Under the pieces are notes generated by a model. It saw nothing but the letters and a program-made list of their open reading frames with translations. It ran no database searches and was not told the DNA's origin. The translations under genes and the position numbers were made by a program. 32,198 nucleotides of DNA from a virus, in the IMG/VR virus record IMGVR_UViG_3300042332_000231, positions 1-32,198 of that record. One strand, given 5' to 3'. Below are positions 1 through 32,198 of the stretch, in pieces (positions within the stretch are counted from its first letter, which is position 1; the number at the start of each line of letters is the position of its first letter).

Positions 1-315
1 GTCCCAAGAACTTTTAACGTCTATTAATACCTCGTCCGTGTTTACGTCGGGAGTTCCTGTTACCCAATCGTTCGTAAAATGTTCGTCGTTCTTGTAAATA
101 AACTTAAAATTCAAAACATCGTTAACAAGTGCAATCGATTCTTCTTCGACTTCGTTTCCTTTGTCGGTGTAACGTGAACTAAACTCCTTTCGGATTCCGT
201 ATTTTTCTTTTAATACGATTTCTTCTACGTAAGACTTTGCCGTTTGCGATAAGACCTCCCCCGACTTGCGGGGGTTAGTCATTATCTTACCAATTTGAGA
301 ACATCGGACTTTCAT
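1..315 (-). CDS. Lambda-exonuclease/YqaJ-like nuclease, copy A (C-terminus cut by window edge)
   Basis: The first 105 codons of the recombination exonuclease whose full copy is at 30226-30897; the rest lies beyond the window edge. Visible parts are the N-terminal CSQIGKIMTNPRKS segment and the start of the PD-(D/E)XK core, GTPDVNTDEVLIDVKSSW, in which Asp, Asp and Lys would bind metal. Such 5'-3' exonucleases make single-stranded DNA for an annealing protein, here the ERF protein whose TGA stop overlaps this ATG. Differences from the full copy are nearly all silent, so both copies are under protein-level constraint. Confidence 0.85.
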   Translation of the reverse strand, partial: MKVRCSQIGKIMTNPRKSGEVLSQTAKSYVEEIVLKEKYGIRKEFSSRYTDKGNEVEEESIALVNDVLNFKFIYKNDEHFTNDWVTGTPDVNTDEVLIDVKSSWD

Positions 316-830
316 ACGTTTTCGAGTAGTTTGGTTTGACCTTCGGTTAACTCAAACTTTTCGATTAGTTCTTCTTTAGTGTATTTGCCTTCGGCAATCA
401 TTTCTAAAGCCTTACCCAATCGTTTGTTATCGATAGTAGGTTTTTTCTTTACTTGTTCGCCTGAAGCGTCCGTGTCTTTGTCCGTAACCAATCCGAGCGC
501 GGAACTTAAAGCGTATCTTCTAAAGTAAGTAACACCGCTTCCGAAACTTTGGTAATCGTTCATTCCCTTTAATTCGACTTGCGGAATAGCTACCTTTGAT
601 TCTAATGTTTCGCCACTTTCAGCGTGGAAAATAACCGTACAAATGTAGTCAATTCCTTCTTTAGTATCGAGCAACTGCGTAAAGCCTAATCCGTGTTTTT
701 TTAGAAGCGGGTTAACTACTTCAAAAATCTTAGGTAAATCTGCGTAAGAATAACCGTAGCCTTGCGTACCTTTGTGAATTACGGGTACTTCTTGTTGGAA
801 GGCTGCCAACGATTTCCATAAATTTTTCAT
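312..830 (-). CDS. erf: ERF-family single-strand annealing protein, copy A
   Basis: 172 aa, ERF superfamily: the N-terminal half has the typical KGTQGYGYSYADLPKIFEVV segment, followed by the GSGVTYFRRYALSSALGL core. ERF proteins bind and anneal single-stranded DNA in phage recombination and genome circularisation. An in-frame TTG at 860 would add 10 residues, but copy B lacks it, and both copies share ACGCT before the ATG at 830, so I start here. It differs from copy B at about a dozen residues, for example MKNLW against MKNLF, ICTVIFHAE against IATVIFHVE, and the C-terminal tail. A structured leader lies just upstream, and the exonuclease follows with an ATGA overlap. Confidence 0.93.
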   Translation of the reverse strand: MKNLWKSLAAFQQEVPVIHKGTQGYGYSYADLPKIFEVVNPLLKKHGLGFTQLLDTKEGIDYICTVIFHAESGETLESKVAIPQVELKGMNDYQSFGSGVTYFRRYALSSALGLVTDKDTDASGEQVKKKPTIDNKRLGKALEMIAEGKYTKEELIEKFELTEGQTKLLENV

Positions 831-847
831 AGCGTATAAATTAAAAC

Positions 848-873
848 GTGCGTTAACCAAGTCGCACCCCTTG
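848..873 (-). promoter_or_regulatory. H-type RNA pseudoknot leader, instance 1
   Basis: On the minus strand this reads CAAG-GGGTGCGA-CTTG-GTTAA-CGCAC. CAAG pairs with CTTG, and GTGCG in the loop pairs with the downstream CGCAC, which gives a classic H-type pseudoknot. The same element precedes ERF copy B (31430-31455) and a small early gene (5274-5298), where stem 1 is CGAG/CTCG. The G-C to A-T exchange preserves pairing. It begins eight bases after the upstream gene's stop codon and ends 17 bases before the ERF ATG, so it could control translation or mRNA processing. Its function is unknown. Confidence 0.65.
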
Positions 874-881
874 TTTTATTA

Positions 882-1115
882 TTAAAATCCGTCTTTTCTT
901 TTGCTTATTGTCATTGAATTAAATCTCGAAATTAATCTCGAAATTGTCGGTTCGTGTAAACAACCAACTTCTTCTTCCTTAAACCAATAATCCCCCTTTA
1001 AAGATAATATATATATATCGTCGTAATTATCAAATACTCCATATTGATATTCGGTATGTATACTCGATACATAAGGATTATTCATTAAATCTTTTTTGGT
1101 TCTGCATTTTTTCAT
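882..1115 (-). CDS. Variable early-slot protein A (unknown function)
   Basis: 77 aa, not recognised. It is acidic in the middle (DNYDDIYILSLKGDYWFKEEE) and basic at both ends, and has no signal or membrane segment. I start at 1115 because the in-frame codons further upstream run into the promoter -7 box at 1140-1147, and because ACGCTATG is shared with the other slot genes. It occupies the position that an unrelated 101-residue protein holds at 31462-31767, between the same promoter and the same pseudoknot leader. Its codons are more A/T-rich than those of the flanking recombination genes. Small early genes in exchangeable slots are often host-takeover or anti-defence factors, but nothing here shows that. 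Confidence 0.7.
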   Translation of the reverse strand: MKKCRTKKDLMNNPYVSSIHTEYQYGVFDNYDDIYILSLKGDYWFKEEEVGCLHEPTISRLISRFNSMTISKRKDGF

Positions 1116-1139
1116 AGCGTTTTCGTTTTTAATTATATA

Positions 1140-1169
1140 CAAATATAAACATTATATTTCAATTAACAA
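1140..1169 (-). promoter_or_regulatory. Bacteroidota-type early promoter, slot A
   Basis: On the minus strand: a TTG at 1167-1169, a 19-base spacer, then TATATTTG at 1140-1147. This fits the Bacteroidota primary-sigma consensus TTTG-N19-TAnnTTTG. The transcript would start a few bases on and carry the leader AATTAAAAACGAAAACGCTATG, nearly identical in the slot genes at 5663 and 31767. Confidence 0.75.
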
Positions 1170-1200
1170 TACTTCGATATAATTTATTTGTTAAAAAATG

Positions 1201-1608
1201 TTAAATTTTTTTTTCGATTAATTCCTTTGACCTATCAAAATAAGCCATTAACTCAATATCATTAAAGGAATGTTCACGGGGTTTTCTTCCTCCTATTCTT
1301 ATTTCTCCTTTAAGTTTTTCTAGTTTTCCGTAAATAATGCCGTCGTAACATTTCCAAATAATTACGGGGTTAATCTTTTTATCCATTAGCTTAAGTAATT
1401 TTCTAACTGCTATTGGTAGCGGGTAGGCTTCCTGTATTGTTTTGTTTCTTCCTTTTACTTCTGCGTAACCTATTATTCGTTCGTCTTTAATTAGTTCAAA
1501 GTCTATATCGTGTTCGTCTAGTTTTCTACAACTTAATTCGTATTCATCGCAAAAAATTGCTATTGCCTCGGATTCGTTTTGTAAGTCTTTAAGCGTTTCA
1601 AATCTCAT
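1201..1608 (-). CDS. PD-(D/E)XK-type nuclease or resolvase-like protein
   Basis: 135 aa. The region DIDFELIKDERIIGYAEVKG (residues 34-53) looks like a PD-(D/E)XK core, with Asp34/Asp36 on one strand and Glu50-Val-Lys52 on the next. A conserved acidic residue in the first helix (ESEAIA) is also usual. Such small proteins are often VRR-NUC or Holliday-junction-resolvase relatives; the exact family is uncertain. It overlaps the end of NinG by 11 bases and precedes the ERF and exonuclease genes, so a role in recombination intermediates is likely. A partial second copy lies at 31840-32198. Confidence 0.65.
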   Translation of the reverse strand: MRFETLKDLQNESEAIAIFCDEYELSCRKLDEHDIDFELIKDERIIGYAEVKGRNKTIQEAYPLPIAVRKLLKLMDKKINPVIIWKCYDGIIYGKLEKLKGEIRIGGRKPREHSFNDIELMAYFDRSKELIEKKI

Positions 1609-2113
1609 TTATCTTTTGTTTGTATGTTTTTATTATTTCTTTGAGTTCGCCCCGTGTGTACTTTCGTGTTTCGTGTGCTTTGGCGTGGAGTTCTATTAAT
1701 TTATCCGCGCCTATTCTTTGTTGGATTCCTATTTGATAGTTTAATAAGTTTCCGTGTTTATGTTGGTTGCACGTTACACATTGCGCGTGGACGTTGTTTT
1801 CATCGAATGTAACGGCTTTGTGGCCACCACTACTAAAGTAATGGCCTGCGTCGTATTTACTTCCTAATGGTTTTTCGCAACTTACGCAAGGTTTATCCTT
1901 GTCTCGAAGCCTTATGTACTTGTTAAAAACTACTTGCGCAAGTTTAGTGAGTTCTTGTACGGTTTGTAGTTCGTCTTTTAATACCTTCTTTTTTTTCTTC
2001 CATTGTTTTTCCTTTTCAAGTTCCACCCAAACTTTAACACAAAACGAATCAAAGCAATACTTTTGGTTAAATCGAACGGGAGTAAATTCGGCTTTGCAGT
2101 TCTTACACTTCAT
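1598..2113 (-). CDS. ninG: NinG/Rap-like recombination endonuclease
   Basis: 171 aa, close to the usual NinG size. The N-terminus has a zinc-ribbon start (Cys3-x2-Cys6, EFTPVRFNQKYC). It is followed by a lysine-rich helix, then the family signature AQVVFNKYIRLRDKDKPCVSC, and an HNH-like C-terminal part with DAGHYFSSGGH (His91) and CVTCNQHKHG (Cys112, Cys115). Lambda NinG (Rap) is a structure-specific endonuclease that targets Holliday-type branched DNA. It lies between the replication genes and the PD-(D/E)XK nuclease, and its stop overlaps the next start by a few codons. Confidence 0.9.
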   Translation of the reverse strand: MKCKNCKAEFTPVRFNQKYCFDSFCVKVWVELEKEKQWKKKKKVLKDELQTVQELTKLAQVVFNKYIRLRDKDKPCVSCEKPLGSKYDAGHYFSSGGHKAVTFDENNVHAQCVTCNQHKHGNLLNYQIGIQQRIGADKLIELHAKAHETRKYTRGELKEIIKTYKQKINEI

Positions 2114-2403
2114 TACTCGTAATTTAAGGCTTTATTTATGGCTTCTAAACGCTTGTTTTCTGTGTTTAAGTCCAAGTTAACTAGTTCTAATCGGTAAGCG
2201 TTTTGGCGTAACGCTCGGTATTCTTGTTCGATTTGATTCCAATATACCTTACATTCTTGTAAGTGTTCTAACGTTTCTTCCATTGAATCTATTAAGTCCG
2301 TTCGATTAGGGTTCTTCGCTTTTATTTCGTTCAAACTTCCCTGAATCTTTAGGTAAGTGTGAGATAAAAGAACCTGCGCTCGTAGTGTTGTAAAATCGTC
2401 CAT
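2113..2403 (-). CDS. Small coiled-coil protein of unknown function
   Basis: 96 aa, largely helical, with a heptad-like C-terminal half (RALRQNAYRLELVNLDLNTE) that suggests a coiled coil. No catalytic motif, signal or membrane segment. It shares TAATG-type junctions with the replicative ATPase upstream and NinG downstream, so the three are translationally coupled. Proteins of this size and character are common between helicase and NinG in flavobacterial phages. It might be a helicase or recombinase partner, but that rests on position alone. Confidence 0.75.
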   Translation of the reverse strand: MDDFTTLRAQVLLSHTYLKIQGSLNEIKAKNPNRTDLIDSMEETLEHLQECKVYWNQIEQEYRALRQNAYRLELVNLDLNTENKRLEAINKALNYE

Positions 2404-3293
2404 TATTTTGCTTTAGCGTATTTTTTAATTAATGTATTTCCGTGTTGTTCTTGCTCAAAGTAAACCAATTTTTCTTTATCGAAAAAGATTTCGTGTTTAC
2501 CTATTTTCCCGTTTGAACGCGGTTTAATCTTATTAAAGTACAATTCTGCTTTATAAAACGTTGGGTCTTCGCGGTGTACTGTTACCATACATTTTCCCGA
2601 ATTAAACCATTCCGAACCACCCTTTAAGTCGTATGGAACGGGCGCGCTTCTTTTTCCGTTTTCCTTTTCCGTTAATTTCGGGTGGATAATCGTATGTAAA
2701 TGTAAGTCGTTGTCTTCGGCTATTTGGTTTCGATATGGCAACACGAACTCTAAGTATTGAGCGTAACCCCCGTAATCGTTGTAAGGGTGGTTTAAGTCCT
2801 TCCAAGAATCAATCGAAGCCGTTTCTAATCCTTCGTCTTTTTTTAATTGAACTGCGTAATCCCAAAATTCTATCGGTGTCATTTTCGCTTTGATATCGTC
2901 GCGCGTTAGTACCTTAAAGTGGTGCGTTATCCATTCGATAGCGTTTACTATTTCATCGTCCGTAATTACATTGTAACTACTTGGATTAAAACTTTTACCC
3001 GTTTTCTTGTTGATTAAGTCCGCGATAATTTCAACGTTCGAACCAACGTCAGGAAAATAAACTAAATGTTTCCAACCATAAAAACGGCTTGTATTCATTA
3101 AACACTCCATAAGTACCTGCGTTTTACCCGACATCGGAAACCCCGTCCAATCCGTACAATTACCTAAACTCATCGAATAATACTCGTCCATTCCTTCGAA
3201 GCCTAAGTATTTACCTTTTTCGTGGTAATTGTTTCTATACCTAAATAGGTCGTCTATTACTTCGTGTGCTTTTGTTATCTTAAATCCTTTCAT
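2403..3293 (-). CDS. DnaB/Twinkle-like RecA-fold ATPase, probable replicative helicase
   Basis: 296 aa: about the size of a DnaB C-terminal domain, with no primase or DnaB N-terminal domain. Walker A is GFPMSGKT (residues 51-58), and a Walker B-like strand ASIDSWKDL (159-167) ends in Asp162. A histidine-containing strand, LHLHTIIHP, follows near 205, as in DnaB-family ATPases that test nucleotide state. The likely role is unwinding at the phage fork. The gene follows the DUF6291-like protein, consistent with initiator, loader and helicase in one block. The leader AATTAAAAACGAACTATG resembles those of the early-slot genes. Confidence 0.8.
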   Translation of the reverse strand: MKGFKITKAHEVIDDLFRYRNNYHEKGKYLGFEGMDEYYSMSLGNCTDWTGFPMSGKTQVLMECLMNTSRFYGWKHLVYFPDVGSNVEIIADLINKKTGKSFNPSSYNVITDDEIVNAIEWITHHFKVLTRDDIKAKMTPIEFWDYAVQLKKDEGLETASIDSWKDLNHPYNDYGGYAQYLEFVLPYRNQIAEDNDLHLHTIIHPKLTEKENGKRSAPVPYDLKGGSEWFNSGKCMVTVHREDPTFYKAELYFNKIKPRSNGKIGKHEIFFDKEKLVYFEQEQHGNTLIKKYAKAK

Positions 3294-3306
3294 AGTTCGT
3301 TTTTAA

Positions 3307-3867
3307 TTATTGCCAAGCGAACTTAAACGGTTCGTCTTTTGGTTTCGGGTTGTTTTTATCTAACCATTTTTTAGCCGTCAAATATAAACTTTTATAGGCT
3401 TTATTTTTAGCGTAGTTTTCGATTTGGTCTAACGTGTCGTTAATTTGTTCTTCGGTGTATTGTTCTTTTAACTTTTCGAATTCGTCTTGAGTTATAGATA
3501 AATGAGCGAAGCGTCTATATATATTTACTTTCTCTTTTACTTTAACATTATCTTTATCAGCTATTTTTGTTATCGTTTGAATGCGTTTGCTATCGTTTGC
3601 TTCCGTTTGCCACCTTTTGTTAGCGCCTGCTTTGCCTGCTTCGCTTCGCTTTACTTTGGTATCTTCGAACTTAACAAGGTCGCGTTTAAGTTGTTGTTTA
3701 ATAGGCTCGAAAGCAATTTCAGTTATTAAGTCTTCCGCTATTGGGTCTTCGTCGTTAACGTAACTTAGAATGTGTTTGAACAATTTACCCGCTTGTTCGT
3801 CGGTTAGTTTGTTTATAGTGTACTGAAGGTCGCAATACAAAATAAATCCTTTTTTGTCTTTAGCCAT
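3307..3867 (-). CDS. DUF6291-like replication protein with DnaD-like C-terminal part
   Basis: 186 aa. The N-terminal half ([20 protein letters not shown], then [17 protein letters not shown] and [13 protein letters not shown]) matches what I remember of DUF6291, found in Bacteroidota phage and prophage replication regions. A basic linker ([14 protein letters not shown]) follows. The C-terminal half ([20 protein letters not shown], then [11 protein letters not shown]) resembles helicase-loader modules of the DnaD type. I use ATG 3867; an in-frame TTG at 3885 lies against the terminator. It probably loads the ATPase encoded next. Upstream lies a terminator-like hairpin, so expression may depend on readthrough. 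Confidence 0.75.
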
Positions 3868-3885
3868 TTGTCTAAATTTAAGCAA

Positions 3886-3939
3886 TAAAAAACCCCTGCA
3901 ACTCCGTCGGCTTCCACTTCGACTTCATTACAAGGGTTA
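3886..3939 (-). terminator. Rho-independent terminator or attenuator
   Basis: On the minus strand AACCCTTGTAA (3929-3939) pairs with TTGCAGGGGTT (3891-3901) over 11 positions including two G-T wobbles. An inner GTCG/CGAC helix tops the stem, and TTTTTTAT follows. This is a convincing intrinsic terminator. It sits between the DnaA-like gene and the DUF6291-like gene, so it must be partly read through, or the downstream replication genes are regulated by attenuation. Confidence 0.75.
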
Positions 3940-3976
3940 ATAACTTCTTAAGGTTCTATAATGTGGAAGGCGAACC
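3886..3976 (-). ncRNA. Candidate short noncoding RNA or attenuator leader
   Basis: A -7 box lies just upstream and an intrinsic terminator ends the stretch, so a transcript of about 90 bases with no ORF is predicted. Near its 5' end CTTCCAC (3962-3968 region) is complementary to GTGGAAG in the terminator's apical part. The RNA could therefore switch between a long-range pairing and the terminator, as attenuators do. It is not a tRNA: I see no acceptor stem or T-arm. Sequence-based inference only. Confidence 0.35.
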
Positions 3977-3981
3977 GTATG

Positions 3982-3989
3982 CAAATATA
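3982..3989 (-). promoter_or_regulatory. Possible promoter -7 box (TATATTTG)
   Basis: A perfect TATATTTG followed by C, directly after the stop codon of the DnaA-like gene. No TTTG or TTG is found at the expected -33 distance, so it is weaker than the other promoters here. It would drive the 90-base leader that ends in the terminator at 3886-3939. Confidence 0.4.
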
Positions 3990-3994
3990 ACTAA

Positions 3995-4402
3995 TTAATT
4001 CATATTTTGTTCTTCGTAGTTAAAATTTATTTGGTATTCTCCCCTTCGCATTCGTTCTTGAATGTTCTCAAGGTCTTTTAATCCTCCTGCGCTTTTAACG
4101 TCTACGTACAAATCGTTTAGTGAACGCGTTATTTTGTAGTTATTCATTTCTGCGCGTAGGTGTTCCGTATCGTTAAAGAAGTGTCGGTCGTTTATTGATT
4201 CCCACAAATTAGCGTTATTAAAAGCGTGTATACAGGTCGCGTGGTTAAGTCCTAACATTTCGCCTATTTCTATGTAACTGAATCCGTAATGGCGCATTAA
4301 CTTGATTAGGTATCCCCGTTGGTTAACGTACTTCCGTTTTCGGCTACGTTTGCGTAAATCGTTGTCTTCGATTAGTGTGGTAAATTTATTTTTTAATTGC
4401 AT
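3995..4402 (-). CDS. DnaA-domain-IV-like DNA-binding protein, probable replication initiator
   Basis: 135 aa. Residues from about 18 to 75 (basic RKRSRKRKYVNQRGYLIKLM, then YGFSYIEIGEMLGLNHATCI and HAFNNA) resemble the C-terminal domain IV of DnaA. There, an IG..LG.dHsTv.hA signature contacts the DnaA box. No AAA+ domain is present, so it would bind DNA without ATP-driven oligomerisation. The rest is acidic and helical. It precedes the other replication genes, so it may recognise the phage origin or be a regulator. It overlaps the preceding small ORF by 17 bases. Confidence 0.6.
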   Translation of the reverse strand: MQLKNKFTTLIEDNDLRKRSRKRKYVNQRGYLIKLMRHYGFSYIEIGEMLGLNHATCIHAFNNANLWESINDRHFFNDTEHLRAEMNNYKITRSLNDLYVDVKSAGGLKDLENIQERMRRGEYQINFNYEEQNMN

Positions 4403-4544
4403 TTATTTTGATAATTAAGGGTTTCCAAATATCCAATACTAAAATAGCGTGGTTAGTGTCGTAGGCTTGTACTATCGTTGTTCGTTGTTTGCGTTTGGAT
4501 TTCGGGGTTTCCTGAAACCAATGTGTTATAGCGTATTCTTTCAT
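4386..4544 (-). CDS. Small early protein (52 aa), unknown
   Basis: Begins MKEYAITHWFQETPKSKRKQ and ends in a hydrophobic-basic stretch (ILVLDIWKPLIIKINAIKK). It overlaps the 3' part of the gene at 4453-4680 in another frame and the first codons of the DnaA-like gene. The residue pattern (beta-strand start, balanced charge) is more protein-like than the C-terminal tail of the competing frame, so I think it is real. Function unknown. Confidence 0.5.
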   Translation of the reverse strand: MKEYAITHWFQETPKSKRKQRTTIVQAYDTNHAILVLDIWKPLIIKINAIKK

Positions 4545-4680
4545 TTTTTATTTTTATAATGTTACAATAGTGGTTGAAGTCGAAGTGTCCGTTTTTATGT
4601 ATGTAGCCACCGCCACTTGTCCACCACCTTATTTGGTCGATTAAATCAATACTCCCTTCTTGAGTTCTTTCCGTTGTCAT
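4453..4680 (-). CDS. Small early protein (75 aa), unknown
   Basis: The N-terminal 45 residues (for example DLIDQIRWWTSGGGYIHKNG) look like genuine protein. The final 30 (QTQTTNNDSTSLRH end) are low in complexity and overlap the 52-aa ORF at 4386-4544 in another frame. Either both genes are real with a 92-base overlap, or this gene once ended earlier. It overlaps the end of the upstream gene by 35 bases. No motif recognised. Confidence 0.45.
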   Translation of the reverse strand: MTTERTQEGSIDLIDQIRWWTSGGGYIHKNGHFDFNHYCNIIKIKNERIRYNTLVSGNPEIQTQTTNNDSTSLRH

Positions 4681-4957
4681 AAGCGTTTTGTAATTTAGTG
4701 TTGTATTCTGCCTGAGTAATTTCTTCGTGTAAATCCGAGTTTAATAAATCGTCGTAAATTTCCGTTGCGATTAACTGCAAGTCGTACTCAGTTAGTAAGT
4801 GTTCTAATTCTATTTCCAAGTCCGAGCGGTAAGCCACGGCCGTGCAAATTGTTACTATTAAGTCGTTGTCTTCGTCTATTGATAATTCGAAGGTACATTC
4901 TCCTTCAAAGGTATCTGCGTAAAAGTACGCTAATGGGTAGTGAGTTTCTATTTTCAT
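4646..4957 (-). CDS. Small acidic early protein (103 aa), unknown
   Basis: Strongly acidic, with alternating hydrophobic residues in the first half (ECTFELSIDEDNDLIVTICT) that suggest a beta sheet, then helices rich in Glu and Leu. There are no cysteine clusters, signal or membrane segment. Its ATG overlaps the stop of the upstream membrane peptide (ATGA), so the two are coupled. Acidic small early proteins of phages often bind host factors or mimic DNA, but nothing specific supports that here. Confidence 0.7.
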   Translation of the reverse strand: MKIETHYPLAYFYADTFEGECTFELSIDEDNDLIVTICTAVAYRSDLEIELEHLLTEYDLQLIATEIYDDLLNSDLHEEITQAEYNTKLQNAYDNGKNSRREY

Positions 4958-5091
4958 AATACAATAAAATAAGCAATTAATAAAAGTGAAATAAAAAGCG
5001 TTCCGAATAGTAGTGTAAAATCGCGTATCGCGATAAGCAATAATTTTGCTTCGTTATCTAATTCGTTGTAAAATTCTCTAAATCGTTTCAT
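4954..5091 (-). CDS. Small single-pass membrane protein (45 aa)
   Basis: MKRFREFYNELDNEAKLLLI, then a long hydrophobic segment (DFTLLFGTLFISLLLIAYFI), ending at TGA inside the ATG of the next gene. The basic, amphipathic N-terminus and single hydrophobic helix predict an inner-membrane peptide with its N-terminus in the cytoplasm. It overlaps the preceding 59-aa gene by 14 bases. Early phage membrane peptides can block superinfection or disturb the host membrane; that is only a possibility. Confidence 0.6.
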   Translation of the reverse strand: MKRFREFYNELDNEAKLLLIAIRDFTLLFGTLFISLLLIAYFIVL

Positions 5092-5257
5092 TTTTTAAGT
5101 TTAAGCGGGTTAATAATTCTTCAATCGTAATTAATTCCTTAAATGCTCTTTTTGTGTCATTATCTAAATGTCCGAATGCGTCCCTGCATTCTACATAATT
5201 TTCGTTTAACTCTTTGTAATAAGCTAAAATCGTGTCTAAAATTTCTTGTTTTTCCAT
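5078..5257 (-). CDS. Small helical early protein (59 aa)
   Basis: Starts MEKQEILDTILAYYKELNEN and continues as charged helix (DNDTKRAFKELITIEELLTR). It starts with the conserved ACGCTATG context and lies directly behind the pseudoknot leader at 5274-5298, the arrangement also seen for the ERF genes. No known family recognised. It follows the variable early gene at 5304-5663 and is coupled by overlap to the membrane peptide downstream. The overlapping starts and stops support a real coding chain here. Confidence 0.65.
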   Translation of the reverse strand: MEKQEILDTILAYYKELNENYVECRDAFGHLDNDTKRAFKELITIEELLTRLNLKNETI

Positions 5258-5273
5258 AGCGTTTTTAATTAAT

Positions 5274-5298
5274 GTGCGTTACCGAGTCGCACCCCTCG
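5274..5298 (-). promoter_or_regulatory. H-type RNA pseudoknot leader, instance 2
   Basis: Minus strand: CGAG-GGGTGCGA-CTCG-GTAA-CGCAC. Stem 1 is CGAG/CTCG, stem 2 is GTGCG/CGCAC. It lies five bases after the stop codon of the variable gene upstream and 16 bases before the ATG at 5257. Loop 3 is one base shorter than in the ERF leaders, as expected for an unpaired loop. Confidence 0.65.
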
Positions 5299-5303
5299 TA
5301 TTA

Positions 5304-5663
5304 TTAATTATTTATTTTATATTCTAAATACTCACTTCCGCTTTGTAAAATTGTTTCATTTCCTTTTGCGTCTACAATTAAATGATACCAACTACCGTTA
5401 TTATTAAAAATTTTATATTCTCCTTCTTTTCTTGTTTTCTTTTTGTTTTCAGTTAAAGAAACCCATTCAATTTTATTTAAGCAAGTATATTTAACAACTT
5501 CTATTAAACCCATATTAATTAATGACTTAATAGTGTTTGTATATTTTACCCAAGCAGGAAAACAAATTCTACCGTTTACATTGTATGTCATAACTTTGTC
5601 TTGATTTTTCAAGCAATCAATTACATACATTTGATTTTTAGATAATTTTTGCGTTGTGTTCAT
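5304..5663 (-). CDS. Variable early-slot protein C (unknown function)
   Basis: 119 aa, first gene of the early unit. The N-terminal half reads like a winged-helix domain (LSKNQMYVIDCLKNQDKVMT, then YTNTIKSLINMGLIEVVKYT), with a strand of Val/Tyr/Trp residues next. The C-terminal half (FNNNGSWYHLIVDAKGNETI) looks beta-rich. The start at 5663 follows ACGCT and lies downstream of the -7 box, so upstream in-frame codons cannot be used. It has the same promoter and leader as the genes ending at 882 and 31462 but no visible homology to them. DNA-binding regulator or host-takeover factor are the two best guesses. Confidence 0.7.
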   Translation of the reverse strand: MNTTQKLSKNQMYVIDCLKNQDKVMTYNVNGRICFPAWVKYTNTIKSLINMGLIEVVKYTCLNKIEWVSLTENKKKTRKEGEYKIFNNNGSWYHLIVDAKGNETILQSGSEYLEYKINN

Positions 5664-5699
5664 AGCGTTTTTTTTAATTGTTTCGTTTTTAATTATACA

Positions 5700-5731
5700 C
5701 AAATATAAAACAAAGGTTTCAATCTACCAAA
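5700..5731 (-). promoter_or_regulatory. Early promoter (Bacteroidota type)
   Basis: TTTG at 5728-5731, a 20-base spacer and TATATTTG at 5700-5707 on the minus strand. It follows the late terminator at 5835-5856, so it starts a new transcription unit covering replication and recombination. The leader contains AATTAAAAACG and ends in ACGCTATG, as at the other two slot promoters. Confidence 0.8.
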
Positions 5732-5834
5732 CTTTTTAACAAATTTTTTTCACTTTTCAATAATTTATAATGATTCTAAATAAGGAACAAGCGTATAAAC
5801 TTACGGAAAGCCTAATAAAATAAGCCTATAAACT

Positions 5835-5856
5835 AAAAAAGGGGTATTCCTACCCC
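5835..5856 (-). terminator. Late-operon intrinsic terminator
   Basis: Minus strand GGGGTA-GGAA-TACCCC followed by TTTTTT. It sits about 25 bases behind the stop of the metallophosphoesterase gene, the last gene of the late unit, and ahead of the early promoter at 5700. Confidence 0.88.
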
Positions 5857-5881
5857 CTAATTAAAAACGCTATACGCAAAT

Positions 5882-6748
5882 TTACAGCGGAAACTTGAAA
5901 CTATCGATATTCTTTACTATCAACTTATCAACTTCTTTGCATTCGATTTTAAGAATTCGTCCGCCTAATGGCTTAGGTGGCGCGCCTCGTTCAACGTGCC
6001 AACCGTATGCGCCTTCGCCGTATTCTTCTTTATAAGTTCCTGTTAACATTAAGTGTAGTTGCTTTTGTTTAATTGAGTAACCCATTTTCGCGTTATGCTT
6101 AATCGTTTCCCTTACGTCGTTACGCGAACTATTTTCGTGAATGTGTCCCATTGTAAACACGTCAAAGTCTTCGTACATTTCAAGCGCTCGCGTAAGGTTT
6201 AACGCGCCCTTAGTAACTACACCTCCACCGCCTGAGCCGTGATAATACTTAACCTTAGTTGTTATTTGAGCGTTTCCGTGGAATGTTTGCCGAATAATTA
6301 CCCAACCGCCATAACCGCCCGTTTGAACATTTGAACCACATTTGTAGTTAAGTAGGTCTACAAAGCGTTGGAGTAAGTCCGTTTCTTGGTATTTAATTAC
6401 TCCCGTTTCGTGGTTACCGTATCCTATTACCTTAATAACGTCTGCATAAGGCTTAAACCATTCCGAAGCCGTTTCAACAATCGAATCTAAATAACGTGCG
6501 TTGTTGTGTTCTTGTCTAATGTCCGATTTGTTGCGGCGATTATCCCCGCGTCCTTGCATAAGGCAAAAGAAATCCCCATTTATAATTACGGGTATATTAT
6601 TCTCCTTACAAAAATCTAAATTCTTTTTAAGTAGTTGCCTATCGCATTTTGGGTTATCCCAATGTAAGTCGCTAAGCATAGCTACGTGAACTTGTTTGCC
6701 TTCAAGTTGCAGTTCGTGGACGTTTCGTCCGTGTTTTATTAAATTCAT
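5882..6748 (-). CDS. Calcineurin-like metallophosphoesterase
   Basis: 288 aa with all the family motifs in order: SDLHWDN (near 26-32), INGDFF (near 56-61), GYGNHE (near 109-114), YYHGSGG and MGHIHE. These supply the Asp, His and Asn ligands of a two-metal site. The substrate is unknown; relatives cleave phosphodiesters or phosphomonoesters in nucleotides, RNA or DNA ends. It is the last gene of the late unit, after the lysis genes, and five bases after the spanin. Its position away from the replication block argues against a SbcD-type recombination role and leaves nucleotide metabolism, counter-defence or host RNA as options. Confidence 0.9.
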   Translation of the reverse strand: MNLIKHGRNVHELQLEGKQVHVAMLSDLHWDNPKCDRQLLKKNLDFCKENNIPVIINGDFFCLMQGRGDNRRNKSDIRQEHNNARYLDSIVETASEWFKPYADVIKVIGYGNHETGVIKYQETDLLQRFVDLLNYKCGSNVQTGGYGGWVIIRQTFHGNAQITTKVKYYHGSGGGGVVTKGALNLTRALEMYEDFDVFTMGHIHENSSRNDVRETIKHNAKMGYSIKQKQLHLMLTGTYKEEYGEGAYGWHVERGAPPKPLGGRILKIECKEVDKLIVKNIDSFKFPL

Positions 6749-6752
6749 AACG

Positions 6753-7220
6753 TTAAATTTGCCCGAAATATCGGAAGAAAAGTCGAACTCGCGAAATAAA
6801 AGTGCTATTCAGGATAAACCGAAGAACAAAACCAACTACAAACGCAATCAAAACTAACCACCAAGAAGTTCGATATTTAACAACCTGAACGGCCTTCGCT
6901 GTTTTCCATTTTGTTTTTCCTTCTATTTTAAGTGTCTTAACTCGTTCTTTATATTCTATTCGTGTTTGAAAACGTGTTTTAGGAATATAAACGTTCTTAA
7001 AATTTACTATGGTGTCCTTAGTTGTTATAAACTTTTCCCAAATTATCGTGTCGTTTTTTATTACGGAAAACGAATCCAAAGTAGTTATTCGTATCGTGTC
7101 GCTATCGTTAACCACCTTTAAGCCGTGTTTAAGCGCCTTTCGGTAGTGGTATTGTGCCTTGCGTTCACTCGAACACGAAAGTAGCGTTAAAACGCATATA
7201 AATGCAAATAAACGAATCAT
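6753..7220 (-). CDS. Single-protein spanin (u-spanin) candidate
   Basis: 155 aa. The N-terminus is a lipoprotein signal with a LLSC lipobox (Cys16), and a single hydrophobic helix (WWLVLIAFVVGFVLRFIL, about 120-137) lies near the C-terminus, followed by a short basic tail. An outer-membrane lipid anchor plus a C-terminal inner-membrane helix is the topology of unimolecular spanins such as T1 gp11, which fuse the two membranes at the last step of lysis. The periplasmic part looks beta-rich (repeated DTI/DTIR-like strands). It overlaps the amidase by four bases and follows holin and endolysin, exactly where a spanin is expected. Confidence 0.75.
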   Translation of the reverse strand: MIRLFAFICVLTLLSCSSERKAQYHYRKALKHGLKVVNDSDTIRITTLDSFSVIKNDTIIWEKFITTKDTIVNFKNVYIPKTRFQTRIEYKERVKTLKIEGKTKWKTAKAVQVVKYRTSWWLVLIAFVVGFVLRFILNSTFISRVRLFFRYFGQI

Positions 7221-7873
7221 AGGCTTTGTAACATTTTAATCATTCTCGGACACGGGTAAATATCCGCTTTATCTTTTCGAACGGAGTTGTGGGTAAATAT
7301 TCCTTTTTCTCCGTCAAAGGCTGCTTTATCTAAACTCCAAATTTCTTTACGATAGGTGTTCGGGATTCCGTACGTTTCGCAAAGATATTCTACAAGTTGG
7401 CGCGTTGATTCTATTTGCGCGTCCGTGTATCTATACCAATGCTTGTAACCTTTGTACGGTTCTTCCAACGTGGTAACGTAAGACGGGTTAACAACCCCAC
7501 CAACGTAATTATAAAATTTGCCGTTTTTTTCTTTGAGCATTCCCCAATTACAAACTTCAATACCTACGCTTAATTTATTCAGGTTCTTATATTTTGAACC
7601 CATACGCGAAAAGTCTTCGTTATCTATTCCCAAGTGCCAACCCCAATGCTTACTAGAAAAGCATTGTACGATTGTTCCGTTTTCTCCTATTACGAAGGCC
7701 GTTGCTATTTGAGATTCGTTGCTATTCCAAAAACGTGCAACCCCTTCAGCGTTTCCATTCCCTGCGGTATGGTGTAGATAAATCTGCGTCTTGTCGCTTG
7801 CTTCTTCGAAGAACTGACCTTTTTTTAGTCGGTGTTGGACTATCTTTTGAATATCTAATTTATTTGAACTCAT
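7217..7873 (-). CDS. N-acetylmuramoyl-L-alanine amidase endolysin (Amidase_2)
   Basis: 218 aa, one Amidase_2 domain. Zinc ligands are likely one of His34/His35 in IYLHHTAGN, His195 in FTHNSV, and Cys208 in YPCP; Glu106 in VGIEVCNWG is a likely catalytic or structural acid. It cuts the amide bond between N-acetylmuramic acid and L-Ala. No signal peptide is seen, so release should depend on the holin encoded just upstream, with which it overlaps by 14 bases. Confidence 0.92.
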   Translation of the reverse strand: MSSNKLDIQKIVQHRLKKGQFFEEASDKTQIYLHHTAGNGNAEGVARFWNSNESQIATAFVIGENGTIVQCFSSKHWGWHLGIDNEDFSRMGSKYKNLNKLSVGIEVCNWGMLKEKNGKFYNYVGGVVNPSYVTTLEEPYKGYKHWYRYTDAQIESTRQLVEYLCETYGIPNTYRKEIWSLDKAAFDGEKGIFTHNSVRKDKADIYPCPRMIKMLQSL

Positions 7874-8279
7874 CCCATTCTTGTTTTTTAGCCGTTATGA
7901 ACTCCTTAAACGACTTTAGAACGTCTTTTTTTGTTACGTCGTAATAACTTTCATTAATACTTTTTAACTCCGTGAAAACGCAATAAAACGTAAATGCCTT
8001 GGTTAAGACTAAATCAACACTAACAAACAATCCGATTAAATCTTCTAGAACGTATTTCTCAAGGAAGAAAACGCAAACAATCGCACCCGCATAAAGCAAA
8101 GTTTTAGAAATCGTACGAGCTAATCCACGTGAACGTAACGGTAACTTTAATTTTTTACTTCGCCATATCCCCGCGCATAAATCAACCCAAATAAATAGGA
8201 TTGTAATTAATACCATTCCTTTAACAGGCGCAAGAATTGAAAGTAGCGAAATTAAAAATAAAAGTAGTTTAGTTTTCAT
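7860..8279 (-). CDS. Phage holin
   Basis: 139 aa. There are three or four hydrophobic stretches: two in the first 40 residues (KLLLFLISLLSIL and GMVLITILFIWVDLCAG), then TISKTLLYAGAIVCVFFLEK and a segment around LIGLFVSVDLVLTKAFTFYC. A basic loop (RSKKLKLPLRSRG) lies between them and the C-terminal tail is charged. The pattern fits the holin family that pairs with phage amidases (toxin secretion/phage lysis holin type). It immediately precedes the endolysin, which supports the role. Confidence 0.85.
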   Translation of the reverse strand: MKTKLLLFLISLLSILAPVKGMVLITILFIWVDLCAGIWRSKKLKLPLRSRGLARTISKTLLYAGAIVCVFFLEKYVLEDLIGLFVSVDLVLTKAFTFYCVFTELKSINESYYDVTKKDVLKSFKEFITAKKQEWDEFK

Positions 8280-8436
8280 TGTGGTAATAGTTCAAAAGTT
8301 GGAATGTCAAAAACACCCCATAGCCTAATGCAAATAGTTTGTAAAAAATATAAGGCGCTTCGAATAAGGCTACCAAAACACCCGTGTAAGATAGTATGTA
8401 ATAAAGTAATGAAAGTCCGCGTAAGTGGTTAAGCAT
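8269..8436 (-). CDS. Small membrane protein next to the holin (55 aa)
   Basis: MLNHLRGLSLLYYILSYTGV, then a second hydrophobic half (FYKLFALGYGVFLTFQLLNY). Two membrane helices are likely. It overlaps the gene before it by eight bases and the holin start by 11, so it is part of the coupled chain. Position and topology suggest an antiholin or second holin, as in many phages with overlapping membrane genes before the endolysin, but there is no family match to back this. Confidence 0.6.
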   Translation of the reverse strand: MLNHLRGLSLLYYILSYTGVLVALFEAPYIFYKLFALGYGVFLTFQLLNYYHNEN

Positions 8437-8629
8437 ATAAAGCGTTTAAGAAGTCGTTTATATTTTCGTACGTGTTTTCGTTAATTGACATCGAAGTATC
8501 GCATAAAATTATTCCTTTATCGGTTGGAACGTGCGCTTGAGTTTCGCTTAAAATTTCCGCTTCGCCTTCGAAAATATATTCGAGTTCGTTCATTACGAAC
8601 CCGCCTTTAATTGTTGTTAGATTAATCAT
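8429..8629 (-). CDS. Small acidic late protein (66 aa), unknown
   Basis: Acidic throughout (ELEYEIFEG-like centre: LEYIFEGEAEILSE) with no membrane segment. It overlaps the fibre-like gene at its start by eight bases. An internal Met (MNELEYIFEG) could be the true start. Perhaps a small structural or chaperone protein for the fibre-like protein upstream; position is the only evidence. Confidence 0.6.
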   Translation of the reverse strand: MINLTTIKGGFVMNELEYIFEGEAEILSETQAHVPTDKGIILCDTSMSINENTYENINDFLNALYA

Positions 8630-9227
8630 ATATTTGAACTATTACGCGTTTGTGTCCTAAGTTGTCGGGTGTCGTTGTTCCGTTTTGAACTGCAAAAATT
8701 AAGTAGTGATTAACCGCAGGATTAAACGAATAAAGAGATATTGCACCTTGTACTAAATCCGAACTTACTCCATTACTTGGAGAATAACAAAATAAATTAG
8801 TTCCGTCAAAATAAAAGTTTCGTTCGAATCGTTGGTGGTAATTTGTAGCAGACATCCCCGAAGCTGTTGCGATTTGTGTTGCACCCGTTAAACTATTTGA
8901 AGTGTTTATATAAATTCTACCCGTTGAAGCCGTTGTTCCTGCGGTTTTCGTTAGTAAATTTTTAATGTAAATTGTGTTATTAGCTACTAAAGTTCCTGAA
9001 GGAATTAAAACGGACGCGCTTATTTGGTTAGTCGTTCCCGTTAAATTAGAACCATTAACACTTGTTAGCGTTCTTGGATTTACACTTGGAACGGGAATAG
9101 CATTAATTATTTCTTCGCCCGTTATGGACTTAGATTCGTAGCCGTCTGCGGTCGTTACCGAAACTTCGAGCAAGTCGCTATTTTGTAAATTTGCACCCTT
9201 TGGGGTTAGTTCACTTATTTTTATCAT
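8622..9227 (-). CDS. Fibre-like or host-contact structural protein
   Basis: 201 aa. The N-terminal ISELTPKGANLQNSDLLEVS stretch is typical of the attachment segment of Bacteroidota phage fibres. It is followed by a Ser/Thr/Asn/Gly-rich beta region (for example TSVNGSNLTGTTNQISASV) and a C-terminal compact domain (YHQRFERNFYFDGTNLF, then VNHYLIFAVQNGT) that could bind a receptor. It lies between the connector gene and the lysis genes, where receptor-binding proteins are common. The small size suggests a short fibre or head decoration instead of a long tail fibre. A 7-bp inverted repeat lies just before the ATG. Confidence 0.6.
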   Translation of the reverse strand: MIKISELTPKGANLQNSDLLEVSVTTADGYESKSITGEEIINAIPVPSVNPRTLTSVNGSNLTGTTNQISASVLIPSGTLVANNTIYIKNLLTKTAGTTASTGRIYINTSNSLTGATQIATASGMSATNYHQRFERNFYFDGTNLFCYSPSNGVSSDLVQGAISLYSFNPAVNHYLIFAVQNGTTTPDNLGHKRVIVQIYD

Positions 9228-9228
9228 T

Positions 9229-9245
9229 TTCTAATTTGATTAGAA
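9229..9245. promoter_or_regulatory. Perfect inverted repeat before the fibre-like gene
   Basis: TTCTAAT-TTG-ATTAGAA, two bases upstream of the ATG at 9227. No T-run follows on the minus strand and no -7 box is nearby. It could be an operator or a translation-limiting hairpin. The preceding gap (9246-9293) is A/T-rich and holds nothing else I can name. Confidence 0.4.
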
Positions 9246-9293
9246 GTTTTTTTAGTTTAATTACGTTTGCCTTTTTTGGCGTGTATGGTTTTT

Positions 9294-9794
9294 TTATATT
9301 ACCCATCCCATATAGTTTGAATCCGAGTTAGGGTAAATGTCCGAGTTACTATTAGTGTAGTATTCAGGAAACGTGTTGCCACTAAAAGCCATATATTGAA
9401 TAAACCGCTCGGTGTAGTTTTGTGCTAAATAACGTTGTTTTTCTATTAAGAAATCCACTTCGTTTTTATCTACATTTGAAGCGTTTTCGCTTGAGTGCTT
9501 AAAGATTCCTTTGTTAGCGATTGTATAAGCCTGAAAAGGTAAAAACTCAACCATAGCCCAATGGATTAACATAGGCTTCAAATAGGTTTCTACTAAATCT
9601 AAATACGGGTTCGCTAAGGTATTATTTACTATATCCGTTTTTATTTTGTCGAGTAATTGCGTTCCCGTGTATTGTTGAATGTGAATATCTTGCGCAACTT
9701 TTATCCATTGTATAAAAGTGTCCGTATCCATATTGCCGTTTGTAGCGGTAAAACGAACTAAATCGTCGCGAGTTATTAATAATGCTTCTGCCAT
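9294..9794 (-). CDS. Head-tail connector protein (DUF6712-like)
   Basis: 166 aa, mostly helical. The N-terminus (ALLITRDDLVRFTATNGNMD, then TFIQWIKVAQDIHIQQYTGT) matches what I remember of DUF6712, a gp6-like connector family in Bacteroidota phages. Its start overlaps the portal stop (TAATG), the usual place for an adaptor that docks under the portal. The C-terminus is rich in Asn, Ser and Tyr. It probably forms the ring between portal and tail. Confidence 0.7.
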   Translation of the reverse strand: MAEALLITRDDLVRFTATNGNMDTDTFIQWIKVAQDIHIQQYTGTQLLDKIKTDIVNNTLANPYLDLVETYLKPMLIHWAMVEFLPFQAYTIANKGIFKHSSENASNVDKNEVDFLIEKQRYLAQNYTERFIQYMAFSGNTFPEYYTNSNSDIYPNSDSNYMGWVI

Positions 9795-11599
9795 TATCTT
9801 GGGTTTATAAATCCTCGGTTCGGCATATCAATAGGACGTGTCGAAACAAGTGAATTGTTTTTAATTTTGTAACCAAATTTCTCCGCTTTTCTTACGGCTA
9901 TTTGTTTAGCTTTAGGACTATTAACGTCTATTCCGAAGCGTGAATCGAATTGCGCGTAAACTTGTTTATTCCAACGGTGGTGGCAATTTGGTCCACCTTT
10001 GTACAACCAAATATCGTAAGTTAGTGCGCCTTCTTTACCGAATCCGATTGTACGGCCTTCCGCGTTTGTGTAGAATCCGTTAACTACGCTTTTACTCATT
10101 CGTAAAATGTCTTCTTTACGATAAATCTTTTTTGCGCTTTTCATTAACTTACAAAAGGGACGCATTTTACCACTTTTACCGCCGTCTTCGCCTTCGTAAA
10201 CATATCGAGTAATAAACTTAACTCCGTCTATTACTTCGTCTTGCTCGGATTTGGAGTTAGGAAAAGCCATTCCCGTGTTTACTAATTCAACCAAACGTGA
10301 GAATAAACTTTTTTCGCCTTTAAGCGTTTTGTTTTCTTCTTCGTCCGTGTCGTAGTCTACGGGTGCTTCGTCTATTAATAACCAATCTTCTTGGGGTTGT
10401 TCGCCGAATTCTTGTAAAGCTAAGGCAATTTGTTCTTCTACGCTTTGGGACTTAAGTTCGGTAGCGTCTGCGCCCGTTTCCTCGGTTACTTGTTCTTCGG
10501 TTGTTGCGTTTTCTAAGTCCGTAAATTCGAGCGGTTTAAGTGTTCTAAAGAATAACTTTAATGATATTCCGTTAAACGCTAATATATTATCAAACGCTTC
10601 TAAGATTTCGTCCTGAAACGGCTTAATAATCATATTGTTAAACAAGATAAACGAATTTTGTAATTCGTCCGCGTTACTTGAGAATCCGTTAGTCGAAGCA
10701 ATGCCGAAAAGTAAAGGCGAAGTAACGTTGTGGCCTAACATTATTTTGCGTAAGCATTCGTCCGATAAATACGTGTAATGGTCGGGCGCGTCGTTTAGTG
10801 GAATATCCTCAACCGTGGTTTTTGATTCTACGTTGGAATTAAACGCAACGATAACTTTTTGACCTTTAGAACCCGTTAACTTGCTTAATACCTTTTGTGA
10901 AATTAAGTCTTGTTGTTCTTCCGAAGGAACTCCGTTGTTAAAGTTAACTACTTTCGTTCCTGAAAAGCCGTTTTGAACTTCGTTAATTAAATAATCGCTT
11001 ACTTCTTCTTCTAAAACTGCGTAAGGTAGTGCGCCTTGGTAGTCGGGATAAGCGTAATACTTCATTCCAACCCCGTAAGGTTTAACGAACATTATTTCGA
11101 TTTTTTCTTTTGAGTGTCCGAATGCAGGAATTCGCATAGGTGGAAACTTACGCACTTCCTTCCAATTATCCGAATAGTAATATCCCGTTACTTCGCCTTT
11201 GTCGTTACATTTTTCAGCGCGTAAAAGATTCACGGGTATGTGGTAAGCCTTTAGAATTTTATCGTGCTTTTCGTTGTAGTGTACTTGTATAGCAAATTGA
11301 CCGAATAACTTACGGTCGAATACCATTTTACGAACGCAATTTTTGCTAAACAAAGTCATCATTTGCGCGTACTCGTTTGGCTTACGCGAAGCGTCTAAAG
11401 CGCTTAAACCTTTTCCGTATATCAAACGCGAAACGTTGTTTATTATCGCGCCGTTTGTCGTTGAATTTGTATACCTATCAATTAGGTAATCGAAGTAGTC
11501 GTTATTTTCTCCCCAACCTACCCACGCGTCGCGTGAGTTTTCCTGAAGTACGGGTTGTTGGTATTCCGCTAATTGTAAAACGTGGACGTTATTACTCAT
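9794..11599 (-). CDS. Portal protein with C-terminal MuF-like extension
   Basis: 601 aa. The first 370 or so residues look like a portal: helical stem region with KCNDKGEVTGYYYSDNW, a wing and crown, and the FGIASTNGFSSNADELQNSF motif typical of Bacteroidota portals. An acidic linker (DYDTDEEENKTLKGEKS) joins a C-terminal domain of about 170 residues with MRPFCKLMKSAKKIYRKEDI and KGGPNCHHRW. The Cys/His pattern recalls the end of MuF-type head morphogenesis proteins. The portal forms the dodecameric DNA channel; the extension may sit inside the head or be co-packaged. The small structural gene before it overlaps by eight bases. Confidence 0.85.
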   Translation of the reverse strand: MSNNVHVLQLAEYQQPVLQENSRDAWVGWGENNDYFDYLIDRYTNSTTNGAIINNVSRLIYGKGLSALDASRKPNEYAQMMTLFSKNCVRKMVFDRKLFGQFAIQVHYNEKHDKILKAYHIPVNLLRAEKCNDKGEVTGYYYSDNWKEVRKFPPMRIPAFGHSKEKIEIMFVKPYGVGMKYYAYPDYQGALPYAVLEEEVSDYLINEVQNGFSGTKVVNFNNGVPSEEQQDLISQKVLSKLTGSKGQKVIVAFNSNVESKTTVEDIPLNDAPDHYTYLSDECLRKIMLGHNVTSPLLFGIASTNGFSSNADELQNSFILFNNMIIKPFQDEILEAFDNILAFNGISLKLFFRTLKPLEFTDLENATTEEQVTEETGADATELKSQSVEEQIALALQEFGEQPQEDWLLIDEAPVDYDTDEEENKTLKGEKSLFSRLVELVNTGMAFPNSKSEQDEVIDGVKFITRYVYEGEDGGKSGKMRPFCKLMKSAKKIYRKEDILRMSKSVVNGFYTNAEGRTIGFGKEGALTYDIWLYKGGPNCHHRWNKQVYAQFDSRFGIDVNSPKAKQIAVRKAEKFGYKIKNNSLVSTRPIDMPNRGFINPR

Positions 11600-11924
11600 A
11601 CATTATAAAGTCGTTAGTTGTTGTATTACTTATATATTGCCCGTCATTAACCGAGAATGTGTCTATTGGTTGATTAGTGCAAAACATACGTTCTTTTAAT
11701 AGTAGGTTTCCGCTTCCGTCTTTAATTACAACCCAATAAAATTGGTTTTCTTCCGTGGGTAAAACTCCGCTAAAATTATAAACGTAATCCCCTGCGGTAA
11801 ACGTTCCTGCAACTACTTGCGTTGTATTCGTGTTTTCGCCCGTTAACTCCAACGTTACGGGAGTTCCGTATCTCGGAATAAAATTAAAGGTTTGGCTTAC
11901 GTTAGTTTCGTTAACTACTATCAT
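11592..11924 (-). CDS. Small beta-rich structural protein (110 aa)
   Basis: Starts MIVVNETNVSQTFNFIPRYG. Repeated beta-strand pattern with Thr/Asn/Gly (ELTGENTNTTQVVAGTF), no Cys cluster and no membrane segment. I use ATG 11924, because a longer frame would include the terminator at 11959-11981. It lies between the tail-tube candidate and the portal. It may be a head decoration, tail-tube or neck protein; the sequence alone does not decide. Confidence 0.65.
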   Translation of the reverse strand: MIVVNETNVSQTFNFIPRYGTPVTLELTGENTNTTQVVAGTFTAGDYVYNFSGVLPTEENQFYWVVIKDGSGNLLLKERMFCTNQPIDTFSVNDGQYISNTTTNDFIMYE

Positions 11925-11958
11925 ATTATTATAACTCCAAATCCGTGTTTTTGTGCAT

Positions 11959-11981
11959 AAAAAAAGGGGTGTCGCCACCCC
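11959..11981 (-). terminator. Intrinsic terminator after the tail-tube candidate
   Basis: Minus strand GGGGTG-GCGA-CACCCC followed by seven T. It lies 24 bases past the stop of the gene at 12005-12565. The portal operon continues beyond it, so it probably reduces and does not abolish downstream transcription. Confidence 0.85.
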
Positions 11982-12004
11982 CTTAACGTTATGAAACAAA
12001 GTTC

Positions 12005-12565
12005 TTAAGAATTAACTACCGTTGGGTTGTTTAATAAAGCAACTAATTGTGCTTCGGTTGCACAATCCAAGAAGTTAGCAGGTACGGCTTCTTGACCTGT
12101 AAAAGTCAAAGAATATCCATTCATATCACCCAAGGCAGTACCATTCGATATAGTACCCGCAGTAACGTCCATTCCTCGCAATAAACCTGCAATAAAGTAT
12201 TGCCCTGCGTTTGTCTCAACAATAATGTTAGGACGTCCGTAAGATAATAATTTAACTTGTTTGTGAGTAATCGCGTCTTGCTTTTTTAATTGAACGCTTA
12301 ATACTTGCTCGAAGAACGTAGTTCCGTTTTCACGTGAACTTGTAATAGTTGTTTCGAACGAGTTTGTACCCTTTAATTCGAATTTGTAAATTGAACTTAA
12401 AGCAGGCAAAGAAATAGCGTTAATAACGTCTGTTAATCCTACCGCGGTGTCGTAAGTAATGTCGGTTTCATCGTAAAGTCCGTAATTAAGTACGTAAAGG
12501 TTTTTCAATCCGCCTACTACGTCTTTACAAGGCTCTAATCTACCGTGTGAAATATCGCAACTCAT
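12005..12565 (-). CDS. Major tail tube protein candidate
   Basis: 186 aa. The N-terminal SCDISHGRLEPCKDVVGGLK is a pattern I associate with structural proteins of flavobacterial phages. It is followed by beta-rich sequence with long strands (IYKFELKGTNSFETTITS, then TTFFEQVLSVQLKKQD), and a C-terminal low-charge segment. The size and its own terminators on both sides suggest a protein made in large amounts: the tail tube, or a second capsid protein. Unlike most siphoviruses it is not next to the tape measure, so the assignment is tentative. Confidence 0.6.
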   Translation of the reverse strand: MSCDISHGRLEPCKDVVGGLKNLYVLNYGLYDETDITYDTAVGLTDVINAISLPALSSIYKFELKGTNSFETTITSSRENGTTFFEQVLSVQLKKQDAITHKQVKLLSYGRPNIIVETNAGQYFIAGLLRGMDVTAGTISNGTALGDMNGYSLTFTGQEAVPANFLDCATEAQLVALLNNPTVVNS

Positions 12566-12587
12566 TTTATTTTAGTTTTTTAATGTT

Positions 12588-12619
12588 AAAAAAAAGGGTG
12601 GTAGTTTTATCCACCACCC
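12588..12619 (-). terminator. Intrinsic terminator after the major capsid gene
   Basis: Minus strand GGGTGGT, loop GGATAAAACT-type, ACCACCC, then eight T. It sits behind the capsid stop and before the tube-candidate ATG at 12565. It would keep capsid mRNA levels above those of later genes. Confidence 0.88.
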
Positions 12620-12642
12620 CGTTATATTTTTGGTTAGGTTGA

Positions 12643-13575
12643 TTATCCGTAAATTACGATATCTTCAATAACTCCGTACTGAGTACCCGCAGCCATTCGC
12701 ATAACTACACGAACGTTGTCATCTCCTAAAGTTGCAGATGTATCAATTACTCTAACTTCTTGCGTGTCGCTCAATAAAGAACAACCGAAGTAAAGGTTAG
12801 AAGTAGTTGTAGCCATCATTGAAGAAGTTGGCAATCCGTTAGCCATAAAGATTGGCAATCCGTTGAAAGTTACCGCGCCGTTGTTATACCACATTGTACC
12901 TTGAGCGTTAACCCCTGAGTTAGACGTAGCCAAAGCGGAGAAACCACCTAATGCAGCAACATAAGCCTTAAGAACGTCTTGAGAAACGTAGATTTTAAGG
13001 TCTGCTTTTCCGTAAAGTGTAGCAGGAATAGCGTTGTAAACTGATTGTAATGCAGGGATAACGTTACCCGCGTTGATAGTACCACCCGCGATGTTTTGAG
13101 CAACAGGAAGGTTAGGGTCTGCTTGTGCAGTTGTAAACAACCCGTCAAATTGACCTGAAACGGAAGAAGAACCTTGCCAAATAGAAATCTCGTTAGCGGC
13201 TGCAACTTTTTCAGCGGCATAAGCTATTAAGTAATCCGAAAAAGATTTTGGTAAAGTATCGAAAGAAGAATAACCCATTTCGATAGATTGCCAAGTTGAG
13301 TGAAACTCGGACTTACAAAAAGTCATATTAACTTGTAGGTCTTTAACTTGTAATACACGCTCGGTTAAGTCAACAGTTCCAACAGGAGTAAAGTCGCAAG
13401 AAGCGTCCTTAAGGAAATCAGTTGTTTCTAAACGTTGAATAACTGCTTTGTATTTTACGTTAGGCATAACGGTTACACCGCCACCCTCGATAGTTGGTGC
13501 GCTTAATAAAGCGGCTGATACGTACTTACCTGCCCATTGACCTGCGTACGAAGTAGTAATAGTTGGATTTGGCAT
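12643..13575 (-). CDS. Major capsid protein (HK97 fold likely)
   Basis: 310 aa, follows protease and scaffold-like genes and precedes a strong terminator. Features include an extended N-arm (MPNPTITTSYAGQWAGKYVS), a long spine-helix candidate (DYLIAYAAEKVAAANEISIW), a P-domain region with LYGKADLKIYVSQDVLKAYV, and a final strand NVRVVMRMAAGTQYGVIEDI typical of HK97-type subunits. Codon use is visibly different from the neighbours, with more Ala GCA/GCT, as expected for a highly expressed gene. HK97 fold is inferred from context and pattern, not from alignment. Confidence 0.85.
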   Translation of the reverse strand: MPNPTITTSYAGQWAGKYVSAALLSAPTIEGGGVTVMPNVKYKAVIQRLETTDFLKDASCDFTPVGTVDLTERVLQVKDLQVNMTFCKSEFHSTWQSIEMGYSSFDTLPKSFSDYLIAYAAEKVAAANEISIWQGSSSVSGQFDGLFTTAQADPNLPVAQNIAGGTINAGNVIPALQSVYNAIPATLYGKADLKIYVSQDVLKAYVAALGGFSALATSNSGVNAQGTMWYNNGAVTFNGLPIFMANGLPTSSMMATTTSNLYFGCSLLSDTQEVRVIDTSATLGDDNVRVVMRMAAGTQYGVIEDIVIYG

Positions 13576-13590
13576 TTTTTTTTAATTTAA

Positions 13591-14187
13591 TTATTTATAC
13601 ATTTTGTTTAATACGGAATCCATAATTCCGCGTGGTGCTTTTTTACCGATTTTTACGAATTCGGTTTTAGCTTCGTTTTCAGGGTTAAAAGAAATCGGCT
13701 CGGGTGTTTCCATAAGTTCGGTTGCTTCTAATGCAACTTCGTCAACTTTGGTTAACTTCGCTAACTCAACTTTTAACGCTTCGTTTTCTTCTTTTAGTTT
13801 TTCCATTTCAGTAAAGAATGTTTCTTTAACTATGGATTCGATTGTTTTTTTAGGAGTAGATACGGGTGCGCTCATTTCTTCTTCGGGCATCGGCTCGGTA
13901 GTTTCTTCTTTTACTTCTTCAACTTCCTCTACTTCTTCTTCCTTTTCTTTAACCTCGGAAATAATACCTTCTTCAACGATAACTAAAATACGTCCGTCTT
14001 CTAATTCGTATTCTCCAACGGGAACGGCTATCTTTTGTTCGTCTTCCGTTACGACAAAAACTTCTTTTCCTGCTTCGAAAGTTTCCGCTTCGATTTTGGT
14101 TACTCCGTCGCCCATAAGCATTTGTTCTAACTTAATTTCGTTAGACAACAATGCTTTGATTTTTTCTAATAGTGTGCTATTTTTCAT
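13591..14187 (-). CDS. Scaffold-like acidic protein
   Basis: 198 aa. The centre is a run of glutamates with valines (residues 80-115), then a coiled-coil segment (EMEKLKEENEALKVELAKLT). The C-terminal end is basic (KIGKKAPRGIMDSVLNKMYK). Highly acidic coiled-coil proteins with a basic tail directly before the capsid gene are the hallmark of internal scaffolds; the basic tail would bind the capsid lattice. The upstream XkdF protease would remove it during maturation. An antisense frame of similar length exists but is Ser-rich and only mirrors the Glu codons. Confidence 0.8.
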   Translation of the reverse strand: MKNSTLLEKIKALLSNEIKLEQMLMGDGVTKIEAETFEAGKEVFVVTEDEQKIAVPVGEYELEDGRILVIVEEGIISEVKEKEEEVEEVEEVKEETTEPMPEEEMSAPVSTPKKTIESIVKETFFTEMEKLKEENEALKVELAKLTKVDEVALEATELMETPEPISFNPENEAKTEFVKIGKKAPRGIMDSVLNKMYK

Positions 14188-14197
14188 TTGTGTTTAT

Positions 14198-14575
14198 TTA
14201 TTTCGTTAATTGTCTTGCTGAATCCGTTATTGTCCTAACATCAAAATCTTGTCGAATTATTGCTACTGCTTTTCTAACCGTTGGATTTTCTAAATAGTTT
14301 AATCCTAATTCTTTAAATTGTTTTTCTAAAACAAATCCTAAATCTCCGATTGCTTTTGTATTAGTTCTAAAAGAATCCCCACTTGTAACTACTGTTTTAG
14401 CTAAAGTTTTTAATTCTTTAGAACTTTTATTAAATGCATCTAAATCCTTTTGTGCGTTTACAATTAATTTTTCTAAATCTTGTATTGCGCCTAACTCGAC
14501 TTCGTGTTTACCTAACTCAACTTTGCTCGCTTGGATTTCGTCCGCCTTGTTGATTTTGTCTAAAATTGTTTTCAT
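14198..14575 (-). CDS. Small helical head-region protein (125 aa)
   Basis: Coiled-coil N-terminal half (KVELGKHEVELGAIQDLEKL) and a second helical part with LGFVLEKQFKELGLNYLE. No known domain recognised. It sits between the Cys-rich small protein and the scaffold, so it may be part of head assembly or a second scaffold component. Codon use is more A/T-rich than in the capsid. Function unknown. Confidence 0.7.
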   Translation of the reverse strand: MKTILDKINKADEIQASKVELGKHEVELGAIQDLEKLIVNAQKDLDAFNKSSKELKTLAKTVVTSGDSFRTNTKAIGDLGFVLEKQFKELGLNYLENPTVRKAVAIIRQDFDVRTITDSARQLTK

Positions 14576-14614
14576 ATTATTATAATTAAAGGTTAAAAGT
14601 TTTGTTGCATTTTG

Positions 14615-14797
14615 TTACGGCTTCGGATACCAAAGCGGGGGTGGTGGAACGGGGTTCGGTGGTGTTACGTCGCTTCCGATACCTTGATTTTGTAGTTCGC
14701 CCGTACAACACTTTGAATCGTAAGTATTGTTCTTGCATAGGCAACCACGCTTACCACCACGCGGACTATTTCTTATTTCTTGTCTTCTTGCTTTCAT
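14615..14797 (-). CDS. Cys-rich small protein of Bacteroidota phages (60 aa)
   Basis: Basic N-terminus (MKARRQEIRNSPRGGKRGCL), a Cys cluster (CLCKNNTYDSKCC), then TGELQNQGIGS and a Pro-rich tail. The CxC...CC pattern with QGIG is one I recall from small hypothetical proteins in flavobacterial phages. It may bind a metal or form disulfides. Its ATG overlaps the stop of the basic 44-aa gene upstream (ATGA). Role unknown; it could be a minor head component. Confidence 0.65.
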   Translation of the reverse strand: MKARRQEIRNSPRGGKRGCLCKNNTYDSKCCTGELQNQGIGSDVTPPNPVPPPPLWYPKP

Positions 14798-14928
14798 CCT
14801 TGTCCGCGATTTATTTTTTTATAATTCTTTGACGTTTTAAGTTGGCTCGTTTTTGATTTCGCGTGTACGTTAGGCCGCTTAATCTTTGGCTTTTGAACGT
14901 GGTTAGAAGTTGCTACTTGTTTAGCCAT
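14794..14928 (-). CDS. Short, highly basic protein (44 aa)
   Basis: MAKQVATSNHVQKPKIKRPN followed by more Lys-rich sequence ending NRGQG. There are about a dozen Lys/Arg in 44 residues and no hydrophobic core. It overlaps the end of the protease gene and, by four bases, the Cys-rich gene. A disordered DNA- or scaffold-binding peptide is plausible. The coupled overlaps at both ends are the main evidence that it is real. Confidence 0.6.
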   Translation of the reverse strand: MAKQVATSNHVQKPKIKRPNVHAKSKTSQLKTSKNYKKINRGQG

Positions 14929-15505
14929 TGATACCTAATAAATTTTTAAGTTCGTTTATTATTTCCGTGGCTTCGTCTTCTTCCGAACTCATTTCGAATT
15001 TATCCGCGAAGTAACCTTCTATTGAAAAGCCTTTTACTTTTCCTTCTTTAACATCGTTCCAAACTTCGTCGTTGTTTACTTTCATCGAAATCATCCAAGT
15101 ACCTTTAGGTAGTGAGAATCCGTAAAGATTCGACTTGTCCTTTTTTTCGTCTTCTATTATCCAAGATTCAACAACGCTTAAACCCTTTAACTTTTTTTCG
15201 TGTTCGTATGTCGCGTTATTTTGATTTGAGCGCATTAAAAACAATTCACTTGCTTTTCGAATTGTATCCTCGGAAAAATAAATATAGTATTCTTCGTTCT
15301 TTGCGTTTCTTCGGTAAATTTCTTTATTCGGAACTAAAGCCGCACCCATTAAAATTCGTTTCTCGGTATCAACTTCTTTAAGTTCGATTTCGTGTTTATT
15401 TAAGGCTACAAAGTTTTCTTCAATTGCGGGGGATTTTACAACGCTTACTGCGTCTATTCCGCTTTGTTCGTCGTTTTCGTCTATGATTAATTCAATAATT
15501 CTCAT
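14921..15505 (-). CDS. XkdF-type prohead serine protease
   Basis: 194 aa. The sequence has the XkdF / S78-related pattern: DAVSVVKSPAIEENFVALNK at the N-terminus, ILMGAALVPNKEIYR, TYEHEKKLKG with the probable catalytic His102, LYGFSLPKGTWMISMKV, and GFSIEGYF with the probable nucleophile Ser161. These proteases mature the prohead by cutting scaffold and capsid arms. The gene lies upstream of the scaffold and capsid genes, as expected, with three small genes in between. Confidence 0.9.
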   Translation of the reverse strand: MRIIELIIDENDEQSGIDAVSVVKSPAIEENFVALNKHEIELKEVDTEKRILMGAALVPNKEIYRRNAKNEEYYIYFSEDTIRKASELFLMRSNQNNATYEHEKKLKGLSVVESWIIEDEKKDKSNLYGFSLPKGTWMISMKVNNDEVWNDVKEGKVKGFSIEGYFADKFEMSSEEDEATEIINELKNLLGING

Positions 15506-15526
15506 ATCTAAATAATTTAATTTTGG

Positions 15527-17971
15527 TTAAAGTGTTGCGTTTTGTATTCGGTTACGGTCTAAGCTTTGCGCCGTTGTTACTTGTCCACTAACAACGTATG
15601 CTTGAGTAGGTTGTTGTTGAAGTTGCGAAAGTTGGTTAAGTCCGTTATTACCTACGACATTAAAGGAAGGCGCTTGAGTTCCACCTGACATACCACCGCC
15701 ACCACCTTCGGAAGCGCCACCGCCACCCGTAGAAGAACCACCACCCTCGAATTTTTGCGAAGCAATTTTAGCAACTCCTGCCAATCCACTTGCTACGGCT
15801 ATCCCTGCGGCAATACCACCACGAACGGGCGAAGTTGGGTCGGGAACGGGTGTAAACTGCGAAAAGTAAGCCGAACGCGCACTTAAAAATGTGTCAATTA
15901 ATGCGGTGGCTATACTTGCCGCCTTTTTAACTTGGAATGCTTTTTTGGCTTGTTTTTCTCCCTTCTTACCAAACATTTCCGTAAGGTCGGAAATTAAGCT
16001 TAACCCTTGTTTTGCTAAATCCGCGTCGCGTTTAATTGCTTCTTCTTTACGTGCTTTTTCTGCGTCCGTATATTTCTTATTGATTTCTTCTACTTCGCGG
16101 TTTTTGGCTTCGGTTATTGTTTTTTCTGCGTCTGCGTTACCTTTCGCCATTTTCTGCATTTCCTTATATTTCTCGTCGAGTAAATAAAGTTCGCGCGCTT
16201 GTTCGCTTAAAGTTTCTTGGTAATTTAGGTCTTTTAAGTTTTTAACATCTTTTAAGAAATCTTCTTGTCGTTTCTTTTCTTCTTCTTTTAATTTTTCGTC
16301 CGCTTCTTTGGCTTCCTTTAATTTTTCTGCTTGGTATTTTTCGTCTATTGCTAACAAGTCTTTATTCAAAACGTCTTTAGCGTTTACAAGTATTTGTCGT
16401 TCTTGTTCGGTTAGTTTAGATTCAGCGTTTACCCTTAGCGCTTCGAGTTGCTTGTTATATTCTTCGCGACTTATTTTACCTGATTCGTATTGTTTATCTA
16501 AAGCGGCTTGTTCATCTGCTATTCGTTCTTTTAGGAAGTTGTCGCGGTAGTCATTGTAAGCGTCTTGACGTATTGCTTTGTCTTTAGCTATTCCGTCTTC
16601 CATTAACGCGAGTTTTTGGTTTTCGGCTTCTTCTTCTAATTTGCTTTGGTCGTCGTATTGTTTCTTTAAGTTGTCTATGTAAGCCTTGCGACTTTGTTCC
16701 GCGTTTTGCTTTGCCTTATCTCCCGCTTCTTTGGCTTTGTCCGCCATTTCTTTGTTATGTTCGGCCTGCATTACTGCGATAGCGTGGTTCGTGTCTACGT
16801 TGTCTTTGTAGGTTTCGTCCATTATTTTTCTAACTCCTTCCGCTCGTTTCTTTAATTCTTTGTACCTATCGGAATCTTGGTCTTCGGTTGCTAATAGTAA
16901 ATCCATTTCGGCCTTAATAGCCTTCATTTTGGACTTTTGAACTTCCAAATAAACGCGTCCACTTGCTAAATGCGCTTTAGCCTTGGATAGTTCCATTTCG
17001 TAGGTAGCTTTTCCTGAGGCCTTTGCTAAATCTATTTCGCGTTGTGCCTTTGCATCGTTTTGACTTTGTTCTTTTTTAATTGCTTTCGCTCGTTTATCTG
17101 CGCCTTTAATAACCGCTTCCGTATGGTCGTGAGCGTTCTTTTTCATTTTGGCCGTGTTAACATCGTCCACAATCCCAAAGTATTCTAACGCTTTTATAGT
17201 TCCGTAAATTATCCCGATAAAAGGAAACATTATCGAAATTAAAATCTTTACTCCCGTGCCTAATTTTTCAAACTTTTCACGCGCCCACATTACCGCTTGA
17301 GTTACCTTGTCAAAGTTCGCAATAAGTAAACCAACCGCGACAACTATTGCACCGATACCCGTAGCAATTAAAGCAATTCTAAATAATTTCATCGCGTTGC
17401 TCGCTACACCCGTAGAAACGGCTACTCCCGTTTGAGCCGTGGCCAATCCCGTTGAAGCAACCGCCTGAGCGCCCGTTGTAACTACGTTTGCTTTGTCTAC
17501 CGCTGCGCCTGCTGCCGTTACTGCATTCTTTTTGAATAAACCTAAAACAACGTCTTTAACTACCGTCCCAAGTTGTTTAAATGAGTCCTTTGCTTCGAGT
17601 ACACCTTGAATACCTTGCGAAAAAGCCATAGCACTTTGAACTCGTAACATTGCTTCTTGCACCGCTTCGCCTTCAACTCCGATTAAACCTAAACCACCCT
17701 CAACCGCTTGGAATCCGTCAAGTACCCCACCGAACGACTTACTTAACGCGTTAAATTTTCCGTCGGGGTTAAATGAATCTACTAAATCGTTTGTGAATCC
17801 GATTTGGTCTTTTAATTCTGCGGCTGCCTTTGCTGCCCGTATTGCTTCGGCTGAAGTTTCTCCATAGGCTGCGGAAACTCTTTGTAATTCTACAACCGCT
17901 TCTTTATATTGCGCCTTTAGACTTTTTACGTTGTCTTTAACCTCAAGTTCTATCGTTCGTTTTTCCGCCAT
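15527..17971 (-). CDS. Tail tape measure protein
   Basis: 814 aa. The N-terminal 150 residues are helical and Gly/Ala-rich. Two hydrophobic helices follow at about 199-220 (RIALIATGIGAIVVAVGLLI) and 241-262. A long charged coiled-coil region runs from 280 to 670, and a Gly-rich C-terminus ends GRIQNATL-like. This is the standard layout of siphovirus tape measures. At about 0.15 nm per residue it predicts a tail near 120 nm. The gene precedes the protease and head genes, an unusual order compared with most siphoviruses. Confidence 0.92.
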   Translation of the reverse strand: MAEKRTIELEVKDNVKSLKAQYKEAVVELQRVSAAYGETSAEAIRAAKAAAELKDQIGFTNDLVDSFNPDGKFNALSKSFGGVLDGFQAVEGGLGLIGVEGEAVQEAMLRVQSAMAFSQGIQGVLEAKDSFKQLGTVVKDVVLGLFKKNAVTAAGAAVDKANVVTTGAQAVASTGLATAQTGVAVSTGVASNAMKLFRIALIATGIGAIVVAVGLLIANFDKVTQAVMWAREKFEKLGTGVKILISIMFPFIGIIYGTIKALEYFGIVDDVNTAKMKKNAHDHTEAVIKGADKRAKAIKKEQSQNDAKAQREIDLAKASGKATYEMELSKAKAHLASGRVYLEVQKSKMKAIKAEMDLLLATEDQDSDRYKELKKRAEGVRKIMDETYKDNVDTNHAIAVMQAEHNKEMADKAKEAGDKAKQNAEQSRKAYIDNLKKQYDDQSKLEEEAENQKLALMEDGIAKDKAIRQDAYNDYRDNFLKERIADEQAALDKQYESGKISREEYNKQLEALRVNAESKLTEQERQILVNAKDVLNKDLLAIDEKYQAEKLKEAKEADEKLKEEEKKRQEDFLKDVKNLKDLNYQETLSEQARELYLLDEKYKEMQKMAKGNADAEKTITEAKNREVEEINKKYTDAEKARKEEAIKRDADLAKQGLSLISDLTEMFGKKGEKQAKKAFQVKKAASIATALIDTFLSARSAYFSQFTPVPDPTSPVRGGIAAGIAVASGLAGVAKIASQKFEGGGSSTGGGGASEGGGGGMSGGTQAPSFNVVGNNGLNQLSQLQQQPTQAYVVSGQVTTAQSLDRNRIQNATL

Positions 17972-18128
17972 TTTTTTCTAGTTTCTTTATTAATAACTCC
18001 CGAACCATTTGTTTGTACGCGGGTTTAATTTTGTCGTGTAGTTTGTACTTACCTTTTGCGATTTCAATATATTCGTGTTCGCCTACGAATTCCGCTACTT
18101 GTAAAAGTTGAACTATTTGGTTTATCAT
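17943..18128 (-). CDS. Small basic protein between tail-tip and tape measure genes (61 aa)
   Basis: MINQIVQLLQVAEFVGEHEY, then a basic helical C-terminus (QMVRELLIKKLEKNGGKTND). It overlaps the gene before it by four bases and the tape measure by 29. No family recognised. The tight overlaps and its place in the tail block suggest a minor tail assembly factor. Confidence 0.65.
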   Translation of the reverse strand: MINQIVQLLQVAEFVGEHEYIEIAKGKYKLHDKIKPAYKQMVRELLIKKLEKNGGKTNDRT

Positions 18129-20503
18129 ATTCTTAAAATTACGATTTGACTTGTTTGTGTTGTTCCGTCTTGGTATATATATTCGCAGTCAACCGTTATA
18201 ACATCGTTTCTTCCTTCGGTTTCTAATTGTACACCCGCTTCGGTTATTCTTAAATTACTATCTTCGGTTGCTCTATCTATATCCCCAATAATTGGCGGTA
18301 AACTTATTCTAATCGTTTGAGATGAACTTATGGAACTTGGAGTTATAATTACTCCCGTTGTTGGTGAAGTAAAGTTAACTAAGGTTGCGAAATTTGGTAG
18401 CGTAATTGGAACGGTTACGTCTTCTTGCGCTTCGCCTGTTTGAATAACACGAATAGGGAAAACGGGCATAAAGTCGTTAAGTAATTGGAATGTACTTTCT
18501 CCCGTTACTAAATTCGTTTTCATTTCGTTAATTAAATAACGCTTGTCCCTAATTATAAGTCGGTCGTTCAACCTTAAATTAGTTAAAATTCCCACGGGTA
18601 AATTTGTCTTAACGGTTGTTAGTCGGTTTTTAGGGTTAAATAAGTTAGTTAAGTAAGGAAAATAATACGTCGCGAAAATTGATTGCTGAATCGGAGTTAA
18701 CCAATAAGAAGAAGTTTCAGGCGCAAAGTTAGTGGAGTAGTTTATGCCGTTATCCGTTAAGTCTTGTCCGAACATCATATAGTCGTTTGTTTGAAATAAA
18801 CTAATTCCGTTTGTAAAGTGTATGTGGTCTGCTATGTTAACGCTTCCGTATTTGTACAATAAACACGGCTTCGGTATGTAAGGTGCGTAGGCTTGGTCTA
18901 ACGCATACCCTACTTGTAAACCCGTTGGGGTTCCTGAATCAAAGAATTGATTAAATAGTAAATTTTCGAAAGGAACTTTAATCGTAAACTCCCCACCGTC
19001 GTATGGATATTGATATTCCGTGTTTCCGTATTCTTTTAAGCCTTGCTCGAAGTAGGCTTTATTCATTAACGAGTTAGATTGCTCAAACGCGAATCCTATT
19101 TTCTTGTAAAGTTTTACTCGGTCTATTCCTATTTCGGTTTTATCCGTAAACTCGGTAATATCTATAATTGCGCCCGTAGCATACCAATCGTCCAAAGGAA
19201 TAATCGTATACTCATTTACACCACTACCAAAACACGTTAAGTTAAATTGCTTTAAGATTCCCGAAATAAAATCTTGCACCTTCATTTGTGGCGCAAGTTG
19301 CGCTAAGTCGGTAAATGCTGAAAGGTTTAATGTTATGTTTGAATATCGAATGTACTCCGTTGTAGGAATCGGATTCACGGAAGTAATATAAGTAACTTCG
19401 TATTGAATTTCGGAATCAAACGTTAACGGAAAATTAGAGCGAATATAAAACTCCCAAACATCGTTTAAGCCTAGAACATTTGGCACGTTAGCAAGTCCAT
19501 AAATAGCCGTTCCCGTACCTTGTGTTGTAGAAAACAAAGCGCCGTTTCTATACGTGTCTATCCAATAAGTTGTGGTCGGAGAACTTACCGAAGTAACGTC
19601 CAACGTTATTACGTGGTTCATCCACGTAGCGCCATTAAAAAACGGGGTTGTAATTTGGTTTAACGAAGAATCAACATAAAGATTAAGCGGGTAAGTTGGA
19701 ATGTAAGAACTTATGATAGTATCAAAGTCAAGTTGTTGAGGTTGTCCACTAAACTCGAAGTCGTTTTTATTCTTATACCAAATATAAGCCTGAGTAAATT
19801 TCGGGTCGGTTAAAAATGCGCCGTTAAAAGTTACTCCGTATTGTAAGCCGATAATATCAAAAATTGATTTTACCCGTAATGCAGGAAATAACTCCGTGTA
19901 ATTTATCGCGCCTGCGTTTGTGTGTATATCGTTTGAATTTGAACCTAAAAACGGAATAAGCCAATTCGGAACGTTTGCCACGGGTGCGGTTGATAGGTAT
20001 TCCCATATTCGATTTGAAGTAATTAACGGGTAAGAAACATCGTAATCAACCGTTGTAGTTCTTATTCGATTAAACACTTCCGTAAACGTGTAATTGTGGT
20101 TTACTGTTGAGTAATCTAAGTCGCTTAATAGGTCTTCGCCTACCAAGTCTTTAAGTGTAGTTACGTCTCCGTAAAAAGTAATCGTGTAGGAATTTGGTTG
20201 TCCGTTTTTTAGTTGCGACTTTTCCATTTGGATTTTACCCCTACGGAAAAATGTCATATCTATCTCAATGTACCCGTCTAAGCGTTCTTGGTAATTGATT
20301 GAACTATTAACCGCGTTTTCATAAAAGTATTCCCATACCGCGTTATTACGTGCGCTCGTTGGTATTGTAAACGACTGCGAAAAGTCGGTAAACGTTTTAC
20401 TAATATCCTGAATGTTTTGAATCGTAGAATTTACTTCGATTGTTTCATCGTTGAATAAATCTAACTCCCTACCTTCAACAAAAATTCGAACTTGTCTTTT
20501 CAT
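18125..20503 (-). CDS. Large tail-tip/minor tail protein (792 aa)
   Basis: The N-terminal KRQVRIFVEGRELDLFNDET and DISKTFTDFSQSFTIPTSAR segments are characteristic of a large structural protein of flavobacterial phages. The sequence then runs as beta-rich material with Asn, Thr and aromatic residues. There is a recognisable late motif LNDRLIIRDKRYLINEMKTN and a C-terminal Ig-like beta region. No protease or glycosidase motif is evident. It lies between another tail protein and the tape measure, so it is probably a distal tail or tip component that contacts the host. Confidence 0.7.
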   Translation of the reverse strand: MKRQVRIFVEGRELDLFNDETIEVNSTIQNIQDISKTFTDFSQSFTIPTSARNNAVWEYFYENAVNSSINYQERLDGYIEIDMTFFRRGKIQMEKSQLKNGQPNSYTITFYGDVTTLKDLVGEDLLSDLDYSTVNHNYTFTEVFNRIRTTTVDYDVSYPLITSNRIWEYLSTAPVANVPNWLIPFLGSNSNDIHTNAGAINYTELFPALRVKSIFDIIGLQYGVTFNGAFLTDPKFTQAYIWYKNKNDFEFSGQPQQLDFDTIISSYIPTYPLNLYVDSSLNQITTPFFNGATWMNHVITLDVTSVSSPTTTYWIDTYRNGALFSTTQGTGTAIYGLANVPNVLGLNDVWEFYIRSNFPLTFDSEIQYEVTYITSVNPIPTTEYIRYSNITLNLSAFTDLAQLAPQMKVQDFISGILKQFNLTCFGSGVNEYTIIPLDDWYATGAIIDITEFTDKTEIGIDRVKLYKKIGFAFEQSNSLMNKAYFEQGLKEYGNTEYQYPYDGGEFTIKVPFENLLFNQFFDSGTPTGLQVGYALDQAYAPYIPKPCLLYKYGSVNIADHIHFTNGISLFQTNDYMMFGQDLTDNGINYSTNFAPETSSYWLTPIQQSIFATYYFPYLTNLFNPKNRLTTVKTNLPVGILTNLRLNDRLIIRDKRYLINEMKTNLVTGESTFQLLNDFMPVFPIRVIQTGEAQEDVTVPITLPNFATLVNFTSPTTGVIITPSSISSSQTIRISLPPIIGDIDRATEDSNLRITEAGVQLETEGRNDVITVDCEYIYQDGTTQTSQIVILRI

Positions 20504-21588
20504 TAGATAACGTTATTAATTAAGTCGGTTGAACTTTCGAATTCAAGAACGTAATTTATTTTTTTGTTGTTTATGTTCTTTTGTTTTTCGAATTCCTTTG
20601 TTTTCATTTTAACAGGAACTCCGTCTAATAAAATTCGTTCGCTTAAAAGTAATTGTTGAATGTTTGAGTTAAAGGATTCGTCAACCCAACCCGTATTCGT
20701 TCGATAAGATATTAACCCGTTTGTGTTAAAAGTTTGTCGTTGGTTTAAGTCGGGGTCGTAACTTGCGAATGGACTTGAGAATTCTTGCATTAAGTTAAAC
20801 TCGGTTGCCGTTGTGGCTAAACTTTCGTAGGAAGCCTTAAACATAAATTCACGTTGCCACGCGCCGTACTTGTTTATGAAGTCGATAACTACGGGAGTGT
20901 ACAAACATTCTTCGATAGGATAAAAAGTAGATTCCCAAAGAATAGCAGCGCCTAATTTAATTCGTAAGATATTACCCGTCAAATAATACGCGGGTCGAAC
21001 CCTATAAAGATTGTAAACGTTATTCGAAGCAATCGTATATGAATGCGTTAAACCCGTTTGAAGTTGCTCGTATTCTACGGTGTAACCCGTCGGTAAATAA
21101 GCCGTAAACGTTCCCGCGCGTTCAAGTGGATTAACCGAAGGATTGTTATTTGCGTCCGCCCAATAGTTATAACTTTTTTCTTCAAGGTGGTAAAATTCCA
21201 ACTGCATTGGGTTCATACCTTCCGAATAGTAGCCGTATCCGTCAAACGCTTGGTAAGTAAACGTATCTAATAAAACGTAAGTACTTAATGCAAGTTTGTA
21301 GCGTTTAATTTGAACCATTGTATATTGTTCCGTTCCTAACAACGCATTATCCGAAGCGTAATTGTTTACAAAATTATTATGGTTAATTGCTTCCAATAAA
21401 TACGGAGAAACGTTGTAAAGTGTTTGCGTATTGTTACTAGCAGGGATTAATTTTTGTAGCGTGTAAGTTGGCGAAGTTGGCGGGGTTGTCCCGTTCGGGT
21501 AAATGTAAAGTTCGACTTTACTTCCTGATTGCCCTACTTCGTTAACCTCAATTATAAATGGGGAACGTGCGTAAATGTTAGTAGCCAT
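20503..21588 (-). CDS. Minor tail protein (361 aa)
   Basis: Beta-rich, aromatic-rich protein: IYARSPFIIEVNEVGQSGSK at the start, then YQAFDGYGYYSEGMNPMQLE, and FINKYGAWQREFMFKASYES in the second half. Proteins with the INKYGAW.R..-type motif occur in Bacteroidota siphovirus tail modules. It shares a TAATG junction with the large tail-tip gene, so the two are made together. A role at the tail tip or as distal tail protein is likely; no motif decides. Confidence 0.65.
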   Translation of the reverse strand: MATNIYARSPFIIEVNEVGQSGSKVELYIYPNGTTPPTSPTYTLQKLIPASNNTQTLYNVSPYLLEAINHNNFVNNYASDNALLGTEQYTMVQIKRYKLALSTYVLLDTFTYQAFDGYGYYSEGMNPMQLEFYHLEEKSYNYWADANNNPSVNPLERAGTFTAYLPTGYTVEYEQLQTGLTHSYTIASNNVYNLYRVRPAYYLTGNILRIKLGAAILWESTFYPIEECLYTPVVIDFINKYGAWQREFMFKASYESLATTATEFNLMQEFSSPFASYDPDLNQRQTFNTNGLISYRTNTGWVDESFNSNIQQLLLSERILLDGVPVKMKTKEFEKQKNINNKKINYVLEFESSTDLINNVI

Positions 21589-22111
21589 AATTCTTAAAAT
21601 TTTCTTTCATTATTGTGTCGAAGGTTTCTTGCGCTTCTAATCCGTAAGCGTCTATTAATTCGTTAGGTAAGTTCTTAAATGCGTACTTAAAAGGCTTGGT
21701 AAAAAACATTGAAGGCTTAATTCCTTTATTCCATATCGAACGCGTTATAATCATAGCCGTAGCGTCGCTACTTATGAACCTTCCTTTTTTATCTCGGAAT
21801 TGAATTCGTCTTTGTTTAACCCACTTTTTAATACCTTCCGTTAAACCGCCTTTTTTGCCCGTTCCTGAGCCAAACTTAAACCCGCTTAAACTTCGTCCGC
21901 TTCGTACCCCTCGAACCCCTTGGTCTTGGTAGAAACCGTATTCTTCCATTTCAAAAAAGAAACGAATTGAATTCGGCATAACCTTAATTTCTGCGCCTAA
22001 CGATTGTTTAAGTTTTCCTGAAGCGTTTTTACTGCGTAGGTTGCTTTTCGCCTTTGCTATTACATAGTCTCGAAATTCCTCGAGTGCTTTAAGTTGTAGT
22101 TCTTTATCCAT
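21578..22111 (-). CDS. HK97 gp10-like tail completion protein
   Basis: 177 aa from ATG 22111, which overlaps the preceding stop in TAATG; an upstream TTG would add two residues. Contains AKSNLRSKNASGKLKQSLGA, EYGFYQDQGVRGVRSGRSL and IKKWVKQRRIQFRDKKGRFI, the shape of HK97 gp10-like proteins, which are basic, with a conserved G.Y...G region followed by residues near NKGIKPSMFFTKPFK. Such proteins join head and tail. Located next to the tail-terminator candidate. Confidence 0.75.
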   Translation of the reverse strand: MDKELQLKALEEFRDYVIAKAKSNLRSKNASGKLKQSLGAEIKVMPNSIRFFFEMEEYGFYQDQGVRGVRSGRSLSGFKFGSGTGKKGGLTEGIKKWVKQRRIQFRDKKGRFISSDATAMIITRSIWNKGIKPSMFFTKPFKYAFKNLPNELIDAYGLEAQETFDTIMKENFKNYGY

Positions 22112-22566
22112 TAGCAAATGGTCATATCATTAGGGAAGTCCACGTCGAAAGTCATTGCCCAACCTGCTAAGTAGTTTTCAAAGCGTTCTACAAAAGGTTC
22201 GCAAGTAGGCGCACCGTTTAATTGATAAAGGTTGTCCCATATATTTCCGTGTTTAAGCATTTCAAACGCTCGGTTCAAAATTGCTAATTGGGTGTTAAGT
22301 ACGTCTATTTCGTTGTCCGAAGTTTCGAACTTTGTTGTCGGTTCTTCTTTACGTTGGCTTACGTTATCCATAGCCATTAACGTTACATTCGCAGTCATTA
22401 CGTTGTCGTTAAACGTAACTTGGTTTACCATAATGTGAACCAACGGGAATAAGTTTTGTTTACCTAAATCTACGTTAAAAATCGAACCTTGCGTAATAGT
22501 ATTCACTAACGGGTCGGCTGTAAAGTGGGTGTTAAGTTCGTTTAGTAAGGAGTAGTAACCGTTCAT
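22111..22566 (-). CDS. Tail terminator-like protein (151 aa)
   Basis: N-terminal helix (YYSLLNELNTHFTADPLVNT), then ITQGSIFNVDLGKQNLFPLV and HIMVNQVTFNDNVMTANVTL. A C-terminal beta part carries GWAMTFDVDFPNDM. The alpha-beta layout, the size and the place beside the gp10-like gene resemble tail terminator proteins of the gpU/gp17 kind, which cap the tube. Its ATG overlaps the TGA of the frameshift ORF (ATGA). Inference from pattern and position. Confidence 0.65.
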   Translation of the reverse strand: MNGYYSLLNELNTHFTADPLVNTITQGSIFNVDLGKQNLFPLVHIMVNQVTFNDNVMTANVTLMAMDNVSQRKEEPTTKFETSDNEIDVLNTQLAILNRAFEMLKHGNIWDNLYQLNGAPTCEPFVERFENYLAGWAMTFDVDFPNDMTIC

Positions 22567-22838
22567 TTGTTATTCTTTTTAATTTCCATTAATTCTATTT
22601 CGTTTTTTTCTGCTTCGAATGTGAGATAGGTAAGACACTTATATAATCCGTATTTAACAACTTCGTCGTATCTTGTAACATCTCCTTTAGCGAGTCCATA
22701 GATTGAACTATACCAACCCCATTTTTTTCCGAATTGAGTTCTTGCGCTAAAGTCGCTTGTTCGGTCGCGTTCATCTTCTTCAACTCCGTCTCTAAATAGT
22801 TTAGGGTAGCGCTTAATAACTCGCTTCCTAAAGTCCAA
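22563..22838 (-). CDS. Frameshift-extension ORF of the tail chaperone (-1 frame)
   Basis: Read in the -1 frame relative to the 243-aa gene at 22595-23326 and overlapping its last 243 bases. The encoded sequence (RKRVIKRYPKLFRDGVEEDE, then FGKKWGWYSSIYGLAKGDVT) is compact and protein-like and has no ATG of its own; only a TTG at 22838. That TTG lies on the run of nine T, so slippage on it would join the two frames. The WGWY..IYGLAKGD...D segment is one I recall from Bacteroidota tail modules. It likely functions like the T part of lambda G/GT. Its TGA overlaps the next ATG. Confidence 0.7.
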   Translation of the reverse strand: MDFRKRVIKRYPKLFRDGVEEDERDRTSDFSARTQFGKKWGWYSSIYGLAKGDVTRYDEVVKYGLYKCLTYLTFEAEKNEIELMEIKKNNK

Positions 22839-23326
22839 AAAAAAACCGAAGCCGAAATCGCTACGTCCATAGGCGCGAATTTCATTAACTCGCTGTATTC
22901 CCCTGCGCCTGTGTATTCTATTATTTCGTACTTTTCTCCGTCTTTAATTTTAATTGGCCTATACATTACCGCCATTGCTTTGTGGAAATCGTCCCACTTT
23001 GCTAAGTAGTTATCTAAGTCCACGTACTCCCCGAAACTTATATTCTCAAGGTCGGTAATAAATCCGAATTCAATATCTTTAATCTTAAACGTAGGCTTAA
23101 ACTTTGGTTTTTCCGCGAATATATTTTTGAAGTGAATAATTAAGTCGTTAACGCTTGTTAATTTCATTTTAACAACGTCCTTTAGTTCTATACCGCAAAA
23201 TATCTCAATCATTTTCTGCGCAATAAATTCTTCGTCGTTTGACGATTGCTGCAACTTCAGGAACTTTTGGTAGTTCACTAAAGGAATTTCACTAATTGAA
23301 CTTGGGACGGTTATTTCTAACTTCAT
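22595..23326 (-). CDS. Tail assembly chaperone candidate, 0-frame product
   Basis: 243 aa. N-terminal LEITVPSSISEIPLVNYQKF, then EFIAQKMIEIFCGIELKDVV and ISFGEYVDLDNYLAKWDDFH, and MYRPIKIKDGEKYEIIEYTG; the last 80 residues are helical (YLETELKKMNATEQATLAQE). Size, all-alpha character and the overlapping -1 frame match tail assembly chaperones that coat the tape measure, like lambda gpG and gpGT. A T9 run (22837-22845) lies where a -1 slip would fuse it to the second ORF, giving a product ending near KKNNK. The gene lies four genes upstream of the tape measure. Confidence 0.7.
   Translation of the reverse strand: MKLEITVPSSISEIPLVNYQKFLKLQQSSNDEEFIAQKMIEIFCGIELKDVVKMKLTSVNDLIIHFKNIFAEKPKFKPTFKIKDIEFGFITDLENISFGEYVDLDNYLAKWDDFHKAMAVMYRPIKIKDGEKYEIIEYTGAGEYSELMKFAPMDVAISASVFFWTLGSELLSATLNYLETELKKMNATEQATLAQELNSEKNGVGIVQSMDSLKEMLQDTTKLLNTDYISVLPISHSKQKKTK
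22837..22845 (-). other. Probable -1 ribosomal frameshift site (T9)
   Basis: Minus strand GG-TTTTTTTTT-GGAC. The 0-frame reads GTT TTT TTT TGG ACT; after a -1 slip on TTT TTT it reads TTG GAC TTT AGG and enters the second ORF. This is the heptamer type T TTT TTT. A sequencing or assembly indel in the homopolymer is the alternative. Confidence 0.65.
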
Positions 23327-23336
23327 ATTTATTAAA

Positions 23337-23519
23337 CTATTTATTCGTGTTTTTGTAATTCATAACGTGTTCGTGCGCCTTAATAAGCATATCGAAGTGA
23401 GCGGTAAATCGTGCCATATTATTAAACACTATTCGAACGCGTTTGCCTGTTCGTTCCTGAATGTAAGATTCCACACGGGTAATCATTACCTGCATATCGT
23501 TAGTTTTATCGTATTGCAT
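23337..23519 (-). CDS. Small protein after the terminase (60 aa)
   Basis: Starts MQYDKTNDMQVMITRVESYI and continues QERTGKRVRIVFNNMARFTA. Basic, mixed alpha/beta, no Cys cluster. Overlaps the terminase end by 14 bases. Similar short ORFs follow terminases in related phages. Function unknown; it could be a head-completion or packaging accessory. Confidence 0.6.
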   Translation of the reverse strand: MQYDKTNDMQVMITRVESYIQERTGKRVRIVFNNMARFTAHFDMLIKAHEHVMNYKNTNK

Positions 23520-24666
23520 AGCTTCCGTATGTTGCGCCTATTCCGAGTGTTTCCATTTCGTGATAACGTAGCGCGTCTATTGCGTGGTTATTAAAGTCAA
23601 TAGGTTTTCTTAAGCGCCTTCCCGTCTTGTCGGTGTCCCAAATATACGAACGAAGTTCTTTGATTAAATCCACACTTTGATTAGTTACTAAATAATCTTG
23701 TCGTTGCATTACGTCAATTCCATAGTTAATTGAGTCTTTGCCCTTGGTTACTCCTTTAATCGTTATTCCTAAACGTCTTATTTCTTCGATTGATTTCGGC
23801 TCGGAAGAATCCGCGTACACTATTACATTTTTTGGTAGGCGCTTCGCTATTTCACTATTTACTAATCCTGTTTGGTAAACTAATTGGTTTACTATTCTTT
23901 GGTTATTGTATGCGTATATTTCAATTATTGCAGTCGGGTCGTTTGTATATCCAAAATCAAGTCCTATACCTAACAATCTTGCTTCTTTTGGTATCGTGTC
24001 AATTATTTTCCAATTACTGAAAACAACCCCCTCGAGCATTCCAAGTTGACCTTCCCCGTAAACTTTCCACCAATTCGCCCAATAAGAACTCGTCTTTGCT
24101 TTGTCTCGGTTCTTTTCAATTTGTTCTACTATTGATTGGTCTAACGCTTCGTTATCCTTGTAGGTAAGAATTAAAAAGTCGGAGTCGGGTTCGTCTTTTA
24201 GTTCGGTGTGTACCCAAAATTCGTTAGCAGGGTTGAAATCTAAATAAACTTCCTTTCGTGTTCGTATAGCCAACTCGTTGTAAGCGTCAAACGTTACATT
24301 ATTACATTCGTTGATATAAAGAATATCGCGCCTTGCACCACGAAGTTTACTCGAATCGTCTGCGGAAAAAAATTCGATAACGCTTCCGTTGGCGAACTCA
24401 TAACGAAGTAAAGATTTGTTAAACCTATCTTCGAAGAATCTGCCCGTCCATTTCATTATTTTTAGGAAATCCTTTAACGCACCCCGTCTTAAGTGGGGTA
24501 TTGTTTCTGCAACTACGCTTATTTCTATTCCGTGTATTGATAGCGCCTTGTTAATTAGCACCGCTAAAATTGAATAAGTTTTAGAAGCCGAAGTTCCACC
24601 CTGAATAATCTTAACGCGGTTCTTAAGTCCGAGTACCTTATTCGTTGCTGTTGTCCTCTTGAACAT
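23506..24666 (-). CDS. terL: Terminase large subunit
   Basis: 386 aa from ATG 24666, chosen because MFKRTTATNKVLGLKNRVKI is the usual start of this family; a start at 24729 would overlap the small subunit far more. ATPase motifs: QGGTSASKT (22-30) as Walker A and ILYINE (115-120) as Walker B. Nuclease motifs: GLDFGY (Asp237), VYADSSEP (Asp286), and NHAIDALRY (Asp364). It pumps DNA into the prohead and cuts concatemers. PBSX/Terminase_3-type relatives generally package by headful, consistent with the overlapping ends of this contig. Confidence 0.95.
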   Translation of the reverse strand: MFKRTTATNKVLGLKNRVKIIQGGTSASKTYSILAVLINKALSIHGIEISVVAETIPHLRRGALKDFLKIMKWTGRFFEDRFNKSLLRYEFANGSVIEFFSADDSSKLRGARRDILYINECNNVTFDAYNELAIRTRKEVYLDFNPANEFWVHTELKDEPDSDFLILTYKDNEALDQSIVEQIEKNRDKAKTSSYWANWWKVYGEGQLGMLEGVVFSNWKIIDTIPKEARLLGIGLDFGYTNDPTAIIEIYAYNNQRIVNQLVYQTGLVNSEIAKRLPKNVIVYADSSEPKSIEEIRRLGITIKGVTKGKDSINYGIDVMQRQDYLVTNQSVDLIKELRSYIWDTDKTGRRLRKPIDFNNHAIDALRYHEMETLGIGATYGSYAIR

Positions 24667-24973
24667 CGGGGAATAAAGGAATTTCGATATTTGTTTGTTC
24701 GATTTGCTGAACGGGTGCGCCATAACCACTATCCATTAATGCTTTGTACGCGTTCACGTCTCCTTCACGTGCTTTTTTAATTAGCGCCAAAGTCATTAAG
24801 TCCTCTTGCGACATTGTTTCGTTCTCGCCCGTTAAAGGGTTTTTTAGGTTTTGGTTAACTTCTAACCATTGCCGTGCTATTGTACTTCGATTTTTACTTC
24901 CTTTTGGTCGTCCGTTAGGATTTCCGCTTTCGCCTTTACCCCAAGCAGGCCTTAAATTATCTTCTTTGTTCAT
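24638..24973 (-). CDS. terS: Terminase small subunit candidate (DUF5681-like)
   Basis: 111 aa. Contains WGKGESGNPNGRPKGSKNRS near the N-terminus, the DUF5681-type GNPNGRPKG motif, then a helical DNA-binding part (LIKKAREGDVNAYKALMDSG) and an acidic tail. It precedes the large subunit and overlaps its start by 29 bases. DUF5681 proteins typically sit here and are thought to recognise packaging DNA. If the genome carries modified bases, this protein must accept them. Confidence 0.75.
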   Translation of the reverse strand: MNKEDNLRPAWGKGESGNPNGRPKGSKNRSTIARQWLEVNQNLKNPLTGENETMSQEDLMTLALIKKAREGDVNAYKALMDSGYGAPVQQIEQTNIEIPLFPDVQEDNSNE

Positions 24974-24992
24974 ATCGGTGTAATATCGGTGT

Positions 24993-25787
24993 TTATTTAA
25001 TACCTACAAAGGCTTTTAATGGATAAAAAACTAATGAATTCCTGTAACCTTTTTCGTGTAATGGAATAATTGGTGTAACTCCGTGAACATTTCTCCACGC
25101 AGGATAAACTAAAATTGAATTATCTATTTGTCCTATCGTTGCATTGTAATCAGGAACGTGTAAATCACCACCCTTTGCATTTTTTTGTTTACAGATGATT
25201 ACGTTTACTGCCCCTACAATATTACCCGTATCCTTATGGAATGGCGCGGATATATTATAATTAGAAATTGAACTTGTAAACAAATTACCAAACTTCCATT
25301 TATCAGGAACATTTTGAAATAACTCTATTTGCTTTTCGTATTGCTTTGGTAGTATTTCTTTGATTAATTGTTCGCTTTCTTTAGCTAACATTAACATCGC
25401 TTTTATAAATGTTTGTGCTGAATCAACGGAATGTACACTTGATATAGTTGGATAAGGTCTCCTCATATGCGGCTTTGGTGGAACTCCGCCTAAAATACAA
25501 CTCCATTGTGAAACTACATTTTTATAATTATATACACCTTTTTCTATATTAAATCCATCAGTTTGCTTTCTATCCATTTGACTTTTTGGAACTTTTTTTG
25601 TTCTTAACTCAGCATTCGCTAAATCAGCCAATTTACACATTTTTTCAGGCATTTTTGTTAAATAAAATCCTATCGGTTCTCCGTCAGCATAAAATATACA
25701 ATCTTCAGTAATGTTTGGCTCTATGTACTCGCAGGTTTCTCCTATTTTTCGTTCGTGTTTTTGCAAAACAAGGTCTATTCTTTTCAT
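24993..25787 (-). CDS. TET/JBP-type 2OG-Fe(II) dioxygenase (DNA base oxidation)
   Basis: 264 aa from ATG 25787, whose overlap with the upstream stop (ATGA) is typical here; an in-frame ATG at 25805 would add six residues. The core reads FTSSISNYNISAPFHKDTGN, then GAVNVI and KGGDLHVPDYNATIG, VHGVTPI and YRNSLVFYPL. It has the metal triad His184-x-Asp186 and His235, and Arg249 for 2-oxoglutarate. The Asn before HxD, the GG.L..P.Y stretch and the HG.TP segment are the phage TET/JBP pattern, not that of prolyl hydroxylases. These enzymes hydroxylate 5-methylcytosine or thymine in DNA. With the glycosyltransferase next door, a glycosylated base is a strong prediction. More A/T-rich than its neighbours. 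Confidence 0.85.
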   Translation of the reverse strand: MKRIDLVLQKHERKIGETCEYIEPNITEDCIFYADGEPIGFYLTKMPEKMCKLADLANAELRTKKVPKSQMDRKQTDGFNIEKGVYNYKNVVSQWSCILGGVPPKPHMRRPYPTISSVHSVDSAQTFIKAMLMLAKESEQLIKEILPKQYEKQIELFQNVPDKWKFGNLFTSSISNYNISAPFHKDTGNIVGAVNVIICKQKNAKGGDLHVPDYNATIGQIDNSILVYPAWRNVHGVTPIIPLHEKGYRNSLVFYPLKAFVGIK

Positions 25788-26689
25788 ATTAATAATTTTT
25801 TCCATAAATCATTTTCAATATCAGTAGGAATCAAGTTGCTTATCTTTCGTTTTTGTTTCAAAGCGTCTATTAATTCATTTTCGTTAGACACTGCATAACA
25901 ATTTTCTCCGTGTTTATATACACTATTTGGAACGTTACACCAATTTTTATGAAGTATTAATCCGCAATCGTGATATTCTGCTTCCAAAAATGTATATTGA
26001 GTTCCGCCCCCATCGTTTTTAATTGTTGACATATCTACTAAATATCTTGTTTCGGCATATAATTTGCTAATATCATTTAGATTTTTCGAATAATAACCCT
26101 TGTAGTATTTATCAAACCCAAGTTCTTTTAATTTATGAAAGTAATAAATGTGATTTTTATATCCATAAATTTCTATGTCCGCGCCTAAATTATTTGCTTT
26201 ACAAATTATATCCGTATTTTTATCAAAATCAACCCTTGACAAAGACCTATTATATTTTTTATCTAAATTATACTTTGGATATTTGTAAAATGGGTGCTTA
26301 AAAAAATTATTTTCAATTCCCATTTTGTTCAACAATTTATGAACGGTTTCTCTAATTGTTACAACTTGATTTCTCTTTGCGAATTCTATAACTTCAGGAG
26401 ATAATTCTGTAGGGTCGTGTATTACAATTGTAGCATTGTTAAAATGTTTCAGCAATTCATAATGAGCTTTGTCAACTGCTAAGATAATAGGGTTTTGAAA
26501 ATTATGTATAGCGGTTTTCTTGATATTCTTATACTGAATATCACCATAAAATTGACCACCACCCTTAAAAGTTTCTTTTACTTTTATAACGTGATTTTCA
26601 TTGAATATCTTTGCTAAATGATAAGAAAAAGACACCCATCCACCGTATTGTGAATTTGATAAATAAAATAATTTATTATTCAAAATCAT
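25784..26689 (-). CDS. GT-B glycosyltransferase, probable DNA base glycosylation
   Basis: 301 aa. N-terminal Rossmann half opens FYLSNSQYGGWVSFSYHLAK. The C-terminal half contains DIEIYGYKNHIYYFHKLKEL and, at 220-240, STIKNDGGGTQYTFLEAEYH, the sugar-nucleotide region of GT4-like enzymes, with Glu residues as in their E-x7-E motif. The sugar and acceptor are unknown. Tight ATGA junctions tie it to the ParB-like gene upstream and the dioxygenase downstream, so the likely acceptor is the hydroxymethyl base made by the latter. Strongly A/T-rich, with fewer CG-containing codons than the flanking late genes, suggesting acquisition as a unit with the dioxygenase. Confidence 0.8.
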   Translation of the reverse strand: MILNNKLFYLSNSQYGGWVSFSYHLAKIFNENHVIKVKETFKGGGQFYGDIQYKNIKKTAIHNFQNPIILAVDKAHYELLKHFNNATIVIHDPTELSPEVIEFAKRNQVVTIRETVHKLLNKMGIENNFFKHPFYKYPKYNLDKKYNRSLSRVDFDKNTDIICKANNLGADIEIYGYKNHIYYFHKLKELGFDKYYKGYYSKNLNDISKLYAETRYLVDMSTIKNDGGGTQYTFLEAEYHDCGLILHKNWCNVPNSVYKHGENCYAVSNENELIDALKQKRKISNLIPTDIENDLWKKLLI

Positions 26690-27264
26690 AATTTATCCTT
26701 TTCTGTTTTCAAATATTCCATAATCATACCCCCTAAATAGGCTTCTCTTTCTCTCCAAAACTTTACAAGTTCTGATGCTTCTTCATAATGCTCGGCTTCA
26801 AATTCAATTTGTATAGCTTTTTTCACTCCGCCTGCCATATCCGTCAATTCATCATCCAAATCTTCTTCGTCAAGAATTGAATAATCCACTTCCGTTGGCA
26901 TTTCAGGAACAAACAACCCCCAATCGTTTAATAGTTCTGCATCCCATTCGTTTGCCAACACGTCCCAATCCCATTCTCCGAATCCAACGTTATCTTTTAC
27001 AATAAATTCGTCTTTTTGTTCGCTTGTAAGGTCGTTCGCCCTAACTATTGACACTTCACTATACCCCGCTTCTTTAAGCGCCTTAAAACGCATATTTCCG
27101 CCTAGTATAATGTTATTCTCATCCACTACTATTGGACGTAGTTCTAACATTTGCGGGAAGTCCTTAATTGATTTGACTAATTTCTTAAACTTTTCGTCTT
27201 TAATTAGCCTTGGGTTTTTCGGGTTCGGTTTAATTTCCGATATCTTAACCTTCAGTACTTCCAT
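26686..27264 (-). CDS. ParB/Srx-like domain protein
   Basis: 192 aa. The N-terminal 90 residues form a ParB/Srx domain: ISEIKPNPKNPR (8-19), LRPIVVDENNIILGGNMRFK (42-61) with the GGNMR signature, then KEAGYSEVSIV. The C-terminal half is acidic, with DYSILDEEDLDDELTDM, and a helical end (EEASELVKFWREREAYLGGM). Phage ParB-like proteins of this kind accompany DNA methylases or base-modification genes and may have ATPase, nuclease or sequence-guiding roles. It is coupled to the glycosyltransferase, so a part in DNA modification or in packaging of modified DNA is reasonable. Confidence 0.8.
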   Translation of the reverse strand: MEVLKVKISEIKPNPKNPRLIKDEKFKKLVKSIKDFPQMLELRPIVVDENNIILGGNMRFKALKEAGYSEVSIVRANDLTSEQKDEFIVKDNVGFGEWDWDVLANEWDAELLNDWGLFVPEMPTEVDYSILDEEDLDDELTDMAGGVKKAIQIEFEAEHYEEASELVKFWREREAYLGGMIMEYLKTEKDKL

Positions 27265-27637
27265 TTTGTTCGGCTTTATAAACTGCGTAAAGTTGATTAA
27301 GTTTGTTTACGATTTCACGTAAGCATGAACCGCACGAAGTTGGTTGTACTCGTTCGTGTAAAACTCGGTTGTAAATCTTTAGTAACTCCCGTTGTTCGCT
27401 TGGACTTACGCTACTTCTACCACGATTATAAAAAGTGTCTAAGTATGCGTATTCGTCTTCCGTTAGGCATTCGGGTTTTTTATATCTCCAAAGTTCGTTA
27501 AGTTTTGCTTTGCGTTCTTCGCACCCGCAATCTTCACCCATTACCCATTTAGCAACTTTTGCGATTCCTGTAGCTTCTAAAATGTTTTCGACGGTGTCGC
27601 CTAATCCTTCCGCTTGTTTTTTTCTTGGTCTTCCCAT
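27245..27637 (-). CDS. Conserved Cys-rich late protein (130 aa)
   Basis: Contains EATGIAKVAKWVMGEDCGCE, ERKAKLNELWRYKKPECLTE and a C-terminal PTSCGSCLREIVNKLNQLY. Cys pairs CGC, C and CGSC look like a zinc-binding set. I recall this pattern as a conserved hypothetical near the terminase in Bacteroidota phages. An N-terminal basic GRPRKK segment could touch DNA. Function unknown; position between sigma-like gene and ParB-like gene suggests a late regulator or packaging accessory. Confidence 0.75.
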   Translation of the reverse strand: MGRPRKKQAEGLGDTVENILEATGIAKVAKWVMGEDCGCEERKAKLNELWRYKKPECLTEDEYAYLDTFYNRGRSSVSPSEQRELLKIYNRVLHERVQPTSCGSCLREIVNKLNQLYAVYKAEQNGSTEG

Positions 27638-27644
27638 AACTTAT

Positions 27645-28175
27645 TTATTTAATTAATTCAAAATCTTCGTTTTTGTAGTCCGTGTAATCTTCTCCAACGG
27701 CTATTCTTATTTTTTGTTTGCAGTTCTTTAACGTGTTGAAAATGCTACTCGAACTTATTTTCGTTTCGGCTGCAATATCCCGAATTGATAAATCCGTGTC
27801 TCGATATAGTTCGAATAACTTTTGGTCGTACCAATGCCACGAATCTACTTCGTTTTCTATCTTACCCAATATCTTTAAGTAGGCTTCGTGTTTATCTAAT
27901 TGGCTCGGTTCGTCTTTTATTTGTATAGCCTCAATATCAAACCCTTCAAACTTTCCTTTATTACGTACCCCATAAAGATACATATTACGTAAAGTGAAAT
28001 ACATAAATCCTTTATTGATTTGACCATTTGTTATTACGTTTTCAGGTTTCGTGTATTTGTATAATCGAAGGTAACATTCTTGTACAAGGTCTTCAGCGTA
28101 TAAATCTTCGCCAAAACTTTTAACCAATTTTACCCAATCTTTGTGTTCTTTTGCCACGTCTTTAAGCCATTCCAT
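27645..28175 (-). CDS. Sigma-70-family-like factor, first late gene
   Basis: 176 aa. Region-2-like segment at 24-42 (DLYAEDLVQECYLRLYKY), aromatic helix with FMYFTLRNMYLYGVRNKGKF, and region-4 helix-turn-helix at about 129-157 (LSIRDIAAETKISSSSIFNT). No sigma 1.1 or region 3, the ECF-like layout. Phage factors like this are common just upstream of terminase genes. It may redirect host RNA polymerase to late promoters or act as a DNA-binding regulator. The gene is driven by a promoter with an inverted repeat in the spacer. Confidence 0.8.
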   Translation of the reverse strand: MEWLKDVAKEHKDWVKLVKSFGEDLYAEDLVQECYLRLYKYTKPENVITNGQINKGFMYFTLRNMYLYGVRNKGKFEGFDIEAIQIKDEPSQLDKHEAYLKILGKIENEVDSWHWYDQKLFELYRDTDLSIRDIAAETKISSSSIFNTLKNCKQKIRIAVGEDYTDYKNEDFELIK

Positions 28176-28192
28176 AGTGCTTAGTTTGTTGT

Positions 28193-28222
28193 CAAATATA
28201 ATGATTAATTTCTAATCACAAC
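28193..28222 (-). promoter_or_regulatory. Late promoter with inverted-repeat operator
   Basis: TTG at 28219-28221, an 18-base spacer and TATATTTG at 28193-28200 on the minus strand. The spacer holds a perfect inverted repeat TGATTA-GAAAT-TAATCA (28202-28218), placed where a bound protein would block RNA polymerase. It follows the early terminator directly and drives the sigma-like gene and the late unit. Confidence 0.7.
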
Positions 28223-28229
28223 AAAACAT

Positions 28230-28256
28230 AAAAAAAAGCCACCTTATTCGGGTGGC
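28230..28256 (-). terminator. Early-operon intrinsic terminator
   Basis: Minus strand GCCACC-CGAATAA-GGTGGC followed by eight T. The stop codon of the small HTH-like gene (28244-28246) lies in the loop. It separates early from late transcription. Confidence 0.92.
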
Positions 28257-28459
28257 AATCCATTATAAAAACGATAAACAAACGCGTCTAATTTCTTTGC
28301 AGTTTCTAAACTTACAGGCTTACCGAGTAAGAACCTATCTAAGTTATATTGGTGCATTTTGTGTCCTCGTTCTTTAATTTCGGTTACTATTTGATTCCGT
28401 GTTTTTGTTTCGAGAATCTTACGTAAATAACCTCGTAAGGAGTAATCGTCTATAAACAT
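28244..28459 (-). CDS. Small HTH-like DNA-binding protein (71 aa)
   Basis: From ATG 28459: MFIDDYSLRGYLRKILETKT, then QIVTEIKERGHKMHQYNLDR and SLETAKKLDAFVYR. The helix, turn, helix and second helix pair look like a compact XRE-type DNA-binding domain, with QYNLDRF as the recognition part. I prefer this start because a longer frame would overlap the methyltransferase by more than 90 bases. As last gene before the early terminator and next to the late promoter's inverted repeat, it is a natural candidate for the early-late switch. Function not established. Confidence 0.65.
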   Translation of the reverse strand: MFIDDYSLRGYLRKILETKTRNQIVTEIKERGHKMHQYNLDRFLLGKPVSLETAKKLDAFVYRFYNGLPPE

Positions 28460-28460
28460 A

Positions 28461-29111
28461 TTAAAATAATTTTGTTTGTGCTTTGTGGTTATTAATTCGT
28501 TCCATAGCCTTGTTAAAGTATTCCTCGTCAAGTTCGCACGCTGTGAGTTCAAAGCCGTAATCGTGGCACGCTATCGCAATACTTCCTGAACCTAAGTGAG
28601 TATCAAGTATCTTATCACCTTGCTTTGCGTAATTATCAAGAATCCATTTATAAAGTGCTACGGGTTTTTGTGTTGGGTGTATTCTTTGTTCGGGTCGTTG
28701 TTTTTGAAATCCATTCCATAGCCATTCAAATTTTCTAAGCCCTTTATTAAAACTCGTATAGGCTAATTCTCCATCACTAAAATCGGAATTACCATTTTTT
28801 TTATCCCAAAATATCCAACCCATACTTGGGGTTACAATTTTATCAATAAAGTAGTTCCCACCCCATATAATTTGATTTTTTGAAACCCTTTTTAGTTGTT
28901 CAAAGTATTCTAATTCAGGTGTTTTCAAATCCCAATCTTTTATATTATGCACTTTTTTAGTTGGGTTGTTCCATTTATCACTTTTTGTATTTTCCCTTTT
29001 TTTATTACTTTCTCCAATACCATACGGAGGGTCAACAATAGCCAAGTCAAAATACTTATCAGGGTATCGAGCCATTAAAAGCATATTATCCTCGTTCGTT
29101 ATTGTTAGCAT
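28461..29111 (-). CDS. DNA N6-adenine or N4-cytosine methyltransferase (beta class)
   Basis: 216 aa. Motif IV DPPY (27-30) comes first, then HPTQKP (145-150, motif X) and ILDTHLGSGSIA (near 168-179, motif I): the circular order of beta-class enzymes. DPPY favours adenine N6. There is no recognisable restriction partner, so this orphan enzyme probably protects phage DNA. It cannot make 5-methylcytosine; no cytosine-C5 enzyme motif (PCQ, ENV) is seen in the window. The gene is A/T-rich relative to the neighbours and may have been acquired separately. Confidence 0.88.
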   Translation of the reverse strand: MLTITNEDNMLLMARYPDKYFDLAIVDPPYGIGESNKKRENTKSDKWNNPTKKVHNIKDWDLKTPELEYFEQLKRVSKNQIIWGGNYFIDKIVTPSMGWIFWDKKNGNSDFSDGELAYTSFNKGLRKFEWLWNGFQKQRPEQRIHPTQKPVALYKWILDNYAKQGDKILDTHLGSGSIAIACHDYGFELTACELDEEYFNKAMERINNHKAQTKLF

Positions 29112-29113
29112 AA

Positions 29114-29353
29114 CTAAAAGGGTAAATCGTCTTTTTCAATTATTTGCGTGTGAACTTGTTTCGGAGTTTCGTTCACGTAAGGTTCGCTAAATGAACACGA
29201 AAAGTATTTAGTTCCTTTCGAAGATTCTTTAAGCCATAAGGCTATCTCCATTTCTTTTCCGTTTACGTTTACTTTTCCTCGGTAGTCGGGTTGCTTTTCG
29301 TTCGTCTTTTTGTCGTTCTTAAAAATTGCACCGCTGTTTACTTTTGTTTCCAT
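29114..29353 (-). CDS. SSB-like/DUF736-like protein with acidic tail
   Basis: 79 aa. KVNSGAIFKNDKKTNEKQPD, then YRGKVNVNGKEMEIALWLKE and YFSCSFSEPY suggest a small OB-like beta barrel in the style of DUF736. It ends DDLPF, closely similar to the DDDIPF tip by which bacterial SSB binds exonucleases, helicases and recombinases. It lies within the recombination block, three to six genes from ERF and the exonuclease. I infer a phage single-strand binding protein; DUF736 membership is from memory. Confidence 0.6.
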   Translation of the reverse strand: METKVNSGAIFKNDKKTNEKQPDYRGKVNVNGKEMEIALWLKESSKGTKYFSCSFSEPYVNETPKQVHTQIIEKDDLPF

Positions 29354-29354
29354 A

Positions 29355-29603
29355 TTACTTAATTAAATTTATTACTATTATTACTCCCGTTACATATCCA
29401 AAGGCCAACGAGAAAGCCATTTTAATTCGTTCATTCCAATTTTCCGAGTCAACCATATACCCTGCAAAAGGTAAACCGAGAAACGGACTTATAAAAGCGA
29501 AGAATAACATTCCTAACGTGTTGGCTTCCGAAACGTATCTAATGTAAAACGTTGAAGATATTTCGATTATTAACGCGCTTAAAAAGATTATTCCGTACTT
29601 CAT
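29355..29603 (-). CDS. Small membrane protein (82 aa)
   Basis: About three hydrophobic helices: GIIFLSALIIEISSTFYI, then TLGMLFFAFISPFLGLPFAG, and KMAFSLAFGYVTGVIIVINL. A polar loop (VDSENWNERIK) separates the second and third. I recall close relatives in other Bacteroidota phages and prophages, without known function. It sits among early recombination genes. A membrane-localised superinfection exclusion role is a guess. Confidence 0.75.
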   Translation of the reverse strand: MKYGIIFLSALIIEISSTFYIRYVSEANTLGMLFFAFISPFLGLPFAGYMVDSENWNERIKMAFSLAFGYVTGVIIVINLIK

Positions 29604-29821
29604 TTATCTAGGTTTATTTCGTGTTCTTGTAGACTATTAAAAAACGTTTCCCGTATGCGTTCAACCATTTGGTATTCGTCTGCGTTTAGTTCTTCGTATT
29701 TCCATAGCTTGCGAAGTTCCGCTTGCATTTCCCAAAGAACGTTTAACATAGCTTGGCCTTTAGTTGCGCAATAGTATTCCGCTTCTTCGTCGGGTAGGTT
29801 AAATTTGAGTGTTGCTTTCAT
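29600..29821 (-). CDS. Small early protein (73 aa)
   Basis: MKATLKFNLPDEEAEYYCAT, then GQAMLNVLWEMQAELRKLWK. The pattern of a beta-strand start with a long helix that includes DEEAEY and a WEM.QELR-like run recurs in phage early regions as a conserved hypothetical. Its start overlaps the upstream gene by 23 bases. No catalytic residues are evident. Confidence 0.7.
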   Translation of the reverse strand: MKATLKFNLPDEEAEYYCATKGQAMLNVLWEMQAELRKLWKYEELNADEYQMVERIRETFFNSLQEHEINLDK

Positions 29822-30017
29822 ATTTTTGTTTATAGTATTTTTCCGCAGTTGAATACGGTTCGTGTCTTAATAAAAATGATTTGTTATAAGCTTCAATAAT
29901 TTGTTCTTTTTCCATTTCTTTGGCTTTCTCAAATATCTCATTCCATTCTTTCAATGCCATTAGGGAGGTATGACCTACTTGGTCTTCAAACCACTCTACT
30001 GCTGTTTGTTTTTTCAT
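29799..30017 (-). CDS. Small early protein (72 aa)
   Basis: MKKQTAVEWFEDQVGHTSLM followed by KAKEMEKEQIIEAYNKSFLL and YSTAEKYYKQKYESN. The AVEW...KEMEKEQI motif is a widespread phage hypothetical pattern in Bacteroidota. Entirely helical. A/T-rich codons. It overlaps the gene before it by four bases. No function known to me. Confidence 0.75.
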   Translation of the reverse strand: MKKQTAVEWFEDQVGHTSLMALKEWNEIFEKAKEMEKEQIIEAYNKSFLLRHEPYSTAEKYYKQKYESNTQI

Positions 30018-30229
30018 AGTTCTTTCTTTAGTTTCTCAATATAAAGAGTAGCATCCATAAGTTCTTCCTGTAAATGATTAAGCCACCCCATTAAATCAAC
30101 GTCTTTTCTATCTAAATTAGTTCCGTATTTTTTTATTCCTCGTTTACTGCGTTCGTGGTATTTAGTCATTACGGAAATTAAAATAGTGTCTTCGTGTTTA
30201 ATTGGTTCTTGGTCGTGTGTTATGTTCAT
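30014..30229 (-). CDS. Short MazG-related protein (71 aa)
   Basis: Core sequence KYHERSKRGIKKYGTNLDRK, then GWLNHLQEELMDATLYIEKL. The EELMDA segment resembles one metal-binding helix of MazG-like nucleotide pyrophosphohydrolases (EExxDA), but the protein is too short for a complete four-helix domain unless it oligomerises. It could sanitise nucleotides or lower ppGpp; only the motif suggests it. Overlaps exonuclease and downstream genes by four bases at each end. Confidence 0.6.
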   Translation of the reverse strand: MNITHDQEPIKHEDTILISVMTKYHERSKRGIKKYGTNLDRKDVDLMGWLNHLQEELMDATLYIEKLKKEL

Positions 30230-30897
30230 AAGGTTTGCATTAATAAGTTATAGTATTCTCTACATAGTTCGACACGTTCTTTAATTTGCTCAATTACGGA
30301 TTCGTCTTTTTGTACGAACCAATACTTTACACGTCTATTTTTCGGAATGTGGCTAAACTTATGCTTTGTTTCGATTTCTTCGCGTAGTTCTTGCGATTCA
30401 TCTATTAAATGAAACTTCCAATGTGCTCTACGGATTTCGTCTTCTACCATTTCGCTCGGAGTGTCTATAAGGCAATAAGCTAAAATGGATTCGTTCTTAC
30501 CCGTTAACCACATATATCCTTGGAGTTGGTAATAATAATCTTTGTTAGGTAACTCAGTTTCAAACCACGGAAACGTTGAAGCGTCCCAAGAACTTTTAAC
30601 GTCTATTAATACTTCGTCCGTGTTTACGTCGGGAGTTCCTGTTACCCAATCGTTCGTAAAATGTTCGTCGTTCTTGTAAATAAACTTAAAATTCAATACG
30701 TCGTTAACGAGTGCAATCGATTCTTCTTCGACTTCGTTTCCTTTGTCCGTGTAACGTGAACTAAACTCTTTTCGGATTCCGTACTTTTCTTTTAATACGA
30801 TTTCTTCTACGTACGACTTTGCCGTTTGAGATAGGACTTCCCCCGACTTGCGGGGGTTAGTCATTATCTTACCAATTTGAGAACATCGGACTTTCAT
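30226..30897 (-). CDS. Lambda-exonuclease/YqaJ-like recombination nuclease, full copy
   Basis: 223 aa. CSQIGKIMTNPRKSGEVLSQ at the N-terminus, a PD-(D/E)XK core (TGTPDVNTDEVLIDVKSSWD) with Asp, Asp and Lys, and YYYQLQGYMWLTGKNESILA carrying the conserved Gln-containing helix of the YqaJ/lambda-exo fold. The enzyme would digest one strand from a double-strand end and hand the other to ERF. It follows ERF with an ATGA overlap, forming a two-component recombinase. A second, diverged copy begins at 315. Confidence 0.88.
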   Translation of the reverse strand: MKVRCSQIGKIMTNPRKSGEVLSQTAKSYVEEIVLKEKYGIRKEFSSRYTDKGNEVEEESIALVNDVLNFKFIYKNDEHFTNDWVTGTPDVNTDEVLIDVKSSWDASTFPWFETELPNKDYYYQLQGYMWLTGKNESILAYCLIDTPSEMVEDEIRRAHWKFHLIDESQELREEIETKHKFSHIPKNRRVKYWFVQKDESVIEQIKERVELCREYYNLLMQTL

Positions 30898-31412
30898 ACG
30901 TTTTCAATTAATTTGTTTTGACCTTCAGTTAATTCAAAATTTTCAATTAATTGTTCCTTGGTGTATTTCCCTTCGGCAATCATTTCTAAAGCCTTACCCA
31001 ATCGTTTGTTATCAATGGTAGGCTTTTTCTTTATTTGTTCGCCTGAAGCGTCCGTGTCTTTGTCGGTAACTAATCCGAGTGCGGAACTTAAAGCGTATCG
31101 ACGAAAGTAAGTAACACCGCTTCCAAAACTTTGGTAATCGTTCATTCCCTTTAATTCGACTTGCGGAATGGCTACTTTTGATTCTAACGTTTCGCCACTT
31201 TCAACGTGAAAAATAACCGTAGCAATATAGTCGATTCCTTCTTTAGTGTCGAGCAACTGCGTAAAGCCTAATCCGTGTTTCTTTAAAAGCGGATTAACTA
31301 CTTCAAAAATCTTAGGTAAATCCGCGTAAGAATACCCGTAGCCTTGAGTTCCTTTGTGAATTACGGGAACTTCTTGTTGGAAGGCTGCCAACGATTTAAA
31401 TAAATTTTTCAT
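30894..31412 (-). CDS. erf: ERF-family single-strand annealing protein, copy B
   Basis: 172 aa from ATG 31412. Contains KGTQGYGYSYADLPKIFEVV and GSGVTYFRRYALSSALGL as in copy A, with substitutions in the C-terminal tail (EQLIENFELTEGQNKLIENV). It anneals complementary single strands made by the downstream exonuclease. The leader carries the pseudoknot at 31430-31455 and ACGCTATG. The variable gene upstream is not homologous to the one preceding copy A. Confidence 0.93.
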   Translation of the reverse strand: MKNLFKSLAAFQQEVPVIHKGTQGYGYSYADLPKIFEVVNPLLKKHGLGFTQLLDTKEGIDYIATVIFHVESGETLESKVAIPQVELKGMNDYQSFGSGVTYFRRYALSSALGLVTDKDTDASGEQIKKKPTIDNKRLGKALEMIAEGKYTKEQLIENFELTEGQNKLIENV

Positions 31413-31429
31413 AGCGTATAAATTAAAAC

Positions 31430-31455
31430 GTGCGTTAACCGAGTCGCACCCCTCG
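31430..31455 (-). promoter_or_regulatory. H-type RNA pseudoknot leader, instance 3
   Basis: Minus strand CGAG-GGGTGCGA-CTCG-GTTAA-CGCAC. Identical to instance 1 except for the compensatory pair (G-C in stem 1 where instance 1 has A-T). Six bases after the stop codon of the slot gene, 17 bases before the ERF start. Confidence 0.65.
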
Positions 31456-31461
31456 TTTTTT

Positions 31462-31767
31462 TTATTGTTTTACTAATCCTTTAACGTAATAAACGTCAAC
31501 ATTCATATTTTCTTTATCGTCCGACGAAACGCACCCGTCGTAAAACACTCCTTTTCCAAATACCTTTTCAATGTCCCCGTCAAAAATACAACCGTCGTAT
31601 TCCACAACTAAACACGCAAAAGGTTGGCCAATCGTACGCCCTAAAAATATACTGTTGTTATGCGTTCTTTGCGTTGTTTCTTGGCGACGGTATAACCATA
31701 AATGGTTAATGTTTCGCGCGTTCAAACTCCTTTGGTACTGCTCGGTTGTTAATTTAATTGTTTTCAT
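31462..31767 (-). CDS. Variable early-slot protein B (unknown function)
   Basis: 101 aa. Starts MKTIKLTTEQYQRSLNARNI, then NNSIFLGRTIGQPFACLVVE and YDGCIFDGDIEKVFGKGVFY. Two YDGC tetrads flank a short acidic segment and may mark a repeat or metal site. No known family recognised. Start 31767 is set by ACGCTATG and by the -7 box at 31792-31799. It replaces the 77-aa protein of the other end copy, in the same place and context. Confidence 0.7.
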   Translation of the reverse strand: MKTIKLTTEQYQRSLNARNINHLWLYRRQETTQRTHNNSIFLGRTIGQPFACLVVEYDGCIFDGDIEKVFGKGVFYDGCVSSDDKENMNVDVYYVKGLVKQ

Positions 31768-31791
31768 AGCGTTTTCGTTTTTAATTATACA

Positions 31792-31822
31792 CAAATATAA
31801 ATACTATTTTTTAATCTGCAAA
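31792..31822 (-). promoter_or_regulatory. Early promoter, slot B
   Basis: TTTG at 31819-31822, a 19-base spacer and TATATTTG at 31792-31799 on the minus strand, an ideal Bacteroidota promoter. The leader to the ATG (GTATAATTAAAAACG and ACGCTATG) matches those at 1115 and 5663. Confidence 0.82.
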
Positions 31823-31839
31823 CTTTTTTGAATTTTTTT

Positions 31840-32198
31840 TTATATTTTTTTTTCATTTAAATTATTTGACCTATCAAAATAAGCCATTAACTCAATATCA
31901 TTATAGGAATGCTCACGCGGTTTTCTTCCTCCTATTCTTATTTCTCCTTTAAGTTTTTCTAGTTTGCCGTAAATAATACCGTCGTAACATTTCCAAATAA
32001 TTACGGGGTTAATCTTTTTATCCATTAACTTAACTAATTTTCTAACTGCTATTGGTAGCGGGTAGGCTTCTTGTATTGTTTTGTTTCTTCCTTTTACTTC
32101 TGCGTAACCTATTATTCGTTCGTCTTTAATTAGTTCAAAGTCTATATCGTGTTCGTCTAGTTTTCTACAACTTAATTCGTATTCATCGCAAAAAATTG
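31840..32198 (-). CDS. PD-(D/E)XK-type nuclease, copy B (N-terminus cut by window edge)
   Basis: The last 119 codons of the protein whose complete copy is at 1201-1608; the reading frame is open to the window end. It keeps the DIDFELIKDERIIGYAEVKG core and differs mainly in the last residues (FDRSNNLNEKKI against FDRSKELIEKKI). The true start lies beyond the window. Confidence 0.75.
   Translation of the reverse strand, partial: IFCDEYELSCRKLDEHDIDFELIKDERIIGYAEVKGRNKTIQEAYPLPIAVRKLVKLMDKKINPVIIWKCYDGIIYGKLEKLKGEIRIGGRKPREHSYNDIELMAYFDRSNNLNEKKI

Follow-up and report, generated by a model that had tools for sequence, protein, structure and literature searches.

Phage cassettes combining TET, glycosyltransferase and ParB genes are of a kind already known: TET/JBP genes accompanied by a TAGT glycosyltransferase and ParB were reportedly described by Iyer et al. 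in 2013, the TAGT name is used in Pfam (PF20691), and actinophage examples have been annotated. Cassettes of TET/JBP and glycosyltransferase genes were predicted long ago, and their substrate base has seldom been settled. In kinetoplastids, base J synthesis proceeds by hydroxylation of thymine (JBP1/JBP2) and subsequent glycosylation by a glucosyltransferase. Hydroxymethyluracil is the proposed intermediate of thymidine hypermodification in phages ViI and M6 and in actinophages Tonitrus, CaiB and Hangman, hydroxymethyl-dU being proposed to be made at the nucleotide level in M6 and ViI (PMC6449724). As quoted in PMC12730594, the phage systems of Burke et al. 2021 join TET/JBP and glycosyltransferase genes with a C5-cytosine methylase. 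The DNA alpha-glucosyltransferase of phage T4 has for its own acceptor hydroxymethylcytosine made as a nucleotide.

The window, i.e., the whole stretch of 32,198 nucleotides analyzed here, harbored a related cassette next to its terminase genes (Table 1). TAGT cassettes share with it the TET/JBP gene, the ParB neighbor and a dedicated glycosyltransferase, TAGT being found in the same slot in sister cassettes, but the glycosyltransferase of the window displayed a predicted GT-B fold and no TAGT match. Thymine hydroxylation followed by glycosylation, as in base J synthesis, is also the chemistry proposed for the window, whereas here the carrier is a phage, the partner a ParB-like protein and the putative sugar-transferring enzyme a GT-B protein. 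The hydroxymethyluracil intermediate would be shared with ViI, M6 and the three actinophages, and the ParB-TET order is common with the latter, while a glycosyltransferase stands in place of the ADDT of thymidine hypermodification systems. The systems of Burke et al. resemble the window in their TET/JBP and glycosyltransferase genes and differ in their C5-cytosine methylase, which the window lacks; the T4 alpha-glucosyltransferase has the same GT-B fold, with 12% identity and no family match. We consider it fairly probable that the cassette acts after replication, turning thymine into 5-hydroxymethyluracil and then into a glycosylated, base-J-like product. The analysis adds a GT-B family dedicated to TET and missing from the family libraries searched, and this family and the measured exchange of the tailoring slot appear to be new, priority being uncertain given limited literature access.

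Table 1. Position of the cassette and neighboring genes in the window, with the basis of each assignment
Feature	Coordinates	Strand	Basis
ParB N-terminal-domain protein, 192 aa	26686..27264	-	PF02195, 31.6 bits (cut-off 26.3)
Predicted GT-B glycosyltransferase, 301 aa, variable-slot tailoring gene	25784..26689	-	predicted fold, TET adjacency
TET/JBP Fe(II)/2-oxoglutarate dioxygenase, 270 aa (264 aa from ATG at 25787)	24993..25805	-	PF12851, predicted fold, catalytic residues
Putative small terminase subunit (DUF5681)	24638..24973	-	PF18932, 56.6 bits; position between TET and large terminase
Large terminase subunit	23506..24729	-	PF04466/PF17288; 51.5% identity to Flavobacterium phage terminases
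N6/N4 DNA methyltransferase	28461-29111		PF01555, 66 bits

A sequence-only reading had described three open reading frames with ATGA overlaps immediately preceding the terminase, and this arrangement was confirmed, at the dioxygenase junction only when the second ATG was taken as start. On the minus strand, the ParB_N gene was followed by the 301-aa gene, the dioxygenase gene and, directly, the small and then the large terminase genes. An ATGA was common to the ParB gene and the 301-aa gene, and the junction of the latter with the dioxygenase gene was likewise ATGA if translation began at the second ATG (MKRID), yielding the 264-aa form; the upstream in-frame ATG yielded 270 aa and a 22-base overlap. 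The second ATG was the start in most dioxygenase relatives, and the upstream one was also present in most cassettes with this GT-B. The three cassette genes are translationally coupled, and the coupling recurred in hundreds of contigs.

The carrier was probably a small phage of flavobacteria, a host already proposed from the sequence and supported by the terminase, which resembled those of Flavobacterium phages, and by a putative capsid protein (31% identity) that matched only Nonlabens phages. The ends of the window were similar (positions 1-880 and 30583-31462, 93% identical; 1109-1559 and 31761-32198, 91%; about 1.3 kb in total), which may point to an assembly, from two strains, of a genome that is circular or terminally redundant. 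Since the contig ends were about 91-93% alike, the non-redundant part may amount to about 30.6 kb, the completeness of the genome being unproven. An Erf-like gene was duplicated within the similar ends. The N6/N4 DNA methyltransferase gene, located upstream of the cassette, possibly encodes a separate means of self-protection.

The dioxygenase matched Pfam Tet_JBP (PF12851) with 40 bits (E 2.9e-10), above the curated cut-off of 34.9. Its structural model (pLDDT 78.9, pTM 0.81) aligned best with TET2 (Z 18.2 over 251 residues), NgTET1 (17.4), CcTet (15.6) and CMD1 (15.1), while lower scores were obtained for FTO (Z 13.7) and prolyl hydroxylase PHD2 (Z 12.4). When the family profile was compared with solved chains, TET2 ranked first, weakly (E 0.008). 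The catalytic residues were H190-x-D192, H241 and R255 in the 270-aa numbering (184/186/235/249 when counted on the 264-aa form). No variation was seen at H190 and D192 among the 216 aligned sequences of the family, nor at H241, R255 and Y261 among the 212 that have the column. Pfam, the predicted fold and this family-wide conservation thus bore out the TET/JBP assignment that had been made from the HxD...H and Arg pattern. Placement in another 2-oxoglutarate family such as the prolyl hydroxylases, named beforehand as the outcome that would speak against it, did not occur and was rejected on the lower fold score. Membership of the TET/JBP family is accordingly supported, with conserved Fe and 2-oxoglutarate residues, and the enzyme is predicted, from sequence and model, to oxidize C5-methyl pyrimidines in DNA.

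Identity to solved TETs was only about 12%, which leaves room for a target other than a DNA pyrimidine (e.g., RNA or protein) and for an incidental linkage to ParB; such a target is highly improbable, as the top folds were all TETs acting on DNA bases, ahead of FTO and the prolyl hydroxylase, and the linkage to ParB and terminase genes was constant. The label "queuine tRNA-ribosyltransferase", carried by TET/JBP proteins in PHROG 6059 and in several GenBank records, is contradicted by the Tet_JBP match and the TET fold, and is in our reading an annotation error. TET relatives in cellular genomes were found in two uncultured betaproteobacterial bins, one of which was the only one of 398 genomes with PF12851 to hold a relative.

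The 301-aa protein had no match above cut-off in Pfam, PHROGs or NCBIfam, no relative in the phage isolate collection searched or in the scan of cellular genomes, and no homologue by sequence among solved structures. A TAGT identity was rejected, no match to PF20691 being obtained for this protein or anywhere in the window at E 0.1. Its structural model (pLDDT 90.1) displayed two Rossmann domains in a GT-B fold. The top Foldseek matches were GT-B glycosyltransferases (E down to 1e-6), including the T4 alpha- and beta-glucosyltransferases, and VIA-align gave Z 20.1 for HepE and 18.7 for T4 alpha-glucosyltransferase (287 residues, 12% identity). The T4 structure matched (1y8z) included bound DNA with a 5-hydroxymethyluracil base. 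The earlier GT-B reading of this protein was upheld by the predicted fold, whose closest counterparts were GT4-type enzymes and the T4 DNA alpha-glucosyltransferase. Sugar-transfer activity is predicted, and the GT4-like fold of the model suggests a retaining mechanism.

At least 596 related loci were found by scan, and neighborhoods were counted over 215 distinct TET loci. A ParB-like gene was located upstream of TET in 203 of these, and a contig edge cut 11 of the other 12, so that the ParB-TET order is far from chance. The ParB-like nature of the 192-aa protein, also proposed from the sequence, held with a ParB_N match above the Pfam cut-off, and the protein is likely a DNA-binding or targeting partner. 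Two ParB-like genes were found close together upstream of TET in a few loci (L108, L115, L116, L272, L276).

The slot between ParB and TET was most commonly occupied by an FkbM methyltransferase (93 of the 215 loci, plus 7 at contig edges), followed by TAGT (39 loci, plus a small number of diverged ones), GT-B (17 loci) and a P-loop kinase and/or ADDT, to which amidotransferase or GNAT genes were optionally added (about 9 loci). It was empty in 36 loci, a few of them with tailoring genes after TET, and about 30 loci displayed a bare ParB-TET pair followed by terminase genes. In a TET tree comprising 123 rows, the slot occupant required at least 49 changes, indicating frequent swapping, although this number overstates swap events because the tree was quick and many branches were weak; the well-supported branches alone forced several changes per occupant type. 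GT-B required 10 changes for 11 rows, a value as low being reached in 138 of 500 label shuffles, and was thus hardly more clustered than shuffled labels. The TET of the window was 84% identical to a TET accompanied by TAGT, and some GT-B relatives were 87-90% identical, yet their neighboring TETs only 64-68%. Because TET and GT-B identities disagree between loci, the tailoring gene was exchanged independently of the flanking genes.

The GT-B family encompassed 28 loci in IMG/VR and adjoined a TET gene in 26; of the remaining two, L112 was cut at a contig edge and L120 had no TET found nearby. Its partners belonged to the TET clade of the window and to a diverged TET clade still passing Tet_JBP (L114, L119), and both the ParB-GT-TET and the ParB-TET-GT orders were seen. 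This recurrent pairing is the best indication that GT-B serves the TET product, and we infer that it glycosylates the oxidized base. Oxidation alone might matter, with GT-B a mere neighbor acting for example on RNA, protein or a cell-surface sugar, as GT4-type folds are widespread and reveal no acceptor, L120 had no TET found near its GT-B, and about 30 relatives consisted of ParB-TET without a tailoring gene. Adjacency to TET in 26 of 28 loci, across two diverged TET clades, and a slot otherwise filled by TAGT or ADDT, each of which is linked to DNA bases, make this quite improbable. The GT-B gene of L120 (5007-5954) was 41% identical, and its contig also contained a 515-aa gene without Pfam match that resembled capsid genes of small DNA viruses of eukaryotes.

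Thymine is the favored substrate base, on the grounds of the ADDT context, the lack of a C5-methylase and of a hydroxymethylase, and residue Leu263. In the cytosine route, which is rather unlikely, TET would oxidize 5-methylcytosine provided by the host or by a separate C5-methylase, and GT-B would glycosylate 5-hydroxymethylcytosine, as in the phage systems of Burke and colleagues; published phage TETs do act on 5-methylcytosine (PMC12730594, citing Burke 2021). ADDT (amino acid:DNA transferase family) is an enzyme of the thymidine hypermodification route. No ADDT (PF18724) was found within the window. ADDT and/or a P-loop kinase occurred in the same neighborhood in about a dozen relatives, and the presence of ADDT there argues against cytosine. 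Salmonella phages of the Ackermann type harbor ADDT relatives, and in phage ViI 43% of the T positions are occupied by 5-(2-aminoethoxy)methyl-dU (PMC6449724). Actinophage cassettes displayed ParB-TET-ADDT, mostly with a kinase, as in Mycobacterium phage Hangman (ParB-TET-ADDT-kinase), and the authors of Tonitrus interpret their cassette as thymidine hypermodification (PMC11955845). As the P-loop kinases of sister cassettes had no family match and fitted no hydroxymethyluracil-kinase model, that name would be tentative for them; the label "terminase small subunit" (PHROG 800) is misleading for the same proteins.

A profile search detected no C5-cytosine methylase (PF00145) in the window, whose completeness is unproven, so the phage itself may differ. 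The six of 30 long cassette contigs that encoded PF00145 are in keeping with the cytosine route, but the gene lay away from the cassette in them, and the other 24, window included, were without it. A thymidylate-synthase-type hydroxymethylase was found in none of the 30 long cassette records, window included, and the hydroxyl therefore most likely comes from TET. In the pocket, Asn195 corresponds to TET2 Asn1387, which contacts N4 of 5-methylcytosine, so that cytosine could also be accommodated. The histidine that contacts O2 of 5-methylcytosine in TET2 (His1904) and NgTET1 (His297) (PMC11040006), however, is replaced by Leu263 in the window, in a register based on a profile alignment with TET2, and by leucine in 211 of 212 family members.

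With thymine as substrate, the ParB-like protein would bind phage DNA and recruit the cassette enzymes, the TET/JBP enzyme would hydroxylate the methyl group of thymine in the phage DNA to give 5-hydroxymethyluracil, and the GT-B enzyme would transfer a sugar from a nucleotide-sugar donor to the hydroxyl of this base. The product would be a base-J-like glycosylated base that blocks host nucleases, and the modified DNA would then be packaged. Late, post-replicative action fits the position before the terminase; protection from nucleases is suggested by analogy with other phages.

About an even chance is given to a broader reading, in which a ParB-TET core widespread in phages makes 5-hydroxymethyluracil in finished DNA and the quickly swapped slot (FkbM methylation, one of two unrelated glycosyltransferases, amino-acid linkage) sets the final base, perhaps outpacing host enzymes, the window then representing base J made in a bacteriophage with a GT-B enzyme. 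The conserved core and its interchangeable tailoring genes, spread over several hundred phage contigs, offer a natural comparison in which one oxidation step leads to differing end products. A phage counterpart of base J is predicted, as is a methylated 5-hydroxymethyluracil for phages with FkbM in the slot, including cultured Prochlorococcus phages, in which it is open to a direct nucleoside test; FkbM may O-methylate 5-hydroxymethyluracil. No paper on methoxymethyluracil was found in a literature search of limited access.

FkbM slot genes were located, for instance, at L005:3125-3820 and L099:11303-12001, and MED4-184 and MED4-117, two cultured phages of Prochlorococcus, carried FkbM in the order ParB-FkbM-TET. 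The ParB-TET pair of L272, L273 and L274 preceded a 332-335-aa gene, then ADDT and then a P-loop kinase, a set that we read as a fuller thymidine-type pathway supplied by TET; the 332-335-aa gene, without Pfam match, possibly encodes a PLP-dependent enzyme. In L244, a putative FAD-dependent oxidoreductase gene (3020-3832) occupied the slot between ADDT-like and FkbM genes.
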